Shown here: one piece after another, positions 1-64,000 of the stretch
How the letters are laid out: each line of letters opens with the position of its first letter
Numbering within the stretch: position 1 is the stretch's first letter
Source: Oceanobacillus oncorhynchi
Lineage (GTDB): Bacteria; Bacillota; Bacilli; Bacillales; Amphibacillaceae
Assembly: GCF_000821065.1 (NCBI RefSeq)
Contig: NZ_CDGG01000001.1
Span: forward strand, 2,418,001 to 2,482,000
Length of the DNA stretch: 64,000 nucleotides
Direction of reading: 5' to 3'
The notes under the pieces: model-generated
What the model was told of the DNA's origin: nothing
What the model saw: the letters and a program-made list of their open reading frames with translations, nothing else
The model's database searches: none
Program-made: the position numbers and the translations under genes

Positions 1-175
1 GATAGGACAGGATGGGGATATTATCGTACCATGCGAGCTGATAATGGCAGGCGGGACATTTGGAACGTTCATTGGAAAAAGAAATTTTTTGCGGGAGACG
101 AATGCCGACAACCATAAAAAATGAACCAAAAATGGTGCCAAACAGGAAAAAGATGAATGAAGTATAGATTTCCAT
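1..175 (-). CDS. comC: Prepilin peptidase (A24 family), N-terminal part
   Basis: Only the first 58 codons are in the window; the gene continues past position 1. The ATG at 175 follows an AAGGAGGT ribosome-binding site. The fragment opens with a hydrophobic segment (residues 5-22) containing GTIFGSF, followed by the GIRLPQ motif and a CPACH pair ending in WYDNIPILSY. That is the N-terminal methylation/zinc domain typical of type 4 prepilin peptidases (DiS_P_DiS). In Bacillaceae this enzyme is ComC, which cleaves and methylates competence pseudopilins at the membrane. The catalytic aspartates lie outside the window, so activity cannot be judged. Confidence 0.85.
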   Translation of the reverse strand, partial: MEIYTSFIFFLFGTIFGSFFMVVGIRLPQKISFSNERSKCPACHYQLAWYDNIPILSY

Positions 176-251
176 AAGAAACCTCCTTATTTAATTTTGA
201 GGATAATTGCGAAGTGTTCTTATTATAGCATAAAGCCGGGCCCGTTTTATA

Positions 252-1631
252 GGTTCTATGTCAAATGTGGTGGTGGAATATCATTCCTCCACCTCTTTAT
301 TTATAAGCTTGCTTTAACACAAGCTTTACCTCTTGTTGCCATAGAATTTTCTTTCTCATTCGATCAAACTGTTTAATTCCATAAGATAATCTTTTTAATA
401 CTTTAATCGTATTATTAACGCCTTCTATGTAGCCATTATTAAAAGGATACATAAAAGAATGCAGAATTTCTTGTTGCCATCTTTTAAATGTACGTGCGAC
501 ACGATGAAATCCTTCTAATCTGGATGCATTCAACTTTTCCAGACATGCTTCTAATCCCGCTGTGGCATTGTGCGCATCACTTTCCTTAAACCACGTATCC
601 AGTTCATGCTTTAAATCATAGGCTTCCTTTAAACGGAGATCTATCTTTAATAATTCCTGGACTTTCTTCTTCTGATCATCCGAACAGGTTGTCCATGATT
701 TCCACAGAAGTTTTTTGGAGCGTTTCATTCGAATTCGATCTTTCTTGGGCAATTGCTTTTGAACTTCACGGCGGACCTCATCCAAAGCCCAGTAGGCCTG
801 ACGCATAAAGTGAAAACGGTCAGCGATAATCAATGGGTTTCCCAGCGCTTTTCGAATCGCTTGTTTAAACGCTTGAGATAAATCCATTACTACCATTTCC
901 ACTTTACCTGTATCGCAGGAATTTAAGTACGCTTCAATGGTCTCCACTTTTCGATCTGGCAAGATATCGATAATTCTTCGGTTCTCCACATCGACCACAT
1001 TCAATTGAAACCTCTCTCCATCTGCGTCGCCTTTAAACTCATCGATCGCAATGACTCGCGGTAACACTTTGCTGGTGGGCAGTTCCTTCTGATCAAACCA
1101 CCGTAACACACGATTCACTGTTACTCCCGTTACCAGCGCCGCTGTACGAAAGGAACTTACAGCGGCATGCATCATCGCTGCCGTTTGCACACTCGCCGTA
1201 CACCGTTGATACCGATGGATCATTTGGAGACGCTCATAAAATGTGTGGTGACACGACATACAAATATAACGTCTCTTTCGCAGAGATATATGAACTTCTT
1301 TTGTCGTTAACACTGGTCCTTGGATGCTTTGCCAGCGGTAACTGTGTATCCGTTTCGTTCTTTTCCCGCAACAAGGACATTTCTGCATACGCTGTTTCGT
1401 GAATAATTCCGCAATCAAATAACTTTCTTCTTCTCTGATATCCCACACATCTACATGTGTATCTTTAATTCCTAATAACTCTGTGATAAAATGATGTTGC
1501 ACTCTTTTCCTCTCCCATTCCTTTTGTCTCGACAACTCAAGGTTATCAGAGAGAGGAAAAGGAGTGTATTTTTTTGCCTCCGTTCCATCTGGCGATGGAA
1601 CGGAGGACACCACCACATTCAGTATAGAGCC
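252..1631. mobile_element. ISL3-family insertion sequence, complete
   Basis: A 1,380-bp element carries one transposase gene. It has 24-bp imperfect terminal inverted repeats: left end 252-275 starts GGTTCTATG and ends ATGTGGTGGTG, and the complement of 1608-1631 starts GGCTCTATA and ends with the same 11 bases. It is flanked by a perfect 8-bp direct repeat GTTTTATA at 244-251 and 1632-1639. The GG(C/T)TCT ends and 8-bp target duplication are characteristic of ISL3. Intact repeats and target duplication suggest a recent insertion. It sits between the prepilin peptidase start and the rhomboid terminator and disrupts no recognisable gene. Confidence 0.93.
297..1502 (-). CDS. ISL3-family transposase
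   Basis: Transposase of the surrounding insertion sequence. From the GTG at 1502 it is 401 residues, usual for the family. It has an N-terminal zinc-finger region (CPCCGKRTKR, then CMSCHHTF), a helix-turn-helix-like stretch, then the DDE domain with VIAIDEF, VVMDLSQAF and IADRFHF, and a C-terminal NNGYIEGVNNTIK segment typical of DDE_Tnp_ISL3. An open frame extends to a GTG at 1616. I prefer 1502 because it has a GGGAGAGG ribosome-binding site and because the extra 38 codons include a perfect 13-bp hairpin (1577-1606). No frameshift is visible, so the enzyme is probably active. Confidence 0.93.
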   Translation of the reverse strand: MQHHFITELLGIKDTHVDVWDIREEESYLIAELFTKQRMQKCPCCGKRTKRIHSYRWQSIQGPVLTTKEVHISLRKRRYICMSCHHTFYERLQMIHRYQRCTASVQTAAMMHAAVSSFRTAALVTGVTVNRVLRWFDQKELPTSKVLPRVIAIDEFKGDADGERFQLNVVDVENRRIIDILPDRKVETIEAYLNSCDTGKVEMVVMDLSQAFKQAIRKALGNPLIIADRFHFMRQAYWALDEVRREVQKQLPKKDRIRMKRSKKLLWKSWTTCSDDQKKKVQELLKIDLRLKEAYDLKHELDTWFKESDAHNATAGLEACLEKLNASRLEGFHRVARTFKRWQQEILHSFMYPFNNGYIEGVNNTIKVLKRLSYGIKQFDRMRKKILWQQEVKLVLKQAYK

Positions 1632-1653
1632 GTTTTATATTGTATTCATTTTT

Positions 1654-1694
1654 CACGAAATAAAAAGCTGGTTATGAAAAATTCACAACCAGCT
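1654..1694 (-). terminator. Rho-independent terminator of the rhomboid gene
   Basis: Read on the minus strand, arms AGCTGGTT (1687-1694) and AACCAGCT (1666-1673), extended inward past one mismatch, form a hairpin followed by TTTTTATTT. It lies just after the rhomboid stop codon. Confidence 0.8.
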
Positions 1695-1702
1695 CATTAT
1701 TC

Positions 1703-2488
1703 TTATAAAATATTTGCCTGTCCTAATAGCCATAGAACAGCAATGATACCGACAATAATCCATAGCATATTTTTCCGGATAGCCTCTGGCATTTTCCGTT
1801 TTTTATTCCATCGATCCGGATCAAATTGCGGGCCGTCGTCATCATCTGCATACTTTCTTTTTCGCGGTCGGTTGCGCGACCAGGGGGAATAACTCTTTAC
1901 GCCGGCTAAGAGAAGCGGAGCGTAGGTAAAACCGCTGAAAAAACCAAATAAATGTCCCAATATGCTAATGCCGCTTCGTAAAAATGTCATGGCTAACGCA
2001 ATGGCTACAATGACACCAATGATTTGACTGCTGGATTGATCGATTAAATCTTTTCGGAAAAAGACCATATAAACATAGATTCCGAACAAACCGAAGATTG
2101 CTCCGGATGCGCCTAAATGAGCATAGGCAGGAGATTCAATAAAGTAAATAACAATATTTGCTGTCACAGCAGTGCCGATATAGGCTAAAATAAACTTGAA
2201 TTTACCGAGCATTTGTTCAAGTGCAGGACCGAACAGCACGAGGGAAAAGGAATTAAACAGCATGTGCATGGCCCCGGCATGAAGAAAAATAGGGGTGAAT
2301 AATCTCCACCATTCTCCTTCTCCAATCCAATAGTTGATTCCCACCCCATAATCTCTTATGTAAGTGCCAATTTGTAAATTTAAAAAATCAATAATAAACC
2401 ACAGAAATATATTGATCCCGACAATGATGGTTACCACGGGATATAATTCAAAGAATTCTCTGATGCTCCGTTCTGTCCTAATAAACAT
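1703..2488 (-). CDS. Rhomboid family intramembrane serine protease
   Basis: A 261-residue multi-pass membrane protein that probably cleaves transmembrane substrates within the bilayer. The catalytic serine is in GASG (Ser128) and the partner histidine in LGHLFGFF (His179). HAGAMHMLFN in the second hydrophobic block (about 70-79) is the typical rhomboid loop motif. About six hydrophobic segments precede a charged region (about 205-235), and a final hydrophobic stretch (about 241-259) makes the protein longer than minimal rhomboids. It is divergent from acpS, as ydcA is in B. subtilis. Its physiological substrate is unknown. Confidence 0.88.
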   Translation of the reverse strand: MFIRTERSIREFFELYPVVTIIVGINIFLWFIIDFLNLQIGTYIRDYGVGINYWIGEGEWWRLFTPIFLHAGAMHMLFNSFSLVLFGPALEQMLGKFKFILAYIGTAVTANIVIYFIESPAYAHLGASGAIFGLFGIYVYMVFFRKDLIDQSSSQIIGVIVAIALAMTFLRSGISILGHLFGFFSGFTYAPLLLAGVKSYSPWSRNRPRKRKYADDDDGPQFDPDRWNKKRKMPEAIRKNMLWIIVGIIAVLWLLGQANIL

Positions 2489-2619
2489 ATTGTGCCTCCC
2501 ATAGCCAATGCTTTTAAATGAAATAAGTTGTCCTATATACTATAATAATAAGAAATAATACAGATTATGACCATTATAAAGGTGTTACTATAAATAGAAA
2601 AATTTTAGGAGCAGTGACC

Positions 2620-2976
2620 ATGATACTTGGAATCGGTGTGGATATCGTTGAATTAGCAAGAATCAAACGATTACTTGAAAAAAATAATCGTTTTTTAGAA
2701 CGTGTATTAACCAGCACAGAGATGGAACAAGCAGGGCAGTTAGCTCTTCAGCGGCGCGTGGAGTATGCAGCAGGGCGTTTTGCTGCAAAGGAAGCTCTGG
2801 CTAAAGCAAATGGAACTGGGATTGGAAAACTGAGCTTTCAACAAATCGAAATTAGAAATCATGCCAATGGAGCGCCGGAAATGCAGGCAGAGGGGATGGA
2901 GGATATATCTATCCACGTGTCTATATCTCACAGCAGAGAGTATGCAGTAGCACAGGTTTTATTAGAAGAGAGATAG
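2620..2976 (+). CDS. acpS: Holo-[acyl-carrier-protein] synthase
   Basis: Transfers 4'-phosphopantetheine from CoA to a serine of acyl carrier protein, activating fatty-acid synthesis. The 118-residue protein begins [11 protein letters not shown]; Asp8 and Glu58 (in [10 protein letters not shown]) are the expected magnesium ligands, and it ends with [15 protein letters not shown] chose ATG 2620 over the upstream in-frame GTG at 2614 because AGGAG at 2607-2611 is correctly spaced only for 2620. It is followed by nnr, the conserved Bacillales order. Confidence 0.95.
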
Positions 2977-3059
2977 GATAAAGTAAAATGACAGCATCCT
3001 AAAAATGCATAATCGCATAGTTTGTCTCATATATTTTATTGCGGTAGGAGGGAACGAAT

Positions 3060-4577
3060 TTGTATATTGTTACCGCGGAAGAAATGTACAAGATTGACCG
3101 AGAAACTATTCAAACGATGGGCCTTGATGGAAAGATACTCATGGAGAATGCAGGGAGAGAAGCGAGCAGAGAAATAAAAAAGCGGATAACTAAAGAAGAT
3201 AAGACAGTTATTTTAATTGGCGGCGGAAATAATGGCGGAGACGGTTTTGTCATTGCCCGTGTGCTTGAAGAAGCAGGTTACGCTATCAAGGTGATCCAGG
3301 TTGCGCCGGACGAGAAAATTACAGGTGATGCAGCTCGCCATAAGAAGATTTATCGTCAATTTGGCGGCCAGGTGGCGGATTATAATGAAGGGACGGCAGA
3401 TACAGTTCTTTCAGAGGCTGATGTGATTATTGATGCGATGCTTGGAATCGGTGTGCGCGGCGGATTAAGAGGCGATATCTTAACTGTAACGAGACAGGTG
3501 AATAAACAAGATGCGTATGTGATTTCCATCGATATACCAACTGGGCTGCCGGCAGAAGAAGGCTTCGCGGATTTTCAGGCTATTGAAGCAGATGCAACGA
3601 TTATGATAGGAGCAGTAAAACAATCGGCTGTCTGTCAGCAAACGTCTTCCTATTATGGTGAATGGATTGTAGCGGATATTGGTTTTCCTGAAAAATTATT
3701 CCAAGCGCACACAAAAAAACGCTTGTGGACAACAGCAGATTTTCAGGAAGCTTTTCCAAAGCGGGGCGTCAATTCTCATAAAGGAGATCATGGAAAAGGG
3801 CTGATTATTGGTGGAAGTGAGCCGATGCCGGGATCCGTTCTGATGACAACAAAAGCAGCCTTGCGGACTGGAGCAGGGTTATTAACAACGGCTTCTGTGA
3901 AAAATGTAATTTCCATGATTGCTGGAAATAATCCGGAGGCTATGTATATTGGCGCATCCGAAACAGATGGCTGTATCACGGGAATCGATAACATTGACTT
4001 GTCTGGTTTTGATGCGATTGCTGTTGGCGTTGGTCTGGGCAGAAAAGAAGAAACGGCCAAAGGCATTTTTCCGGCATTGCTCAAGTATAAAGGACCAATC
4101 GTTATCGATGCAGATGGTCTTTTTCATCTGAGAGCCTATGCAGCAGATTTTAAGTTAAGACAGGCTCCGCTGATTTTAACACCTCACCCAGGTGAACTTG
4201 CTGCTTTAATGGATATATCTGTCTCGGACTTACTTATGGAGCCTTTCCGGCATAGTTCTGATTTTGCCAAGCGGTTGAACTGCTACCTTGTGTTAAAAGG
4301 AAAGCATACCATCATTACCGATCCGGATGGTAACCAGACCGTAGAATCAAGCGGGAACCCTGGACTTGCTAAAGGAGGCAGCGGGGATGTGCTGACCGGT
4401 ATGATTTTAGCAACGGTGATGCAGAGCAAATCGATTTTTGCAGGAATAAATAACGCTTGCTTCTTGCACGGAAAATCTGCAGACTTATTAGTCCAAGAAG
4501 AACACTCGGAACAGGATTTGCTGGCGGGGGATGTGATTCAAGGCATTCCAAAGGCAATCCGTACATTTTCTTCATAA
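3060..4577 (+). CDS. nnr: Bifunctional NAD(P)H-hydrate epimerase / ADP-dependent dehydratase
   Basis: Repairs NADHX/NADPHX, the hydrated damage forms of the nicotinamide cofactors. The 505-residue protein fuses an N-terminal YjeF-type epimerase (about 1-215, NNGGDGF at 57-63) to a C-terminal ribokinase-like dehydratase (about 225-500, with TPHPGEL and GGSGDVLTG). It starts with TTG at 3060 behind TAGGAGGG. B. subtilis has a stand-alone dehydratase; the fused form is common in other bacteria. No promoter is evident between acpS and this gene, so they may be co-transcribed. Confidence 0.94.
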   Translation: MYIVTAEEMYKIDRETIQTMGLDGKILMENAGREASREIKKRITKEDKTVILIGGGNNGGDGFVIARVLEEAGYAIKVIQVAPDEKITGDAARHKKIYRQFGGQVADYNEGTADTVLSEADVIIDAMLGIGVRGGLRGDILTVTRQVNKQDAYVISIDIPTGLPAEEGFADFQAIEADATIMIGAVKQSAVCQQTSSYYGEWIVADIGFPEKLFQAHTKKRLWTTADFQEAFPKRGVNSHKGDHGKGLIIGGSEPMPGSVLMTTKAALRTGAGLLTTASVKNVISMIAGNNPEAMYIGASETDGCITGIDNIDLSGFDAIAVGVGLGRKEETAKGIFPALLKYKGPIVIDADGLFHLRAYAADFKLRQAPLILTPHPGELAALMDISVSDLLMEPFRHSSDFAKRLNCYLVLKGKHTIITDPDGNQTVESSGNPGLAKGGSGDVLTGMILATVMQSKSIFAGINNACFLHGKSADLLVQEEHSEQDLLAGDVIQGIPKAIRTFSS

Positions 4578-4640
4578 AACGGTGTGACGTACTGTTAACA
4601 AATCGTTCCCTTTGTTAAATGAGACAAGGGAGATATGCTG

Positions 4641-5678
4641 ATGATAAATAGACGTTTTTTCAGTGTCGTTTTACTATTAGGTGCATTGAGTCTGGTGCTG
4701 GCAGCATGTGGAGAAAAAACGCAGGAAGATGTTGTGGAGGAATTGCAGGAGACAGTTGCCGATCTAGAGGGGTATAAAGCCACTGCGGATATGACGATGA
4801 ATACAGGAGAGCAGGAACAAACATTTTTGATTGATATATGGTATCAGGCTGATGATCAATATCGTGTGAAGCTGGAAAATGAAGCTGAGCAGAATGAAAG
4901 TCAAGTCATTTTGAAAAATATGGATGGTGTTTTTGTATTAACGCCAGCTTTGGAAAAAAGTTTCAAATTCCAATCGGATTGGCCAGAGAATAGCAGTCAG
5001 CCATATTTGCTTCAATCACTGGTCAATGATGTATTAAACGATCCAGAAGCGCAATTTGAAACAACGGAAGACCATTATATTTTCCGGACGAAAACAAATT
5101 ATCAAAGCAACAATAATTTACCGGCTCAAGAAATTTACTTTGACAAATCCAGTTATACACCAGCAATGGTCAATGTGTTAAATCAAGATGGGGAACCGCT
5201 GGTTAATGTCACTTTTCATGGTTTTGATTTAGATGCAACATTTGCAGAAGATGATTTTACGATGGAGAAGAACATGGAGCAGGAAACAGATGAGGAAAGT
5301 GCTGGTGCAGAAGAGGGAGCAGCTGTAGAAACAGCTGCGCAGGAAGTACGGGAGTTGTATCCTACGTTTACAGCTGGAGCAGAAATGGCGGATAAGCAAG
5401 AGGTTCCCCTGGAGGATGGAGAGCGAATTATTACAACCTTTGAGGGAGAGAAAAACTTTACACTTGTTCAGGAAATCAGAGAAACAGCTCCAGTGAGCTC
5501 AGCTCCAGAAGTAGTCAATGGAGATATTGTGAATCTGGGAGCTACTGTTGCTGGGTTGGAAGATAATGTTTTAAAATGGAGTTATCAGGGTGTTGATTAT
5601 CAATTGGCAAGTACAGAGCTGACGAAGGAAGAAATGATTGAAGTAGCACAATCTGTCCAAGGACAGTTAACAAAATGA
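4641..5678 (+). CDS. LolA-like outer-surface lipoprotein (YdcC type)
   Basis: A 345-residue secreted lipoprotein. A lysine/arginine-poor but hydrophobic signal ends in LAAC, so it should be lipidated and anchored outside the cell. The body begins with VVEELQETVADLEGYKATADMTM, a start typical of the LolA/YdcC fold, and carries a C-terminal WSYQGVDYQLAS segment like DUF4367. An acidic, alanine-rich linker (about 215-235) separates the two parts. ATG 4641 is preferred to 4635 because GGGAG at 4628-4632 is then 8 nt away. It occupies the place of ydcC between nnr and the toxin-antitoxin genes. Molecular role unknown. Confidence 0.8.
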   Translation: MINRRFFSVVLLLGALSLVLAACGEKTQEDVVEELQETVADLEGYKATADMTMNTGEQEQTFLIDIWYQADDQYRVKLENEAEQNESQVILKNMDGVFVLTPALEKSFKFQSDWPENSSQPYLLQSLVNDVLNDPEAQFETTEDHYIFRTKTNYQSNNNLPAQEIYFDKSSYTPAMVNVLNQDGEPLVNVTFHGFDLDATFAEDDFTMEKNMEQETDEESAGAEEGAAVETAAQEVRELYPTFTAGAEMADKQEVPLEDGERIITTFEGEKNFTLVQEIRETAPVSSAPEVVNGDIVNLGATVAGLEDNVLKWSYQGVDYQLASTELTKEEMIEVAQSVQGQLTK

Positions 5679-5688
5679 TACGGTTAAT

Positions 5689-5726
5689 ACAAAAGCAGGC
5701 TCTCTGAAAACGGAGTCTGCTTTTGT
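5689..5726 (+). terminator. Terminator after the LolA-like lipoprotein gene
   Basis: Arms ACAAAAGCAG (5689-5698) and CTGCTTTTGT (5717-5726) form a 10-bp stem extended by weaker inner pairing. It closes the acpS-nnr-lipoprotein group. Confidence 0.75.
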
Positions 5727-6066
5727 ATGTCCCATTTCCAGTTTAGAGGTATGATTTTAACATATTGGCATATAATTAATAGACAGGTATTTATTTCGTT
5801 GCATAAATCAGCTAAAGGATAAAAATCGAATGAAAAATTCAAGGCTTGGTGAACGTTCTTTCATTTTTGAACATAAAATGAAAATTTAATGAAGAAAAAT
5901 ATTGTTTAACGGAGTATTTTCCTCAGCGGCAGTCAGGAAGCCGGGAGGAAAGCAGCGTAAGGGAAAAACGCTCATTTTTAACACTTCAAATAATATAGAT
6001 ACCACAAAATTTAAGGTTTAAAACGACAAATTTACATGATTTTTTTACAAATTCGCCATAACCCCT

Positions 6067-6095
6067 TTGCAAAAGTATGTTCACAATGCTATCAT
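6067..6095 (+). promoter_or_regulatory. Candidate sigma-A promoter of ndoAI-ndoA
   Basis: TTGCAA (6067-6072), a 17-nt spacer and TATCAT (6090-6095) lie about 50 nt before the antitoxin start. The rest of the 5727-6144 gap contains no gene; a small GC-richer hairpin (AGCGT...ACGCT near 5955) is the only other structure I see. Confidence 0.5.
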
Positions 6096-6144
6096 AATAT
6101 TAAATTGAATAACGAACGTTAATTGTTGGCGGGGGTGCTTGGTT

Positions 6145-6432
6145 TTGGCTGAAAATAAAGAAGAAATTTTAGTGAAAATACCGAAAAATTTGCTGAGTGA
6201 GGTGGATGGATTAATGAAATATGAGAATAGCTCTGACTTAAGTGATTTCATTTGTGAAGCAACTCAAATTTATTTAAACCATAAAAAAGAAGAACACCTC
6301 CAGCGTTTTCATGAAACGATGCAGCGCGGATATGAGGAAATGGCAAGAATTAATCTAACGATTGCTTCAGAGGCTTTTCAAGCTGAAGAAGAGGCTGAAA
6401 TTACTCTAGAGCGCTCTGTGATCGGGGTGTAA
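6145..6432 (+). CDS. ndoAI: Antitoxin EndoAI (MazE-like, ribbon-helix-helix)
   Basis: Antitoxin that binds and inhibits the EndoA endoribonuclease encoded 5 nt downstream, and usually represses its own operon. About 95 residues from the TTG at 6145; the N-terminal part ([17 protein letters not shown]) matches a ribbon-helix-helix DNA-binding region. The C-terminal half ([19 protein letters not shown]-like, here [14 protein letters not shown]) is the toxin-binding segment conserved with B. subtilis EndoAI. TTG 6145 is 7 nt from the GGGGGTG ribosome-binding site; the in-frame TTG at 6139 is too close. Confidence 0.9.
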
Positions 6433-6437
6433 CACTT

Positions 6438-6800
6438 GTGATCGTTCAAAGAGGCGAGGTTTATTTTGCTGACTTATCCCCTGTGGTTGGCTCAGAGCAG
6501 GGCGGTGTGAGACCGGTTCTTATTCTCCAGAATGATATAGGTAACCGATTTAGTCCGACTGTGATTGTGGCGGCCATTACCGCGCAAATTCAGAAGGCTA
6601 AGTTGCCAACGCATGTAGAGATTGATGCAAAACGTTATGGGTTTGACCGGAATTCAGTTATTCTGCTGGAACAAATTCGCACGTTAGATAAGCAGCGGTT
6701 AACGGATAAAATTACAAAATTAGATAAAGAAATGATGGAAAAAATCAATCAATCATTAGAAATAAGCCTTGGCTTACGAGATGTCTACAGTAATAATTAA
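6438..6800 (+). CDS. ndoA: Type II toxin EndoA (MazF/PemK endoribonuclease)
   Basis: A 120-residue MazF-family endoribonuclease. [23 protein letters not shown] is nearly canonical for EndoA (broken here only by length), and the [16 protein letters not shown] segment carries the conserved E-Q-I-R-T core. B. subtilis EndoA cleaves single-stranded RNA at UACAU; the same specificity is inference. GTG start at 6438 behind GGGGTG at 6424-6429. In B. subtilis rsbR follows directly; here about 2.6 kb with two extra genes intervenes. Confidence 0.94.
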
Positions 6801-6816
6801 TACTTTTCTGATGCGT

Positions 6817-6851
6817 AAAAAGACTGTCCTTATATTAGGGCGGTCTTTTTT
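6817..6851 (+). terminator. Terminator of ndoAI-ndoA
   Basis: Arms AAAAAGACTGTCCT (6817-6830) and AGGGCGGTCTTTTTT (6837-6851) with G-U pairs form a strong hairpin ending in a T-run, 17 nt after the toxin stop codon. Confidence 0.88.
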
Positions 6852-6987
6852 AATGAAGTTTCATTGGAGAAAGAAAGGAAAGCATATAAAAAGTGGAGGA
6901 GGAAGCTCTAACGGGTTCCATAGGGTGAATAATCTCAAGTCTCAAAAAAATACTCCGTTTTCCATAGATCCCGAGCTCCTCTCCTTT

Positions 6988-7127
6988 AAAGAAGACTTAG
7001 CGATTGGCAAGCCGACAGGCGCAGACAGAGCTAAAGTCGCACTTATGCCCAGAGGGTGAAAAGAAGACTTAGCGATTGGCAAGCCGACAGGCGCAGACAG
7101 AGCTAAAGTCGCACTTATGCCCAGAGG
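6988..7127 (+). repeat. Two tandem copies of a 68-bp structured repeat
   Basis: Positions 6988-7055 and 7060-7127 are identical over 68 bp and offset by 72 bp. Each unit contains GACTTAGCG near its start and GCTAAAGTCGC near its end, which can pair imperfectly, with a nested GCC-GACA-GGC hairpin. An open frame runs through copy one, but it has no good ribosome-binding site. It lies in the noncoding space between ndoA and the HAD gene. Likely an intergenic repeat element rather than a gene. Confidence 0.85.
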
Positions 7128-7298
7128 ATAAAATAGAAGTTCGTTTTTTCTGCAGGGATTTATTTGATAAAAGCAGATAGTAATAAGACCGTTGTAACAG
7201 ACCTCTCCTTGGCAAGAATACCGATGTTTTAAGAAATTATTCTCCTTCGTTAAAAGATATAGTAAAATGAAAAGGAATGAAGGTGGAGGTTGATAACG

Positions 7299-8012
7299 AT
7301 GGATACAATCATTTTTGATATGGATGATACATTATATGACCAGGCTGCGACATTTCGAAAAACATGTAAAAAAATGTTGAACGTGGCTTTGTCGGAAGCG
7401 GAGTTAAATCATCTTTATCTATTAAGTCGCAAACATAGCGATGCGCTATTTGATGATCAGGTAGCAGGTAAAATTACAATGGAAGAAATGCATATCCGGC
7501 GAATCAAAGATGCTTGCGCAGAAATAGGAATACAGATAACAGCAGAGCAGGCTTTAGAATTTCAGGACAGTTACGTCCAAGAACAAGGAAAAATAGAGTT
7601 ATTTGATGAAGTGGTGGAGCTCCTGGATTATCTTTCAGCGAGTCAGAAGCAATTAGCTGTAATGACAAATGGTGCGGAAGGACATCAGGCAATGAAAATC
7701 AAACAGTTAAAGCTGAACAAGTGGATTCCGGAAGAGCGTTTATTTATTTCTGAAACAATAGGGCATGCGAAACCATCCACAGCAGCGTTTCAATTCATGG
7801 AGGACAAGCTGGGTTTAAAGAAAGAAAATACAGTGTATGTCGGCGACTCCTTTGCTAATGATATTGTCGGTGCCAAACAGGCAGGCTGGCATGCCGTCTG
7901 GATGAACCATCGACAGAGGGAAGAACCGGAAGGAAGAATAAAAGCAGATAAAACAGTAACCAGTGCAGCAGAGCTATATACATTTTTTCGGGAAGAGACG
8001 CTAAGCACATAA
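7299..8012 (+). CDS. HAD-superfamily hydrolase (phosphatase)
   Basis: A 237-residue haloacid-dehalogenase-fold protein, probably a small-metabolite phosphatase. Motif I is FDMDDTLYD (Asp7 nucleophile, Asp9 acid/base), motif II VMTNG, motif III lysine in HAKPSTAAF, and motif IV VGDSFANDIVGA. An alpha-helical cap lies between motifs I and II. ATG 7299 is 9 nt from GGTGGAGG; an in-frame TTG at 7290 abuts the site and is less likely. It is alone, closed by a strong terminator. Substrate cannot be predicted. Confidence 0.88.
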   Translation: MDTIIFDMDDTLYDQAATFRKTCKKMLNVALSEAELNHLYLLSRKHSDALFDDQVAGKITMEEMHIRRIKDACAEIGIQITAEQALEFQDSYVQEQGKIELFDEVVELLDYLSASQKQLAVMTNGAEGHQAMKIKQLKLNKWIPEERLFISETIGHAKPSTAAFQFMEDKLGLKKENTVYVGDSFANDIVGAKQAGWHAVWMNHRQREEPEGRIKADKTVTSAAELYTFFREETLST

Positions 8013-8045
8013 TGGATTAGGTTAATGAAAGTAATTTCATCATAT

Positions 8046-8077
8046 AGAGCCTTGAGGGATTCCTCAAGGCTCTTTTT
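8046..8077 (+). terminator. Terminator of the HAD hydrolase gene
   Basis: A perfect 12-bp stem, AGAGCCTTGAGG / CCTCAAGGCTCT, with a GATT loop and TTTTTG tail. Confidence 0.92.
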
Positions 8078-8624
8078 GTGTAAACTCAAGGGAAGTATTC
8101 CGGTAAAGGATACTGCTTCAAAGTGAATATTGAAATTTTCTATATAATGATATGCCAAACTTCTTGATTTTGATTATCGGTCTTTTTGGACACGAAGAAT
8201 AAGTCCTTACATAAATTATTTATAATAATACCTATTGTAGTGAGAGGAATAGGGTGATATACTAATATTCAATTTATAAATCTTTGTAAAATACTCGGGA
8301 TACTCAAATATAAGTGAGAAAAGAACGCTGCAACTATGGAAAATAGTACACTATTCAGCAAAAAAATAGGTTTTTCTAAAATGAAAATTTAAAAATCTCA
8401 AAATATCTGTTAGGTGATGGATAGAAGGAAAGAGAGATCTAAGAAAGCTTAAAAATTACGAGGGAAGGATTTTTTCGTCGTGAATATGCATATGATGTGC
8501 TCAGTAGAAATTTGGCGTTAATATTTCTTCCAATCGTAATAAAAAAGAAACGGCAAATCGGGAAGGCTGATTAGAAGTATATTGGTTTTGTAGGGTTATG
8601 CTGTATAAAGGAAGGAGAATATTT
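8078..8624. other. Gene-free stretch before the flavin reductase
   Basis: About 550 bp of AT-rich sequence. Short frames with start codons (for example near 8482) are under 15 codons. I see no recognisable riboswitch, tRNA or transposon end. Confidence 0.6.
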
Positions 8625-9161
8625 GTGAGTACAATTGTTGTTATATCAGGAAGTCCTTCAACATTATCCAGATCAGAACGCGTTCTTTATTATTTAGGTG
8701 AATTGGCGGAGCAGCAAGGGTTTCGTGTAAAGCATATATCCGTCAGAGATGTAGAAGCAGAAGATTTGCTGTATGCGAACTTCCAAAGTCCGAAAATCAA
8801 AGAGATTGCCGGGGATTTGGAAGCGGCAGACGGGGTCATCGTCGGGAGTCCTGTCTATAAAGCCTCCTATTCAGGCATCCTAAAGTCATTATTTGATTTA
8901 ATGCCCCAGGATGTTTTACGGGGGACGGTTTCACTGCCTGTTATGACAGGGGGAAGCCTCTCGCATTTATTAGCATTGGATTATGCCTTAAAGCCGCTGC
9001 TTGCTACGTTAAAAAGCCAACCCTTAAAAGGGTTATATTTTCAGGATAGTGAAGTTGATAAAACCAAGGATAATCCAATCCTGGATGAAGCCATGATTAC
9101 TCGGACACATAAACAATTGGATTATTTCCTGGGGAATTTAAAACGAAAAGAATTTGTTTAA
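8625..9161 (+). CDS. NADPH-dependent FMN reductase (SsuE-like)
   Basis: A 178-residue flavodoxin-fold reductase that would supply FMNH2 to a partner monooxygenase. The N-terminus VVISGSPSTLSRS is the phosphate-binding loop, and VIVGSPVYKASYSGILKSLFDLMP is the SsuE/MsuE substrate-side signature (quoted in parts: GSPVYKASYSG, LFDLMP). GTG 8625 has GGAG 7 nt upstream; an ATG at 8598 in frame has no ribosome-binding site. No sulfonate monooxygenase or transporter is nearby, so the partner is unknown. Confidence 0.85.
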   Translation: MSTIVVISGSPSTLSRSERVLYYLGELAEQQGFRVKHISVRDVEAEDLLYANFQSPKIKEIAGDLEAADGVIVGSPVYKASYSGILKSLFDLMPQDVLRGTVSLPVMTGGSLSHLLALDYALKPLLATLKSQPLKGLYFQDSEVDKTKDNPILDEAMITRTHKQLDYFLGNLKRKEFV

Positions 9162-9182
9162 CTGGTTCTTTTTTCAATACAT

Positions 9183-9214
9183 AAAAGGGTCTGCAGCTAA
9201 GCAGGCCTTTTTTT
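9183..9214 (+). terminator. Terminator of the flavin reductase gene
   Basis: AAAAGGGTCTGC (9183-9194) pairs with GCAGGCCTTTT (9201-9211) through one G-U, followed by a T-run. Confidence 0.85.
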
Positions 9215-9382
9215 AATGAGGGAGCTTTTGTCAATAAAATGAGAAATTAATAGAAGCGTGTATGCGGGGGAGTGGATAGTGTAACTTGAAAAAATGCTGT
9301 GTTTATTTGATATATGGTACAATTGAGGTAAAATGGGAATAGTAGTTTCTGTATACTTAGAAGAGGCTGATACAAAAGTATT

Positions 9383-9411
9383 TTGACTGGAGTTTTGTAG
9401 AAGTTTGTATT
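9383..9411 (+). promoter_or_regulatory. Candidate sigma-A promoter of the rsb-sigB operon
   Basis: TTGACT (9383-9388), 17-nt spacer and TGTATT (9406-9411), about 40 nt before rsbR. The -35 is good and the -10 is weak. A housekeeping promoter here is expected from B. subtilis. Confidence 0.45.
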
Positions 9412-9449
9412 AATATGGAAAAATGTTTAGAATTTGGAGGTATCAGGGG

Positions 9450-10319
9450 ATGGATGCAAATCTGAAAGAATTAATGATCAGTAATAGTGATTCTATTGTT
9501 GATAGTTGGATGGATGAAGTAGGGAGAATAAAATCAGGGAATTATACAGCGAGTATATCTGATGAACTCTATGAGAATACCAACCGCGAATTTGTGAATG
9601 TTATTTTTACAAGTATCCAAAATCAGGGGTCTTCGAAAGTAGTAGAAGAATTTTCGGAGAAAATGATCAACCTTGGCTGGCCGCTCAGTTATATAACCGA
9701 TGGGCTGCAGGTTTTTCGTCGTGTTACCATTGAATTTTTACTGAAGCAAGCAGACCAAGTAGATTCCAGTCATTTTTCAAATGTCTTAACAAGCGTAGAT
9801 GAATGGATAGAACCATTGATTCGACAGCTCGTCAATGAGTATTCAGGAAGCTGGGAAAATATTTTATCTTTACAGCGGGTAGCTTTACAGGAACTATCCG
9901 CACCGTTGATCCCTGTTATGGAAGGGATAACCGTCATGCCGTTGATTGGAACCATTGATACGGACAGAGCGAAATTGATTATGGAGAATTTACTGGAGGG
10001 GGCAATCAAGCATAACTCCGAAGTTGTCTTAATAGATATTACGGGTGTTCCTGTTGTGGACACCATGGTAGCACATCATATTATTCAGGCAGCGGAAGCG
10101 GTCAGACTGATTGGATCTACATGTATTCTTGTAGGCATCCGTCCGGAAATTGCTCAAACGATTATAAATATAGGGATTGATTTAAGTAAATTCCCTACCA
10201 GAAGCTCTTTGAAAAAAGGTTTTACCAGAGCGCTTGAAATAACTGGAAGAACTGTTGTGGATTTGCCTTCTAAAAACCAAGGCATTGATGAAATAATGAA
10301 TGCTCTTAAGGGGGAATAG
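9450..10319 (+). CDS. rsbR: RsbR, stressosome scaffold/sensor protein
   Basis: Co-antagonist in the stressosome that holds RsbT until environmental stress. The 289-residue protein has an N-terminal non-heme globin-like domain (about 1-135), a linker helix and a C-terminal STAS domain (about 150-270). The two threonines phosphorylated by RsbT in B. subtilis RsbRA fall at the same numbers here: Thr171 in TIDTDRA and Thr205 in VVDTMVA. ATG 9450 lies 9 nt from TTGGAGG; an in-frame ATG at 9423 lacks a site. First gene of rsbRSTUVW-sigB-rsbX. Confidence 0.95.
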
Positions 10320-10324
10320 AGAAA

Positions 10325-10681
10325 ATGCGGATACCTATTTTAAAGTTGCACAATTATTTGCTGATTTCTATTCAGACGGAGATTGATGATCAAACGGCTA
10401 TTAAATTTCAGGAAGATTTATTAGCAAAAATTCATAAAACAGGTGCAACAGGTGTTGTGATTGATTTGACATCTGTTGATATCATTGATTCTTTTATTGC
10501 AAAAGTACTTGGTGATGTTGTGTCCATGTCGGATTTAATGGGGGCGCGTGTTGTATTAACTGGAATTCAGCCAGCTGTTGCAATGACATTAATTGACTTG
10601 GGAATACACTTGCAAAATGTCCCGACAGCATTAGATTTAGAACAAGGTTTAGTGAAGTTACATCAGGAATTGGGAGGTTAA
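10325..10681 (+). CDS. rsbS: RsbS, STAS-domain stressosome antagonist
   Basis: A 118-residue single STAS domain that, with RsbR, sequesters the RsbT kinase in the stressosome. The phosphorylatable serine is Ser56 in IIDSFIAK (equivalent to Ser59 of B. subtilis RsbS). It starts with ATG 5 nt after rsbR and precedes rsbT by 3 nt, so the three are translationally clustered. Confidence 0.95.
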
Positions 10682-10684
10682 TAT

Positions 10685-11086
10685 ATGAACCCAAGATCCT
10701 GTGTCAACATTCATAAAGAGTGGGATATTGTTGGAGCAAGACAGCTCGGACGGGAAATGGCAAAAGAAATTGGCTTTGGAACCGTTGATCAGGCAAGGAT
10801 TGCTACCGCAGTATCTGAATTAGCTCGCAATATTTATTTATATGCTAAAAATGGACAGGTTTGTTTTGAGTACATTTATACGAACAGTCAAAAAGGAATC
10901 TTAATGACAGCTGTGGACACTGGTCCAGGAATAAAAGATATAAGCCGTGTCATGCAAGATGGCTATACGACCTCTGGAGGGCTTGGTGCTGGACTGCCCG
11001 GGGTAAAACGCTTGATGGATGAATTTGATATAGAATCCGCAGCGGGGGAAGGAACTAAAATCAAAGCGATTAAATGGATCAGATAA
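10685..11086 (+). CDS. rsbT: RsbT, serine/threonine switch kinase
   Basis: A 133-residue GHKL-type kinase that phosphorylates RsbR and RsbS under stress, leaves the stressosome and activates RsbU. The N-box is ATAVSELARNIYLYA, and G-boxes are DTGPGI and GGLGAGLPGVKRLMD. ATG start behind GGGAGG. Unlike in B. subtilis, where rsbU follows closely, 183 bp of noncoding sequence separates it from rsbU. Confidence 0.95.
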   Translation: MNPRSCVNIHKEWDIVGARQLGREMAKEIGFGTVDQARIATAVSELARNIYLYAKNGQVCFEYIYTNSQKGILMTAVDTGPGIKDISRVMQDGYTTSGGLGAGLPGVKRLMDEFDIESAAGEGTKIKAIKWIR

Positions 11087-11269
11087 TATAATCCTTTTAT
11101 TTTAGCACCCTTCCTTATTTTATCCAGTACATGCCATTGGTAATCCAGGTGAGAAAAAAAGAAAGAGAAAACAGTTGTGTTTAAAAATCACGAAACACCG
11201 GTTTACCAGCTCGGGGAAAGCCTTAAAAAAGAATAAAAGGTTCTTTGAAATAAGGGGGGAGTAACCACA

Positions 11270-12283
11270 GTGGAAGAAACGATCAGAAAAAATACTGTAA
11301 AATACCAGAAATTATTACAAAAATATATTGAAACACAAGATGAGAAATCATTGTATGACCTTGAATTAATCAGCAAAGCTTTTATTAAAAAGAATATCTT
11401 GCCGGAAGAATTAATCAATTTGCATATTCAGGCAATGGAGCGGATTTATCCTCAATTATTGGAGGAATATAAGCTGTCGATGGAATTTTTATTAGAAGCT
11501 ACGGTTTTCTATGGATTGGCATTGCAGGAAGTTGATTATTTAAGACAGGAAAAAGATGTGCTGACTTCTGAAATTTCTGTTGCGGCGAATATGCAAAAGA
11601 CCTTGCTTGGAACGCAAAGGCCGGAAGTAAGCGGATTAGATATCGGCGCGATTAGTGTTCCTGCTCATCAGATGAACGGAGATTATCATCATTTCACCAA
11701 AGGAAGCAATGGGACAATCGGGATTGCCATTGCGGATGTCGTTGGAAAAGGAATACCGGCAGCACTGTGTATGTCGATGATCAAATATGCAATGGACAGT
11801 TATCCAGAAGCGACAATGTCACCAAATAAAGTATTAGAAAACCTGAATCGTGTAGTAGAAAGAAATATTGATCCCAGTATGTTTATTACGATGTGTTATG
11901 CACATTATTTGCCGGCGGAAAGTAAATTAAGATTATCTTCCGCAGGGCATGAGCCGGGATATATTTTCCGTGCAGAAACGGAAGAATTTGAAGAGGTTCG
12001 TGCGAAAGGGATTGTACTCGGCGTGATGCCGGATGCTACTTATCGGGAATATGAATTAGCAATTCAGAAGGATGACCTGATTATCTTTCTGACAGATGGT
12101 GTTTCCGAGTGCAGAGACGGCGACCGGTTTATTGAAACAGAAGAATTGTTGGAAGTCATCCGAAAATATATTGATTTACCGGCACAGGAGCTGGTAGAAA
12201 ATGTGTATCAGTATTTTGAAAAACTGCAGGATTTTCAATTGAGGGATGATTTTACATTAATTGTTCTTCGTAAAGAGGTTTAA
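11270..12283 (+). CDS. rsbU: RsbU, PP2C-type phosphatase, positive regulator of sigma-B
   Basis: Dephosphorylates RsbV-P when bound by RsbT, so relaying environmental stress. The 337-residue protein has the N-terminal RsbT-binding helical domain (about 1-85) and a C-terminal PPM/SpoIIE-like phosphatase domain (about 115-335) with GDYHHF, IADVVGKGIPAA, SSAGHEPG, FLTDGVSE and RDDFTLIVL. The GTG at 11270 is preceded by AAGGGGGGA. The last codons overlap a sigma-B promoter for the downstream rsbV-rsbW-sigB-rsbX genes. Confidence 0.95.
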   Translation: MEETIRKNTVKYQKLLQKYIETQDEKSLYDLELISKAFIKKNILPEELINLHIQAMERIYPQLLEEYKLSMEFLLEATVFYGLALQEVDYLRQEKDVLTSEISVAANMQKTLLGTQRPEVSGLDIGAISVPAHQMNGDYHHFTKGSNGTIGIAIADVVGKGIPAALCMSMIKYAMDSYPEATMSPNKVLENLNRVVERNIDPSMFITMCYAHYLPAESKLRLSSAGHEPGYIFRAETEEFEEVRAKGIVLGVMPDATYREYELAIQKDDLIIFLTDGVSECRDGDRFIETEELLEVIRKYIDLPAQELVENVYQYFEKLQDFQLRDDFTLIVLRKEV

Positions 12284-12302
12284 AGAAATAAATGCAGGGA
12301 AT
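12278..12302 (+). promoter_or_regulatory. Sigma-B promoter of rsbV-rsbW-sigB-rsbX
   Basis: GTTTAA (12278-12283), 13-nt spacer and GGGAAT (12297-12302) match the sigma-B consensus GTTTAA-N12-15-GGGWAW. It overlaps the rsbU stop codon and lies upstream of rsbV, the position of the autoregulatory promoter in B. subtilis. It gives the positive feedback loop of the regulon. Confidence 0.88.
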
Positions 12303-12415
12303 ACAATATAATAGTTTATTCTAGTTAAATAAATTTCGTTTCAAATGTTATAGAGAAAATGAATTTATAATGTATAGTCATCTAATCTTATATCTGGATG
12401 GCAGAGGGGGTTATT

Positions 12416-12748
12416 ATGAATTTATCAGTAAACGTACAAGAAGACAGCAATGTAAAAGTTTTAGAAGTGAGCGGAGAGATTGATGCATACACAGCTCCGG
12501 AGCTGAAAGAAACATTAATGCCGCTGATGAGAGAGAGCGGCAATGAAATCGAAGTAGATTTAGAAAATGTGCAGTATATGGACAGTACCGGTTTAGGAGT
12601 GTTTGTCAGCGCTTTGAAAGCCTCTAAGGAAAGCGGAAGCCATTATACGTTGAAAAATGTGCAGGATCGGGTTTTTCGTATTTTTGAGATTACCGGACTT
12701 AGTGAGATTATAGAGATCAAAGCAGCGATTCGAGGTGGCAATGAGTGA
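12416..12748 (+). CDS. rsbV: RsbV, anti-anti-sigma factor
   Basis: A 110-residue STAS protein that, when unphosphorylated, binds RsbW and frees sigma-B. The phosphorylated serine is Ser57 in YMDSTGLG. ATG 12416 follows GAGGGGG; the in-frame ATG at 12398 would place that site inside the gene. The stop codon overlaps the rsbW start (TGATG). Confidence 0.96.
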   Translation: MNLSVNVQEDSNVKVLEVSGEIDAYTAPELKETLMPLMRESGNEIEVDLENVQYMDSTGLGVFVSALKASKESGSHYTLKNVQDRVFRIFEITGLSEIIEIKAAIRGGNE

Positions 12749-13224
12749 TGGAAGCATTTGATTATATAGAGATGAAAGTACCGGCGAAAGCGGAGTATAT
12801 TGGAGTAATGCGTCTGACTCTATCGGGGGTTGCCAACCGGATGGGCTTTTCCTATGATGCGATTGAAGATTTAAAAGTAGCTATCTCTGAAGCAGTTACA
12901 AATGCTGTAGAGCATGCTTATGAAGAAAAAGAATCTGGTGAAATTACAGTTGGCTTCGGCCTGTATGAAGACCGGATGGAAATTATGGTAGCTGATCGCG
13001 GAGGAAGCTTTGATTTAGAAGAAGTAAAGAACGGTACAGGGCCATATCAATCCGATGAACCTGTTGAAAAAATCCGGGAAGGAGGGTTTGGCCTATTCCT
13101 GATTGAAGCACTCATGGACGAAGTAAAAATCAACAATAAATATGGCGTAATGGTTATTATGACTAAATACAATAGAGAAGAAGAGGTGGACATGGATGAC
13201 GACCAAATCTCAACCATTCAATAG
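12748..13224 (+). CDS. rsbW: RsbW, anti-sigma-B factor and RsbV kinase
   Basis: Binds sigma-B and keeps it from RNA polymerase; phosphorylates RsbV. 158 residues with YIEMKVPAKAEYIGV at the start, the GHKL N-box EAVTNAVEHAY, and G-boxes DRGGSFD and GGFGLFLI. ATG 12748 is 9 nt from GAGGTGG. The 3' end overlaps sigB by 29 nt, which should couple anti-sigma and sigma synthesis. Confidence 0.96.
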   Translation: MEAFDYIEMKVPAKAEYIGVMRLTLSGVANRMGFSYDAIEDLKVAISEAVTNAVEHAYEEKESGEITVGFGLYEDRMEIMVADRGGSFDLEEVKNGTGPYQSDEPVEKIREGGFGLFLIEALMDEVKINNKYGVMVIMTKYNREEEVDMDDDQISTIQ

Positions 13225-13987
13225 AGGGGGAGATGAGGTTTACCAATGGATAAGTACACTTCAGGAAGATCCAACAAATGAAGAATTACAGGAAAAGATT
13301 GTTTTAACTTATCAGAATCTCGTTGGATCTATTGCCAGGAAGTACTCCAAAAATAGCGCTATTCATGAAGACCTTGTACAAGTCGGCATGATTGGATTGC
13401 TTGGGGCAATTAAGAGGTACGATCCGTCATATGGTAAGTCGTTTGAGTCTTTCGCTATTCCAACCATTATTGGTGAAATAAAGCGATTTATACGAGATAA
13501 GACATGGAGTGTCCATGTGCCTCGTCGTATTAAAGAATTGGGACCAAAAATCCGCAAAAGTGCTGATGAACTAACGACTAAAAATCAAAAATCTCCTACC
13601 ATACAAGAAATTGCAGAACACATTGGTGTACCGGAAGAAGAAGTTTTAGAAACAATGGAAATGAGTAAAAGCTATAAAGCTTTATCAGTTGACCATAAAA
13701 TTGAAGCTGATTCAGACGGCAGCACTGTTGCTATATTGGACTTAATTGGTAACGAAGACAATAGTCTTAAAAACTTGGAGCAAAAAATGATTCTTGAAAA
13801 AGTTCTTCCTGTTTTATCAGAACGGGAGCAGCTTATTTTAGAATGCACCTATTTTAAAAACATGAGCCAGAAAGAAACAGGTGAAATGCTGGGTATTTCT
13901 CAAATGCATGTGTCACGGCTTCAAAGACGAGCACTCCGTAAATTGCGAGAAACAATGCAAACAGAAAGTACGGAGGTATTCGATTGA
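13196..13987 (+). CDS. sigB: RNA polymerase sigma-B factor
   Basis: General stress sigma factor, 263 residues. Region 2 contains EDLVQVGMIGLLGAIKRYDP and FESFAIPTIIGEIKRF; region 3 starts VPRRIKELGP; region 4 has the KETGEMLGISQMHVSRLQRRA helix-turn-helix (given in pieces: KETGEMLGISQ, MHVSRLQRR). The ATG at 13196 lies inside rsbW, 7 nt from AGAGGTGG. The promoter at 12278-12302 shows it controls its own operon. Confidence 0.97.
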   Translation: MTTKSQPFNRGGDEVYQWISTLQEDPTNEELQEKIVLTYQNLVGSIARKYSKNSAIHEDLVQVGMIGLLGAIKRYDPSYGKSFESFAIPTIIGEIKRFIRDKTWSVHVPRRIKELGPKIRKSADELTTKNQKSPTIQEIAEHIGVPEEEVLETMEMSKSYKALSVDHKIEADSDGSTVAILDLIGNEDNSLKNLEQKMILEKVLPVLSEREQLILECTYFKNMSQKETGEMLGISQMHVSRLQRRALRKLRETMQTESTEVFD

Positions 13988-14589
13988 TTTCCGGTAAATA
14001 TGTCGATGTTTCCGTCTATCAACAATCTAAAAAGGGTAATCATTTATGTGGAGACAGTTACTTTTTTATAGAAGAAGACCATATGTTTCTAGGAGTGCTC
14101 GCGGATGGTCTTGGAAGCGGGGCAATTGCAAAAGAATCCTCACAGGCAGTAATCGATATTGTGAAGGAGCATAAATTTAAAACAGTAAAAGAAATTGTTG
14201 ATTTATGCAATAAAAAATTGCTTGGCATGCGTGGTGCAGTGATGGGGATTTTAAAATTAGACTTCATCGATCAGACCTTTACTTTTTCCTCCATTGGAAA
14301 TATAGGGATTATTATTTTGGAGCGAGGCTGTAAGAAAAAGCGAAATATTCCAAGCTCTGGATATTTGGGATCTCGTTACCGAGGCGTAAAGGCTATGACG
14401 GAAAAATTAACCGATGGAACAAATTTCATTGTATTTTCAGACGGCGTAAAAGATAAAGAGTTATCTGCGTATTATTTTAAAGACTACAATGTAGAGCAGA
14501 TTACGGATACTTATGCGCAGCATAGTGACGGTACCAGGCAGGATGATACAACGTTACTGGCAATTAGATACAAAGGAGAAAAAGGTTGA
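13984..14589 (+). CDS. rsbX: RsbX, PP2C-type phosphatase resetting the stressosome
   Basis: Negative regulator that dephosphorylates RsbS and RsbR after stress. 201 residues with the PPM features ADGLGSGAIA, ILKLDF, FSDGVKD and DDTTLLAI. The TTG at 13984 overlaps the sigB stop codon (TTGA) and sits behind CGGAGG. Last gene of the sigma-B operon, followed by a long-armed hairpin. Confidence 0.94.
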   Translation: MISGKYVDVSVYQQSKKGNHLCGDSYFFIEEDHMFLGVLADGLGSGAIAKESSQAVIDIVKEHKFKTVKEIVDLCNKKLLGMRGAVMGILKLDFIDQTFTFSSIGNIGIIILERGCKKKRNIPSSGYLGSRYRGVKAMTEKLTDGTNFIVFSDGVKDKELSAYYFKDYNVEQITDTYAQHSDGTRQDDTTLLAIRYKGEKG

Positions 14590-14651
14590 TTTATAATCAC
14601 AATAACATGAACATGGATTCATTTATTATTGATTATAAATCAATCTTTTTT
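14586..14651 (+). terminator. Terminator of the sigB operon
   Basis: Perfect 14-bp arms TTGATTTATAATCA (14586-14599) and TGATTATAAATCAA (14630-14643), then CTTTTTTG. The 30-nt loop is longer than usual. Confidence 0.75.
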
Positions 14652-14720
14652 GTTGTGTCAGAAAGCATTGACACGTTTAATTTGATACAATAGAACGTAG
14701 AGTAAGGAGGAGAAGCAACA

Positions 14721-16880
14721 GTGAGTGCAGATGAAAAATTAATTGCAATCGTATCAAAAGATACCAATATTCAAGGAAACACTGTTTCGAAAGTGATTTC
14801 TCTTTTAAATGAAGGGAATACCGTTCCGTTTATTGCAAGATATCGAAAAGAAGCCACAGGCGGATTGGATGAAGTAAAAATAAAAGAGATACAGGATAGG
14901 TGGACATATGTCCTTAACCTGTCTGAACGAAAACAAGAAGTACTTCGTATCATTGAAGAACAAGGTAAGCTGACAGATGAATTAAGAAACGACATTGAAA
15001 AAGCGACGCAGCTTCAAAAAGTAGAAGATCTGTATCGCCCTTATAAACAAAAACGCCGTACAAGAGCTACTATCGCAAAGGAAAAAGGATTAGAGCCATT
15101 TGCCCAAGCTATTTGGGAGCAGAGCGAATCACTTGAGTTAGAACAGGAAGCCACACAATATTTCTCTGAAGAGCATGAGCTAAGCACCGTAGAAGAGGTA
15201 CTTCAGGGAGTAAATGATATCATTGCAGAATGGATTTCTGATGAACCGGCTTACCGTGAATTTATTCGCGATGCCACGATGAAGCAAGGAACCATCCAAT
15301 CTGAAGAGAAAAATAAAGCAGCAGATGAAAAACAGATTTTTGAGATGTATTATGAATATAGTGAAACGGTTCGCTCATTAGTTTCCCATCGTATTCTTGC
15401 ACTTAACCGCGGAGAAAAAGAGGGGATTTTAAAAGTACAGGTAGAACCGCCTGTTGATAAAATAATTGCCTATTTAGAGAAAAAGGTAATTAAAAAAACG
15501 TGCCCGCAGCATATGAAGGAATTATTAACAGCAGCTGTAGAGGATAGCTATAAAAGGTTGATTGAACCCTCCGTGGAACGAGAAATCCGCAGTGCACTTA
15601 CAGAAAAAGCGGAAGCACAGGCGATTGAAGTTTTCTCCGTAAATTTAAGGAATCTATTACTTCAGCCGCCATTAAAAGGGAAAGTCATTTTAGGAGTGGA
15701 TCCGGCTTTCCGTACTGGCTGTAAGCTTGCGATTGTGGATGAAACCGGGAAGGTCCATCAAATCCATGTGATTTATCCGACTGCTCCAAAGAAAGATGTG
15801 AAGGGCGCAGAGAAGGTGGTTATCAGCTTAATAAATCAATTTGATGTAGAGCTGGTTGCGATTGGAAATGGTACAGCATCACGGGAAACAGAGCAATTTA
15901 TTTCAGATGTATTAACAAATAACAAGCTGGATATTCCGTATATTATTGTAAATGAAGCAGGAGCAAGTGTGTACTCTGCCTCCGCTTTAGCAAGAGAGGA
16001 ATTCCCTGATCTACAAGTAGAGGAAAGAAGTGCTGTATCTATTGCAAGACGGGTACAGGATCCATTAGCGGAACTGGTGAAAATTGATCCGAAGTCCATC
16101 GGCGTTGGGCAATATCAGCATGATGTCAGTCAAAAAGAGCTGTCCAATTCGTTGACATTCGTTGTGGAAACAGCGGTTAACCAAGTCGGTGTTAATGTGA
16201 ATACAGCTTCTTCCTCTCTTTTGCAGTACGTATCTGGTTTAAGTAAAACCGTTGCAAATAATGTGATCAAAAAACGGGAAGAGGAGGGGAAATTTACCAG
16301 CCGGAAGCAATTAAAGAAAATCCCGAGACTTGGGGCGAAAACATATGAGCAGGCGATCGGTTTCTTGAGAATTGTAGATGGGGATACACCGCTTGACCGT
16401 ACTCCTATTCATCCGGAAAGCTATCCACATGTGAAAGCATTATTAAACAAGCTCAAGTTTGATGAACAAGCTCTGGGGACAGCGCCTTTGCAGCAAAAGA
16501 TAGAAGGAATAGACAAGCAGGCTGTCGCGGAAGAATTAGAGATTGGACTGCCGACATTAGAAGATATTCTGGAGGCATTAAGCAAGCCGGAACGTGACTT
16601 GCGTGATGATTTTCCACAGCCGTTATTAAAGAAAAATGTCATGAATATGGAAGATTTAAAACCTGGCATGGAGCTTCAGGGAACGGTGCGAAATGTGGTT
16701 GATTTTGGAGTCTTTGTTGATATTGGTGTTAAACAGGACGGTCTTGTGCATATCTCTAAGATGTCCAAGCAGTTCGTCAAGCATCCCATGGATGTCGCTT
16801 CTGTTGGTGATGTAGTCACCGTCTGGGTCGATGATGTGAATGTCCAAAAAGGAAGAATTGCGCTTTCAATGATTCAATAA
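14721..16880 (+). CDS. tex: Tex-family RNA-binding transcription accessory protein
   Basis: A 719-residue cytoplasmic nucleic-acid-binding protein, full family length. It begins with the Tex_N region (GNTVPFIARYRKEATGGL), has a YqgF/RNase H-like core (about 320-450, LGVDPAFRTGCKLAIVD), helix-hairpin-helix motifs (about 490-560, VNTASSSLLQYVSGL) and a C-terminal S1 domain (about 645-717, GMELQGTVRNVVDFGVFVDIG, here noted only by its core GVFVDIGVKQDGLVH). GTG start behind AAGGAGGAG. It follows rsbX as in B. subtilis. The exact role, in transcription or translation quality control, is still unclear for the family. Confidence 0.94.
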   Translation: MSADEKLIAIVSKDTNIQGNTVSKVISLLNEGNTVPFIARYRKEATGGLDEVKIKEIQDRWTYVLNLSERKQEVLRIIEEQGKLTDELRNDIEKATQLQKVEDLYRPYKQKRRTRATIAKEKGLEPFAQAIWEQSESLELEQEATQYFSEEHELSTVEEVLQGVNDIIAEWISDEPAYREFIRDATMKQGTIQSEEKNKAADEKQIFEMYYEYSETVRSLVSHRILALNRGEKEGILKVQVEPPVDKIIAYLEKKVIKKTCPQHMKELLTAAVEDSYKRLIEPSVEREIRSALTEKAEAQAIEVFSVNLRNLLLQPPLKGKVILGVDPAFRTGCKLAIVDETGKVHQIHVIYPTAPKKDVKGAEKVVISLINQFDVELVAIGNGTASRETEQFISDVLTNNKLDIPYIIVNEAGASVYSASALAREEFPDLQVEERSAVSIARRVQDPLAELVKIDPKSIGVGQYQHDVSQKELSNSLTFVVETAVNQVGVNVNTASSSLLQYVSGLSKTVANNVIKKREEEGKFTSRKQLKKIPRLGAKTYEQAIGFLRIVDGDTPLDRTPIHPESYPHVKALLNKLKFDEQALGTAPLQQKIEGIDKQAVAEELEIGLPTLEDILEALSKPERDLRDDFPQPLLKKNVMNMEDLKPGMELQGTVRNVVDFGVFVDIGVKQDGLVHISKMSKQFVKHPMDVASVGDVVTVWVDDVNVQKGRIALSMIQ

Positions 16881-16894
16881 TGTATAAATAAGAT

Positions 16895-16930
16895 AAGGGA
16901 GCTTCCATGCTGGGAAGTTCCCTCTTTTTC
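16895..16930 (+). terminator. Terminator of tex
   Basis: GGGAGCTTCC and GGGAAGTTCCC pair with one mismatch, followed by TCTTTTT. Confidence 0.75.
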
Positions 16931-16936
16931 AACCAT

Positions 16937-16978
16937 AAAAAAAGACGCTCACCATTAGATAAGGAGAGGTCTTTTTTT
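16937..16978 (-). terminator. Terminator of katA
   Basis: AAAAAAAGACGCTC and GAGAGGTCTTTTTTT can pair imperfectly around an 18-nt loop. On the minus strand it follows the katA stop and ends in a T-run, and it could act in both directions. Confidence 0.7.
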
Positions 16979-16987
16979 ATTTTTCTA

Positions 16988-18481
16988 TTATTTTACAGAT
17001 TCTTCGTTTGCAGCTTCCACTTCATCAAGAGAGATGCCAATTGCTTCTGCAACGCCTTTTCCGTATTCTGGATCAGCTTTATAGCAATTGTTGATGTGAC
17101 GAAGTTTTACTGATTTTGTTGCTGGAGCAATATCATCCGCTGTATTTTGGAAAAGAGCTTGTTTTTGCTCATCAGACATTAAGCGGAATAGCTTACCTGG
17201 CTGTTCGTAGTAAAGCGCATCGTCCTCATCAAAATCAAAGTAATCAGCATCTACATCTGTGCCCAGCTGTAATGCAGGCTCCTGATGCTCTTTGCTGTCT
17301 TCCCATTCTCCATATTGGTTCGGGCTGTAGCTGACTTGTCCGCCAGTGTAAGGGACAACACGCATTGCGCCGTCACGATGATATGGGTGGAAGTTTTTCG
17401 CGTTTTTCGGATAGTTAACAGGGATTTGCCAGTGGTTCACGCCTAAACGGTAGCGCTGTGCATCTCCATAAGAGAATAGACGGCCTTGCAACATTTTATC
17501 TGGAGAGAAACCAATGCCAGGAACAATGTTTGTAGGAGCAAATGCAGCCTGTTCTACTTCTTCATGATAGTTTTCCGGGTTTTTATTCAGTTCTAATTCG
17601 CCAACTTCGATAAGCGGGAATTCATCTTTGTACCATACTTTTGTTAAATCGAATGGATTGTAAGGCATATTTTTAGCTTCTTCTTCAGTCATAACCTGAA
17701 TGTACATTTTCCATTTAGGGAAGTTTCCTTCTTCAATAGCAGTGTACAAATCACGTTGGTGACTTTCGCGGTCTTCACCGACAACTTTTGCAGCTTCTTC
17801 GTTTGTAAGGTTTTCGATACCTTGCTGTGTTCTGAAGTGGAATTTCACCCATACGCGCTCGTTATTTTCATTATATAAGCTGTATGCATGGCTTCCGAAT
17901 AAGTGCATGTTGCGGTAAGATTTTGGAATCCCGCGATCAGACATAACAACAGTTACCTGATGAAGTGCTTCTGGTAAATTAGACCAGAAATCCCAGTTTG
18001 CATCAGCATTCTTCATATTTGTTTTTGGATCACGTTTTACAACATGGTTCAAATCTGGGAAACGTTTAGGGTCTCTCATAAAGAATACAGGCGTATTATT
18101 ACCGACTAAGTCCCAGTTTCCTTCTTCTGTGTAGAATTTCATCGCAGTACCGCGGATGTCGCGTTCTGCATCAGCAGCTCCGCGTTCACCAGCTACGGTA
18201 GAGAAACGGATAAACATGTCTGTTTTCTTCCCGACTTCAGAGAAGACTTTTGCTTTTGTATATTTAGTAATGTCGTTAGTAATCGTTAATGTTCCATAAG
18301 CTCCGGATCCTTTTGCGTGCATACGGCGCTCAGGAATTACTTCGCGATCAAAGTGTGCAAGCTTTTCAAGAAACCAAAAATCTTCCATTAATAATGGACC
18401 ACGTTTACCGGCCGTTTTAGAATCATCATCATTTGGAACAGGAGCTCCAAATGCAGTGGTCATTTTTCTTTTTTCACTCAT
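16988..18481 (-). CDS. katA: Catalase, monofunctional heme type
   Basis: Decomposes hydrogen peroxide. 497 residues, the small-subunit clade. Catalytic His55 is in RRMHAKG, the distal Asn is in GNNTPVFF (127-134), and the heme-ligand Tyr338 is in [31 protein letters not shown] is intact. ATG 18481 follows TAGGAGGGAAA. A PerR-like operator lies 26-40 nt upstream, so peroxide induction is likely. B. subtilis has no catalase between tex and ydcK, so the gene appears to have been inserted into this otherwise conserved order. Confidence 0.97.
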
Positions 18482-18506
18482 AGATAGTTTCCCTCCTATA
18501 TATTAA

Positions 18507-18521
18507 ATACAATTATTATAA
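18507..18521 (-). promoter_or_regulatory. PerR box upstream of katA
   Basis: On the minus strand TTATAATAATTGTAT matches the PerR consensus TTATAATNATTATAA at 12 of 14 defined positions. It includes a TATAAT that can serve as the -10 element, placing the repressor over the promoter. Confidence 0.75.
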
Positions 18522-18926
18522 TAACATAATAAATAGTAGATTGCTATTAATATTCTTGTTTAATTTGAATGACATTTTTTTATTTTGATATAGAAGTCCT
18601 TCTTGACGGTGGGTATCGTATTTTTAAGCAAATGTTAGTAAAGTGTTGTTTTCTTTTAGAATAAAATAATATATTAGATAAGTGATTCTACTAATTCTCA
18701 ATTAAGTTTTTTAAATGAGAATAAAACTCTTAGTATAACTGAAATATAAGATAGAGAATAGAAGTTCCGACAGCTTCTTTTTTATGTTAAAATGAGTTGT
18801 CATCAGTTAAACAATTTTTGGGAATGTCTGATGGCGTATAATAAAGAAGTATGTTTTGAATTGTCAGGAAGGTAAGAAGAACATTAAAATAATGAAGCTT
18901 TCTTTATATATTGGAGGTTGAAACAG
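18522..18926. other. Intergenic stretch between katA and the SprT-like gene
   Basis: About 400 bp without a gene. Two inverted repeats are visible: ATTCTCA/TGAGAAT (18694-18722, 15-nt loop) and CATCAG/CTGATG near 18802-18834. Neither has a T-run. They could be operators or part of a leader, but I cannot assign them. Confidence 0.5.
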
Positions 18927-19379
18927 ATGGACCCAATGCCGGAGGAAGAATTGTACCAGTTAGTTAATCAGCTGTCAGAAGCTTTCTTTAATAAAACGTT
19001 TATGGACAAAGTACGATTTAACTCCCGTCTGCGGACAACTGGAGGGAGATATATCCCAAGTAAACGATTAATTGAATTGAATCCCAAATATGTACTGGAA
19101 TCTGATAAGGAAGAGTTTCACGGGATTATTAAGCACGAGCTTTGTCATTACCATTTGCATATTGAAGGAAAAGGGTACCAGCATCGAGATAAAGATTTTA
19201 GAGAATTGCTTGCAAAAACGGGCTCTCCCCGTCATTGTAAACAGCTTCCTTCGAATCAGCAGCGCTACCAGCATATATATGAATGCCAAAAATGTAAAAT
19301 GGTTTATAAAAGAGTAAGGAAAGTAGATGTATCCAGGTATCGATGTGGAAAATGCAGGGGGAGATTACATCTGATTTAA
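18927..19379 (+). CDS. SprT-like zinc metalloprotease-fold protein (YdcK type)
   Basis: A 150-residue SprT-family protein. The zinc-binding/catalytic motif HELCH is at 70-74, followed by a third histidine in GYQHRDKDF, and the C-terminus has a zinc ribbon with CQKC and CGKC. ATG 18927 is 9 nt from TTGGAGG; an in-frame TTG at 18918 overlaps that site. It is located between tex/katA and the tRNA cluster, the same relative place as ydcK in B. subtilis. Substrate unknown. Confidence 0.9.
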   Translation: MDPMPEEELYQLVNQLSEAFFNKTFMDKVRFNSRLRTTGGRYIPSKRLIELNPKYVLESDKEEFHGIIKHELCHYHLHIEGKGYQHRDKDFRELLAKTGSPRHCKQLPSNQQRYQHIYECQKCKMVYKRVRKVDVSRYRCGKCRGRLHLI

Positions 19380-19555
19380 TTTTTTTCAATTAAGTATTGA
19401 CGAATAATATGATCCATGATAAATTAATGTAGCTGATATGAAATGACAGTTTTCATTCATTGCGAATGACCTGTTCAGCAGCTTTGTCGAATGGCTTGGA
19501 TTTTTGAATAACTTTCTAAGCGAAAAAAACTTTTCAAGAAATTTAACAGTTTTTG

Positions 19556-19584
19556 TTGACAAAAAACAGGATATATTGTATGAT
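19556..19584 (+). promoter_or_regulatory. Promoter of the eight-gene tRNA cluster
   Basis: TTGACA (19556-19561), 17-nt spacer, TATGAT (19579-19584): a near-consensus sigma-A promoter about 55 nt upstream of tRNA-Asn. Confidence 0.85.
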
Positions 19585-19642
19585 ATTTCTTGTTGTTGCG
19601 TAATTAGGATATTACATAGATAGTGACTGATTACTTTTATAT

Positions 19643-19717
19643 TCCACAGTAGCTCAGTGGTAGAGCAATCGGCTGTTAACCGATCGGTCGTAGGTTCGAA
19701 TCCTACCTGTGGAGCCA
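19643..19717 (+). tRNA. tRNA-Asn (GTT)
   Basis: 75-nt cloverleaf with TCCACAG/CTGTGGA acceptor stem, GGCTGTTAACC anticodon region and GGTTCGAATCC T-arm; CCA encoded. Confidence 0.97.
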
Positions 19718-19723
19718 TTATTT

Positions 19724-19814
19724 GGAGAAGTACTCAAGTGGCTGAAGAGGCGCCCCTGCTAAGGGTGTAGGTCGTGTAAGCGGCGCGAGGGTTCAAATCC
19801 CTCCTTCTCCGCCA
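19724..19814 (+). tRNA. tRNA-Ser (GCT)
   Basis: 91 nt with GGAGAAG acceptor, anticodon GCT in CCCTGCTAAGGG, a long variable arm and encoded CCA. Confidence 0.97.
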
Positions 19815-19830
19815 TTTTAATTTTCATAAT

Positions 19831-19902
19831 GGCCCGTTGGTCAAGCGGTTAAGACACCGCCCTTTCACGGCGGTAACACGGGTTCGAATCCCGTACGGGT
19901 CA
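19831..19902 (+). tRNA. tRNA-Glu (TTC)
   Basis: 72 nt, GGCCCGT/ACGGGTC acceptor, anticodon TTC in CGCCCTTTCACGGCG. CCA is not encoded. Confidence 0.96.
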
Positions 19903-19930
19903 TCTTTCTAAGAAATCAAAATAAATAATT

Positions 19931-20007
19931 GGTCCGGTAGTTCAGTTGGTTAGAATGCCTGCCTGTCACGCAGGAGGTCGCGGGTTCGAGTCCCGTCCGG
20001 ACCGCCA
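19931..20007 (+). tRNA. tRNA-Asp (GTC)
   Basis: 77 nt, GGTCCGG/CCGGACC acceptor, anticodon GTC in GCCTGTCACGC, CCA encoded. Identical to the copy at 61428-61504. Confidence 0.97.
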
Positions 20008-20014
20008 TTATAGT

Positions 20015-20089
20015 TGGGCCATAGCCAAGCGGTAAGGCATCGGGTTTTGATCCCGTGTACCCCAGGTTCGAATCCTGGTGGCCCAGCCA
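20015..20089 (+). tRNA. tRNA-Gln (TTG)
   Basis: 75 nt, TGGGCCA/TGGCCCA acceptor, anticodon TTG in CGGGTTTTGATCCCG, CCA encoded. Confidence 0.97.
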
Positions 20090-20182
20090 TTTTCTTTTTA
20101 GAAGGAATACATGATAATACTATTACAGATAATAGTATTTTTTTATTGATAGGGACTATAAATAATGACCTGTCATATATAG

Positions 20183-20258
20183 GAGCCATTAGCTCAGTCG
20201 GTAGAGCATCTGACTTTTAATCAGAGGGTCGAAGGTTCGAATCCTTCATGGCTCACCA
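20183..20258 (+). tRNA. tRNA-Lys (TTT)
   Basis: 76 nt, GAGCCAT/ATGGCTC acceptor, anticodon TTT in CTGACTTTTAATCAG, CCA encoded. Confidence 0.97.
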
Positions 20259-20268
20259 TTTTTATCTT

Positions 20269-20356
20269 GCGGATGTGGCGGAATTGGCAGACGCGCTGGA
20301 ATCAGGCTCCAGTGTCCGTTAAGGACGTGGGGGTTCGACTCCCTTCATCCGCACCA
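20269..20356 (+). tRNA. tRNA-Leu (CAG)
   Basis: 88 nt, GCGGATG/CATCCGC acceptor, anticodon CAG in CTGGAATCAGGCTCCAG, long variable arm, CCA encoded. Confidence 0.96.
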
Positions 20357-20370
20357 TTTTTTTATATTAT

Positions 20371-20454
20371 GCGGTCGTGGCGGAATGGCAGACGCGCCAG
20401 GTTGAGGGCCTGGTGGGTGAATAACCCGTGTGGGTTCAAATCCCACCGACCGCA
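20371..20454 (+). tRNA. tRNA-Leu (GAG)
   Basis: 84 nt, GCGGTCG/CGACCGC acceptor, anticodon GAG in CCAGGTTGAGGGCCTGG, variable arm present; the genome reads ATCA after the acceptor, so CCA is added post-transcriptionally. The equivalent gene in B. subtilis (trnS-leu2) is the ICEBs1 insertion site. Confidence 0.96.
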
Positions 20455-20473
20455 TCATATGTACAAACCAGTC

Positions 20474-20507
20474 ATATCAAGGGTTGCAGACCTTTGATAT
20501 TTTTTTA
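20474..20507 (+). terminator. Terminator of the tRNA cluster
   Basis: ATATCAAGGGT (20474-20484) pairs with ACCTTTGATAT (20490-20500) through one G-U; seven T follow. A second, weaker hairpin (about 20510-20543) also ends in a T-run. Confidence 0.88.
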
Positions 20508-20797
20508 TGCACTCATTTTTCTATATGAAATGGGTGTTTTTTTATATAGTTTTGACCAGTTTTTGACCATGTGAATAAATGGTAAAAATGAAACGTTCGG
20601 ATTTAGAATAAATCATCCAATTTGTCAGCAGTTTCTCTTTGCTTACTAGAGAACAACTAAACATTAATTATCGTAGTAATGGATGAGCGCCCCAGGCGTT
20701 CTTTAAAGGTTACGTGTTCTTCGCTTTGAGGAACTAGTAAAGCAACGGGGAAATTTTTATATTATGAATATTATAAATCTTTTATTGAGCTGGTTTA
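20508..20797. other. Intergenic stretch after the tRNA cluster
   Basis: Holds the second hairpin at 20510-20543 and two direct copies of TTTTGACCA (20550-20558 and 20561-20569), which resemble integrase arm-site repeats. Otherwise I see nothing until the decayed YoaZ-like frame. Confidence 0.4.
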
Positions 20798-21355
20798 TTG
20801 CCAGATTGGGAAGGTGCTTACTTATCAACAACATTAAATCAGAGGGAGGATTGGTCGGTTCATACGATTTCTTTGGAGGATACGGTAAGTTCCATTGGCG
20901 GTTTTAGAACTGCTGTCGATTAAATCATTGGTTCTGAACCTGAGGATGCTCATCTATTGGTAACGGTAGGCGGGAATACATGGAATAATGATTATAAAAA
21001 GCTTTTGCATCTAATCAAAACGGCATTTCAAAATAATATACCTGTTGGAGCTATATGCGGAGCTGTGGATTATTTAGCGAAAAACGGTTTTCTAAATCAT
21101 TATAATCATACGGGTAACTCTGTTGATGCTTGGAAGGGCTATGAAAATTATCATGCTAAGAGCAGTTTTTTTCAGCAGCAAGCAGTAACAGATAAAAATT
21201 TAGTCACTGCAAACGGAACAGCTCCGATTGAATTTACACATTTGATTTTAGAGTTGATCGAATTTGATACCTCCGAAAATATTAAAAAAATGATGTATAT
21301 GTATAAGCATGGATTTTATAAATACTGTGAAAAATATGGGAATCCGTTTAGATAA
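20798..21355 (+). pseudogene. Decayed DJ-1/PfpI-family gene (YoaZ-like)
   Basis: One frame reads LPDWEGAYLSTTLNQREDWS, continues to IGGFRTAVD, meets TAA at 20921-20923 and resumes IIGSEPEDAHLLVTVGG in the same frame, then AAICGAVD-like VGAICGAVDYLAKNG and ANGTAPIEFTHLI to a normal stop. The whole resembles YoaZ of B. subtilis, a DJ-1/PfpI glutamine-amidotransferase-like protein. The expected Tyr codon in VDYIIG has become TAA. Upstream of 20798 the frame meets TGA (20786) and TAA (20774), and no start is left. A 132-codon open frame from 20957 remains but lacks the N-terminal third. Confidence 0.85.
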
Positions 21356-21485
21356 TCTTCGCTTGAAATAAAATGAAAATTATAATTATAGTAGAATTGA
21401 GTATAGAGATTGGGGAGAATTGTCCTGAAATGAATATGACAAAAGGTTGTATCAGAATAGCTAGAAGGATTTGTGGAGGGATAAC

Positions 21486-21695
21486 GTGTCAAAAGGATTA
21501 AAAATTATCTTGCTTTGGTCGCTTGCTTTCCCTGCAATAATCACCATTGGCCGTATGATAATTGATTTTATTTTAGGCAGGGAAATGGAATTCATCTCAT
21601 ACACGGCTGTTTTTTTAGGCATAGGAGCAGCAGGATTGATTTTTGGCGGACCGCTAGTGTACCTTGTAACTAAATCTAAAGAGGAGAAATATTAA
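21486..21695 (+). CDS. Small two-helix membrane protein
   Basis: A 69-residue protein starting at GTG 21486 behind GGAGGG. Two hydrophobic helices (about 5-29 and 42-62) are joined by a charged loop GREMEF, and the tail is lysine-rich (TKSKEEKY). I do not recognise the family. It sits alone between the YoaZ-like pseudogene and a bidirectional terminator. Existence as a gene rests on the ribosome-binding site and the sensible membrane topology. Confidence 0.6.
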   Translation: MSKGLKIILLWSLAFPAIITIGRMIIDFILGREMEFISYTAVFLGIGAAGLIFGGPLVYLVTKSKEEKY

Positions 21696-21728
21696 TTTTT
21701 AAATCTATATAATGTTTTGGTCCGTTGT

Positions 21729-21778
21729 AAAAAAACAGGCACTTATTCCAATAATGGAAAGGGTGTCTGTTTTTTTTA
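21729..21778. terminator. Bidirectional terminator
   Basis: AAAAAAACAGGCACTT and AAGGGTGTCTGTTTTTTTT pair with minor mismatches, giving T-runs on both strands. It serves the small membrane-protein gene and the opposing FMN reductase gene. Confidence 0.8.
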
Positions 21779-21818
21779 GTGGAATTATTCTATTTTATAA
21801 ACTGTTGGATAATATAAC

Positions 21819-22400
21819 TTACACAAGGCTCTTTTCTTTTCTCACAGATTTAAGGGCATTGGACCAAGCGACAACATCATCAATCATTTCGCCAAATCTT
21901 GGTTTATGCACTTCCATTGGTGCAAAAGTTGCCATGTTCTCAAAGTCATTAAATAAGCTGAATGCACCTTGTGGTTCAACTGTAGCTACTTTTAAATTGG
22001 ATAACGTTGTACGTAATGCAAGGGAAGCTGCAATACCAAGCGTAGAGCCATAGCTTACGATGCCTGCTGCTTTATGATGCCACTCTGAACCTAAATAATC
22101 TAAATGATCCTTAAGGGACGAAGGGAAATTTTTATTATATTCCGGTGTAACAAAAATAAACCCGTCAAACGAATCAATTTTTCTTGACCATGCACGCTGT
22201 TCTTCTGTTGCGTATTCTTTATTTGTCATAAGCGGGGGGATTGCTTCATTGAAACGTCCAAGACCACTTTCTTTTATATCAACAATTTCAAATTCTGCGT
22301 CTATATCTTTATTATCTGCAAAATCTTTAACCCATTCTGCAACTTGTAAATTAACACGTACATCACGTGTGCTTCCTGTAATAATACCAATTCTTGTCAT
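21819..22400 (-). CDS. NAD(P)H-dependent FMN reductase / azoreductase-type flavoprotein
   Basis: A 193-residue flavodoxin-like reductase (FMN_red). GIITGSTRDVRVN is the flavin phosphate loop, and FVTPEYNKNFPSSLKDHLDYL with AAGIVSYGS is the characteristic substrate-side motif (cores TPEYN and VSYGS). It probably reduces quinones, azo or nitro compounds. ATG 22400 lies behind GGAGGTTACAGC. It is divergent from an HxlR-type repressor, which likely controls it, as YodB controls azoreductase genes in B. subtilis. Confidence 0.88.
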   Translation of the reverse strand: MTRIGIITGSTRDVRVNLQVAEWVKDFADNKDIDAEFEIVDIKESGLGRFNEAIPPLMTNKEYATEEQRAWSRKIDSFDGFIFVTPEYNKNFPSSLKDHLDYLGSEWHHKAAGIVSYGSTLGIAASLALRTTLSNLKVATVEPQGAFSLFNDFENMATFAPMEVHKPRFGEMIDDVVAWSNALKSVRKEKSLV

Positions 22401-22447
22401 GCTGTAACCTCCGTATAAATTTAGATGTAATGAATCAAATAATAAGT

Positions 22448-22467
22448 TTGTATTAATTTGATTACAA
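22448..22467. promoter_or_regulatory. Candidate HxlR operator in the divergent intergenic region
   Basis: Imperfect palindrome with arms TTGTA and TACAA separated by 10 nt, between the FMN reductase and HxlR genes. A separate 10-bp hairpin AAAGTGCCTT/AAGGCACTTT lies at 22484-22512 and could terminate or attenuate transcripts. Confidence 0.35.
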
Positions 22468-22591
22468 GAGTTATAATAAACCTAAAGTGCCTTTTTGAGA
22501 AGAAGGCACTTTATTTATACCTAGTTACTTTTAGGAAACCATTTGATATATAAGGGGTTCATGCATATATTTATAAAGGAGCGGTTGAAAA

Positions 22592-22966
22592 GTGAAGAAT
22601 ATAACGACAGGTGAAAATTGTGGAGAGCTTCAAGTTGCGTTAGATATTATTGTAGGAAAATGGAAACCGATTATTTTATTTCACCTTATGGAAAACGAAA
22701 AATTGCGTTTTAGTGAACTGCAGCGGGCTATTCCGGAAATCACTAAAAAAATGTTAACTTCCCAATTAAGAGAATTAGAATATAACGATATTGTTCATCG
22801 CAAGGTTTATCAGCAGGTGCCTCCAAAAGTGGAGTATTCTATGTCACCGTACGGTCATGGTTTAAAACCGTTATTAGTATCAATGAGAAGCTGGGGGACG
22901 GAGCATCTGGAACATTTGGAGAAATTATATGGAAAAGATAATGAAGAGCAGAAGGAACAAATATAA
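22592..22966 (+). CDS. HxlR-family winged-helix transcriptional regulator
   Basis: A 124-residue MarR/HxlR-type repressor. CGELQVALDIIVGKWKPIIL and LTSQLRELEYNDIVHRKVY are the family hallmarks (cores GKWKPIIL and LTSQLRELE). A single conserved cysteine is at position 10, where YodB and HypR have their thiol-stress sensor. GTG 22592 follows GGAGCGG. It probably represses the divergent FMN reductase gene and responds to electrophiles; both are inferences from the family and context. Confidence 0.9.
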   Translation: MKNITTGENCGELQVALDIIVGKWKPIILFHLMENEKLRFSELQRAIPEITKKMLTSQLRELEYNDIVHRKVYQQVPPKVEYSMSPYGHGLKPLLVSMRSWGTEHLEHLEKLYGKDNEEQKEQI

Positions 22967-23299
22967 TTCCCGATAAGTTGTAATACGAAGCGGAATGGTG
23001 TTTTCTATGAATTACTCACTTTGTTGTCCAGTAATAGTATGCTGATTAAGCTTGGATACTTTTGTGCTTTAAAAGTATAAATCATTTATGGATGTATAAC
23101 AAGGTTATAAAATGTCTTGATCAAAGAAGGGTTACATTAGTAGAGAGTATATCACGGACAATTGCCTGCAATGCTACCGTCTCATATCTGCCTCTGCTTG
23201 TAACCCCCCTGTATTTTTATAAATTATATTATTGAAATTACCAAACTGATTCAAGTATATGAAGGATGCTTTGACTTAAATATTAGGAGGACGAGATGA
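22967..23299. other. Intergenic region with a nested inverted-repeat structure
   Basis: No gene. Positions 23129-23206 form nested complementary segments: GGGTTACA/TGTAACCC, AGAG/CTCT, ACGG/CCGT and an inner ATTGC-CT-GCAAT hairpin, in that order from outside in. It resembles a structured leader RNA or a small palindromic element and lies 94 nt before the SDR start. I cannot match it to a known riboswitch. Confidence 0.5.
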
Positions 23300-24160
23300 A
23301 TGGAAGGGAGAACGGTTTTGATAACTGGAGCTAATTCAGGAATTGGATTCGCAACAGCTGCTATTTTAGCCAGGCAAGGCTGTCGTATCGTCTTAGTATG
23401 CAGAAATAAGCAAAAAGGGGAAGAAGCACGTCAAGAATTATTAGCTGCTGCTGATAATAAGGATATAGATTTACTGATCGCTGATTTGTCCTCACAGCAG
23501 GAGATTAGAAAGCTGGCAGAGCAGGTTCAGAAGCGCTATTCCAAATTAGATGTTCTCATAAACAATGCCGGCGGTGTATTCGGTCAGTATCAAGTCAATA
23601 ACGACGGCTTTGAAATGACTTTTGCGGTTAATTATTTAGCACCGTTTTTATTAACTCATCTGCTGCTTGATCAATTGAAGGCTTCCGGTTCAGGAAGAGT
23701 GGTTAATATCGCATCTGTCATGGAAGACAAAGAGTTTGAGCCGGATAATGCAGTAAATCAAACTGCTTCTGATTATTCGGGAATGCAGGCATATAAAACT
23801 GCAAAAACCGCTGTTCTGATGATGACGTATTATCTGAGTGAGCGCTTGTCAAACAGCGGTGTGACCGTCAATGCACTGCACCCAGGATTTATTTATACCC
23901 CTCAGGCAACCCGAATGGCACCGAAGTTTTTAAGACCAGTTATGAAGTTATTTTCAAAAAATCCAGAGCAAGGTGCCACTTTGCCTGCTTATTTGGCTTC
24001 ATCCAATGAAGTGAAAGATGTTACAGGGAAGTTTTTTAAAGATAATAAAATAGAACAGACTTCCCCTGTTTCGTATAATGAAGAACGCCAAAAAGATTTA
24101 TATATTAAAAGTCTTCAGTGGACGGGTTTAGAGGAATCTCCCTTTATAGAAAGTAATTAA
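23300..24160 (+). CDS. Short-chain dehydrogenase/reductase (retinol-dehydrogenase-like)
   Basis: A 286-residue Rossmann-fold oxidoreductase. Cofactor motif TGANSGIG is at about 9-16, the NNAG motif at about 88-91, the catalytic serine in NIASV, and YKTAK is the YxxxK catalytic pair. Residues after NPEQGA match the human RDH/WW-oxidoreductase-like branch rather than FabG. Arg39 after the second strand (CRNKQKG) suggests NADP(H). ATG 23300 lies about 10 nt after TAGGAGG. Substrate unknown. Confidence 0.88.
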   Translation: MEGRTVLITGANSGIGFATAAILARQGCRIVLVCRNKQKGEEARQELLAAADNKDIDLLIADLSSQQEIRKLAEQVQKRYSKLDVLINNAGGVFGQYQVNNDGFEMTFAVNYLAPFLLTHLLLDQLKASGSGRVVNIASVMEDKEFEPDNAVNQTASDYSGMQAYKTAKTAVLMMTYYLSERLSNSGVTVNALHPGFIYTPQATRMAPKFLRPVMKLFSKNPEQGATLPAYLASSNEVKDVTGKFFKDNKIEQTSPVSYNEERQKDLYIKSLQWTGLEESPFIESN

Positions 24161-24345
24161 CTTTATGAGCTTCTGCTTTACTGAAGAAGTTTTCATTTTA
24201 ATAAAGAAGGCAAAATTGCCATCTATGAAATCGAGAAACCGGGGTATAAGCGGTTTTCTGAGAATCAAAGCGGGAATCTAAAAATACTTCCTGGCATGTG
24301 CAGCAGCAGAAAAAAGTAAGTGCATGGCTGCTTTTTCAATTAATC

Positions 24346-24372
24346 ATATCAAGGGTATTAAACCCTTGATAT
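24346..24372. repeat. 11-bp-stem hairpin matching the tRNA-cluster terminator
   Basis: ATATCAAGGGT (24346-24356) and ACCCTTGATAT (24362-24372) are perfect arms around a 5-nt loop. The left arm with its preceding TC is identical to that at 20474. No T-run follows on either strand, so it is a poor terminator. Between the SDR gene and here, 24205-24320 reads like a short decayed coding fragment (GKIAIYEIEKPGY) with no start. Confidence 0.6.
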
Positions 24373-24377
24373 TCCAC

Positions 24378-25550
24378 TTAAACTAATTCTTTTGAACGTT
24401 TTTTTATAAGTAAATAAACTACATACATAATGAAAAATAAGACGTATACGAAGGCAGATACAATATAGATAGTCTGATAAGACGCTGCTTCTGCTATTAA
24501 TCCCAGTACCAATGAGCCGCCGCCTATCCCAATATCGAAAAAATTGAAGAAAGAGGCCATGGCATCTTCATGCTCCTGTTTATCGACTAGGTTGATACAC
24601 CAGGTTTGTATAGCAGGAAGCAATGCTCCGAAACCTAGACCGTAAAATATTGCTGCTGTAAAAAAGACCGTGTCTGTATTGGCAATATATAAAAGACCTA
24701 ATCCAATGATTGCAAAGATAGAACCTGGAATCAAGATGACGGCTGGTCCGTGCAAGTCAAACAGCCTGCCAGAAACCAATCGTACTGCAAAGCTGGCTGC
24801 CGCTATAACGAAGAAAAACAATCCTACATGAGAAAAATCCTTTTCCAAGGCATATAAAGAAAAGAATGACATGATTCCTCCTGCTGCCGTTCCGACTAAT
24901 AAAATCAGAAGGGCAGGGAAGAGAACTTTCTTTTCAAGAATTTTTGTCTTTACACTGGCTGTTCTATCTAATTCTCTTCCATTTGGTGCGCGTTTAATCA
25001 ATATGGCCATGATTACAGCCAGTATCAATACTGCCATTCCGCCTAAGAATAAGCGCTGAAAGTCATATAATTCCAGCGTTAAGATACCTATCATGGGACC
25101 GACAGAAATAGCAATCGTTTCACCCAGACCAAAATATCCAATTCCTTCTCCGAGCCGCTTTTTAGGAATGATTTCGGCTGCTAATGTAGCGAAATATGTC
25201 GTAATCAACCCAAACCCTGCTCCATGAAAAAGCCGAATAATCAATAGCGTAGTGATATCACTTGAAAGATAATAGGCTCCAGTCGCCAAGGCATTAATTA
25301 AAATACCTAGGATTAAGAGGAATTTTTTGTCCATTTTACTTGCTAGAAGACCAGCAAAAGGACGAGTCAGAATAGCAGATAACATAAATATTCCTGTGAC
25401 GATGCCGACTTGGCTGGCGCCGCCTCCAATTGCAGTAATAAAGAGAGGAAGCGTGGGAAGCAGCATCTCGAAAATCATAAAAACTAAACCGTTGGAAACC
25501 ACGATAAAGATAAAGGATAATGACCATATTTTGGTGTTTGAATCATGCAT
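24378..25550 (-). CDS. Major facilitator superfamily transporter
   Basis: A 390-residue protein with about twelve hydrophobic helices and the MFS loop motif after helix 2 (RPFAGLLASKMDKK), so a proton-coupled exporter is likely. The sequence resembles YwoG/YfmO-like drug efflux proteins, but I cannot name a substrate. ATG 25550 is the only start with helix 1 intact; its ribosome-binding site is weak (AGAAGGAG). No neighbour suggests a role. Confidence 0.85.
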   Translation of the reverse strand: MHDSNTKIWSLSFIFIVVSNGLVFMIFEMLLPTLPLFITAIGGGASQVGIVTGIFMLSAILTRPFAGLLASKMDKKFLLILGILINALATGAYYLSSDITTLLIIRLFHGAGFGLITTYFATLAAEIIPKKRLGEGIGYFGLGETIAISVGPMIGILTLELYDFQRLFLGGMAVLILAVIMAILIKRAPNGRELDRTASVKTKILEKKVLFPALLILLVGTAAGGIMSFFSLYALEKDFSHVGLFFFVIAAASFAVRLVSGRLFDLHGPAVILIPGSIFAIIGLGLLYIANTDTVFFTAAIFYGLGFGALLPAIQTWCINLVDKQEHEDAMASFFNFFDIGIGGGSLVLGLIAEAASYQTIYIVSAFVYVLFFIMYVVYLLIKKRSKELV

Positions 25551-26250
25551 TTTTCGAAACTCCTTCTATGTTGGTGCATTTTGATACAAAGGACATTATA
25601 TCTGATACGGGGCAGATGTAAAGAGGTTGAACGAAAGGATAGTGAATGAATTGTAAAATGGTGATGAATTAGTGATCTAACTGGAGAATGGGAGCTATCA
25701 GGCTGAGTCATTTTACAGGCTATGCATTCATGTGTTTTTAGAGATTATGACAGGAATTAAGCGGGGGAGTCATAAAGTAATGACAGAAAGAACAATTGGA
25801 AATATCCGATGATATGCACGCTGTAAAAAATATACACCAAAAATGGCACTGCCATTGGGTAAAACGTCTTTGGTATTGCTATTTTTTGTTGTTTTCTCAC
25901 TTCATAGCAGGTGAAAATTTTCGATAATAACCTTTCTTTAAGGCTGTAGTTTCTTCCTCATTGTTGTTAAAAAAGATTAATACGAAGCAGCATTTCCAAT
26001 GCAGTTGAAAAGATGACACGATGAACCTTGTTTGAAGGGATATGAAAGTGAAATTCTGATAGAAACTTTCTCATCTATTAGAGTACTAGCAAGCTTCCCT
26101 GGCATATGGTACGATATGAAAAGATTAAGCGTATTTTCGCAAATGGAGTTTAATAGATACATAATAAGTCGATTTTGAAAAACATCGTTGTGCAGGGAGG
26201 AATCCGCTGCTAACCGGCAAGGAAATAATCAGGGTAAAGGAGCATAAAAT
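25551..26250. other. 700-bp stretch without a recognisable gene
   Basis: AT-rich with many stops on both strands. An imperfect hairpin with T-rich flank (about 25839-25887) could be a terminator of a small transcript. A 10-codon frame at 25780 behind GGGGGAG is too short to call. No transposon ends or tRNA seen. Confidence 0.55.
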
Positions 26251-27348
26251 TTGAAGTTCAAACAGTTAACCATTCTATTAACAGTCAGTTTACTTGGTTT
26301 GATACTCTCTGCATGCGGGGAAACTGATTCTGAATCAGAAGGAGAGACTAGAGAGGAAGCCAGAGATGAAGCGATGCAAACAGCAGAAGAATTTTTATCC
26401 TTTTTAAGCGAGGAAGAATTTGAAGAAGCGGCATCCTCTCTGAGTGATAATTCTATCAGTGAATGGACATCAAAAGATTTTGAAGATTTATTTGTTCCAA
26501 CAGCTGAAATTTATGGTGGATTAAGTAGTATTGATTTAATGGAGGAAGAGGAAGATACATATTCGTCCATCTTTAATTTTGTTTATGAAGGCAAATTTGG
26601 TGCGCGTAAGGCGCTCTTTTATATCGGTATTAACAGAAATAATGAAGTATTTAATTTTCGGACAAACATTGATCCAGAATTACAGTTTTCAGAAAAGACC
26701 CATGACGTTGCGGAAGGATTTTTAGAATTTGCGAGGGAGGGTGCCTTTGAAGAAGCGGCTGACTTAGTGGAAGATGATATGGAATCAGATATAGCACCGG
26801 CAGATATTGCGTCTGATTGGAGCCGGCTGGAGGAAACGAATGGGGAATTCGCAGATATTCATCTTTATGATGAACAGACGTTTTCCAGAGATTCTTCTCT
26901 TATTTATGCTGCAACGTTTGGGGAACAGCTGGTTCTTTTTAATATCTATGTAAATGAGGACAATGCAATTACAGGTTATTATTCCCGCAGCTATGATGAA
27001 GAAGAGAATTACATCTATCCGGAAGAAGCGCATCAGACAGCCGAGGATTTTTTAACATTTATTGCTGCTGAAGATTATGAAGAGGCGGCAGATCTCTTAG
27101 ATGATGCTGAAGCAGAGGCCTCTCCTGAAGATTTGGAAAGGTGGCGTAATAATGTTGAGCGGGAGTATGGAGAATGGGTTCGTTTTGAGTTGAATCATGA
27201 AAAAGACTATTATGGTCCTTCTGCTGGAAATTATTCGTTTGTATATGATGTGGAGTTTTCGGAACAGCCGGCATCCATCATTGTATATGTGAATCGTGAA
27301 AATGAGATCAGCGGATACCGGCACACGGATGTGGAAAGCGAAGAGTAG
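26251..27348 (+). CDS. Lipoprotein with three tandem DUF3887-like repeats
   Basis: A 365-residue secreted lipoprotein: signal with LSAC lipobox at about 19-22, then an acidic linker. Three repeats of about 100 residues follow, each opening with AEEFLSFLSEEEFEEAA, AEGFLEFAREGAFEEAA or AEDFLTFIAAEDYEEAA and ending with an I-(T/S)-GY/FNF strand. This is the pattern of DUF3887 modules (NTF2-like fold). TTG 26251 follows AAAGGAG. The very acidic composition fits an extracellular protein of a halotolerant organism. Function unknown. Confidence 0.82.
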   Translation: MKFKQLTILLTVSLLGLILSACGETDSESEGETREEARDEAMQTAEEFLSFLSEEEFEEAASSLSDNSISEWTSKDFEDLFVPTAEIYGGLSSIDLMEEEEDTYSSIFNFVYEGKFGARKALFYIGINRNNEVFNFRTNIDPELQFSEKTHDVAEGFLEFAREGAFEEAADLVEDDMESDIAPADIASDWSRLEETNGEFADIHLYDEQTFSRDSSLIYAATFGEQLVLFNIYVNEDNAITGYYSRSYDEEENYIYPEEAHQTAEDFLTFIAAEDYEEAADLLDDAEAEASPEDLERWRNNVEREYGEWVRFELNHEKDYYGPSAGNYSFVYDVEFSEQPASIIVYVNRENEISGYRHTDVESEE

Positions 27349-27360
27349 AGAATGGATTGA

Positions 27361-27406
27361 AAGGCAAGGGAGTTTGATAAGCAGTGTATCAAACTTCCCT
27401 TGCCTT
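27361..27406. terminator. Bidirectional terminator
   Basis: AAGGCAAGGGAGTTTGATA and TATCAAACTTCCCTTGCCTT form a nearly perfect 19-bp stem around AGCAGTG. It serves the lipoprotein gene and, from the other side, the CdaR-type gene, whose stop codon lies in the stem. Confidence 0.88.
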
Positions 27407-28499
27407 ATTTATTTTGTTCCTGAATCCATAAGGCCACCTGCAAAATAAGAGAATCATTGAAAATTTTCGGATTATATCCTGTTTCCCTTGTGATATTATT
27501 TAACCGGTAAAGCAATGTATTCCGATGTAAAAATAGGGCATCAGCTGTTTTTTGGATATTTAAATCATGTGCAAAAAATGCTTTTAATGTCATTGCCTGC
27601 GTTTCATCTAAACCGTTCAGAATTCGCCTGGAGAACCTTTCTCTCAGCGTCTGGTCAAGCTGATAAAGCAATGCCCGTACTTCAATCTGGCTGAATGAAA
27701 TTACTTCGATTTCCGGTGCACTGATTTTTAAAGCGAGCTCGCAATCGGAATAAGCCTGATAAAAATGTTTCAGTTCATGAAAAGCCAGACTATTGGCTAT
27801 TCTGAAGGTAATACCCAGCTTATGAAATAGTGCTTGCAGCGCTTCTACTTTTCGCACGGCTTCGGTCTCTTCCATTTCAGACACGGCAATAAACAGCTGA
27901 TTAAGGTTTATAAATCCGGCAATAGCAGGACGCTTACCAAATAACCGCTCTATTTTTTGAATCAATTCTTGTTTTTGGATAGTGAGCGTATCTATTTGAA
28001 TGACGAATGCCATGAATGGAGGCGTTAATTCTATTTTCAGCATATCAAGCCCTTGCTGGATCGTTTTATAAGAGGCATTGCTTTTTAACAGCTGGTCAAT
28101 AACCATCTCTTTTGTACGCTGTTTCCATTCCAGCTGTGAAGTAATAAATTCTTGGTCAATCATCAGCTCTGTAGTCATTTTCACCAGCTCCCCGATATCC
28201 TCCATCTCATCCGGATTGCCGGTAACCCCAATCACCCCGATGATAGTGTCCTGAAAGACGATAGGTAAATTGATTCCAGGCTCCGAGCCTTGCCAGGAAT
28301 CCCCTTGTTCAGGATAAATAGAGAGTGTTTCTCCGCTGCTCAGCACTTCTACAGCCCCTTCATGAACAGTATGCAGTCTAGTTTCATCCAGAGCGGCAAT
28401 AATCTCTCCGTTCATATCCATAATATTTACGTTTCGATTTAAACGGAGGGAGGTTTCTCTGACGATGGCATTCGCAATTTCTTTTGTCAACATATCCAT
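27405..28499 (-). CDS. CdaR-family sugar-diacid-responsive transcriptional regulator
   Basis: A 364-residue activator. Residues about 1-135 form the diacid-recognition domain (start MLTKEIANAIVRETS; NLPIVFQDTIIGVIGVTG core VIGVIGVTG), the middle is a GGDEF-like CdaR domain, and the C-terminus is a PucR-type helix-turn-helix with NIQKTADALFLHRNTLLYRL (cores KTADALFLHR, NTLLYRLN). ATG 28499 lies behind GGAGCTTG. Divergent from glycerate kinase and KdgT, it probably activates them in response to glycerate or a related sugar acid. Confidence 0.9.
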   Translation of the reverse strand: MDMLTKEIANAIVRETSLRLNRNVNIMDMNGEIIAALDETRLHTVHEGAVEVLSSGETLSIYPEQGDSWQGSEPGINLPIVFQDTIIGVIGVTGNPDEMEDIGELVKMTTELMIDQEFITSQLEWKQRTKEMVIDQLLKSNASYKTIQQGLDMLKIELTPPFMAFVIQIDTLTIQKQELIQKIERLFGKRPAIAGFINLNQLFIAVSEMEETEAVRKVEALQALFHKLGITFRIANSLAFHELKHFYQAYSDCELALKISAPEIEVISFSQIEVRALLYQLDQTLRERFSRRILNGLDETQAMTLKAFFAHDLNIQKTADALFLHRNTLLYRLNNITRETGYNPKIFNDSLILQVALWIQEQNK

Positions 28500-28571
28500 A
28501 ATTCAAGCTCCTTTGTTTATACCCTACAATATTAAACTATATATTCCTCTTATTTTTGTATGATATAGCCA

Positions 28572-28633
28572 TATACAATATAAGTCAATATTCGTATAAT
28601 TTAAACTACAGATAAAAAAAGAAAACGCTTACT
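28572..28633 (+). promoter_or_regulatory. Promoter and cre site of the glycerate kinase operon
   Basis: TATACA (28572-28577), 17-nt spacer and TATAAT (28595-28600). A catabolite-responsive element AGAAAACGCTTACT lies at 28620-28633, one mismatch from TGWAARCGYTWNCW, just downstream of the start point. CcpA binding there should block transcription when preferred sugars are present. Confidence 0.75.
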
Positions 28634-28648
28634 AAAGGATGTGATGGA

Positions 28649-29815
28649 ATGAAGATTATCGTTGCTCCAGACTCATTTAAAGGAAGTTTAAGTGCAGTCG
28701 AAGCAGCTAATGCCATAGATAAAGGAATCAAAAAAGCTTTTCCAGACGCAGAAACCGTCTTGATCCCTGTTGCTGATGGAGGCGAAGGAACATTAGAAAC
28801 ACTTGTTACTGCTACAGAAGGAGAGATGAAGCATGTCATTGTCACAGATCCATTGGGGAATAAGGTCGAAGCTGGATATGGAATTTTAGGAGATAAGAAA
28901 ACATGTGTCATTGAAATGGCAGCAGCCTCAGGACTCACTTTACTATCTGAAGAAGAACTTTCCCCATTGGCAGCAACAACCTATGGGACAGGGCAGCTGA
29001 TTAAACAGGCTCTGGATGATGGTTTTACTTCTTTTGTTGTGGGATTAGGAGGCTCCGCTACGAATGACGGAGGTGCCGGCATGCTGCAGGCGCTGGGGCT
29101 AAGGATTTTAGATGCAGAAGGAAAAGAAATCGGTTATGGAGGAGACGCATTAGGTAAAATTGCTTCCATAGAAATCGATTCATTTGATCCCAGAATTAAA
29201 GATTGTCAATTTTTAATCGCCTCTGATGTAGAGAATCCGTTGATTGGATTAAATGGGGCATCTCATATTTTTGGACCCCAAAAAGGTGCAACACCGGAAA
29301 TGATAGAGCAGCTGGATCAAAATCTCGCACATTTTGCGGATCAGGTTGCAAAGGTTACAGGTATCAAGCTGCATGATATGCCGGGTGCAGGAGCTGCAGG
29401 CGGCATCGGAGGAGCTTTTCAGGCCTTCTTTCCATGTGAACTGGAAAGAGGGATCGATGTTGTCCTGGAGTATAGTAACATCAACCAATTTTTAACAGGA
29501 ACAGATTTAGTCATTACCGGCGAGGGAAAAGTAGACGGGCAGACTGCTTCTGGTAAAACGCCGCTGGGAGTAGCGCAAACAGCGCAAAGGCAAGGAGTTC
29601 CAACGATTATTTTAGCAGGATCGGCAGGTGATGATACGGCAGTGCTCCATGATTTTGGCGTTGTCAGTATCCACAGTATTGTCAATAAACCAATGACGTT
29701 AGAAGAGTCTATGCGAAATGCATCTATCCTATTGGAATTAAGTGCTGAACAGGTGGTTCGTTCTTATTTTTACGCTTTTAATCACATCAAAGGGGGAGCG
29801 ATTTATGAGAATTAA
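28649..29815 (+). CDS. glxK: Glycerate kinase (GarK/GlxK type)
   Basis: Phosphorylates D-glycerate, usually at the 2-position, feeding glycolysis. 388 residues, normal length. Family motifs: VAPDSFKGSLSA, PVADGGEGT, GLGGSATNDGGAGM and ITGEGKVDGQ. ATG 28649 is preceded by AAAGGATGTGA. The gene overlaps kdgT by 11 nt and is divergent from a CdaR-type regulator, so glycerate/sugar-acid catabolism is the shared theme. Confidence 0.94.
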   Translation: MKIIVAPDSFKGSLSAVEAANAIDKGIKKAFPDAETVLIPVADGGEGTLETLVTATEGEMKHVIVTDPLGNKVEAGYGILGDKKTCVIEMAAASGLTLLSEEELSPLAATTYGTGQLIKQALDDGFTSFVVGLGGSATNDGGAGMLQALGLRILDAEGKEIGYGGDALGKIASIEIDSFDPRIKDCQFLIASDVENPLIGLNGASHIFGPQKGATPEMIEQLDQNLAHFADQVAKVTGIKLHDMPGAGAAGGIGGAFQAFFPCELERGIDVVLEYSNINQFLTGTDLVITGEGKVDGQTASGKTPLGVAQTAQRQGVPTIILAGSAGDDTAVLHDFGVVSIHSIVNKPMTLEESMRNASILLELSAEQVVRSYFYAFNHIKGGAIYEN

Positions 29816-30929
29816 GGATACAATTGAAAAAGTACCTGGAGGGTTAATGGTAGTTCCACTTCTATTAGGAGCTTCTTTAAACACGATTGACCAAATGCAT
29901 ATACCGGCAGTGATGAGAGTTCTTGAATTTCTCGGAGCACCGCAAACAGAGGAAGGCTACTATGAATTTTTAAGAATTGGCGGATTTTCACAAGAATTAT
30001 TTAAGGATAGTGCTCTTGTATTGATTGCTTTATTCTTATTCTGTGTGGGAAGCCAGATGAATTTGAAAGTCGGCGGAAAAGCATTAAAGAAAGGGATTTT
30101 AATTACAGGTTCGAAGTATGGAGCCGGCTTAGCCGTCGGGATGGCTTTTGGATTCTTCTTTGACCCGATGAGCGGACTATTTGGATTGTCCACACTTGCA
30201 TTAATTGCTGGTATGACAAACAGCAATAGCGGGATGTATGCTGCATTGACAGGAAAATTTGGAAATAGATCCGATGTGGGCGGCCTCTCTATTCTGGCTA
30301 TCAATGACGGGCCATTTTTGACATTAGCTGCACTTGGGGTATTAGGTACAGCATTTCCGATGATTTCATTTATTGCAGTTCTTTTGCCAATCGGGATTGG
30401 AATGATTTTAGGAAACCTGGATCCAAAAATACGAGAGTTTTTAAAGCCGGGAGAAGCGGTTACGATTCCATTTTTCGCCTTTGCTCTGGGAGCTGGCATG
30501 GATTTGGCGAACTTCTTCAATCCCTCTGTACTTACAGGCGGATTAACACTTGCTTTTCTTACCTTTTTCTGTTCAGCTGGGGCAGGTATTCTTGTATTTA
30601 AATTATTTAGAGAAAAAAGCTTTATTGCTCCTATCTCAGAGGCTTCCACAGCAGGAAACGCCGCCGCAACACCTGCCGCAGTAGCCGCAGCAGCGTCAGT
30701 AGCCGTTGGTGCAGGAGCCATGACACAAGCAGAATTTGAAGCGATTCAGAGTATTGTTCCGATGGCGACCGCTCAGATTTCCATATCCACCATCACGACT
30801 TCGCTGCTTTGTCCTTTAGGTGTTATTTTAATAGACAAGTATCAGCGGAAAAAAGGAATCGATGGTACAAAAGAAGATTTGGAGTTAAAAGAGGATAAAC
30901 AGGAAACGAAATATGCGGTTAATGACTGA
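29805..30929 (+). CDS. kdgT: 2-keto-3-deoxygluconate permease family transporter
   Basis: A 374-residue membrane protein of the KDGT family with about ten hydrophobic helices. Family stretches include TIEKVPGGLMVVPLLLGA, GSQMNLKVGGKALKKG and the STAGNAAATPAAVA loop. In E. coli KdgT imports 2-keto-3-deoxygluconate; with glycerate kinase and no KDG kinase/aldolase here, the substrate could instead be glycerate or another sugar acid. ATG 29805 has AGGGGGAG; the frame extends to 29742 inside glxK without a site. Confidence 0.9.
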   Translation: MRIKDTIEKVPGGLMVVPLLLGASLNTIDQMHIPAVMRVLEFLGAPQTEEGYYEFLRIGGFSQELFKDSALVLIALFLFCVGSQMNLKVGGKALKKGILITGSKYGAGLAVGMAFGFFFDPMSGLFGLSTLALIAGMTNSNSGMYAALTGKFGNRSDVGGLSILAINDGPFLTLAALGVLGTAFPMISFIAVLLPIGIGMILGNLDPKIREFLKPGEAVTIPFFAFALGAGMDLANFFNPSVLTGGLTLAFLTFFCSAGAGILVFKLFREKSFIAPISEASTAGNAAATPAAVAAAASVAVGAGAMTQAEFEAIQSIVPMATAQISISTITTSLLCPLGVILIDKYQRKKGIDGTKEDLELKEDKQETKYAVND

Positions 30930-31040
30930 TAGGTTATAAGAAGCAGGTTTTATTCGACAAATCATGTTATTCTGATGATAGAATGATATGTTATTTTACA
31001 AATAAATGCTTTTTAGCAGTAACGGTTTGCTGCAAATGTC

Positions 31041-31067
31041 GTTTAAACCTAAAAAAGTACAGGATAT
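31041..31067 (+). promoter_or_regulatory. Candidate sigma-B-like promoter upstream of larA
   Basis: GTTTAA (31041-31046), 15-nt spacer, GGATAT (31062-31067), one base off GGGTAT, about 30 nt before larA. No strong sigma-A promoter is seen in the 168-bp gap after kdgT. Confidence 0.35.
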
Positions 31068-31097
31068 AAGCTATTAAATGAAATGAGGTTTTTGAAT

Positions 31098-32372
31098 ATG
31101 AGGACGGATTTACTATATGGAAAGAATGGAATTTCTTTAGATTTGCCAGAAAACGCTTTACTTATTGAACCGACCAATCTGCCAAAGATGGAAGATGAAA
31201 AGGAAGCAGTCCGTCAGGCTTTGCGAAATCCGATTGGCAGCGCGCCCTTGAAAGAATCTGTCAAGGCTACCGATACGGTATCGATTGTCATTAGTGATAT
31301 TACCAGACCGACACCAAATCATATCCTGGTTCCGGTATTAATTGAGGAGTTAAGCCATGTTCCTTTAGAGAATTTTGTTATTATTAATGGAACTGGAACA
31401 CACCGCGACCAGACAAGGGAAGAATTTGTTCAAATGTTAGGAAGCTGGGTTGTAGACAATATTCGAATTGTAAACAATCACTGTCATGAAAAGGATACAC
31501 TTGTTAATCTCGGGAAAAGTAAATTTGGCTGCGATGTCTACCTGAATAAAGATTATGTAGAATCTGATTTTAGAATTGTAACCGGTTTTATAGAGCCGCA
31601 TTTTTTCGCAGGCTTTTCTGGAGGTCCAAAAGGAATCATGCCCGGAATAGCGGGGATTGAAACGATTATGACCTTCCATAATGCGCGGATGATTGGAGAT
31701 CCGCTCTCCACGTGGGGGAATATGGAGAATAATCCGGTTCAGGATATGACCCGTGAAATTAACGGGATGTGTAAGCCCGAATTTATGTTAAATGTTACAT
31801 TAAATCGGGAGAAAGAAATTACGAATGTGTTTGCTGGCGAGCTTTATCAGGCACATGATGAAGGATGTGCGTATGCAAAAGAGCACGCGATGTTCCATTG
31901 TGAAGAGCGGTTTGATGTCGTGATTACATCTAATTCCGGCTATCCGCTGGACCAAAATTTATATCAGGCCGTAAAAGGGATGAGCGCTGCCCATAAAATT
32001 GTCAAAGAGGGCGGTTCGATTATTGTAGCATCCGAGTGTTCAGATGGCTTACCTGACCATGGAAACTATGCGAAAATTTTTGATATGGCAAAGAGCCCGC
32101 AGGATCTGCTGGATATGATTAATAATCCGGAATTTAAAATGTTTGATCAGTGGCAGGTTCAGAAACAGGCTGTCATTCAGGTCTGGGCGGATGTTTATGT
32201 TTATTCCAAGCTGACGGACGAACAAGTAACCAATGCCATGTTAAAGCCGACTCATGATATAGAACAGACGTTAGAAGAGTTAAATGAAAAGTATGGGGAA
32301 TCGATGACCGTTGCTGTGATGCCTTTAGGGCCATTGACGATACCTTATGTTGAAGAAAAAGTGAAATCCTGA
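31098..32372 (+). CDS. larA: Lactate racemase family protein LarA (nickel-pincer enzyme)
   Basis: A 424-residue LarA homologue that should racemise or epimerise a 2-hydroxyacid using the nickel-pincer nucleotide. His102 (GTGTHR), His168 and Lys178 (EPHFFAGFSGGPK) and His194 (TFHNAR) correspond to His108, His174, Lys184 and His200 of L. plantarum LarA at a constant offset of six. ATG 31098 is 9 nt from GAGGT. Adjacent cofactor genes larE, larC1, larB and larC2 follow. The real substrate may not be lactate: the family has several hydroxyacid specificities and the upstream genes handle glycerate. Confidence 0.92.
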   Translation: MRTDLLYGKNGISLDLPENALLIEPTNLPKMEDEKEAVRQALRNPIGSAPLKESVKATDTVSIVISDITRPTPNHILVPVLIEELSHVPLENFVIINGTGTHRDQTREEFVQMLGSWVVDNIRIVNNHCHEKDTLVNLGKSKFGCDVYLNKDYVESDFRIVTGFIEPHFFAGFSGGPKGIMPGIAGIETIMTFHNARMIGDPLSTWGNMENNPVQDMTREINGMCKPEFMLNVTLNREKEITNVFAGELYQAHDEGCAYAKEHAMFHCEERFDVVITSNSGYPLDQNLYQAVKGMSAAHKIVKEGGSIIVASECSDGLPDHGNYAKIFDMAKSPQDLLDMINNPEFKMFDQWQVQKQAVIQVWADVYVYSKLTDEQVTNAMLKPTHDIEQTLEELNEKYGESMTVAVMPLGPLTIPYVEEKVKS

Positions 32373-32491
32373 GCTGAGCGTAGTATACTGGTAATAGAAT
32401 GAAATGTATTTAGTCAATAAATGGGAAAGTTTTTTATATCCTTTTGTTAGTAAAATCCCCCCCTTCAGTCAGGGGAAATGAGGTGAATAAA

Positions 32492-33331
32492 ATGATGGAA
32501 ATCAATGAGAAAAATCGTTATTTAGGGAAAACACTGAAGGAAATGGGACGTGTCATGGTGGCATTTTCAGGCGGTGTAGACAGTACAGTTGTTTTGAAAA
32601 GAGCGCAGCAGGAGTTAGGAGATAACGTGCTGGCAGTTGTTGTTGCATCAGAATTATTCCGTGAATCCGAATTTCAGGCTGCGGTTCAATTAGCAGAGGA
32701 TCTGGGTGTGAAGGTGCACCAAACAGAAATAAAAGAATTGAACCAGCCTCAAATTACAGCGAATAACCCAGACAGCTGGTATTACAGTAAAAAATTGCTT
32801 TACACCCGCCTGAATCAGCTGGCGGAGGAATGGGATTATCCGTATGTGTTAGACGGAATGATTATGGATGATGAAGCAGATTTCCGCCCGGGGCTAAAGG
32901 CAAGAACGGAAGAAGGCATCCGCAGTGTCCTTCAGGAAGCAAATCTATATAAACCGGAAGTCCGCGAGCTTGCGAAGGAATTGGAGCTTCCAGTATGGAA
33001 TAAATTAGCTTCCTGCAGCTTAGCATCCAGATTTCCGTATGGTACAAAACTGGACAAACAAAAAGTAAATCAGGTTAATCAGGCGGAGCTTTATTTAAAA
33101 CGTGCCGGTTTTGAAGAAGTGCGTGTACGTTATCATGATAATGTGGCGCGTATCGAAGTAGCAGCTGATAAAATGGTGGAATTACTGGAAAAACGTACAG
33201 AGGTTCAACATAAACTGGTATCTCTTGGTTTTGACTATGTATCGATAGACTTACGCGGTTACCGTACAGGCAGCATGAATGAAGTATTGCCAGCAGCTTC
33301 GTCAAAACAGCAAATCGCTGCCAATGCTTAA
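32492..33331 (+). CDS. larE: LarE, sulfur transferase for the nickel-pincer cofactor
   Basis: Adds the two sulfur atoms of the pincer. A 279-residue PP-loop ATPase with SGGVDST at 26-32. Cys175 (SCSLASRFPYG) lines up with Cys176 of L. plantarum LarE, the residue that gives up its sulfur. The YYSKK segment has serine where iron-sulfur-type LarEs have cysteine, so this is probably the sacrificial type. ATG 32492 follows GAGGTG; an in-frame TTG at 32444 is unsupported. Confidence 0.93.
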   Translation: MMEINEKNRYLGKTLKEMGRVMVAFSGGVDSTVVLKRAQQELGDNVLAVVVASELFRESEFQAAVQLAEDLGVKVHQTEIKELNQPQITANNPDSWYYSKKLLYTRLNQLAEEWDYPYVLDGMIMDDEADFRPGLKARTEEGIRSVLQEANLYKPEVRELAKELELPVWNKLASCSLASRFPYGTKLDKQKVNQVNQAELYLKRAGFEEVRVRYHDNVARIEVAADKMVELLEKRTEVQHKLVSLGFDYVSIDLRGYRTGSMNEVLPAASSKQQIAANA

Positions 33332-33492
33332 AACACAACTTCATTCCGTGGGAGTTGTTTCCTTTCTCCCCCGGAATTAGCCTGAGTGCCTCAGGGGGGG
33401 AGTTAGCACCCGCTATCTCCTCTCTGAATAAATTTATTTTTACTCTCTATTTAGAGATGGAGTTTTACGGATGATTCTCCGGATAAATTTAA
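33331..33492 (+). repeat. Intergenic repeat, long form (copy A)
   Basis: Starts ACAACTTCATTCCGTGGGAG and ends GGAGTTTTACGGATGATTCTC...GATAAATT. Both ends and a central CTGAAYAAATTTATTTTTACT block are shared with 50546-50732. Shorter relatives are at 47091, 54674 (reverse) and 56677. Lies between larE and larC1. Confidence 0.7.
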
Positions 33493-33578
33493 ACATGATC
33501 TTTTACGGGAAAGCAGTTGAAAAAACTGCTTTTTCGCGTGAAAAGAGTATAAAGAAGATAAACAAAGGAGTAATTTTC

Positions 33579-34547
33579 ATGAAGATGTTATATTTGGATT
33601 GTTTTTCAGGAATAAGCGGTGATATGACAATAGGAGCGCTGCTTGACGCGGGAGGGAGTTTTTCTCATTTGCAAAACGAGTTGCAGAAGCTTCCTTTAGT
33701 CGATGAATACGAATTAAATGTTTATAAAGTAGTGAAGAATGGTATTACAAGCACAAAATTTGATGTTGTGCTGAAGAATGAGGAGCATGGACATTCCCGC
33801 CATGATCATTCTGAACAGGACGACCATGGACATTCCCGCCATGATCATTCTGAACAGGACGACCATGGACATTCCCGCCATGATCATTCTGAACAGGACG
33901 ACCATGAGCACGGGCATAGCCATAAGCATGTTCATGAGCATCATCACGGGCATAGCCACGACCATCATCATGAGCACCATCATGGTCACAGTCACGATGA
34001 GGGACATCATCACCATCACAATCATAGCCATCATCATCGTTCCTATCGTGATATTGTAAATATGATTCAAGAAGCAGATTTATCAGAAGACGTGAAAGAT
34101 ATGGCGTTGAAGATCTTTAAAAAAATTGGTGAAGCAGAAGGGCATATTCACGGTGTGCCGCTGGAGGATGTCCATTTTCATGAAGTAGGCGCTGTTGATT
34201 CGATTATTGATATTGTAGGGACAGCGATTTTATTGGAAGAGCTTGAGATTGATGAAATCAAGTCAGCAGCTGTTCCAACAGGATCTGGAAAAATTCATAT
34301 TGATCATGGCGTGTATCCTGTCCCGGCACCGGCTACGCTGGAGATTTTGCGTGGAGTACCGATTGCGCAAAGTGACTTGAAAGCAGAATTGACAACGCCG
34401 ACTGGGGCTGCTTTTGCTGCGGTGTTAGCGGAGGAGTTTTGTGATATGCCGTCTATGAAAGTGGTGAAAGTGGGATATGGTGCCGGTACGAAAACATTTC
34501 CGAATCACCCCAATGTACTCCGGGTTATCATTGGCGAAGAGGCATAA
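33579..34547 (+). CDS. larC1: LarC1, N-terminal part of the nickel insertase LarC
   Basis: Supplies nickel to the pincer cofactor, a CTP-dependent step in characterised LarC. 322 residues: LYLDCFSGISGDM at the start and VPTGSGKIHIDHGVYPVPAPATLE near 240-265 (core PVPAPATLE) are canonical. Residues 70-153 are an expanded histidine-rich insert, probably a nickel store. The protein ends at NVLRVIIGEEA, where full-length LarC would continue into the domain encoded at 35357. ATG 33579 follows AAAGGAG. Confidence 0.93.
   Translation: MKMLYLDCFSGISGDMTIGALLDAGGSFSHLQNELQKLPLVDEYELNVYKVVKNGITSTKFDVVLKNEEHGHSRHDHSEQDDHGHSRHDHSEQDDHGHSRHDHSEQDDHEHGHSHKHVHEHHHGHSHDHHHEHHHGHSHDEGHHHHHNHSHHHRSYRDIVNMIQEADLSEDVKDMALKIFKKIGEAEGHIHGVPLEDVHFHEVGAVDSIIDIVGTAILLEELEIDEIKSAAVPTGSGKIHIDHGVYPVPAPATLEILRGVPIAQSDLKAELTTPTGAAFAAVLAEEFCDMPSMKVVKVGYGAGTKTFPNHPNVLRVIIGEEA
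33786..33902 (+). repeat. Three perfect 39-bp tandem repeats inside larC1
   Basis: Three identical copies of a 39-bp unit encode 3 x HGHSRHDHSEQDD (residues 70-108). They precede an irregular histidine-rich stretch. The perfect DNA identity indicates recent expansion by slippage. Confidence 0.95.
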
Positions 34548-34580
34548 ACATTGAAAAAGTTTGGAGAGTAGGACAAGTAA

Positions 34581-35327
34581 ATGGAAGAAATTTTAAAGGA
34601 AGTCCAAAATGGAACATTAAGCATAGAGGACGCGAAAAAGAAGCTAGCGACTTATGAAGATTTAGGTTTTGCCAAAGTAGATCATCACAGGAAACAACGG
34701 CAGGGTTTTCCGGAAGTGATTTACGGAGAAGGAAAAACCGTGGAGCAAATCATAGCTATCCTGCAAGCAATCAAAGCGAAGCAGAATGATATTTTAATTA
34801 CTAGGATTTCACCGGATAAGGCAGATAAAATTTTAGGGGTTCATCCTGAATTGACGTACCATGATATGGCACAAATCCTATCCTTAAAGGTAGAAGAGAA
34901 AAGAGAAAAAAAAGAAGGATATATCGCTATTCTCTGTGCCGGAACCTCTGACTTGCGGATCGCTGAAGAAGCAGCCGTTACTGCTGAAGCATTGGGCAGT
35001 AATGTACGCCGATTTTATGATGTCGGAGTTGCTGGAATTCACCGGTTATTAGATCAGGCTCCAGCGATTCAGGACGCAACGGTTTCGGTCGTCATCGCAG
35101 GAATGGAAGGGGCGCTCCCAAGTGTGGTCGGCGGTCTTGTTTCGCATCCGGTCATTGCGGTGCCGACAAGTGTAGGCTATGGTGCGAACTTCCAAGGCCT
35201 GTCGGCATTACTGACAATGCTGAACTCCTGTGCGAGCGGAATCAGCGTGGTCAATATTGATAATGGCTTCGGCGGTGCATATAATGCCGTATTGATTGAC
35301 CGGCTGGCTCAAGGAAAAGAGGAGTAG
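34581..35327 (+). CDS. larB: LarB, carboxylase/hydrolase of nickel-pincer cofactor synthesis
   Basis: Carboxylates nicotinic acid adenine dinucleotide and cleaves its phosphoanhydride, the first step to the pincer. 248 residues with a PurE-like C-terminal half: AILCAGTSDLRIAEEA, GMEGALPSVVGGL, PVIAVPTSVGYG and NIDNGFGGA. The ATG at 34581 follows a GGAGAGTAGGA site. It lies between the two halves of larC. Confidence 0.95.
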   Translation: MEEILKEVQNGTLSIEDAKKKLATYEDLGFAKVDHHRKQRQGFPEVIYGEGKTVEQIIAILQAIKAKQNDILITRISPDKADKILGVHPELTYHDMAQILSLKVEEKREKKEGYIAILCAGTSDLRIAEEAAVTAEALGSNVRRFYDVGVAGIHRLLDQAPAIQDATVSVVIAGMEGALPSVVGGLVSHPVIAVPTSVGYGANFQGLSALLTMLNSCASGISVVNIDNGFGGAYNAVLIDRLAQGKEE

Positions 35328-35356
35328 CATTTCGCAATAAGAAGGGAGTTGTCTAG

Positions 35357-35821
35357 ATGGCACCAAAACATCCTCCGAATCAGGAACATATTGATGATAA
35401 TATGATAAAAGTGGAAGTCAATTTGGATGATATTTCAGGGGAATGGCTTGGATTTGTAATGGACCGCTTATTTGAAGCTGGGGCAAATGATGTATTTTAC
35501 ACCCCCATTTATATGAAAAAAAATCGGCCGGGGGTATTACTGCAATTGCTCTGTTCCAATCAAGCACTTCCTGAAATGAAGGAAATCCTGCTGCAGGAAA
35601 CTACGACGCTAGGCATCCGTTATTATCCGCTAACTGTCCACCGCATGGAAAGAAAGTTTATTCAAGTGGATACAGCATGGGGGCCAGTAACAGTGAAACA
35701 GGGGATCTCGAATGGAGAGGTCTTTCAAAGCTCACCAGAGTATGCAGACTGTAAAGCGATAGCTGAAGAACATGGAATTCCATTGAAACAAGTATATCAG
35801 TCAGTTTGGAAGCAATTATAA
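35357..35821 (+). CDS. larC2: LarC2, C-terminal domain of the nickel insertase LarC
   Basis: 154 residues covering the C-terminal CTP-hydrolysing/hexamerising part of LarC: VEVNLDDISGEWLGFVMDRLFEAGANDVF (core NLDDISGEW), TPIYMKKNRPGVLL and SPEYADCKAIAEEHG. It starts with its own ATG behind AAGGGAG. L. plantarum makes LarC2 by frameshifting from larC1; that is impossible here because larB separates the parts, so it must act as a separate chain. Followed by a bidirectional terminator ending the lar operon. Confidence 0.9.
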   Translation: MAPKHPPNQEHIDDNMIKVEVNLDDISGEWLGFVMDRLFEAGANDVFYTPIYMKKNRPGVLLQLLCSNQALPEMKEILLQETTTLGIRYYPLTVHRMERKFIQVDTAWGPVTVKQGISNGEVFQSSPEYADCKAIAEEHGIPLKQVYQSVWKQL

Positions 35822-35861
35822 AAAATACACAGACCAATTTGAATTGGTTTGTGTATTTTTT
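35821..35861. terminator. Bidirectional terminator of the lar operon
   Basis: AAAAATACACAGACCAATT and AATTGGTTTGTGTATTTTTT pair with one mismatch; T-runs on both strands. Confidence 0.88.
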
Positions 35862-35899
35862 ATTAAAATTTAGTGATTAAAAAGGGAAAGAACTCGCAT

Positions 35900-36532
35900 C
35901 TAATTTTTTTCCTTTCTGACAGGAAAATACTGATAGAATCGGTAAAGCTTTGATACGGCATACATGACCCATCTTGGAATCTTTTTTGGGAAATTCGTAC
36001 GCTGATAATATCGTGCATAAGCCCATTTTAAATCTTCCCATTGCGTACATTTTTTCTCCTGAGAAAAACGGGCTGTATCAATCAGACGCACAGCGCCTTC
36101 TTTGGTCAGGATAAGGTTATGCAGATGAATATCTGAAGGATTTAATCCCGCCTCTCTCGCAGCATTTAATCCATTATCCACATCCTTGATATGTTGAGAT
36201 GTCAGCGGAATACCTTCTGCCAGACATTCAAAAAATGTTTTGCCCTCAATAAAATCCATTACTAAATAGTTACTTCCTGCTTCATATATCGTTGGGTAGT
36301 AAGGACTGCCATGTAGCTTTTCGTAATTTAGCTTTTCTTCCATTGCTGTTTTTTCAAAAGACGGGTAGAAAATTTTAATCACTTTATGCTCATTTTTTAT
36401 TCTGAATACAGCGGCACTCCTCCCCGCCCCATAGAGCTCTAAGTCACTATGATGCCCGAGTATTTTTATACGTCTGTGTTTCTTCGTAAATAAAACGGTG
36501 GTTACATAGTGATTGTACATGGATTGTTTCAT
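35900..36532 (-). CDS. Small protein-kinase-fold protein
   Basis: A 210-residue kinase-like protein (Rio/APH-like, minimal). Glycine loop GAGRSAAVF at 35-43, ATP-binding Lys53 (VIKIFYP), hinge LVMDFIEGKTF, catalytic loop SDIHLHNLIL with Asp134 and Asn139, and metal-binding Asp152 (LIDTAR) in place of DFG. All key residues are present, so activity is plausible. ATG 36532 overlaps the stop of a 41-codon gene (TAATGA), meaning translational coupling, and both lie downstream of a manganese riboswitch. Substrate unknown. Confidence 0.8.
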   Translation of the reverse strand: MKQSMYNHYVTTVLFTKKHRRIKILGHHSDLELYGAGRSAAVFRIKNEHKVIKIFYPSFEKTAMEEKLNYEKLHGSPYYPTIYEAGSNYLVMDFIEGKTFFECLAEGIPLTSQHIKDVDNGLNAAREAGLNPSDIHLHNLILTKEGAVRLIDTARFSQEKKCTQWEDLKWAYARYYQRTNFPKKIPRWVMYAVSKLYRFYQYFPVRKEKN

Positions 36533-36657
36533 TATTTTTTAAAACTGCCTTTTCTTTTGGCTAATTCCTTTTTGATCACAGGCAAGGCATGTTTTTGCGC
36601 TTGTTTTATTCCTTCTTTTACCATTTTAGACTTGAGAAGCTTCGTAAGTTTAGACAT
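36532..36657 (-). CDS. 41-residue basic protein under a Mn riboswitch
   Basis: Begins MSKLTKLLKSKMVKEG and ends KELAKRKGSFKK; about one third lysine/arginine, predicted helical, without cysteine or histidine clusters (one His). ATG 36657 is preceded by an ideal AAGGAGG. The stop overlaps the kinase-like gene start. I do not recognise the family. The ribosome-binding site, overlap and riboswitch upstream support it as a real small gene; a leader peptide or a remnant of a lost gene are alternatives. Confidence 0.65.
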   Translation of the reverse strand: MSKLTKLLKSKMVKEGIKQAQKHALPVIKKELAKRKGSFKK

Positions 36658-36692
36658 TTCTTTTCCTCCTTGGCTTATGTGCGGCAAAAGCT

Positions 36693-36738
36693 AATAAAAA
36701 AGAGACCTTTGCCCACATATTTTTTGGACAAAGGTCTC
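36693..36738 (-). terminator. Intrinsic terminator of the Mn riboswitch expression platform
   Basis: On the minus strand GAGACCTTTG pairs perfectly with CAAAGGTCTC (10 bp) and TTTTTTATT follows. The 5' arm also belongs to the aptamer P1 stem, so aptamer and terminator exclude each other. Confidence 0.88.
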
Positions 36739-36826
36739 GCAAGCAACGAAATGAAACGGTTGCCAGCAGTGCCGAGGATTTCTCCTGTAATGACGACAGC
36801 TGCTATTATGCTACTCCCCTTTGGGA
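36700..36826 (-). promoter_or_regulatory. yybP-ykoY manganese riboswitch
   Basis: On the minus strand the hallmark AAAGGGGAGTAGC (about 36811-36824) is followed by GTCGTCATTACAG, CTGGCAACCGTTTCATT and the closing GAGACCTTTG. AAAGG and CCTTT form P1. This is the yybP-ykoY aptamer that senses Mn2+. The terminator arrangement predicts an ON switch: Mn2+ stabilises P1 and prevents the terminator. Usual targets are MntP, TerC, UPF0016 or P-type ATPases; here the transcript enters a 41-codon gene and a kinase-like gene. Confidence 0.87.
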
Positions 36827-36845
36827 TTAATTTGAATGTACATTT

Positions 36846-36874
36846 ATTATAGAGGGCTTGTTTCGTAAGCGCAA
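36846..36874 (-). promoter_or_regulatory. Promoter of the Mn riboswitch transcript
   Basis: On the minus strand TTGCGC (36869-36874), 17-nt spacer, TATAAT (36846-36851). The start point would fall about 12 nt before the aptamer. Confidence 0.75.
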
Positions 36875-36988
36875 ATTTTAACGTACTTAAATTATCCACG
36901 CATGTTTCTCTTTTTTTAATACGTTTGCTATGCAGGAATAGGTGTGATACAGCGCTAATAAAAGCCTTCTTATATACCTTAATTCATC

Positions 36989-37014
36989 GTTTTCCGGCTT
37001 TTATTCAAGGGTAA
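36989..37014 (+). promoter_or_regulatory. Candidate sigma-B promoter of the 60-residue membrane protein
   Basis: GTTTTC (36989-36994), 14-nt spacer, GGGTAA (37009-37014), about 35 nt before the GTG start. It fits the GTTTNN-N12-15-GGGTAW pattern apart from the second half of the -35. Confidence 0.5.
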
Positions 37015-37049
37015 ACACGTATAAAGCACTTTGGAAGGAGCGGCAAACC

Positions 37050-37232
37050 GTGAAAAACCGTTGGGTCAGTGGACTTTTATATGCTTTAACGGGCTCCGTC
37101 ATCATGTTTATGGTCAGTATCCTTCTTGGAGGAGAGCCTTATTGGAATGGAATAATTGGTTTTCTGATGGGAGGGTTTACTTATGGGGCATTTTTTCGTC
37201 CAGTGATGGAAAAGAAAATGAAATCAAAATAA
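37050..37232 (+). CDS. Small two-helix membrane protein, possibly sigma-B dependent
   Basis: A 60-residue protein: MKNRWVSGLLYALTGSVIMFM opens helix 1 (about 6-27), helix 2 is about 34-50, and the tail is MEKKMKSK, predicting both termini inside. GTG 37050 has GGAG 9 nt upstream. No family recognised. A candidate sigma-B promoter upstream suggests a stress-induced small membrane protein. Confidence 0.65.
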   Translation: MKNRWVSGLLYALTGSVIMFMVSILLGGEPYWNGIIGFLMGGFTYGAFFRPVMEKKMKSK

Positions 37233-37423
37233 AGGATGGGTATGCTTCAAAAATCGTATATGCAGAGAGGGAAGGAGGATGTGTTTGCCTGTTAACGCCT
37301 CACAGATGGTATGAATCGGAGGTTTTGAGGAAGGAACATCAAGTTTAACTTCATTTGCTACGTGTAATAATTACTATATAAGCATATTCTAATCAGGACA
37401 GTATATTATAAGGAGGAAGCAAC

Positions 37424-39358
37424 ATGCAGCTTAATGCAGCGCAAAAATTAATTCAAGATCATTTGCTGTCAGGAGAGATGAAGCCCGGAGAAGAGATTGG
37501 TTTAAAAATTGACCAGACGTTGACACAGGACGCGACAGGTACCATGGTGATGCTGGAATTGGAAGCGATGGGCATTGATAAAGTGAAGACAGAGGCATCG
37601 GCACAGTACGTGGACCATAACCTGATTCAGGAAGATTTTCGGAATGCAGATGACCATCTATTTTTACGGAGTGCGGCACAGAAATTCGGCATTTATTACA
37701 GCAGGCCTGGAAACGGTGTCAGTCATCCTGTCCATATGCAGCAGCTGGCACGCCCCGGGAAAACCTTATTAGGTTCAGACAGTCATACATGTGCCAATGG
37801 ATGTATGGGCATGCTGGCTATGGGAGCGGGCGGAATTGACGTCACGATGGCAATGGCCGGTGAACCTTATTATGTGAAAATGCCGCGGGTTATGGGAATT
37901 GAATTAACAGGAAAATTGCCTGATTGGGTCAGCGCCAAGGACGTTATTTTAGAAATGCTGCGCCGCCATGGCGTAAAAGGCGGTGTCGGAAAAATCCTTG
38001 AATATTATGGACCAGGTGTGAAGGAATTATCTGCTATGGATCGGCATGTGATTGCCAATATGGGAGCAGAGCTTGGAGCGACCGCCACAGTATTTCCGTC
38101 AGATAAAGAAATTAAACATTTTCTAAAAACACAAGGGCGCGAAGACGAATGGATTGAATTAAAAGCAGATGATGGAGCGGATTACGATGAACATGAAGAA
38201 ATTGATTTATCTGCGTTGGAACCTTTAATTGCAAAACCGTCCAGTCCGGGGAATGTAGTGCCTGTTACGGAAGTTTCCGGAGAAGACATCTATCAGTCTT
38301 ACATCGGTTCTTCTGCTAACCCGGGATACCGCGATTTTGCGATTGCCAGTGAAATTGTGAAGGGAAAGCAAATCGCAAACGGTACTTCTCTGGATATTAA
38401 TCCAACTTCCCGTCAACTGCTGGAGCAGCTTGTTGAAAATGGGCATATTGCGAATCTGCTGGCAGCCGGTGCCCGTATGCATCAGGCAGGATGCAACGGC
38501 TGTATTGGTATGGGGCAGGCTCCGGCTACGGGTAAGAATAGTTTACGGACGACACCCCGAAATTTCCCGGGACGGTCCGGGACAAGAGAAGACAGTGTGT
38601 TCCTATGCAGTCCGGAAACAGCTGCTGCTTCTGTATTAACGGGAGTTATTACAGACCCAAGAACATTGGATATGTCTTATCCGAAAATAAAAGAACCGAC
38701 TACTTTTTCTACAAAGGGTATGCTGGAAGTGCCGCCGAAGGATAATAGTCAAATTGATTTAGAAAAAGGGCCAAATATCACGACTATCCCAGATTTTGAT
38801 CCGATTGAGGATAACTTTGATGTTCCTATATTACTGAAAATGAATGATAACATCTCAACAGATGAAATTCTTGCCGGCGGTTCACGTGTCTTGCCATACC
38901 GCAGTAATATTCAAAAAATCAGTACCTTTGCATTTGAAATCATTGATGATGATTATTACGAAATGGCAATGAAACAACGTGATGACGGCGGTCATGTGGT
39001 TGTGGCGGGCTTTAATTACGGACAAGGTTCGAGCCGGGAGCATGCGGCGCTCGCACCGCGGTATCTGGGATTAAAAGTCGTGCTAGTGAAGGATTTTGCC
39101 CGTATTCATCTGCAGAACTTGATTAATTTCGGTATTTTACCATTAACGTTTGTCAATGAGGAAGACTATGATTTGGTTCGGCAGGAGGATGTGCTCGAAT
39201 TTCGCCAAATCCATCAAACGATTCAAAATCAGCACACCTTTGATATTAAGCTGAAAGGGACAGAACGTACGATTGCTGTGCAGCATGACCTTACTAAACG
39301 TCATCTTGAAATTCTGCTGGCCGGCGGAATTATTAATTGGATTAAAGAAAAACAATAG
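37424..39358 (+). CDS. Aconitate hydratase (short, 644-residue type)
   Basis: Converts citrate to isocitrate with a [4Fe-4S] cluster. 644 residues, the short bacterial/archaeal-like class rather than the ~900-residue AcnA of B. subtilis. The HVDHNL-like DHNLIQ motif, GSDSHTCANGCMGMLAMGAGG (cysteine in SHTC), and GCNGCIGMG (CxxC cluster ligands) are present, with a C-terminal swivel domain containing YGQGSSREHAA. ATG 37424 follows AAGGAGG. The family also includes 2,3-dimethylmalate and related dehydratases, so substrate is probable not proven. A 55-codon gene follows by 14 nt. Confidence 0.88.
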   Translation: MQLNAAQKLIQDHLLSGEMKPGEEIGLKIDQTLTQDATGTMVMLELEAMGIDKVKTEASAQYVDHNLIQEDFRNADDHLFLRSAAQKFGIYYSRPGNGVSHPVHMQQLARPGKTLLGSDSHTCANGCMGMLAMGAGGIDVTMAMAGEPYYVKMPRVMGIELTGKLPDWVSAKDVILEMLRRHGVKGGVGKILEYYGPGVKELSAMDRHVIANMGAELGATATVFPSDKEIKHFLKTQGREDEWIELKADDGADYDEHEEIDLSALEPLIAKPSSPGNVVPVTEVSGEDIYQSYIGSSANPGYRDFAIASEIVKGKQIANGTSLDINPTSRQLLEQLVENGHIANLLAAGARMHQAGCNGCIGMGQAPATGKNSLRTTPRNFPGRSGTREDSVFLCSPETAAASVLTGVITDPRTLDMSYPKIKEPTTFSTKGMLEVPPKDNSQIDLEKGPNITTIPDFDPIEDNFDVPILLKMNDNISTDEILAGGSRVLPYRSNIQKISTFAFEIIDDDYYEMAMKQRDDGGHVVVAGFNYGQGSSREHAALAPRYLGLKVVLVKDFARIHLQNLINFGILPLTFVNEEDYDLVRQEDVLEFRQIHQTIQNQHTFDIKLKGTERTIAVQHDLTKRHLEILLAGGIINWIKEKQ

Positions 39359-39372
39359 AAAGGAAGTCAGCA

Positions 39373-39540
39373 ATGGGATCTCAGGAACATGCTTGTAAAG
39401 CTTGTGAAGGAACAGGTTTATTAAGAGATGATGAGCAGTGGCAGTATACTTGCACCGTTTGTCATGGTGATGGATTTGTTGCCGCTGTGGAGAAGACGGA
39501 AAAGCTTCAAGTCGATGAGAACCACAGGGTCATTGATTAA
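39373..39540 (+). CDS. 55-residue zinc-ribbon protein downstream of aconitase
   Basis: Below the usual ORF cut-off but well supported. It has two DnaJ-like knuckles, CKACEGTG (8-15) and CTVCHGDGF (27-35), so it probably binds one zinc with four cysteines. ATG 39373 follows AAAGGAAG by 7 nt, 14 nt after the aconitase stop, and a strong terminator follows. Position suggests a function linked to aconitase, perhaps cluster or assembly support; that is speculation. Confidence 0.8.
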   Translation: MGSQEHACKACEGTGLLRDDEQWQYTCTVCHGDGFVAAVEKTEKLQVDENHRVID

Positions 39541-39549
39541 TAATGAACT

Positions 39550-39597
39550 GTCGGAGCAGCGCTGGTTCCAGATACAGCCGCTGCTTCGACTTTTTTT
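39550..39597 (+). terminator. Terminator of the aconitase operon
   Basis: GTCGGAGCAGCG (39550-39561) pairs with CGCTGCTTCGAC (39579-39590), one mismatch, then seven T. Confidence 0.9.
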
Positions 39598-39757
39598 GCA
39601 TATAGAAACGCTAAACCGTTTTTCTAAATATATTCTTTACATTCAGGAATAACCAGATTTCCAATCCTGTCGACAGAAAGCTTTTGTTGTGAAATAATAT
39701 ATGAAAAAAGTATCTAGGTCATATATACCGTCGGATACAGAAGAGGGTGTCTGTTAG

Positions 39758-40261
39758 ATGATACATATTGCTCCGCTGCAAATAGAAGATGAGGATAAGC
39801 TTTATACATTTGAATTACATAATAGAAAGTACTTTGAAAAATTTGTTCCTTCCCGTGGAGAAGCGTTTTACCAAAAGGATTACTTTCATGACAGACTACG
39901 TGAATTGCTGAAGGAACAGGCAGATAGTAAATCTTATTTTTTTCTGATCAAGGATGCGGACGGAGAAATTTTGGGGAGAGTTAACTTAACAGATATTTGT
40001 CCTTCACAGAAAATCGGCTTTTTAGGATATCGAGTTGGTGAAGCTCATACAGGAAAAGGGATAGCAGGAAAGGCAGTTGAGCTTCTCAAAGTGGAGGCAG
40101 AGAAAACATTAAGATTAAAGGGGATCAAGGCGCAAACCACCGCAGAGAATATAGCTTCTCAGAAGGTGTTGGAAAAGAAAGGGTTTGAGGAAATAAACAG
40201 GGAAGACACGGCTTATGAAGGAAAGCCTCTTACTTTTGTTTATTATCAATTAAGCTTTTAA
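39758..40261 (+). CDS. GNAT-family N-acetyltransferase
   Basis: A 167-residue acetyltransferase of the RimJ/RimL subgroup, acetylating a protein N-terminus or small amine with acetyl-CoA. The acetyl-CoA loop is YRVGEAHTGKGIAGKAV, followed by ENIASQKVLEKKGFE, the typical last motif. ATG start; the ribosome-binding site (GAGGGTG) is moderate. Isolated between two terminators. Substrate unknown. Confidence 0.85.
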   Translation: MIHIAPLQIEDEDKLYTFELHNRKYFEKFVPSRGEAFYQKDYFHDRLRELLKEQADSKSYFFLIKDADGEILGRVNLTDICPSQKIGFLGYRVGEAHTGKGIAGKAVELLKVEAEKTLRLKGIKAQTTAENIASQKVLEKKGFEEINREDTAYEGKPLTFVYYQLSF

Positions 40262-40283
40262 AATCAATAGTTGCATTGATAAA

Positions 40284-40323
40284 ATGAAGCAGTCTGATTG
40301 GAATTCCCATCAGACTGCTTCAT
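40284..40323. terminator. Bidirectional terminator
   Basis: Perfect 15-bp arms ATGAAGCAGTCTGAT (40284-40298) and ATCAGACTGCTTCAT (40309-40323), lying between the convergent GNAT and betaine-binding genes. T-runs are short. Confidence 0.8.
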
Positions 40324-40329
40324 ATCGAG

Positions 40330-41286
40330 TTATTTTTCCAGCCATTGATTCACAAGATTTCGATTATCATTCACCCATTTTTCAGCACCTTCCAGCGCTT
40401 CTTTTCCTTCATTTTCAGCCTCACTGACGTAGCTCATCAATTCACCAATTTGTTCATCATCCATTTTCCAATTTTTCAACCATTGATCGACTTCTGGATA
40501 ATCCTCATGAAAATTTTGGCGGGTTACGTGATGAATTTTTTCAGCCTCTCCAAAGATATTTTGAGGGTCGTCTAAATATTTTAAGTCCATTTCTGAAAAT
40601 ACACGATGTGGGTTCCATAACGGCACAACAATATCCTCTTCATTAGTGATGGCCTGTTGTAACGCGGTCAGCATAGCGGGTTCGGAGCTGGCCGTGAGCT
40701 CATAATCCAGCTCGTATGCTTCCATTGCTTCTTCCACTACTAACATCGTGCCTGCTCCGGCATCGAATCCAGTTATTTCTCCATTTAAACTTTCCTTATT
40801 CGCATTTAAATCTTCTATACTATCCAAATAATCCATATAAGCCGGTACGACTAAACCAACTTTTGCATTATCATACCAAGTTTCTTCTGAGAAATTAATA
40901 GCATCTTCATATTGTGCTACATATTCTGCATCTTGAACAGGCAGCCATATTTCAGGACTGATATCCAGCTCATCATTTTCAAGTGCCGCCATTTGCGTCC
41001 CGATATCTAATAAATGCAAGTTTACTTCATAACCTTCTTCTTCTAGAATGAATTTCCACATATTTGTAATTGCGATATTTTCTTCCCAGCTGATTTGGCC
41101 CATATCGAGGCTGTTGGGGTTATCATCTTCTGCCGCGGATTCGTTCGATGTATTTCCGCCGCATGCACTTAATAATAGAATCGAAATTGCTGTGATAATG
41201 AGAATATTTATAGGTTGTTTTTGAAAGTTAAAGATGGTATCTCTCCTCTTAGTCTTTTTGGGATGTGTCCTTTGGTAAAAACTCAA
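40330..41286 (-). CDS. Glycine betaine/choline-type ABC substrate-binding lipoprotein (OpuAC family), orphan
   Basis: Binds a quaternary amine outside the cell. 318 residues from TTG 41286, with lipobox LSAC followed by an OpuAC domain (GQISWEENIAITNMWKFIL, WLPVQ, VPLWNPHRVF). The ideal ribosome-binding site GAGGAGAG lies after the gbsR stop, and the first codon at correct spacing is ATC at 41235, which would give a normal short signal peptide; no ATG, GTG or TTG exists there. The upstream TTG overlaps gbsR by 38 nt. No ATPase or permease gene is adjacent. Co-transcribed with gbsR. Confidence 0.85.
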   Translation of the reverse strand: MSFYQRTHPKKTKRRDTIFNFQKQPINILIITAISILLLSACGGNTSNESAAEDDNPNSLDMGQISWEENIAITNMWKFILEEEGYEVNLHLLDIGTQMAALENDELDISPEIWLPVQDAEYVAQYEDAINFSEETWYDNAKVGLVVPAYMDYLDSIEDLNANKESLNGEITGFDAGAGTMLVVEEAMEAYELDYELTASSEPAMLTALQQAITNEEDIVVPLWNPHRVFSEMDLKYLDDPQNIFGEAEKIHHVTRQNFHEDYPEVDQWLKNWKMDDEQIGELMSYVSEAENEGKEALEGAEKWVNDNRNLVNQWLEK

Positions 41287-41809
41287 AAATTTCTTCGGAT
41301 CGAATACTGTGTACCAACTGATCCAGCCAGTTGTAATAAACCTTGGACTGGTTTAATAATTCATAATGATGTCTAGCTTCTTCTTTGAAGCTGTCAGAAA
41401 CATGCTCATCATGAATAATTTCAAGAAGTGGTTTTTCAGCCTGATGGATAGCTTCCATATTTGTATTTGCTTCCCGTTCCCACATTTGGCAGAAGTAGGC
41501 CATAAAGGAATGAAAGAAATTTTTCTCCGCAGTATAGGTATGTTTTCTGGAACCACGCTGGAATTTCTTTTTTACCATTCCAATTTGCTGGAGATGGCGT
41601 ACATTGGTGCTCATACTAGGCTTGCTCATACCAAGCTCTTCCCGCATTTCATCCAAATTCATTTGATTTTCAAAATACATCGTTGCATATATTTTACCGG
41701 CAGCTGGTGTTACACCGTATAAGTCCATCGTTTCCGATATCGATTGAATAACCTGATCTTTTGCCTCTTCTATTTGTTCTCTTGCCCTCTCGTCATGGGG
41801 ATTGTTCAA
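41249..41809 (-). CDS. gbsR: GbsR, choline-sensing repressor
   Basis: A 186-residue MarR-like winged-helix repressor of choline-to-betaine conversion. ETMDLYGVTPAAGKIYATMYF starts the DNA-binding domain and MREELGMSKPSMSTNVRHL is the recognition region (cores MREELGMSKPS and STNVRHLQ). TTG 41809 follows TAGGAGG. Divergent from gbsAB as in B. subtilis, where choline relieves repression. One of two near-identical operators lies over its own promoter, implying autoregulation. Confidence 0.93.
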   Translation of the reverse strand: MNNPHDERAREQIEEAKDQVIQSISETMDLYGVTPAAGKIYATMYFENQMNLDEMREELGMSKPSMSTNVRHLQQIGMVKKKFQRGSRKHTYTAEKNFFHSFMAYFCQMWEREANTNMEAIHQAEKPLLEIIHDEHVSDSFKEEARHHYELLNQSKVYYNWLDQLVHSIRSEEIFEFLPKDTSQKD

Positions 41810-41842
41810 AATAATGACCTCCTACAGATCAATGTCCATAAA

Positions 41843-41895
41843 GTTAAATTTTTTCTTAACAAACTTAATGATAGTAAAATAAATAAATTTGTCAA
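41843..41895 (-). promoter_or_regulatory. gbsR promoter and upstream GbsR operator copy
   Basis: Minus-strand promoter TTGACA (41890-41895), 16-nt spacer, TATCAT (41868-41873). A 28-bp operator copy at 41843-41870 begins GTTAAATTTTTTCTTAACAA and covers the start point. Confidence 0.75.
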
Positions 41896-41953
41896 ATGAT
41901 TCGTGGATTCAGAAGCAATATAATTTTTACATATAAGAAGAAAATGGGTTCGT

Positions 41954-42026
41954 TTGACAGGATTAATTTTATTCGTTATTATTAATTTTGTTCAAAACGT
42001 TAAATTTTTTCTTAACAAAGTTAACG
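41954..42026 (+). promoter_or_regulatory. gbsAB promoter and downstream GbsR operator copy
   Basis: TTGACA (41954-41959), 17-nt spacer, TATTAT (41977-41982). The second 28-bp operator copy at 41999-42026 shares 26 bases with the first and contains TTAAC-AAA-GTTAA. It starts about +10, placing the repressor as a roadblock, the mode described for GbsR in B. subtilis. Confidence 0.8.
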
Positions 42027-42045
42027 TAAGTTAGGAGGAACTCAT

Positions 42046-43515
42046 TTGGATACCAGCAAACAATATATCAATGGGGAATGGGTGCTTGCCCTCTCTGGAG
42101 AGACAAGAGAAATAATTAACCCTTTTAATCAGGAAGTCATTGCGCTTGTTGCAGAAGGTAATGAAGAAGATGCTAAAATGGCCGTTGCTGCAGCTAGAAA
42201 TGTTTTTGACCAAGGTGATTGGTCAGCGACTTCAGCAACTGAACGGGGAAATATCGTTCGTGATATTGCAGCACTGATAGAAAGAGATAAGGAAGAATTA
42301 GCAGAATTAGAATCGCTCGATACTGGAAAAACAGTGGAAGAGAGCAGAGGCGATATGGATGATATTGCCGGCGTATTTCGGTATTATGCAGAATCAGCAG
42401 ATAAAGATGGCGGTGAAATAATTGATTCACCCGTCCCGCATACCATCAGCAAGGTAGTCAAAGAACCTGTCGGTGTATGTGGACAAATTACTCCGTGGAA
42501 CTATCCTTTATTACAGGCTTCCTGGAAATTAGCTCCTGCGCTTGTTGCAGGAAATACATTAATTATGAAGCCGAGTGAAATTACTCCTTTAACAACCATT
42601 AAAGTATTTGAACTCATGGAAGAAGCAGGCGTGCCAAAAGGAGTGGTTAATCTTGTATTGGGAGCTGGAGCAACGGTTGGAGAGGAGTTAGCCATCAATG
42701 AAGATGTGGACTTGATTTCTTTTACTGGCGGGATTGAAACAGGGAAACGTATTATGCGGTCAGCCAGCTCCAATGTGAAAAAGTTAGCTTTAGAGCTTGG
42801 CGGAAAAAATCCCAATGTTATTTTTGCTGATGCAAATTTTGAAACCGCAGTTGATCAGGCATTGAATGCGGTATTCTTCCATGCAGGACAAATATGCTCA
42901 GCAGGAACACGCATTATTGTGGAGGAAAGTATTCACGATGCGTTTGTTGAGGAATTGGTGGAACGTGTGAGAAAGATTCGGTTAGGCAGTGGTTTTGATA
43001 AGAATACGCAAATGGGACCGTTAATTTCAAAAATACATTTAGAAAAAGTGATGGCCTATGTAAATAATGGCGTGAAAGAAGGCGCAAAGGTTGCGGTTGG
43101 AGGAACTCGTCCTGATGAACCAGCACTGCAAAATGGCTTTTTCTATTTACCAACCGTCTTGACTGGATGTACAACGGAAATGAATGTTGTACAGCATGAA
43201 GGGTTCGGTCCGGTTATTACAATAGAAACATTTCGTAATGAGGAAGAAGCTATCCGTCTCGCAAATGATTCTATTTATGGATTAGCTGGCGGGGTCTGGA
43301 CAAAAGATATTGCGAAAGCAGAGCGATGTGTTGCTAACATGCGGATGGGTACAGTATGGATTAATGATTTTAATGTATACTTTCCGCATGCTCCATGGGG
43401 AGGCTTCAAGCAGTCAGGCATCGGCAGGGAATTAGGCAAACTTGGCCTAGAAGAATATCAGGAAACAAAGCATGTTTACCATAATATAAATCCAGAACCG
43501 ATAAATTGGTTTTGA
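42046..43515 (+). CDS. gbsA: Betaine aldehyde dehydrogenase GbsA
   Basis: Oxidises betaine aldehyde to glycine betaine, the osmoprotectant. 489 residues, normal for the family. Active-site motifs: ALELGGKNP (catalytic Glu), FHAGQICSAGTR (catalytic Cys), and the VNLVLGAGATVGEEL cofactor region (core GAGATVGEEL). Starts with TTG 42046 behind TAGGAGGAA. First gene of gbsAB, under GbsR control through the operator immediately upstream. Confidence 0.95.
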   Translation: MDTSKQYINGEWVLALSGETREIINPFNQEVIALVAEGNEEDAKMAVAAARNVFDQGDWSATSATERGNIVRDIAALIERDKEELAELESLDTGKTVEESRGDMDDIAGVFRYYAESADKDGGEIIDSPVPHTISKVVKEPVGVCGQITPWNYPLLQASWKLAPALVAGNTLIMKPSEITPLTTIKVFELMEEAGVPKGVVNLVLGAGATVGEELAINEDVDLISFTGGIETGKRIMRSASSNVKKLALELGGKNPNVIFADANFETAVDQALNAVFFHAGQICSAGTRIIVEESIHDAFVEELVERVRKIRLGSGFDKNTQMGPLISKIHLEKVMAYVNNGVKEGAKVAVGGTRPDEPALQNGFFYLPTVLTGCTTEMNVVQHEGFGPVITIETFRNEEEAIRLANDSIYGLAGGVWTKDIAKAERCVANMRMGTVWINDFNVYFPHAPWGGFKQSGIGRELGKLGLEEYQETKHVYHNINPEPINWF

Positions 43516-43578
43516 GGATAGTAGAATATGATTTTGATAATGAAATAGATATTAAATACGTTTTTGGAGGAATGTACA

Positions 43579-44787
43579 ATGAGTCTTCATATGAAAGTAG
43601 AGCATATGCATAAATTTCATCAATTTGAATTACCAACAGCGATAAAACATGGAATCGGCGCGATAAAACATGTTGGGGAAGAGGTAAAAAACTTGGGAGT
43701 TACAAAAGCTTTATTAGTAACAGACCCGGGGATTTATCAGGCAGGTGTGACTGCGCCGATTGAAGCATCTTTGAAGAATGCCGGCATAGAAGTTGTTCTA
43801 TTCAACAAAGTAGAGCCGAATCCTCCAGTGCGTTTGATTGCAGAAGGGTCCAGTTTATATAAATCGGAAGACTGTAATGGACTTGTAGCAGTGGGCGGAG
43901 GCAGCTCAATGGATACTGCTAAAGGAATCGGTGTAGAAGCGACCCATGATGGAAGCGTACTGGATTACGAAGCAGCGGATGGGAAAAAACCGTTAGAAAA
44001 TCGCATACCTCCGCTAACAACAATTCCAACAACAGCTGGAACAGGCTCGGAAGTAACGCAATGGGCTGTTATTACAGATGAAGAAAGAGAATTTAAATTT
44101 AATACAGGCGGACCATTGATTGCTGCTTATTTAACAATTATTGATCCAGAGCTGCATGTTTCGATGCCACCGCATGTAACAGCAATGACTGGGATTGACG
44201 CGTTAGCACATGCCATCGAGTGTTATACCATGCATTATGCCCAGCCGGTGACAGATGCTGCAGCATTACTTGCGATAGAATACGTCGGTAAATATATTCG
44301 ACGAGCGTATTCAGATGGAAATGATCTGGAAGCACGCTACGGGATGGCACAAGCTGCGATGTTAGCAGGGTTATCCTATGGCAGTGAATCAGCAGGGGCA
44401 GCACATGCGATGTCGCAAACACTTGGAGGAATCATTCCAGTAGCGCATGGTCAGGCTGTCGCAGCGATGATGGGCCCTGTTATGGAATATAATTGGAAAG
44501 GTCACCCAGCGAAATTTGCACGTATTGCTAAAGGGCTAGGTATCAATACATTTAATTTGACGGAGGAAGAGGCAGCTAAAGCAGCTGTGAATGAAGTTTA
44601 TCAATTGGTAGAAGATTTAGAGGTTCCCAGCCTAGAAGAACAAGGCGTATCACCAGATATGACCGACCGTCTTGCGAAAGAAGCAATGAAAGATCCGCAA
44701 ACAATTGGGAATCCGAGAGACTTGAATGAAGAAGGTTATAAATGGATTTATGGCCGCTGCTTCAACCAGGTTGAAAAAACAATATAA
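43579..44787 (+). CDS. gbsB: Choline dehydrogenase GbsB (type III, iron-dependent alcohol dehydrogenase)
   Basis: Oxidises choline to betaine aldehyde for GbsA. 402 residues of the iron-dependent alcohol dehydrogenase family: AVGGGSSMDTAKG, TAGTGSEVTQWAV, GIDALAHAIECY and AHGQAVAAMM carry the NAD and iron ligands. ATG 43579 is 8 nt from TTGGAGG; the frame runs back to TTG 43564 without support. Terminated by two consecutive hairpins. Confidence 0.95.
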   Translation: MSLHMKVEHMHKFHQFELPTAIKHGIGAIKHVGEEVKNLGVTKALLVTDPGIYQAGVTAPIEASLKNAGIEVVLFNKVEPNPPVRLIAEGSSLYKSEDCNGLVAVGGGSSMDTAKGIGVEATHDGSVLDYEAADGKKPLENRIPPLTTIPTTAGTGSEVTQWAVITDEEREFKFNTGGPLIAAYLTIIDPELHVSMPPHVTAMTGIDALAHAIECYTMHYAQPVTDAAALLAIEYVGKYIRRAYSDGNDLEARYGMAQAAMLAGLSYGSESAGAAHAMSQTLGGIIPVAHGQAVAAMMGPVMEYNWKGHPAKFARIAKGLGINTFNLTEEEAAKAAVNEVYQLVEDLEVPSLEEQGVSPDMTDRLAKEAMKDPQTIGNPRDLNEEGYKWIYGRCFNQVEKTI

Positions 44788-44801
44788 TATTTTTTAAGAA
44801 G

Positions 44802-44906
44802 AACCTCCAACAGCAGCAGGATTACGTTGGAGGTTTTACATAGAAAACAGAATATTTTAGAGTAATTTGAAGAAAACAGAGAGAGCTGAAAAGTCTCTCT
44901 GTTTTT
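44802..44906 (+). terminator. Two tandem hairpin terminators after gbsAB
   Basis: First AACCTCCAAC/GTTGGAGGTT (44802-44835), then AAAACAGAGAGA/TCTCTCTGTTTTT (44873-44906). The second can also act for the opposing SDR gene. Confidence 0.85.
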
Positions 44907-44960
44907 ATATGGAATGAAGCGACATCATTACCCTTTAAATTACTCCTTGCAAGCCAACGG

Positions 44961-45704
44961 TTAAATATTGGTTCCCAGTGTAAGCCCTCCATCTACCACA
45001 ATTTCAGCACCATTACAATAAGCACTCTCATCCGAAGCGAGAAAAGCAGCTACCTTTGCGATATCGTTAGACTGTCCGAGTCTTTTTAAGGGAATAGCCT
45101 CGGCCTCATCTACCTCTAGATTGCTGTTACTCACCATGTTTGTTTGAATAACACCTGGATGAATCGAATTGACTCTGATTCCTTTTGGTCCTAATTCGAT
45201 GGCAGCAGATTTTGAAAGATTGGACACTGCTGCTTTGGAAGCTGCATAAGCCGCTGCATCATTGATTGGAGAAAAAGCAGAGATAGATACATTATTAATA
45301 ATGGATCCTTTTTGCTGTTTCTCCATGTAGGGTGCGACCGCCTTTATCCCCATAAAGACACCGAGCTGATTCACTTGGATTAACTGATGAAAATCCTCTG
45401 CAGTCGTCTCTAATAAAGGTTTTTTAATGAAAATACCTGCATTGTTAACCAGTACATCTATTTTATTATAGGCTTGAATAACAGATTCAATGGCAGCTGC
45501 CCAATCTGTTTCTTTTGTTACATCTAATTGGACAGGAAGACTCTGGCTTTGCCCCATTTTGAAGGAGAGGGCTTCTGCATCCTCCAAATTTCTGGCTCCA
45601 AGGGCAACTTTTGCGCCAAGTGAAGCGAAGTGTTGGGCGATTCCATTCCCTTGTCCACGATTTGCTCCGGTTATTAATACAACTTGATCTTTTAAATTTG
45701 GCAT
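44961..45704 (-). CDS. Short-chain dehydrogenase (classical SDR)
   Basis: A 247-residue NAD(P)-dependent oxidoreductase. TGANRGQG is the cofactor loop, NNAG at about 88-91, the catalytic serine in NVSISAF, and YAASK the YxxxK pair; ending GAEIVVDGGLTLG is typical of cis-diol/steroid-type SDRs. ATG 45704 behind AAAGGAG. Transcribed towards gbsAB's terminators; substrate unknown. Confidence 0.9.
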   Translation of the reverse strand: MPNLKDQVVLITGANRGQGNGIAQHFASLGAKVALGARNLEDAEALSFKMGQSQSLPVQLDVTKETDWAAAIESVIQAYNKIDVLVNNAGIFIKKPLLETTAEDFHQLIQVNQLGVFMGIKAVAPYMEKQQKGSIINNVSISAFSPINDAAAYAASKAAVSNLSKSAAIELGPKGIRVNSIHPGVIQTNMVSNSNLEVDEAEAIPLKRLGQSNDIAKVAAFLASDESAYCNGAEIVVDGGLTLGTNI

Positions 45705-46193
45705 AATTTCTCCTTTAATGTTGATTGCTTTCTATTTGAATTTATCACAGTTTGTCTATTAGTAAAAATGCATCTACTTAGCCGAGAGAGATGGGGCTAA
45801 TAATCAGATAGACGAATCCTTTATATTAGCAGAATCCTAACCGTTATTTTGAATTTTATTGAATTTTTTATAAAAAGGTTTTAAAATATTTATTTATAAG
45901 ATAAAGTATAGGAAAATACTAACACGAAGTTTTTAAATAATTTTATTAATATGAAATACTATAAAAAATCAGGTGATATGTACTTAATCGTCGCCTGATT
46001 TTATTAGGTATGTCAATAAAAAAACATGTATTACTTTATGTGGTTGAGTAGTTAGTAAATATCTATGTCATCATGCTAGCATTATCCGGTAATTGTTTCA
46101 TTTTTGTTGTAAATATAAGAGCCGGCTTCGAAATAGAAATACTCGAATCTCTTCTTAACAAAATAAAAATCACTCTCAGAGGAGGGATAATCA
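45705..46193. other. AT-rich intergenic region
   Basis: About 490 bp without a gene. AAAATCAGGTGA (about 45965) pairs with TCGCCTGATTTT (about 45991) and forms an orphan terminator-like hairpin on the plus strand, which may end a small transcript or the remains of a lost gene. Nothing else recognised. Confidence 0.5.
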
Positions 46194-47090
46194 TTGAAAC
46201 AAGGAACCATTAATATCCTTTTAGTAGTATCAATTATTTGCATATCCTTATCAGCAATCTTTGTAAAATTATCGGATGCACCTTCTACCATTATGGTAAT
46301 GTATCGGATGTTTTTAGCTTGTTTGTTAATTCTTCCTATCGTGTACAAATACCGAAAATCCTTTTTAAAGATTAAAAGAAAAGAATGGGCAGCTATTTCC
46401 TTTGCCGGAATCTTTCTAGCGGGTCACTTTGGATTATGGTTCGAATCATTAAATCATACGACGGTGGCAAGCTCTACCTTGATATTGGCACTGCAGCCTG
46501 CAATTGCTTTGGTTGGAGGTCTGGTTTTCTTTAAAGAAAAAATAGATATCCGTACCGTGGCAGCAATGGGGATTGCATTTGCCGGCGTGGTTGTTGTCGG
46601 AGGCGGAAGTTTTGGCGGCGGCAGCGGAGCCTTGTTAGGAAATATTTTATCTTTTCTTGCTGTCGTTTCTGTAGTGCTGTATTTAATGATCGGTCAACGA
46701 AATGTAAAATCTATCAATCACTGGGTGTACAGCTTTTTAGTATTTTTGGTGGCAGGGATTACTGTAGCCGTGTTTAATCTGATAGGCGGAATAGCTTTCA
46801 CTGGCTATAGTGGGAATGATTGGATGGTTTTCCTGATGCTTGCTATTTTTCCGACCGGGGCACATATTATTTTTAATCTGCTATTAAACTATGTTAATAC
46901 AACAACAGTTTCAATGAGTACATTAGGAGAGCCAATCGGTGCTTCCATACTGGCTGTTATTCTTTTGAATGAGGTGCTTACTTCGGTGGAAATGATAGGC
47001 GGCGTACTAATTATTGCCGGAATATTTTACTTCCTGCGATTGCAGGGCGGTTCGAAACAAGCAGTACCAAAAGAACCGGAAAGCCTGTAA
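46194..47090 (+). CDS. EamA-family (DMT superfamily) transporter
   Basis: A 298-residue membrane protein with ten hydrophobic helices in two EamA repeats (about 8-140 and 150-288). Typical marks are SAIFVKLSDAPS near helix 1 and LGEPIGASILAVILLNE in the second repeat. It likely exports amino acids or other small metabolites. TTG 46194 lies behind GAGGAGGG. Not obviously operonic. Confidence 0.88.
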   Translation: MKQGTINILLVVSIICISLSAIFVKLSDAPSTIMVMYRMFLACLLILPIVYKYRKSFLKIKRKEWAAISFAGIFLAGHFGLWFESLNHTTVASSTLILALQPAIALVGGLVFFKEKIDIRTVAAMGIAFAGVVVVGGGSFGGGSGALLGNILSFLAVVSVVLYLMIGQRNVKSINHWVYSFLVFLVAGITVAVFNLIGGIAFTGYSGNDWMVFLMLAIFPTGAHIIFNLLLNYVNTTTVSMSTLGEPIGASILAVILLNEVLTSVEMIGGVLIIAGIFYFLRLQGGSKQAVPKEPESL

Positions 47091-47140
47091 AGTCAAACTT
47101 CGCTCGGCGGAGGTTACGATCGGTTCACCATGATAGATAA
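47091..47140 (+). repeat. Intergenic repeat, short form (copy E, diverged)
   Basis: GTCAAACTTCGCTCGGCGGAGGTTACGAT...TTCACCATGATAGATAA resembles the consensus AAACTTCAYTCAGCGGGAG then TTTTACGGACGATTCTCC. Lies right after the EamA gene stop. Confidence 0.5.
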
Positions 47141-47262
47141 GGTGTCATTTCCTTCCCGCGGCTTTTATAACCAGTTAATCTACGGTAAAATGAGTGAGCG
47201 GATAGTCTTTCATTTCGTTTATCCGCCCTAACGAGGAAGTTTTGATACGAGGAGTGAATGAG

Positions 47263-48156
47263 ATGAAAAGAAGTCCAAGAGTCTGTGTTGTTGGAAGCAT
47301 CAATATGGACATGGTGACAACAACAGATAAAGTACCTGAACAGGGGGAAACGGTTCTTGGTGAATCGTTTACAACCTATCCCGGCGGCAAAGGAGCAAAC
47401 CAAGCGATTGCAGCAGCCAGACTGGGAGCAGATGTTGTTATGGTAGGAGCCGTTGGTGAGGATGCTTTTGGAAAAAGCTTAAAAGAACGTTTCCGAAACG
47501 AAGGTGCAGATAACGAAGCAATTATTGCCGTTCCTCATGAATCTACCGGCGTTGCCTCCATTATTGTTTCGGACGGGGATAATCGAATTATTGTTGCCCC
47601 GGGTGCCAATAAATATGTCACACCTGATCTGATACAAGAGAAACAAGATATAATTCTGTCCAGCGATATTATTTTAATGCAATTTGAAATACCGATGGAA
47701 ACCATTGAATTTACGGTAAACCTTGCGTATGAGCATCAAATTCCTGTAGTTATTAATCCGGCGCCATTTGCTGATATTTCAGAGACAGTGGCAGAGAAGG
47801 CAGCATTTTTAACACCTAATAATTTGGAACTCTCGGAAATGAAGCAGTCGATAGATACTTCCTTGATAAAAGGGAAAATCATTGAAACAAGAGGAGAGCA
47901 TGGTGTTGTATTTACCCTGTCAGATGGAGAAGAGAAAAAAGTTCCTTCCTTTAAAGCAGAGGTGAAAGATACGACCGGAGCAGGAGATACGTTTAATGGT
48001 GCTTTTGTTACGGAATATGCAAAAGAAAAGAATATTGAAAAAGCCATTCTGTTTGCGAGTGCAGCCGCATCATTGGCAGTAGAAAAACGCGGTGCGCAGG
48101 AAGGGATGCCTGCCAGGGCAGCAGTTGTCCAAAGAATGCAGGAAGCAGACAGGTAA
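47263..48156 (+). CDS. rbsK: Ribokinase
   Basis: Phosphorylates ribose to ribose-5-phosphate. 297 residues of the PfkB family: VVGSINMDMV at the start, GGKGANQAIAAARLG, and the C-terminal DTTGAGDTFNGAF with the catalytic Asp. ATG 47263 lies behind AGGAGTG. No rbs transporter or LacI regulator is nearby, so this gene is isolated from the usual rbs operon. Confidence 0.93.
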   Translation: MKRSPRVCVVGSINMDMVTTTDKVPEQGETVLGESFTTYPGGKGANQAIAAARLGADVVMVGAVGEDAFGKSLKERFRNEGADNEAIIAVPHESTGVASIIVSDGDNRIIVAPGANKYVTPDLIQEKQDIILSSDIILMQFEIPMETIEFTVNLAYEHQIPVVINPAPFADISETVAEKAAFLTPNNLELSEMKQSIDTSLIKGKIIETRGEHGVVFTLSDGEEKKVPSFKAEVKDTTGAGDTFNGAFVTEYAKEKNIEKAILFASAAASLAVEKRGAQEGMPARAAVVQRMQEADR

Positions 48157-48225
48157 GCGAAAATTTCAATCGATTGAGTGAAAAAGAATAGAGGTTATTT
48201 TCTTCTATGGAAGAAGCGATCATCG

Positions 48226-48259
48226 AGCTGTTTAGTGTAAAATGCTGACAGCTTTTTTT
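48226..48259 (+). terminator. Probable terminator of rbsK
   Basis: AGCTGT and ACAGCT arms around a 16-nt loop, followed by TTTTTTTG. Confidence 0.55.
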
Positions 48260-48375
48260 GACAGTTAAAAAAGTATAAACTTTCTTACTGCATAAGTGTA
48301 ACTAAGGTTGTCATCTAAAGGCGTGGTGACAGCCAAGTTTTCTAATGTGTAAATAAAGATATTAATTTTATTTTT

Positions 48376-48412
48376 TGAAAACGCTTGCAAAAACATCTTT
48401 TTTCAGTATAAT
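48376..48412 (+). promoter_or_regulatory. Promoter with overlapping cre site for the peptide transporter operon
   Basis: Promoter TTGCAA (48385-48390), 16-nt spacer, TATAAT (48407-48412). TGAAAACGCTTGCA (48376-48389) is a perfect cre match and overlaps the -35, so CcpA should repress. It lies in the otherwise gene-free 48157-48561 region, about 150 nt before the first ATPase gene. Confidence 0.82.
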
Positions 48413-48561
48413 TAGTGATAGCAATATTCCAAAAAGTATAAATAATTCCACGAGTTTGAACAACTTCAAATTTTTATTAATTCATTTATCAAATTTTCAT
48501 TCCTTATAGAGAGCTAAATAAATGTCGTTTTACTTTATAAATGAGAACGGGAGGAACACGA

Positions 48562-49578
48562 ATGGCAGAAATCGTCCTCGAACTAAAAGAGCTGCATACC
48601 CATTTTTTTACGGAGAGCGGAGAAATACCTGCTGTCAACGGCGTAAGTATTAAAGTCCATAAGGGGGAGGTCGTCGGGATTGTTGGAGAATCAGGCAGCG
48701 GAAAAAGTGTCACTTCACTTTCAGTAATGAAGCTGATTCCCAGCCCGCCAGGAAAAATTGTAAGCGGGGAAATGAATTTTAAAGGAGAAAATCTTGTAAA
48801 TGCTTCCGAGAAACGAATGAAAAAGCTGCGGGGAAATGAAATATCCATGATCTTCCAAGAACCAATGACATCTCTCAACCCATTATTTACAATAGGGAAT
48901 CAGCTTATTGAAGCGATTCGGCTGCATCAAAAAATAACAAAAAAAGAAGCACGAAAAAAAGCGGTCGATATGCTGCAGCTTGTTGGCATACCCAGAGCGG
49001 ACGAGGTTGCAGGGGAGTACCCGCATCAGTTATCCGGCGGGATGAGGCAGCGGGTGATGATTGCGATGGCGATGTCCTGTGATCCGGAATTATTGATTGC
49101 AGACGAGCCCACCACGGCGCTTGATGTAACGATTCAAGCGCAAATCTTAGATTTAATGCGAAATTTAAATAAGGAAGAAGATACAGCTATTTTGCTGATT
49201 ACGCACGATTTAGGCGTTGTTGCAGAAATCTGCGACAGAGTAGTGGTGATGTACGCCGGACAAATAGTTGAAGAAGGGACAACCAGAGAAATATTAAAAG
49301 ACCCCGAGCATCCCTACACGCAAGGACTGATTAAGTCACTTCCTAACATGCATGAAAGAGAACAGCAATTATATTCCATTCCAGGTGTGGTGCCGAAGCC
49401 AAAAATGAACAGCGTCGGATGTCATTTTGCGCCAAGATGCGAATTTGCTTTTGAACGTTGTTTTCAGGAGAATCCAGGTCTTTATGCTTTGGGTAATCAA
49501 CGTCAGAGCAGATGCTTTTTACATGAGGATACAGAAGGGAAGGTAAAAAAGCATGCAAAAGCCGATATTGGAAGTTGA
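48562..49578 (+). CDS. Oligopeptide ABC transporter ATPase, OppD/DppD type
   Basis: First ATPase of a dipeptide/oligopeptide importer. 338 residues: Walker A GESGSGKS, signature LSGGMRQRV, Walker [11 protein letters not shown]-loop ITHD, and the C-terminal oligo_HPY cysteine cluster ([14 protein letters not shown]) that holds an iron-sulfur cluster in some homologues. ATG 48562 follows GGGAGGA. Gene order D-F-A-B-C is that of the app operon of B. subtilis. It overlaps the next gene by 26 nt. Confidence 0.92.
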
Positions 49579-50521
49579 TGGTCTGAAGAAATATTTTGAT
49601 ATTAAAGGTGGACCTATAGGGAGAAAAGTCGGCGAGGTAAAGGCGGTCGATGATGTATCTTTTACGGTGATGGAAGGGGAAATCCTGGGTATCGTAGGAG
49701 AATCAGGCTGTGGAAAATCCACCACAGGAAAGTCCATTTTGCGCCTGATTGAACCGACAGAAGGCAAAGTGAAATTTCAGGATCAGGATATAACCAGCTT
49801 AACGAACAGCGAAATGCGCCGTTTGCGAAAAGATATGCAAATTATATTTCAGGACCCTTACGCTTCTCTGAATCCGAGGCATACGGTAGAAAAAATAATT
49901 AGTGAGCCATTGCTGGTGCATGGAATGACATCTGCAAAGCAGCGGCTGGACAGAGTAGGCGAACTTTTAGAAGTAGTAGGCTTGAGTCCTTATCATGCGA
50001 AAAGATATCCGCATCAATTCAGCGGAGGGCAAAGGCAGCGGGTCGGCATCGCGAGGGCGCTTGCCAACAATCCTAAACTGGTTATATGCGATGAGCCGGT
50101 TTCCGCATTGGATGTATCGATTCAATCACAAATACTTAATTTAATGGAAAAACTGCGGGATGAATTTAACTTGACTTATATTTTTATTGCGCATGATTTA
50201 AGTGTGGTCAAGCATATCAGTGATCGCATCGGTGTGATGTATTTAGGGAGAATGGTTGAGCTTACAGAGAAAAACAAGCTCTATGATAATCCGAAACACC
50301 CTTATACGCAGGCGCTGCTTTCTGCCGTGCCGCTTCCTGATCCAGATATGCCGAGGAACAGGGTTATTTTGAAGGGGGATGTACCAAGTCCTGCCAACCC
50401 GCCTTCTGGGTGTGCTTTTCATACAAAGTGTCCGCAAGCGATGGATATCTGCAAAGAAGTAAGGCCGGCTTTTCAGCCTGTGGAAGATAATCATTTTGTT
50501 GCCTGTCATTTATATAAATAA
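49553..50521 (+). CDS. Oligopeptide ABC transporter ATPase, OppF/DppF type
   Basis: Second ATPase of the same importer, 322 residues. Walker A GESGCGKS, signature FSGGQRQRVGIARAL, Walker B LVICDEPVSALDVS, H-loop IAHDLSVV, and the C-terminal oligo_HPY cysteines (CAFHTKCPQAMDIC). ATG 49553 lies inside the previous gene. Confidence 0.92.
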   Translation: MQKPILEVDGLKKYFDIKGGPIGRKVGEVKAVDDVSFTVMEGEILGIVGESGCGKSTTGKSILRLIEPTEGKVKFQDQDITSLTNSEMRRLRKDMQIIFQDPYASLNPRHTVEKIISEPLLVHGMTSAKQRLDRVGELLEVVGLSPYHAKRYPHQFSGGQRQRVGIARALANNPKLVICDEPVSALDVSIQSQILNLMEKLRDEFNLTYIFIAHDLSVVKHISDRIGVMYLGRMVELTEKNKLYDNPKHPYTQALLSAVPLPDPDMPRNRVILKGDVPSPANPPSGCAFHTKCPQAMDICKEVRPAFQPVEDNHFVACHLYK

Positions 50522-50545
50522 ACGGGATGACAAAATATGAATCTT

Positions 50546-50732
50546 ATAAAACGAAACTTCATGCAGCGGGAGGTTTTTCTTCTGCATGGGACAGCAATTA
50601 CTCGTTCCATCGAAAATCGCTGTGAGTGGATTGATCCAGGGAGTTAGCGGCCGTGAATTACCGCCTGAACAAATTTATTTTTACTTTTTATTTTGAAGCG
50701 GGAGTTTTACGGACGATTCTTCATGATAAATT
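50546..50732 (+). repeat. Intergenic repeat, long form (copy B)
   Basis: Begins AAACGAAACTTCATGCAGCG and ends GGAGTTTTACGGACGATTCT; the GCGGGAG motif appears at both sides of the 120-bp central part. Shares ends and the AAATTTATTTTTACT core with 33331-33492. Lies inside the transporter operon, between the second ATPase and the binding protein. Confidence 0.72.
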
Positions 50733-50756
50733 AACAAAATATGAGGGGGGAAAGCA

Positions 50757-52433
50757 ATGAAGTTGAAGTTCTCAATTTTTATTGTCTGGCTGCTTGCCAT
50801 TTTCTTGGTACTGGCAGCATGTTCAGGTGATGGCGGACAAAATGGGGGAGAATCGGAAGAAGGCAGTGATCCAGATGCTGCAGAAGAAGCAGAAGCGGAT
50901 ACTGGAGATGCGGAAGGAGATCAGGTGTTGATATTCGCCCGGGGCGGAGATTCAGAAAGTCTTGACCCGGCAAGCACCACGGATGGAGAATCCTCACGTA
51001 TTACCAAGCAAATTTACGAAAGCCTTTTGGAATTTGATAAGGAGTCCTTTGAAGTTCTGCCTGGACTAGCCCATGACTGGGAGGTTTCTGAGGATGGGTT
51101 AAGCTATACTTTCTATTTAGAGGAGGGCGTAACCTTCCATGATGGAACAGAGTTTAACGCCGAGGCAGTCAAGGTCAATTTTGAACGCTGGGCAGATCCT
51201 GATCATGAGTATGCTTTTGCTGATGACGGCTATGTCTATTCCATGTACGGTACGATGTTTGGCGGGTTTCTAGGTGATGAGAATCATGTTGTTGAAGAGA
51301 TCAATGTAGTAAATGATCATGAAATCGAATTTGTGTTAAGCCAGCCTCTGGGATTCTTCCTGCAGAATATGGCGATGACTTATTTTCCGATTACTTCCCC
51401 GGCGGCACTGGAGGAATATGGTCCAGCCATTAACGAAAATCCTGTTGGGACAGGACCATTTGAATTTGTCAGCTGGGCAAAAGATGATTCCATTGTACTT
51501 GATAAATTTGATGATTATCGTATAGAGGGACTTCCGAAGCTCGATCGCGTTGTATTTGAAGTCATTCCAGATAATGCTGCCCGTTTGATTGCGCTGCGTT
51601 CTGGTGAAATCGACATTATGGATGGATTGAATCCAGATGATGCAGCAGGCGTGGAAGCAGATGAAGGGCTGGAGCTTTATGAGCGGGCTGAGAATAATAT
51701 TGGCTATGTAGGGTTTAATGTTCAAAAAGAGCCATTCGATAATAAAAATTTAAGACATGCAGTCAGTCATGCCATCGATAAAGAGGCTATTGCGGAGGCT
51801 TTATATGCTGGCTATGCGACTCCTGCGTCCGTTCCGCTACCGCCTAGCTATATGGGATATAACGATGAAGTAGAGAGCTTTGAGTACGATCCGGACACGG
51901 CTAGGGAACTGTTGGAGGATGCCGGTTATGCAGATGGATTGGAAATCGAATTATGGACGATGCCTGTAGCTAGACCGTACATGCCTGATCCAGAGACCGT
52001 TTCGGAAATTATTCAGAACAACCTGGAGGAAGTAGGTATTACCGTTACGATTGTCAGAGAAGAGTGGGCTCCATATTTGGAAAAAACAATGAATGGCGAA
52101 CATCAAATGTATATGCTGGGCTGGTCAGGAACAAATGGAGATCCGGATTACTTCCTTAGCAGCTTATTGCATGGAGATAATGTCGGAAGCAGCAACCGGG
52201 AATTCTATGATAATGATGAAGTGGATGAATTTTTAAATCAAGCGAAATTATCCATTGACCAGGATGAACGGGCGTCCTTTTACCAGCAGGCACAGGAACT
52301 TATTGCTGATGACGCACCAATGGTTCCTTTAGTGCATTCCAGACCGGTGCTTGCCACAACAAATGCTGTAGAAAATTATGTACCGCATCCATCGACAAGT
52401 GAATCGTTAGCAGAAGTAGAGCTAGCAAATTAA
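50757..52433 (+). CDS. Oligopeptide ABC transporter substrate-binding lipoprotein
   Basis: Extracellular solute-binding protein family 5. 558 residues with lipobox LAAC at about 19-22 and a highly acidic linker, then SBP_bac_5: GGDSESLDPASTTDGESSR near the start, GTGPFEFVSW, and DAGYADGLEIELWT later. The sequence is closer to DppA/glutathione-binding types than to OppA. ATG 50757 is behind GGGGGG. Ligand class is peptide-like; exact substrate unknown. Confidence 0.9.
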   Translation: MKLKFSIFIVWLLAIFLVLAACSGDGGQNGGESEEGSDPDAAEEAEADTGDAEGDQVLIFARGGDSESLDPASTTDGESSRITKQIYESLLEFDKESFEVLPGLAHDWEVSEDGLSYTFYLEEGVTFHDGTEFNAEAVKVNFERWADPDHEYAFADDGYVYSMYGTMFGGFLGDENHVVEEINVVNDHEIEFVLSQPLGFFLQNMAMTYFPITSPAALEEYGPAINENPVGTGPFEFVSWAKDDSIVLDKFDDYRIEGLPKLDRVVFEVIPDNAARLIALRSGEIDIMDGLNPDDAAGVEADEGLELYERAENNIGYVGFNVQKEPFDNKNLRHAVSHAIDKEAIAEALYAGYATPASVPLPPSYMGYNDEVESFEYDPDTARELLEDAGYADGLEIELWTMPVARPYMPDPETVSEIIQNNLEEVGITVTIVREEWAPYLEKTMNGEHQMYMLGWSGTNGDPDYFLSSLLHGDNVGSSNREFYDNDEVDEFLNQAKLSIDQDERASFYQQAQELIADDAPMVPLVHSRPVLATTNAVENYVPHPSTSESLAEVELAN

Positions 52434-52448
52434 TTAGCAGTAAATGAA

Positions 52449-52563
52449 GGAGACTCTTTCGCCAGTCAACGTTCTGTCCTCTTCCTACAATCAGCAGGTA
52501 GCAATCATAATGGTATTTCTGATTCATTGGAAAAGAGGCCAGATTTTTCTGGAGAGAGTCTCC
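52449..52563 (+). repeat. Long-loop stem between binding-protein and permease genes
   Basis: GGAGACTCT (52449-52457) pairs with AGAGTCTCC (52555-52563); inside is a CCAG/CTGG hairpin near 52539-52552. It may protect the binding-protein mRNA from decay and lower downstream expression, as between opp/mal genes. No T-run. Confidence 0.55.
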
Positions 52564-52605
52564 TGTTTACATTTCACATACATAAAGAAGAATAGAGGTG
52601 AAATA

Positions 52606-53607
52606 ATGGTTTCCTATATTATCCGACGATTATTAATGATGGTTCCCGTGTTGATTGGAATGACATTAATCACCTTCTCCATTGTTCATTTGATTCCAGG
52701 AAACCCGGCTCAGGTGATACTCGGAGAAACCGCTAACCAAACAGCCATCGCAAATTTGGAAGAAAGCATGGGACTGAATGAACCTTATCTGACGCAATAT
52801 GGAATATATGTCAAAGACCTGCTGCAGGGGGATTTGGGAACTTCTCTGCGCTCCAATGCGGAAATATCTACAGAAATCTGGCCGTATATCGCTGCTACGT
52901 TTGAATTAACTATTTTCGCCATGCTTTTTGCGATTTTTATAGGAGTCAATGCAGGCATTATCAGCGCTTGGAAGCAGAATTCCTGGTTTGATTTTCTTGC
53001 GATGCTTTTTGCTTTAATTGGCGTTTCCATACCTGTTTTTTGGCTTGCGCTGATGGAACAATGGATTTTTGCGCAGGAGCTTGGATGGTTTCCGGCCTAT
53101 GGCAGACAGGACAACAGGGATCCGATTGCTCCTATAACTTATTTATATGTGCTTGATTCTTTCATTCATTTGGATTTTTCCAGAGCAGGGACGATATTGA
53201 AGCATTTAATTCTGCCGAGTATCGCGCTTGGTACCATTCCGATGGCGATTATTGCCAGAATGACGAGGTCGAGCATGCTGGAGGTGATGAAGTCGGATTA
53301 TATTCGTACAGTGCGTGCAAAAGGCTCCGGACAATTTCTTGTCATATACAAGCATGCATTAAAGAATGCATTGATACCGGTGTTAACGGTTATTGGCTTA
53401 CAGACAGGAGTTTTATTAGGCGGAGCTATTTTAACCGAAACGATTTTCAGCTGGCCCGGTATAGGGAGATATGTATTTGAAGCAATAAGCTATCGAGACT
53501 ACCCGGTAATTCAATCTGGCATTTTAGTTGTTGCATTTATTTTCGTCATCATTAACCTTGTTGTAGATATTCTATATAAAATCATTGATCCAAGGATTAA
53601 TTATTAG
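52606..53607 (+). CDS. Oligopeptide ABC transporter permease, DppB type
   Basis: Membrane subunit, 333 residues, six hydrophobic helices. MVSYIIRRLLMMVPVLIGMTL is the classic DppB N-terminus (here cited as RRLLMMVPVLIGMT). The EAA-type loop is YIRTVRAKG. ATG 52606 follows AGAGGTG; the long frame upstream to 52444 overlaps a hairpin and is not coding. Confidence 0.92.
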   Translation: MVSYIIRRLLMMVPVLIGMTLITFSIVHLIPGNPAQVILGETANQTAIANLEESMGLNEPYLTQYGIYVKDLLQGDLGTSLRSNAEISTEIWPYIAATFELTIFAMLFAIFIGVNAGIISAWKQNSWFDFLAMLFALIGVSIPVFWLALMEQWIFAQELGWFPAYGRQDNRDPIAPITYLYVLDSFIHLDFSRAGTILKHLILPSIALGTIPMAIIARMTRSSMLEVMKSDYIRTVRAKGSGQFLVIYKHALKNALIPVLTVIGLQTGVLLGGAILTETIFSWPGIGRYVFEAISYRDYPVIQSGILVVAFIFVIINLVVDILYKIIDPRINY

Positions 53608-53620
53608 GGGGGAAGCTGTG

Positions 53621-54556
53621 ATGAAATTAGATGAACGAAAGCCGGAAGAAATCGAACAGCAAATAACAAGCCCCGTTAATAGAGACGACCGACCGGATGT
53701 GGAGCAGATAGAAACTGTCTCGCCTTGGAGAGATGCATGGAGGCGCTTGAGAAAAAATCGTTTTGCCATGGCTGGTATGATTATTATTCTCTTTTTTCTT
53801 ATACTTGCGCTTATTGCGCCGCTTCTTACTTCCTACTCTTATTATGAACAAAACCTGGCCAACCGGCTGCTGCCTCCTTCTGGCGAGCATTGGATGGGGA
53901 CCGATGATTTGGGGAGAGATATACTTACCAGAATAGCATATGGAGCAAGGGTTTCGTTGCAGGTTGGCTTTTTTGCAGTAATAGGTGCTCTGGTTTTTGG
54001 GACATTTCTTGGAATTATTGCCGGCTATTTCGGCCGCTGGGTGGATATGATTATCTCCAGAATATTTGATATTCTGCTGGCCTTCCCAAGTATTTTACTT
54101 GCAATTGCCATTGTTGCTATTCTTGGTGCTTCTTTGCAAAATGCATTGATTGCGATTGCCATTATTAATATACCTATATTCGGAAGGATTGTGCGCTCCC
54201 GAGTAATTAGTTTACGGGCAGAGGAGTACATTATGGCTGCTAAGGCACAGGGAATGAAGAATGGCAGAATTATTTTTCATCATATTTTACCGAATAGCAT
54301 CACGCCGATTATTGTGCAGGCAACGCTTGGATTTGGAACTGCCATATTGGAAGCGGCAGCACTTGGTTTCCTCGGACTCGGCGCCCAACCTCCGACACCG
54401 GAATGGGGGCAAATGCTTGCCAGTTCCAGAGAGTTTATTCAGCTGGCCCCATGGACGCTTATTATGCCAGGAGTTTCTATTATGCTTGTTGTTCTTGGTT
54501 TTAACTTGGTTGGGGATGGCTTGCGCGATGTCCTGGATCCTAAAATGAGGAATTGA
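53621..54556 (+). CDS. Oligopeptide ABC transporter permease, DppC type
   Basis: Second membrane subunit, 311 residues. Cytosolic N-terminal tail, then WRRLRKNRFAMAGM, GTDDLGRDILTRIAYGARVSL, and EAA loop YIMAAKAQGMKNGRI. Ends VLDPKMRN, typical of DppC. ATG 53621 follows GGGGGGAAG, 13 nt after the DppB stop. Last gene of the operon. Confidence 0.92.
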   Translation: MKLDERKPEEIEQQITSPVNRDDRPDVEQIETVSPWRDAWRRLRKNRFAMAGMIIILFFLILALIAPLLTSYSYYEQNLANRLLPPSGEHWMGTDDLGRDILTRIAYGARVSLQVGFFAVIGALVFGTFLGIIAGYFGRWVDMIISRIFDILLAFPSILLAIAIVAILGASLQNALIAIAIINIPIFGRIVRSRVISLRAEEYIMAAKAQGMKNGRIIFHHILPNSITPIIVQATLGFGTAILEAAALGFLGLGAQPPTPEWGQMLASSREFIQLAPWTLIMPGVSIMLVVLGFNLVGDGLRDVLDPKMRN

Positions 54557-54673
54557 TGCTGCTGTTTGCTCGTGTTTGTTTAAGAACGATGCTTGGTAAT
54601 GTGTAAAGCAGAAGTATTTTATGACAGGCATTATGTTATCGTTTTTGCTATATAAGCTGCCTTTGAGAAGAAT

Positions 54674-54729
54674 GTTTATGCGGAGAACCGTTCGTAAAAC
54701 TCTCACTGAGTGAAATTTCGTTTTATAAA
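54674..54729 (-). repeat. Intergenic repeat, short form (copy D, reversed)
   Basis: On the minus strand it reads AAACGAAATTTCACTCAGTG, GAGAGTTTTACGAACGGTTC, TCCGCATAAA, matching copy C (56677-56732) over about 50 bp with scattered differences. Confidence 0.65.
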
Positions 54730-54738
54730 AAGTATAAT

Positions 54739-54793
54739 AAAAGCCCTCCTCTGCTCTAGAAAATGTGACTTTCCTAGCAGAGGAGGGCTTTTA
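54739..54793. terminator. Bidirectional terminator
   Basis: AAAAGCCCTCCTCTGCT (54739-54755) and AGCAGAGGAGGGCTTTTAT (54775-54793) form a 17-bp perfect stem with T-runs on both strands, ending the peptide transporter operon and the convergent DUF4097 gene. Confidence 0.93.
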
Positions 54794-54809
54794 TTTAAAC
54801 TGAGCAGTT

Positions 54810-55781
54810 CTATTCAATGTTGATTCCGCCATTACTTGTACGTGCTTTAATCAGTGTTTCTCCATCACCGTACGTGACATCCCAATCCTTTGAATCGAAT
54901 ACACGAATTCTTCCGTTATTCGTCCGTAAATCGAAGGTGGCATTTTCAGGCTTCTGTTCAGAAATAATCGTGATTTTTCCATTACTGGTTTGCAGGTCCA
55001 TTGGAGTATCGAAGCTTTCAGTATCGATATGGATAGCTGCGTTATTCGTTTTGGCTTTCATTTCCCCGGAAATATCTTGCGCTTCTACTTTTCCATTTGT
55101 AGTTTCCACATTCGTATTTCCTTGTATAGAAGCAAGCTCGATTTTTCCGTTATTCGTATTTGCTGTTACCTCACCAACGATATTTTCTAAAGTAATCTTC
55201 CCGTTGGAGGTGTTTAAATTAGTATCGCCCTGCACATTTTGAAGTTCTATCTTTCCATTAGATGATTGTATATCGAGGAAGGAAGTTTCTATGTTCTCTC
55301 CTTCGATTTTTCCATTACTTGTATGAAGCTGTAACGCATCGATTTGTAAATCAGCAGCATTTATTTTGCTATTCGTTGTTTTTACTTCCATTTTCTCCAT
55401 CATGTCATCAGGAACAAAAATATCTAATGCAGCATTTGAATGAAACATAAAATCGAAATCAAAGAAGGGAAAGGAGGTTTCTTTGATTTGAATCGTTAGC
55501 TTTTCTCCATTAACTGAGGTGCTGAGTTCTTGCGTTTCACTCTTTCTCCCCGTTGTCGTATATTCAGCGATTGGCTCTTCGACATGAGCCGGCTGGAGAC
55601 GGATTTGTGTATTTTCTGCATCGACTTCAATCTCAGTAATTTCATCAGCATCGAAAGGGATAGATTCTGATTCTTCATTGAAAGCAGATTCCTTGTAAGA
55701 GGAAAAAGTAACAGCCATCCCGATAATTCCAATAAGAAGCAGGATAACAGCTAAAATAATAATTCGTTTTACATTTATCAT
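54810..55781 (-). CDS. DUF4097 beta-helix envelope protein
   Basis: A 323-residue protein with one N-terminal membrane anchor (about 5-26) and an extracytoplasmic right-handed beta-helix made of repeated (T/S)(S/N)NGKI turns, about ten of them from residue 130 to 320 (for example LHTSNGKIEG, IQSSNGKIEL, LNTSNGKITL). This is DUF4097, as in YvlB of B. subtilis. It ends the PadR-HAAS-DUF4097 operon; such modules are thought to be envelope-stress related. Precise function unknown. Confidence 0.87.
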   Translation of the reverse strand: MINVKRIIILAVILLLIGIIGMAVTFSSYKESAFNEESESIPFDADEITEIEVDAENTQIRLQPAHVEEPIAEYTTTGRKSETQELSTSVNGEKLTIQIKETSFPFFDFDFMFHSNAALDIFVPDDMMEKMEVKTTNSKINAADLQIDALQLHTSNGKIEGENIETSFLDIQSSNGKIELQNVQGDTNLNTSNGKITLENIVGEVTANTNNGKIELASIQGNTNVETTNGKVEAQDISGEMKAKTNNAAIHIDTESFDTPMDLQTSNGKITIISEQKPENATFDLRTNNGRIRVFDSKDWDVTYGDGETLIKARTSNGGINIE

Positions 55782-56335
55782 GAATGGCTTTCTCCTTTCG
55801 CCAGGCGGACATTGAACCCGATATATTTAGAAAATAGACGGATAAAAGCATTTGTAATATAATTTGCAGCTATAAAAATGAATAATCCAGAACCGGCAAA
55901 TGTAATGGAAGTAAATAATTCAAATAAATAAAATGATTCAGGGTGGATAATCCATTGCACGCCCGCTATCAGCAATTGGGCAACAAAAGAAAAAGCAGTT
56001 ACCCATGCAGCCAGAATAATTCCGGCAATACCCACAGAAGGACCAAGGACAATAATCAGATTGAAGAAAAAGAGTCCTATGATGATGCCTGTTCTCCGGA
56101 GGTGACTCTGTTCACTATGATTTACTTGCACTTTTTCAAATTGCTGCGTGGATTGTAGTTCATTCGCAATCTGCTGTGGAGAACCCAGAGAGCGAACTAT
56201 TTCCTCATCCGTTTTTCCTTCTGCTCTTCCCATTTCAAAATGTTCTTCAAAGTCTTGAATGATTTCTTCTTGTTCTTGTGACGATAAGTCTTGTAAATAA
56301 ACCGTGAGTTCCTTTAAAAAGTCTAACTTATTCAT
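55778..56335 (-). CDS. HAAS/DUF1700 domain membrane protein
   Basis: A 185-residue protein. The N-terminal ~60 residues (MNKLDFLKELTVYLQDLSSQ, EEIIQDFEEHFEMGRAEGK, SLGSPQQIANEL) are a HAAS domain, typical of membrane proteins encoded next to PadR regulators. Three hydrophobic segments follow (about 82-110, 113-132, 143-166). It overlaps PadR (8 nt) and DUF4097 (4 nt), so the three are translationally coupled. Confidence 0.88.
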   Translation of the reverse strand: MNKLDFLKELTVYLQDLSSQEQEEIIQDFEEHFEMGRAEGKTDEEIVRSLGSPQQIANELQSTQQFEKVQVNHSEQSHLRRTGIIIGLFFFNLIIVLGPSVGIAGIILAAWVTAFSFVAQLLIAGVQWIIHPESFYLFELFTSITFAGSGLFIFIAANYITNAFIRLFSKYIGFNVRLAKGESHS

Positions 56336-56648
56336 TACTTTCCTCCTTCATTAACGAATCAACGCCTCGTGTAAAATTCTCGTATGCTTCTTTAAGCTCC
56401 AGGAGATAACCTTTGCCTTCATCCGTTAAATGATAATATTTTCTGCTTGGTCCTTCTGTAGACTCTTTAAGATAGGTTGTACAGTACCCCTGTTTCAATA
56501 TCCGGCGTAATACGGTATAAACCGATCCTTCTGATATTTCAATTTTATTCGTAATTCGTTTAATCAATTCATAGCCATAGAAATCTTGCTTATCAAGGAG
56601 CACTAGTACACAAAGTTCAAGAACCCCTTTTTTAAATTGTGCATTCAA
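56328..56648 (-). CDS. PadR-family transcriptional regulator
   Basis: A 106-residue winged-helix regulator. MNAQFKKGVLELCVLVLL, YGYELIKRI, SEGSVYTVLRRILKQG and GPSRKYYHLTDEG are PadR hallmarks. TTG 56648 gives the standard MNAQFKKG start and is 7 nt from AAGAAGG; the in-frame GTG at 56657 overlaps that site. Heads the operon with the HAAS and DUF4097 genes, and probably autoregulates. Confidence 0.92.
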   Translation of the reverse strand: MNAQFKKGVLELCVLVLLDKQDFYGYELIKRITNKIEISEGSVYTVLRRILKQGYCTTYLKESTEGPSRKYYHLTDEGKGYLLELKEAYENFTRGVDSLMKEESNE

Positions 56649-56676
56649 TAAAGTCACCTTCTTTATAGGTAAGCTG

Positions 56677-56732
56677 ATAAAAACGAACCTTCATTCAGCG
56701 AGTGTTTTACGGACAATGCTCCGTGATAAAAC
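56677..56732 (+). repeat. Intergenic repeat, short form (copy C)
   Basis: AAACGAACCTTCATTCAGCG, then AGTGTTTTACGGACAATGCTCC and GTGATAAAA, the compact ~50-bp version of the repeat at 33.3, 47.1, 50.5 and 54.7 kb. Confidence 0.7.
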
Positions 56733-57355
56733 CAACTATAGCATGTTGTTCAGTACTATTCAATAACAAGTAGTGATTTAATTATCTTATTATAGAAAGG
56801 AATTTGATGTGATAGATTTTTTATCGCAGTGTAACTGGCTTTAGGGTATTTCGTTTAAGGAAAAAGAATGCCCCATTTCTAGATAGAAAATTTTAAAGTC
56901 GGTGACCGGTCCTCTCTGTTTCAAATAGAAATGATTTGATGGGGAGTAATCGCAGCCTCAACGTTCTAGATGGGACGAGTTACTGCGCTTTTGGTCTCAA
57001 ATAAGGCATTTTCTAAAAAACTAGTATTAAAGAATAATAGACCTTCAAAACTTCCTTTAACGAATGGCAAGTTCTCGTTAAAAGTTTGTAGGAGAACCAG
57101 GGGGGAGAAATTAATATCTATATATAGAAGAAAGCTGAATCAATGAATGGAGGGTAAGCGACTTCGCTGCGATGGGGAACAGAAGTTATCTGTATTAATG
57201 AAAGAACAAGTGCTTATATTTATAAAGAATAGTTTGATTATAATTTTTGGATGATTTTTTCTTGCAACAATGAAAAGGACATGCTATAGTATTAAAAGTC
57301 GATTGATTGCACGAGCGATTGAGAGATTGATTGAAAAATATATTTAAAAAAGTAA
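56733..57355. other. Gene-free region before the tRNA/rRNA locus, with a possible IS remnant
   Basis: No coding gene seen. AGAATGCCCCATTTCTAGA (56865-56883) and the complement of 56995-57014 (AGAAAATGCCTTATTTGAGA) are imperfect inverted repeats bounding 150 bp that includes CGGTGACCGG; this looks like a miniature or internally deleted transposon. A GTTCTC/GAGAAC hairpin near 57071-57096 is also present. Confidence 0.35.
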
Positions 57356-57384
57356 TTGCATCGATTTAAAAGATGTGTTACTAT
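57356..57384 (+). promoter_or_regulatory. Promoter of tRNA-Arg/Pro/Ala
   Basis: TTGCAT (57356-57361), 17-nt spacer, TACTAT (57379-57384), 20 nt before tRNA-Arg. Confidence 0.7.
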
Positions 57385-57403
57385 ATAAAAGTTCGCTTAT
57401 AAA

Positions 57404-57480
57404 GCGCCTGTAGCTCAATTGGATAGAGCGTTTGACTACGGATCAAGAGGTTAGGGGTTCGACTCCTCTCAGGCGCGCCA
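57404..57480 (+). tRNA. tRNA-Arg (ACG)
   Basis: 77 nt, GCGCCTG/CAGGCGC acceptor, anticodon ACG in TTGACTACGGATCAA, CCA encoded. Confidence 0.97.
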
Positions 57481-57481
57481 T

Positions 57482-57558
57482 CGGGAAGTAGCTCAGCTTG
57501 GTAGAGCACTTGGTTTGGGACCAAGGGGTCGCAGGTTCGAATCCTGTCTTCCCGACCA
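57482..57558 (+). tRNA. tRNA-Pro (TGG)
   Basis: 77 nt, CGGGAAG/CTTCCCG acceptor, anticodon TGG in TTGGTTTGGGACCAA, CCA encoded. Confidence 0.97.
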
Positions 57559-57585
57559 TTAAATAAATATAACTGATTTATCTAC

Positions 57586-57658
57586 GGGGCCTTAGCTCAG
57601 CTGGGAGAGCGCCTGCCTTGCACGCAGGAGGTCAGCGGTTCGATCCCGCTAGGCTCCA
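57586..57658 (+). tRNA. tRNA-Ala (TGC)
   Basis: 73 nt, GGGGCCT/AGGCTCC acceptor, anticodon TGC in CCTGCCTTGCACGCAGG; CCA not encoded. Confidence 0.96.
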
Positions 57659-57683
57659 CTCAACAATTTATTAAAAAAAGTTG

Positions 57684-57712
57684 TTGACAATGTCTTACAA
57701 ACATGATAAGTT
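57684..57712 (+). promoter_or_regulatory. rRNA operon promoter
   Basis: TTGACA (57684-57689), 17-nt spacer, TAAGTT (57707-57712), then a leader with CTTTGAAAACTGAACAAAAC, the conserved pre-16S leader of Bacillaceae. Confidence 0.6.
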
Positions 57713-57854
57713 ATATCTTGTCGCTAAAAACGACAGAAACAAATTGCTCTTTGAAAACTGAACAAAACAACCAGTACGAAAGAAGAAAGACAACCTCGTT
57801 TTTCTTAAAAAATAAGTCAGAAGTTGACTTCTGAAAGCTAATGTTTCAAACACT

Positions 57855-57890
57855 TTTATGGAGAGTTTGATCTTGGCTCAGGACGAACGC
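57855..57890 (+). rRNA. 16S rRNA, 5' fragment only
   Basis: TTTATGGAGAGTTTGATC and GGCTCAGGACGAACGCTGG are the first ~35 nt of 16S rRNA (GATCTTGG replaces the common GATCCTGG). The sequence then switches to 5S rRNA at the shared CTGGNGGCG. The other ~1,500 nt of 16S, the spacer and all of 23S are absent. Confidence 0.92.
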
Positions 57891-58004
57891 TGGTGGCGAG
57901 AGCGAAGAGGTCACACCTGTTCCCATGCCGAACACAGAAGTTAAGTTCTTCAGCGCCAATGGTAGTTGGGGGCTTCCCCCTGCGAGAGTAGGACGTTGCC
58001 AGGC
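57889..58004 (+). rRNA. 5S rRNA, essentially complete, fused to the 16S start
   Basis: From CTGGTGGCGAGAGCGAAGAGG-like start (GGTGGCGAGAGCGAAGAGG) through CCCATGCCGAACACAGAAG and GAGAGTAGGACGTTGCCAGG, about 116 nt with matched ends GGTGGC/GTTGCC. It lacks its own leader because it joins 16S directly. Confidence 0.93.
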
Positions 58005-58010
58005 ATATTG

Positions 58011-58045
58011 AAAAAGAGTTAAGCATCATGCTTAGCTCTTTTTTG
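58011..58045 (+). terminator. rRNA operon terminator
   Basis: AAAAAGAGTTAAGCA and TGCTTAGCTCTTTTTT pair with one mismatch around TCA. Confidence 0.88.
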
Positions 58046-58186
58046 CATAAGTAAACATTAATTAATACGCTAAAGACAAGCTCAGTATATATATGAGCTT
58101 GTCTGACTGGCTAAAAGTGTTGCAATTACTCGTATAATCAATATTTCGAAGTTTATCAAGTTTAAATGCTTTTACCTTAGCCTTTT

Positions 58187-58744
58187 TTATTTCGTTATTT
58201 TGGACATTGTTGCTAATTTATTAACTGTTTTCCAATTACGAGTTGTAGATTGGGTATCTAGTTTCTGAAGTTGATTTGCCAGTTTAGAGTTATGGATACT
58301 ATCATAAAATAGAAGATAGATTTCTTTGTTTTGAATATGATATTTTTCTTTTTCATTTTGGAATTTCCGTAAACTTACTAAATTAGCTTTAGACGGATTG
58401 CTTGGAAAAAATGCTACATAGAGACTCTCTCCTGTAGAATCTGCTTCAGCTTTTGTAATCTCTTCTGCAGAGAAGGGGCAAGCTTTCATTATTTGTTCCC
58501 ATTCTTCGGAGGTTCTCAAAATCACAGGAATGGAAAGTTGATAATCTTGCATTATTTTATATTCTATTTCCTCTTTAATAATTTTTTCCTGCTTATTGGA
58601 TTGAAATAAGATATTTCCACTCTGTATATATGTTCGAACGTTTTTTAAACCTATTGCTGTAAGGGATTCTCGCAATTCCGCCATCTTAATCTTATTTTTT
58701 CCGCCTACATTAATACCTCGTAACAATGCAATATATCCTGTCAT
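58187..58744 (-). CDS. DUF1697 domain protein
   Basis: A 185-residue cytoplasmic protein of the DUF1697 family: YIALLRGINVGGKNKIKMAEL at the start (core LLRGINVGGKN), NVRTYIQSGNILF, and the C-terminal STTRNWKTVNKLA. Widespread and uncharacterised. ATG 58744 follows AAGGAG. Not in an operon. Confidence 0.9.
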   Translation of the reverse strand: MTGYIALLRGINVGGKNKIKMAELRESLTAIGLKNVRTYIQSGNILFQSNKQEKIIKEEIEYKIMQDYQLSIPVILRTSEEWEQIMKACPFSAEEITKAEADSTGESLYVAFFPSNPSKANLVSLRKFQNEKEKYHIQNKEIYLLFYDSIHNSKLANQLQKLDTQSTTRNWKTVNKLATMSKITK

Positions 58745-58939
58745 AGCCCGTCAACTCCTTTTGTATCAGTGTAGTCCAGTATTCTTTTTATTATTTTACT
58801 CTATTGACTGAAGCAATACAAAAAAGAAACCAATAATAAACTCTCTAGTTCTGAAAGCAGATGCAGATAGGAAATCGTTTGTTTTTTTGATATAATTATA
58901 ATCAGCTTAAACATTAATATGTGAAGGAGGTGAGTAAGT

Positions 58940-59314
58940 ATGTTATTGGAATTGTTTAATAATGCTTTCATAGATTCTTCCATCTTTTATATGTATTTTG
59001 GTGTTATTTTGATGACGATGGGAATTATGTATTTTGTTAATCTGCATCATAATACTCCGGTTATCTATGAATACTCTTTTGGCAGTAAACACCAAAATAT
59101 TAAAATTAATATGAATCAAATGAGAAAGACCTTAATTATTAATGAACCCTTTCTGATTTGGCTCATCATCACATTTAAAAGAGTCGACCAAAAAGATGAT
59201 AAAATGGACAATGTATCCTCTTATTTTAAAAATGAGTTTAAAATAAGAGGAGGAGAATTATGGGAAAACATGGCTTACTCACAGCCTTTAAAAAATACAG
59301 GTTTTTCTTTTTAG
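58940..59314 (+). CDS. mifM: MifM-like arrest-sensor protein upstream of yidC2
   Basis: A 124-residue ORF with a strong AAGGAGGTG site, overlapping yidC2 by 55 nt. One hydrophobic segment (about 13-34) with acidic N-terminus and basic following region predicts N-out/C-in. Trp74 and Phe79 followed by an acid-rich DQKDDKMDN (83-91) resemble the arrest segment of B. subtilis MifM (W and F spaced five apart, then NDEEDAGS, from memory). Nucleotides 59216-59251 inside it form a hairpin hiding the yidC2 ribosome-binding site. All this fits a MifM that stalls when YidC activity is low. Overall identity to known MifM is low. Confidence 0.78.
   Translation: MLLELFNNAFIDSSIFYMYFGVILMTMGIMYFVNLHHNTPVIYEYSFGSKHQNIKINMNQMRKTLIINEPFLIWLIITFKRVDQKDDKMDNVSSYFKNEFKIRGGELWENMAYSQPLKNTGFSF
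59216..59251 (+). promoter_or_regulatory. Hairpin occluding the yidC2 ribosome-binding site
   Basis: CCTCTTATTTTAAA (59217-59230) pairs perfectly with TTTAAAATAAGAGG (59237-59250), loop AATGAG, plus one more pair (59216:59251). The right arm includes most of the AGAGGAGGAG site (59247-59255) for the ATG at 59260. A ribosome arrested over the left arm, around codons 84-95 of the mifM-like ORF, would free it. Confidence 0.88.
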
Positions 59315-60042
59315 TAATATTGTTAGTCTTTGTACTTGCAGGGTGTGGAGGTAATAACACACCTATTGACAGTTCATCAACAGGGTTCTTTGATCATTAT
59401 TTTGTATATACCTTTTCTCTGCTAATAAAAAAGATTGCTTCTTTATTTCAGGGTAACTATGGAATTGCTATTGTATTGATTACAATTATTATCCGATTTG
59501 TGTTAATGCCGTTCTTTATTCGCCAGTCAAAGAATAGTAAAGACTCGCAAAAGAAAATGGCAGTTATGAAGCCTGAGATGGATGAGATTCAAAAGAAATA
59601 TAAAGGAAAGAGCAGTACAGAAGATCAGCTAAGCATGCAGAGAGAGCTTAGTGAAGTTTATAAAAAGCATGATTTTAATCCGGTAAAGATGGCTGTGGGG
59701 TGTTTGCCGCTAATCATTCAGATGCCTATTCTTCTGGGGTTTTATTATGCTATTATGCGGACTCCGGAAATAGCTGAGCACTCATTTCTATGGTTTAGTT
59801 TAGGAGAAACAGATATTTTATTTGTTGTTTTTGCTGTACTCATATACTATCTTCAAGCAAGAGTGAGTCTGATTGGTATGGATGAAACGCAGCGAAAGCA
59901 AATGGCTGTTATGAGCTTTATATCCCCGATTATGATTGGAGTGGTCTCTTTAAATGCACCTGCGGCTTTGCCTTTGTACTGGGCTGTCGGCGGAATGTTT
60001 ATGATTGTACAGACACTGATTATAAAAAAATATGTGCATTAG
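59260..60042 (+). CDS. yidC: Membrane protein insertase YidC2/OxaA
   Basis: Inserts and folds membrane proteins, alone or with SecYEG. 260 residues: a lipoprotein signal with LAGC (Cys29), then the five-helix Oxa1/YidC core with the conserved groove Arg79 (ITIIIRFVLMPF), QKKMAVMKPEMDEIQKKYKG and MPILLGFYYAIMRTPEI. Its translation appears to be gated by the preceding mifM-like ORF and hairpin. A second YidC (SpoIIIJ) is expected elsewhere. Confidence 0.93.
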   Translation: MGKHGLLTAFKKYRFFFLVILLVFVLAGCGGNNTPIDSSSTGFFDHYFVYTFSLLIKKIASLFQGNYGIAIVLITIIIRFVLMPFFIRQSKNSKDSQKKMAVMKPEMDEIQKKYKGKSSTEDQLSMQRELSEVYKKHDFNPVKMAVGCLPLIIQMPILLGFYYAIMRTPEIAEHSFLWFSLGETDILFVVFAVLIYYLQARVSLIGMDETQRKQMAVMSFISPIMIGVVSLNAPAALPLYWAVGGMFMIVQTLIIKKYVH

Positions 60043-60118
60043 TAAAAGAGACTGATAAAGGAATATAAAAAATATCAATTTCTTTTCCATACTGAAGTCA
60101 AGTTGATAACATGCTCTG

Positions 60119-60164
60119 AAAAACGCTTATTTTGTCTAATCTAATAGATGAAATAAGCGTTTTA
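60119..60164. terminator. Bidirectional terminator after yidC2
   Basis: AAAACGCTTATTT (60120-60132) and AAATAAGCGTTTT (60151-60163), perfect 13-bp arms; also available to the convergent membrane-protein gene. Confidence 0.88.
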
Positions 60165-60205
60165 TTAATGTCTATTCATCTTTCAGGCATTATCAGATAA
60201 ACGAT

Positions 60206-60982
60206 TTATTTGCCTGATATCAACGCCTCAAAGGTTTCAACCTTTTGCTTTGTAGTAAAAGACTGCTCGTTCCACTCACTGGCCTGAAACGAATTTTTTC
60301 TTGTTTCGATAAGGAGCTGTTCAGAATTTGGACCAACGGTTACATCTTTAAACAATTTTACATCGGTAGTCTCATTATCTTCATTAAACAGTGTTAAGTA
60401 AATATTTCCGTTATATGGAGTGCTTCCGTTATTTCTTATGTGAAAATAATTATCATATGTTCTGCCGGTACGCGGCCGCGTTAATGGATCGTATGATGAG
60501 TCAATGAGTGCTACCATCATATTCTTATCTTCATCTGTCACTACACTTTTTTCATTTGGGTTTGCAAATAATTCCTCTTTTGTATCCAGCCTGTTCACAT
60601 ATAAATATTTATGTCCTAAAGGAATTATCCAAGTGAGAAAGAGTAATATGATGAGAAAGAAAACAGCGACCGCTTGAATAGATACTTTTTTTGTTTTTTT
60701 TAATCTGCTGGAGATACTGTTAAAAATATAGAGGATGATCGTTACGCCTAATAGGATAAAAATCATCGTATTTAAATTTTTAGTATTTGGTAAAACATTC
60801 AAATTATAAACGTAATAATAATACATATGACCAATCGTTGTGAGCAATAAAATAGTAATAGCTTCCATTAAGTAATAAGAAAGTAATCTAAGCTTTTTTT
60901 CTTTATAGACTGAGAAAAAAACATATGCAATAAGTGGAAGTATGATTAGCAAAATCAGGATAAAAAGGGTTAAAAAAGTCAA
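60206..60982 (-). CDS. Four-helix membrane protein with an extracytoplasmic domain
   Basis: 258 residues: hydrophobic helices at about 3-24, 37-56, 71-91 and 103-123, then a hydrophilic ~130-residue C-terminal domain with beta-rich stretches (NYFHIRNNGSTPYNG, IYLTLFNEDNE) like an immunoglobulin-fold extracellular module. The start is the ATG at 60982, but the upstream ribosome-binding site (AAGGAGAA) is good. I do not recognise the family; no neighbour helps. Confidence 0.75.
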   Translation of the reverse strand: MTFLTLFILILLIILPLIAYVFFSVYKEKKLRLLSYYLMEAITILLLTTIGHMYYYYVYNLNVLPNTKNLNTMIFILLGVTIILYIFNSISSRLKKTKKVSIQAVAVFFLIILLFLTWIIPLGHKYLYVNRLDTKEELFANPNEKSVVTDEDKNMMVALIDSSYDPLTRPRTGRTYDNYFHIRNNGSTPYNGNIYLTLFNEDNETTDVKLFKDVTVGPNSEQLLIETRKNSFQASEWNEQSFTTKQKVETFEALISGK

Positions 60983-61297
60983 TTCAATATTCTCCTTATT
61001 TCTTATTTAATAATTTTTGAAGCTAGAAATGTATATAAGATAAATGTCACTTATTAACAAATTGTATCAGATGCTGTTTTAAATGATAATAACTGTTTTA
61101 AAGAAAACATATAACTGCTTGTAAACAATCTTTCATCATTCTCCAAAACAGTTATAAATAACGCTTCTACTGGATAAACTTATAGATAAGCAAATAAAAA
61201 TGAAAAAGTTTTAAAAAGGTATTGCATTATTCTCTAAAAAGAGATATAATAAATCTTGTCCTTAAATAAGGCATTGAAAAAAATTGATTATTCACAT
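60983..61297. other. Intergenic region upstream of tRNA-fMet
   Basis: No gene. ATAACTGTTTT (61089-61099) is inverted as AAAACAGTTAT (61145-61155), with another ATAACTG between; perhaps operators for the minus-strand gene. The fMet promoter TTGCAT (61222-61227), 17 nt, TATAAT (61245-61250) lies near the end. Confidence 0.55.
61222..61250 (+). promoter_or_regulatory. Promoter of tRNA-fMet/tRNA-Asp
   Basis: TTGCAT, 17-nt spacer, TATAAT; start point about 40 nt before tRNA-fMet. Confidence 0.82.
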
Positions 61298-61374
<77 letters not shown>

Positions 61375-61427
61375 AATAAGATCCAGATTCACCATCGAAG
61401 TACTGGATAAGAGAGAATACATACTTA

Positions 61428-61504
61428 GGTCCGGTAGTTCAGTTGGTTAGAATGCCTGCCTGTCACGCAGGAGGTCGCGGGTTCGAGTCCCGTCCGGACC
61501 GCCA
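61428..61504 (+). tRNA. tRNA-Asp (GTC), second copy
   Basis: 77 nt, identical over its whole length to the gene at 19931-20007; CCA encoded. Confidence 0.97.
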
Positions 61505-61532
61505 TGATTTTTAAAAATAATAGTAATCAGCG

Positions 61533-61567
61533 ACACATGGTTTCCGATGAGAAACATGTGTTTTTTT
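61533..61567 (+). terminator. Terminator of tRNA-fMet/tRNA-Asp
   Basis: ACACATGGTTTC pairs with GAAACATGTGT (one mismatch/bulge) around CGATGA; TTTTTT follows. Confidence 0.85.
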
Positions 61568-61720
61568 AATGCAATAAATGAAGCAAGCATGCTTAGGTGT
61601 GTGAAAATAAGAAAAACAGGCCGTCGGAATAATTTATATTGATTTGCATGACATAAATTTTTATTTTTTGCCGTTGATTTGCTATGATAAATAGTAGAAA
61701 ATAAAGGAATTGGTGATAGC

Positions 61721-62680
61721 ATGGATGAATTTTCATTTATTAACGCCATTAAACCCAATACATATAATCAACCTGCATTGATTAAAGGAATCGGGGACGA
61801 TGCTGCTGTTTTCCGCAGCACATCTGATATTGTCACCACAGTAGATACGTTTGTGGAAGATATCCATTTTTCCTTAGAAACAATGGCTCCCTTTCATATT
61901 GGGTATCGTATACTGGCTGCCAATATTAGTGATTTAGCAGCTATGGGAGCAGAGCCCGCCTTTTATTTGGTGTCGATGTGTATCCCAAAAAAATGGAAAC
62001 AATCAGCGTTAGAGGAGATTTATCAAGGAATGCATGAATTGGCATCGATGTATCAAATGGACTTGATTGGCGGAGATACGGTATCGAGTGAACGGTTGAT
62101 GATCTCGATTACAGCAATGGGTTACGTGCCAGAGAATAAAGCAAGATACAGAAGCCATGCAGAGCCAAATGATATTGTTTTTGCGACTGGAACCTTAGGA
62201 GATTCCAGAGCAGGATTAGAGATATTGCTGCAAGGACAGGAATGTAAAGATAAAGACTACTATATAGAACGTCATCGCCTGCCGAATCCGAGAGTGGCAT
62301 TGGCATCAGGATTATGTGAGATAGACCGTGTGGCTTTAAATGACATCAGTGATGGTATCTCAAGTGAAGCAAATGAAATAGCAGAGGCTTCCAATGTGGA
62401 GCTTACAATTATAGAAGAAAAAATTCCTGTTTCTAACAGTTTTCAACAGTTTTCCAAAGAGCAGCAGTATGACTGGAAGCTGTCAGGAGGAGAAGACTTT
62501 GAGCTCCTGGGGACTGTGTCAGAGGTGCATTGGCCGCGAGTACAGGAAATTGCTGTCCAGACAGATACGCCTATCCAGCAGATTGGCTATGTCCGTGAAG
62601 CAGAAGAGCCATGTGTTCTCATTCAGACGCATGGAGAGACGAAAAAATTAATGAAAAGTGGATATACACATTTAAAGTAG
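61721..62680 (+). CDS. thiL: Thiamine-monophosphate kinase
   Basis: Makes thiamine diphosphate from thiamine phosphate and ATP. 319 residues: IKGIGDDAAV, TVDTFVEDIHF, ANISDLAAMGAEP and LIGGDTVSS are the metal and nucleotide motifs, and SGGEDFELL the late motif. ATG start behind GGTGAT, a weak site. First gene of thiL-tsaE-tsaB-rimI, the conserved order of Bacillaceae. Confidence 0.95.
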   Translation: MDEFSFINAIKPNTYNQPALIKGIGDDAAVFRSTSDIVTTVDTFVEDIHFSLETMAPFHIGYRILAANISDLAAMGAEPAFYLVSMCIPKKWKQSALEEIYQGMHELASMYQMDLIGGDTVSSERLMISITAMGYVPENKARYRSHAEPNDIVFATGTLGDSRAGLEILLQGQECKDKDYYIERHRLPNPRVALASGLCEIDRVALNDISDGISSEANEIAEASNVELTIIEEKIPVSNSFQQFSKEQQYDWKLSGGEDFELLGTVSEVHWPRVQEIAVQTDTPIQQIGYVREAEEPCVLIQTHGETKKLMKSGYTHLK

Positions 62681-62692
62681 GTGAATGCGTTG

Positions 62693-63139
62693 ATGCAGAG
62701 GCTATTAAAAACAGAAAAAGATACACAGGATTTTGCCTGCCGGCTGGCTGAAAAATTACAGCCGAACGATGTTTTGACGCTTGAAGGTCAATTAGGTGTC
62801 GGGAAAACGACGTTTACAAAAGGTCTGGCACAGGGATTAGATATCAAGCGGAATATCAGCAGTCCGACTTTTACAATTGTAAAGGAATACCGTGGGCGTT
62901 TGCCGCTTTATCATATGGATGTGTATCGTTTGGAAAATTCGATGGAGGATATCGGCTTTGATGACTATTTCTTTGGAGATGGTGTCACTGTGATTGAATG
63001 GGCAAGCTTTATTGAAGATTTTCTTCCAAGGGAACGGCTGGATATCAAACTGCATTATACAGAAGATGCGGATCAGCGTGAAATAACACTTACTCCTTTC
63101 GGGGAGCATTTTGAACAAGTTGTCAAAGCATTAAGTTAG
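62693..63139 (+). CDS. tsaE: tRNA t6A synthesis ATPase TsaE
   Basis: ATPase required for the threonylcarbamoyladenosine (t6A) modification of tRNAs reading ANN codons, acting with TsaB and TsaD. 148 residues: Walker A EGQLGVGKTTF, SSPTFTIVKEY, HMDVYRL and IEWAS. ATG 62693 is 8 nt from TAGGTGA; in-frame GTG 62681 directly follows the thiL stop and is too close to the site. Confidence 0.94.
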   Translation: MQRLLKTEKDTQDFACRLAEKLQPNDVLTLEGQLGVGKTTFTKGLAQGLDIKRNISSPTFTIVKEYRGRLPLYHMDVYRLENSMEDIGFDDYFFGDGVTVIEWASFIEDFLPRERLDIKLHYTEDADQREITLTPFGEHFEQVVKALS

Positions 63140-63149
63140 GAGTTTTTTT

Positions 63150-63854
63150 ATGAAAATACTTGCGATGGATACTTCCAATCAGGTTTTAAGTGTGGCATTA
63201 TTAGAAGATAAACAATTAATCGGTGAAATCACTACGAATATTGCTAAGAACCATTCCGTACGTTTAATGCCGGCGGTGGAAAAGCTGATGCAGGATGTAC
63301 ATATCACTCCATCTGAATTAGACCGTATTGTCGTTGCGAAAGGCCCCGGTTCTTTTACAGGTGTTCGAATTGGTCTGGCTACAGCCAAAACAATGGCCTG
63401 GGCGTTAAACATACCGGTTATCGGTGTATCGAGCTTGGAAGCATTCGCTTACCAGGGGATTTTATTTGATGGAATCATTTGTCCGTTTTTTGATGCCAGA
63501 CGCGGTTTAGTTTATACAGGGGCGTATCGATGGAAAAATGGAGAGCTTGAAACGGTAATGGAAGAAGAAAATATTTTAATGACAGAATGGCTGGCAAAAC
63601 TGAAAGAAACGGGAGAAAACGTTTTGTTCTTAAGCCAGGATATCGAGGCATTTAAAGAAGTTATTAAAGAGCATTTACAGGATAAGGCTGTGATTGCTGA
63701 TTCATCATTCCAGCTCCCGAGAGCAGCCCACTTGGCTTTGCTGGGAAGAGAAAGAGAAGCTGATTCTGTGCATGCGCTCGTTCCGAACTATCTTCGTTTG
63801 GCAGAGGCAGAAGCAAATTGGCAAAAACAGCAGAAGGAACAAGCAGATTCATGA
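63150..63854 (+). CDS. tsaB: tRNA t6A synthesis protein TsaB
   Basis: Non-catalytic partner that activates TsaD. 234 residues, ASKHA fold: MDTSNQVLSVALLED, VAKGPGSFTGVRIGLATAK and a lid FDARRGLVYTGAY. ATG 63150 is preceded by TTAGGAG, 10 nt after tsaE. Its stop overlaps rimI. Confidence 0.94.
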   Translation: MKILAMDTSNQVLSVALLEDKQLIGEITTNIAKNHSVRLMPAVEKLMQDVHITPSELDRIVVAKGPGSFTGVRIGLATAKTMAWALNIPVIGVSSLEAFAYQGILFDGIICPFFDARRGLVYTGAYRWKNGELETVMEEENILMTEWLAKLKETGENVLFLSQDIEAFKEVIKEHLQDKAVIADSSFQLPRAAHLALLGREREADSVHALVPNYLRLAEAEANWQKQQKEQADS

Positions 63855-64000
63855 GTGAGCTTGTTATTCGTCAGATGAATCTGGAGGATGTTCCGGGAGT
63901 AATGGAAGTGGAAGAAGCTGCTTTTACAGGACCGTGGGATGCAGAGATTTTTCATAAAGAGCTATGTGAAAATGATCATGCTTATTATTTTGTAGCCTGC
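63851..64000 (+). CDS. rimI: Ribosomal-protein-alanine N-acetyltransferase RimI, N-terminal part
   Basis: First 50 codons only; continues beyond the window. The ATG overlaps the tsaB stop (ATGA). SELVIRQMNLEDVPGVMEVE and the following EEAAFTGPWDAEIFHKEL match the RimI N-terminus (core AFTGPWDAEIF). RimI acetylates the N-terminus of S18 and normally lies between tsaB and tsaD. Confidence 0.92.
   Translation, partial: MSELVIRQMNLEDVPGVMEVEEAAFTGPWDAEIFHKELCENDHAYYFVAC

Follow-up and report, generated by a model that had tools for sequence, protein, structure and literature searches.

In the accessible parts of the literature, the outputs named for Mn2+ riboswitches are metal transporters and TerC proteins. 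Why would such a riboswitch stand in front of genes for a kinase-fold protein and a short basic one? This arrangement occurs in the window, the whole 64,000-nucleotide stretch of Oceanobacillus oncorhynchi DNA that was analysed, which belongs to a genome of 4.6 Mb. Its minus strand carries, from 36874 to 35900, a riboswitch operon made up of a promoter, a yybP-ykoY aptamer, a terminator, a 41-amino-acid open reading frame (ORF) and a kinase-fold ORF, and our analysis confirms this layout. An earlier note on this DNA had remarked that neither product is a transporter, which holds for this operon. We favour, with a probability of roughly 0.8, the reading that the leader is a transcriptional ON switch and that the operon is induced by Mn2+, adding a kinase arm to the Mn-overload response of the Bacillales.

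The promoter (36846-36874, minus strand) consists of a -35 element TTGCGC at 36874-36869, a 17-nt spacer and a -10 element TATAAT at 36851-36846, all checked by letter. Judged by eye, TTGC and TATAAT are preserved in nine of nine close relatives (L003-L011). The promoter is missing from the list returned by a consensus scan because its -35 element equals TTGACA at just three of six positions; that scan gave five promoter-like sites against a shuffle mean of 5.0, that is, no excess. At the other end, a terminator-like hairpin (35815-35862, minus strand; -19.2 kcal/mol, z -9.24) lies 3′ of the kinase gene, before the convergent lar genes.

On that side of the operon, LarC is apparently split (33471-35821, plus strand) into ORFs at 33471-34547 and, for the LarC2 part, 35357-35821 (NF052512 match); we take the first to be LarC1 and an ORF between the two LarC parts to be LarB-like. 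The LarC1-like ORF contains a long histidine-rich repeat at 33714-34070 made of HGHSRHDHSEQDD units. On the promoter side, a 60-amino-acid membrane-like ORF (37050-37232, plus strand; weak TIGR04086 match below cut-off) has the riboswitch operon on one side and, on the other, a divergent gene at 37424-39358, which is presumably aconitase-like.

The distal gene of the operon (35900-36532, minus strand) encodes a 210-amino-acid minimal protein-kinase-fold protein, and its ATG overlaps the stop codon of the small ORF by 1 nt (TAATG). The AlphaFold2 model has a mean pLDDT of 94.1 and matches PknB and RIO2 in Foldseek (E 4.9e-7; TM-score by query 0.45 and 0.55), with TM-scores that are modest overall (0.42-0.56 among the matches listed). 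K53, E66, D134, N139 and D152 are invariant across 62 kinase sequences; following the family pattern, we take them to be the ATP-site Lys, the αC Glu, the catalytic Asp, the Asn and the metal-binding Asp. The confident model, its structural matches and the intact catalytic residues bear out the kinase fold that had been proposed for this gene. The Pfam Pkinase match does not reach the gathering score (18.1 of 31.7 bits, E 0.0019), and we therefore class the product as a kinase-fold protein and not as a classical Hanks kinase. The closest named match, in a comparison that may omit the window's own record, is from Oceanobacillus sp. CFH 90083 (77%). The kinase is minimal and probably active.

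The proximal gene (36532-36657, minus strand) encodes a basic protein of 41 amino acids and net charge +12, preceded by AGGAGG at 36670-36665, 7 bases before the ATG. No Pfam or NCBIfam family matches it at E values up to 1. A single-sequence search of 397 genomes from the order finds homologues in 20, each with the aptamer core upstream, and a 22-row profile matches in 32 of 299 genomes, a sample that overlaps the first. Among the 30 of these 32 profile matches that were examined, the core lies within 400 nt in 28, and the two exceptions (L296 and L297) are the weakest of the 30. Homologues of the protein thus stand almost only behind a yybP-ykoY-type riboswitch. They are also under purifying selection: the window and L123 share 41 of 41 residues at a pS of 0.51, and pooled pN/pS over 12 sequences is 0.245, as raw, uncorrected proportions with synonymous sites near saturation in the farther pairs. 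The homologues and this selection uphold the earlier view that the small ORF is a real gene. G16, A20, P26, K34 and R35 do not vary among 22 small-protein sequences, and the protein is probably helical. A 37-amino-acid relative (L052) has a weak HEPN match below the cut-off. In Oceanobacillus jeddahense (L007, L126) the small ORF continues in frame into the kinase as one 247-amino-acid ORF, which may reflect a frameshift, a sequence error or a true fusion and is excluded from the evidence; in a model of this fusion the small-protein part is a single long helix, and the model supports no claim of docking.

We consider it unlikely, though worth weighing, that the 210-amino-acid protein is no protein-signalling enzyme but either a pseudokinase or a kinase of small molecules, Mn-induced for housekeeping, and that the small ORF serves mainly as a translation-coupling leader. 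Such a protein would fit the model, which has just two helices past the metal-binding Asp and so lacks both the activation segment and the large C-lobe that are usual in kinases, and it would fit the weak similarity to families of LPS heptose, KDO and thiamine kinases that accompanies the similarity to protein kinases. The invariance of the five residues K53, E66, D134, N139 and D152 in 62 sequences nevertheless argues against this alternative. The small protein is missing from many riboswitch–kinase loci, so the kinase does not require it everywhere, which would suit a mere leader; its residue-level conservation, as in the complete identity to L123, speaks against one, because translation alone would not require it.

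In the kinase operon, which we favour as Mn2+-induced, the aptamer together with its switch helix P1.1 spans 36729-36823 on the minus strand. P1.1 pairs CAAAGG (36823-36818) with CCTTTG (36734-36729), as the letters confirm. RF00080 matches at 36741-36831 (minus strand) with 25.0 bits against a gathering score of 45, at E 5.1e-5 in a scan of a 501-base stretch and E 1.1e-4 when the whole genome is scanned. The sole other RF00080 match in the genome, upstream of a TerC gene, is likewise below the cut-off (25.7 bits). A default Rfam scan of the window is blind to the aptamer because its score lies under the gathering cut-off, and a strict-filter scan of relatives found neither of the genome's own two riboswitch copies. 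We take both misses as limits of sensitivity, since relaxed RF00080 scans and our model R1 recover the copies. For R1, 65 leaders were extracted by motif and 36 were aligned and used for training, namely the window, 34 leaders from named kinase loci and one TerC-linked copy; it matches the window aptamer, itself one of its training rows, at E 2.8e-24.

The aligned leaders support the predicted structure. In the four aptamer helices, 98.4% of 684 cells are paired, a value reached in none of 500 shuffles, compared with 28-58% in slid-alignment controls. Nine of 19 pairs are changed on both sides, two of them within P1.1, and no shuffle of 500 reaches nine. L1 GGGGAGUAGC and CGUCA occur in 36 of 36 aligned rows, which were chosen by motif with one mismatch per block tolerated; both loop blocks are matched exactly in 64 of the 65 extracted leaders. 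A36791, which by pattern maps to the Mn-sensing adenosine, is invariant in all 36 of these motif-selected rows. Thermodynamic folding is less striking for the aptamer than for the terminator, with z -2.13 for the aptamer part alone (6 of 200 shuffles as good) and z -1.67 with P1.1 included (8 of 200). The yybP-ykoY assignment of the earlier note is supported by the covarying leaders and the conserved L1 and L3 loops, and the RF00080 covariance model does match the minus-strand leader, though under the Rfam cut-off (25 of 45 bits).

Next comes an intrinsic terminator (36695-36738, minus strand) with arms at 36738-36726 and 36714-36702 followed by a T run. The 3′ strand of P1.1 is part of the first of these arms, so that the two helices are mutually exclusive. 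The hairpin has a predicted energy of -23.1 kcal/mol (z -5.84) and the full leader folds with z -5.54, in each case with none of 200 shuffles as good. Across the aligned leaders 86.3% of terminator cells are paired, scoring above all shuffles; covariation is weak because just one of 13 pairs is doubly changed, no more than in shuffles. A terminator scan missed this hairpin because its loop is too long for that scan. In folding, P1.1 forms when the terminator 3′ arm is left out, and the full leader replaces it by the terminator. The shared strand, the pair counts and the folding agree with the switch proposed earlier. In the excerpts of work on the Lactococcus lactis riboswitch, the switch helix is A3-G7/C96-U100, A41 coordinates Mn2+, and the P1.1 strands AAAGG/CCUUU are stabilised by Mn2+ against a terminator (PMC9190785). 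By pattern, that switch helix corresponds to CAAAGG/CCUUUG of our leader, and A41 to A36791. Our leader has the layout that such excerpts give for ON switches of the yybP-ykoY class.

What else stands behind this type of riboswitch? The best 150 R1 matches include 124 kinase-free loci, from which we drew 40, most of them among the highest-ranked. These carry a TerC-related ORF in 26 cases (5 weak), an FbpB-like ORF in ten and a Spo0M-like ORF in nine, so that exporters and TerC-like proteins, the outputs that the earlier note had given for the class, are too narrow a set. The small basic, FbpB-, Spo0M-, TerC-like and antiporter labels used here are putative, assigned by eye or by phmmer to in-study sequences; Pfam was searched with four window proteins and seven relatives, of which one was FbpB-like, two were DUF6376, three were small proteins and one was a kinase. 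ORFs that we take to be a Kef-like antiporter, a cation exchanger, DedA-like and HtpX-like also stand behind this riboswitch type (L233, L236, L241, L245 and L255). The window's own genome has one FbpB gene (PF13040 above cut-off; G000:C1:4420738-4420851, L298), which is away from both riboswitch sites.

These outputs bear on the ligand. That another divalent metal would be the main in vivo ligand of this aptamer is improbable: the TerC-related ORFs downstream of most of the 40 other copies and the invariance of the Mn2+-coordinating adenosine equivalent both point to Mn2+, against which may be set that the ligand of this copy is assigned from sequence and that a streptococcal member binds Ca2+ more tightly than Mn2+, according to excerpts of PMC9495176.

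The pairing of riboswitch and kinase is not peculiar to the window. A scan of named genomes gave 260 confirmed kinase loci, of which the 80 best were retained; the core motif lies no more than 2 kb upstream of the kinase in 62 of these 80 and is missing from 18. Given how the sample was formed, this proportion describes the nearest kinases. A count over the 676 kb of the 80 loci gives 64 motifs on the kinase strand and three on the opposite strand, and 60 of the 64 fall at locus positions 2001-4000, just ahead of the usual kinase position. The conserved synteny raised in the earlier note is thus found. In 150 evenly drawn genomes, a sample that overlaps an earlier set of relatives drawn by kinship, at least 26 of 54 close kinases (53 genomes) and none of 32 distant ones have one of the best 150 R1 matches on their own strand, no more than 2.5 kb upstream. 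The division between close and distant kinases is our own choice, set at a gap between E 6.6e-59 and 7e-45; since only the best 150 R1 matches were counted, 26 of 54 should be read as a minimum and the share of 26 in 150 as biased upward. These 26 include a broken copy in genome G138 (G138:C1:2109306-2109791), a second kinase copy with three stops that still has a riboswitch match upstream. In the kinship-drawn set, the motif is upstream of 17 of 35 close kinases, and the one match among 35 distant kinases is sited inside the kinase ORF. Within the genus, nine of 28 genomes have the riboswitch, small ORF and kinase together.

As this pairing recurs in many relatives, high manganese is probably the condition under which the kinase is produced. 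The kinase is also found outside riboswitch control, because the motif is missing from 18 of the 80 loci, from up to 28 of the 54 close kinases and, within the genus, from three of 12 (L016, L026 and L030). Nor was the motif seen at the kinase loci of two Bacillus species, B. atrophaeus and B. sonorensis, which have presumably ruvAB-like ORFs nearby.

The first gene behind the riboswitch varies. Judged by eye, around 20 of the 62 motif-bearing loci have a member of the small-protein family, which at one locus is fused in frame to the kinase. An FbpB-like ORF is present at about 13 loci, and at three the only additional gene is a DUF6376-like lipoprotein. At about 26 loci nothing else that we recognise as a gene separates the riboswitch from the kinase. 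The first-gene ORF of L015 belongs to the FbpB family, with PF13040 above the cut-off. At L163 (Mesobacillus foraminis) the riboswitch is followed by an array of FbpB-like, Spo0M-like, presumably DUF1232-like, TerC-like and kinase ORFs. We rejected the DUF6376 lipoprotein as a dedicated Mn gene, the motif being present in the 1.5 kb covered upstream at just four of 27 PF19903 loci.

In a quick tree of 62 kinases, gene-order labels are clustered, with 15 changes against a shuffled mean of 35.8. Absence of the riboswitch accounts for eight changes on this tree, of which the well-supported branches require two, and repeated gain or loss of the riboswitch at kinase loci is likely. It is very improbable that the operon is a deletion scar, in which the loss of an intervening exporter gene left the kinase behind the riboswitch as a bystander, as the earlier note had considered: a TerC-like ORF lies between the two at one of the 62 motif-bearing loci (L163, of a distant genus), yet riboswitch, small ORF and kinase occur with no exporter between them in 14 of 14 rows of the window's own clade, and the loci with no further recognised gene also argue against such a loss.

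The favoured reading, a Mn2+-induced ON switch, would work as follows; the class suggests the metal to which it responds, and both the architecture and the L. lactis riboswitch suggest the direction of the response. At low cytosolic Mn2+, the nascent leader would form the terminator (36738-36702) and transcription would end before the genes. At high concentrations, Mn2+ would bind the docked L1-L3 loops and stabilise P1.1, which would withhold the terminator 5′ arm and let RNA polymerase read through. The 41-amino-acid protein would then be made from its strong ribosome-binding site, and the kinase would be translated probably via translational coupling at TAATG. The operon would form a Mn2+-induced branch alongside the TerC gene behind the genome's other Mn riboswitch. 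The kinase would phosphorylate one or more targets, adjusting physiology to Mn excess, and may use Mn2+ as its own cofactor; the small basic protein may act beside it, possibly in an FbpB-like manner.

We tentatively suggest a wider Mn2+-overload signalling branch in the Bacillales, a possibility on which we would place less than even odds. In it, riboswitch-induced minimal kinases and interchangeable small basic proteins (the 36-43 amino acid family or FbpB relatives), sometimes with TerC, would reset metal use post-translationally and perhaps post-transcriptionally, as a Mn counterpart of the iron-sparing response. If this is true, bacteria answer Mn excess by protein phosphorylation besides export, and a family of uncharacterised small kinases, which may include B. 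subtilis YrzF, gains a physiological context. A family of basic proteins of 36-43 amino acids that has no Pfam model closely tracks the riboswitch. In the accessible parts of the open-licence literature, which excludes two founding papers, we found no account of the kinase or the 41-amino-acid protein under this riboswitch; within that literature the sensor class and its control of TerC are already known, and the conserved kinase output is apparently new.

Known members of the yybP-ykoY class (RF00080; L. lactis yoaB, B. subtilis meeY/ykoY) share with our leader L1 GGGGAGUAGC, L3 CGUCANNAC with the Mn-sensing adenosine, and a P1.1 of AAAGG/CCUUU that competes with a terminator. TerC under yybP-ykoY control is known from the accessible parts of PMC10550928 and PMC10898510. 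Unlike such exporter or TerC copies, the present one is followed by the small basic protein and then the kinase, and it differs from RF00080 itself in being a compact 91-nt match to a 177-position model, below the gathering score. MntS of Escherichia coli, with which the earlier note had compared the small protein, has about 42 amino acids and is made at low Mn; the likeness lies in size and Mn context alone, and the control that we propose for the 41-amino-acid protein would be the opposite. FbpB (PF13040) is also small and basic and takes part in the iron-sparing response; excerpts of PMC8464778 only postulate that it acts as an RNA chaperone. Its family has a member in the same first-gene slot at L015, whereas the 41-amino-acid protein has no PF13040 match and its own conserved residues (G16, A20, P26, K34 and R35). 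The 210-amino-acid protein shares its predicted fold and catalytic residues with RIO-like and PknB-like (Hanks-type) kinases. B. subtilis has four Hanks-type kinases according to the available part of PMC12747378, and YrzF, a possible relative, is listed there among them. The window's protein differs from Hanks-type kinases in its length of 210 amino acids, in having no activation segment, and in that NPSDIH replaces HRD and D-V/T-A replaces DFG.
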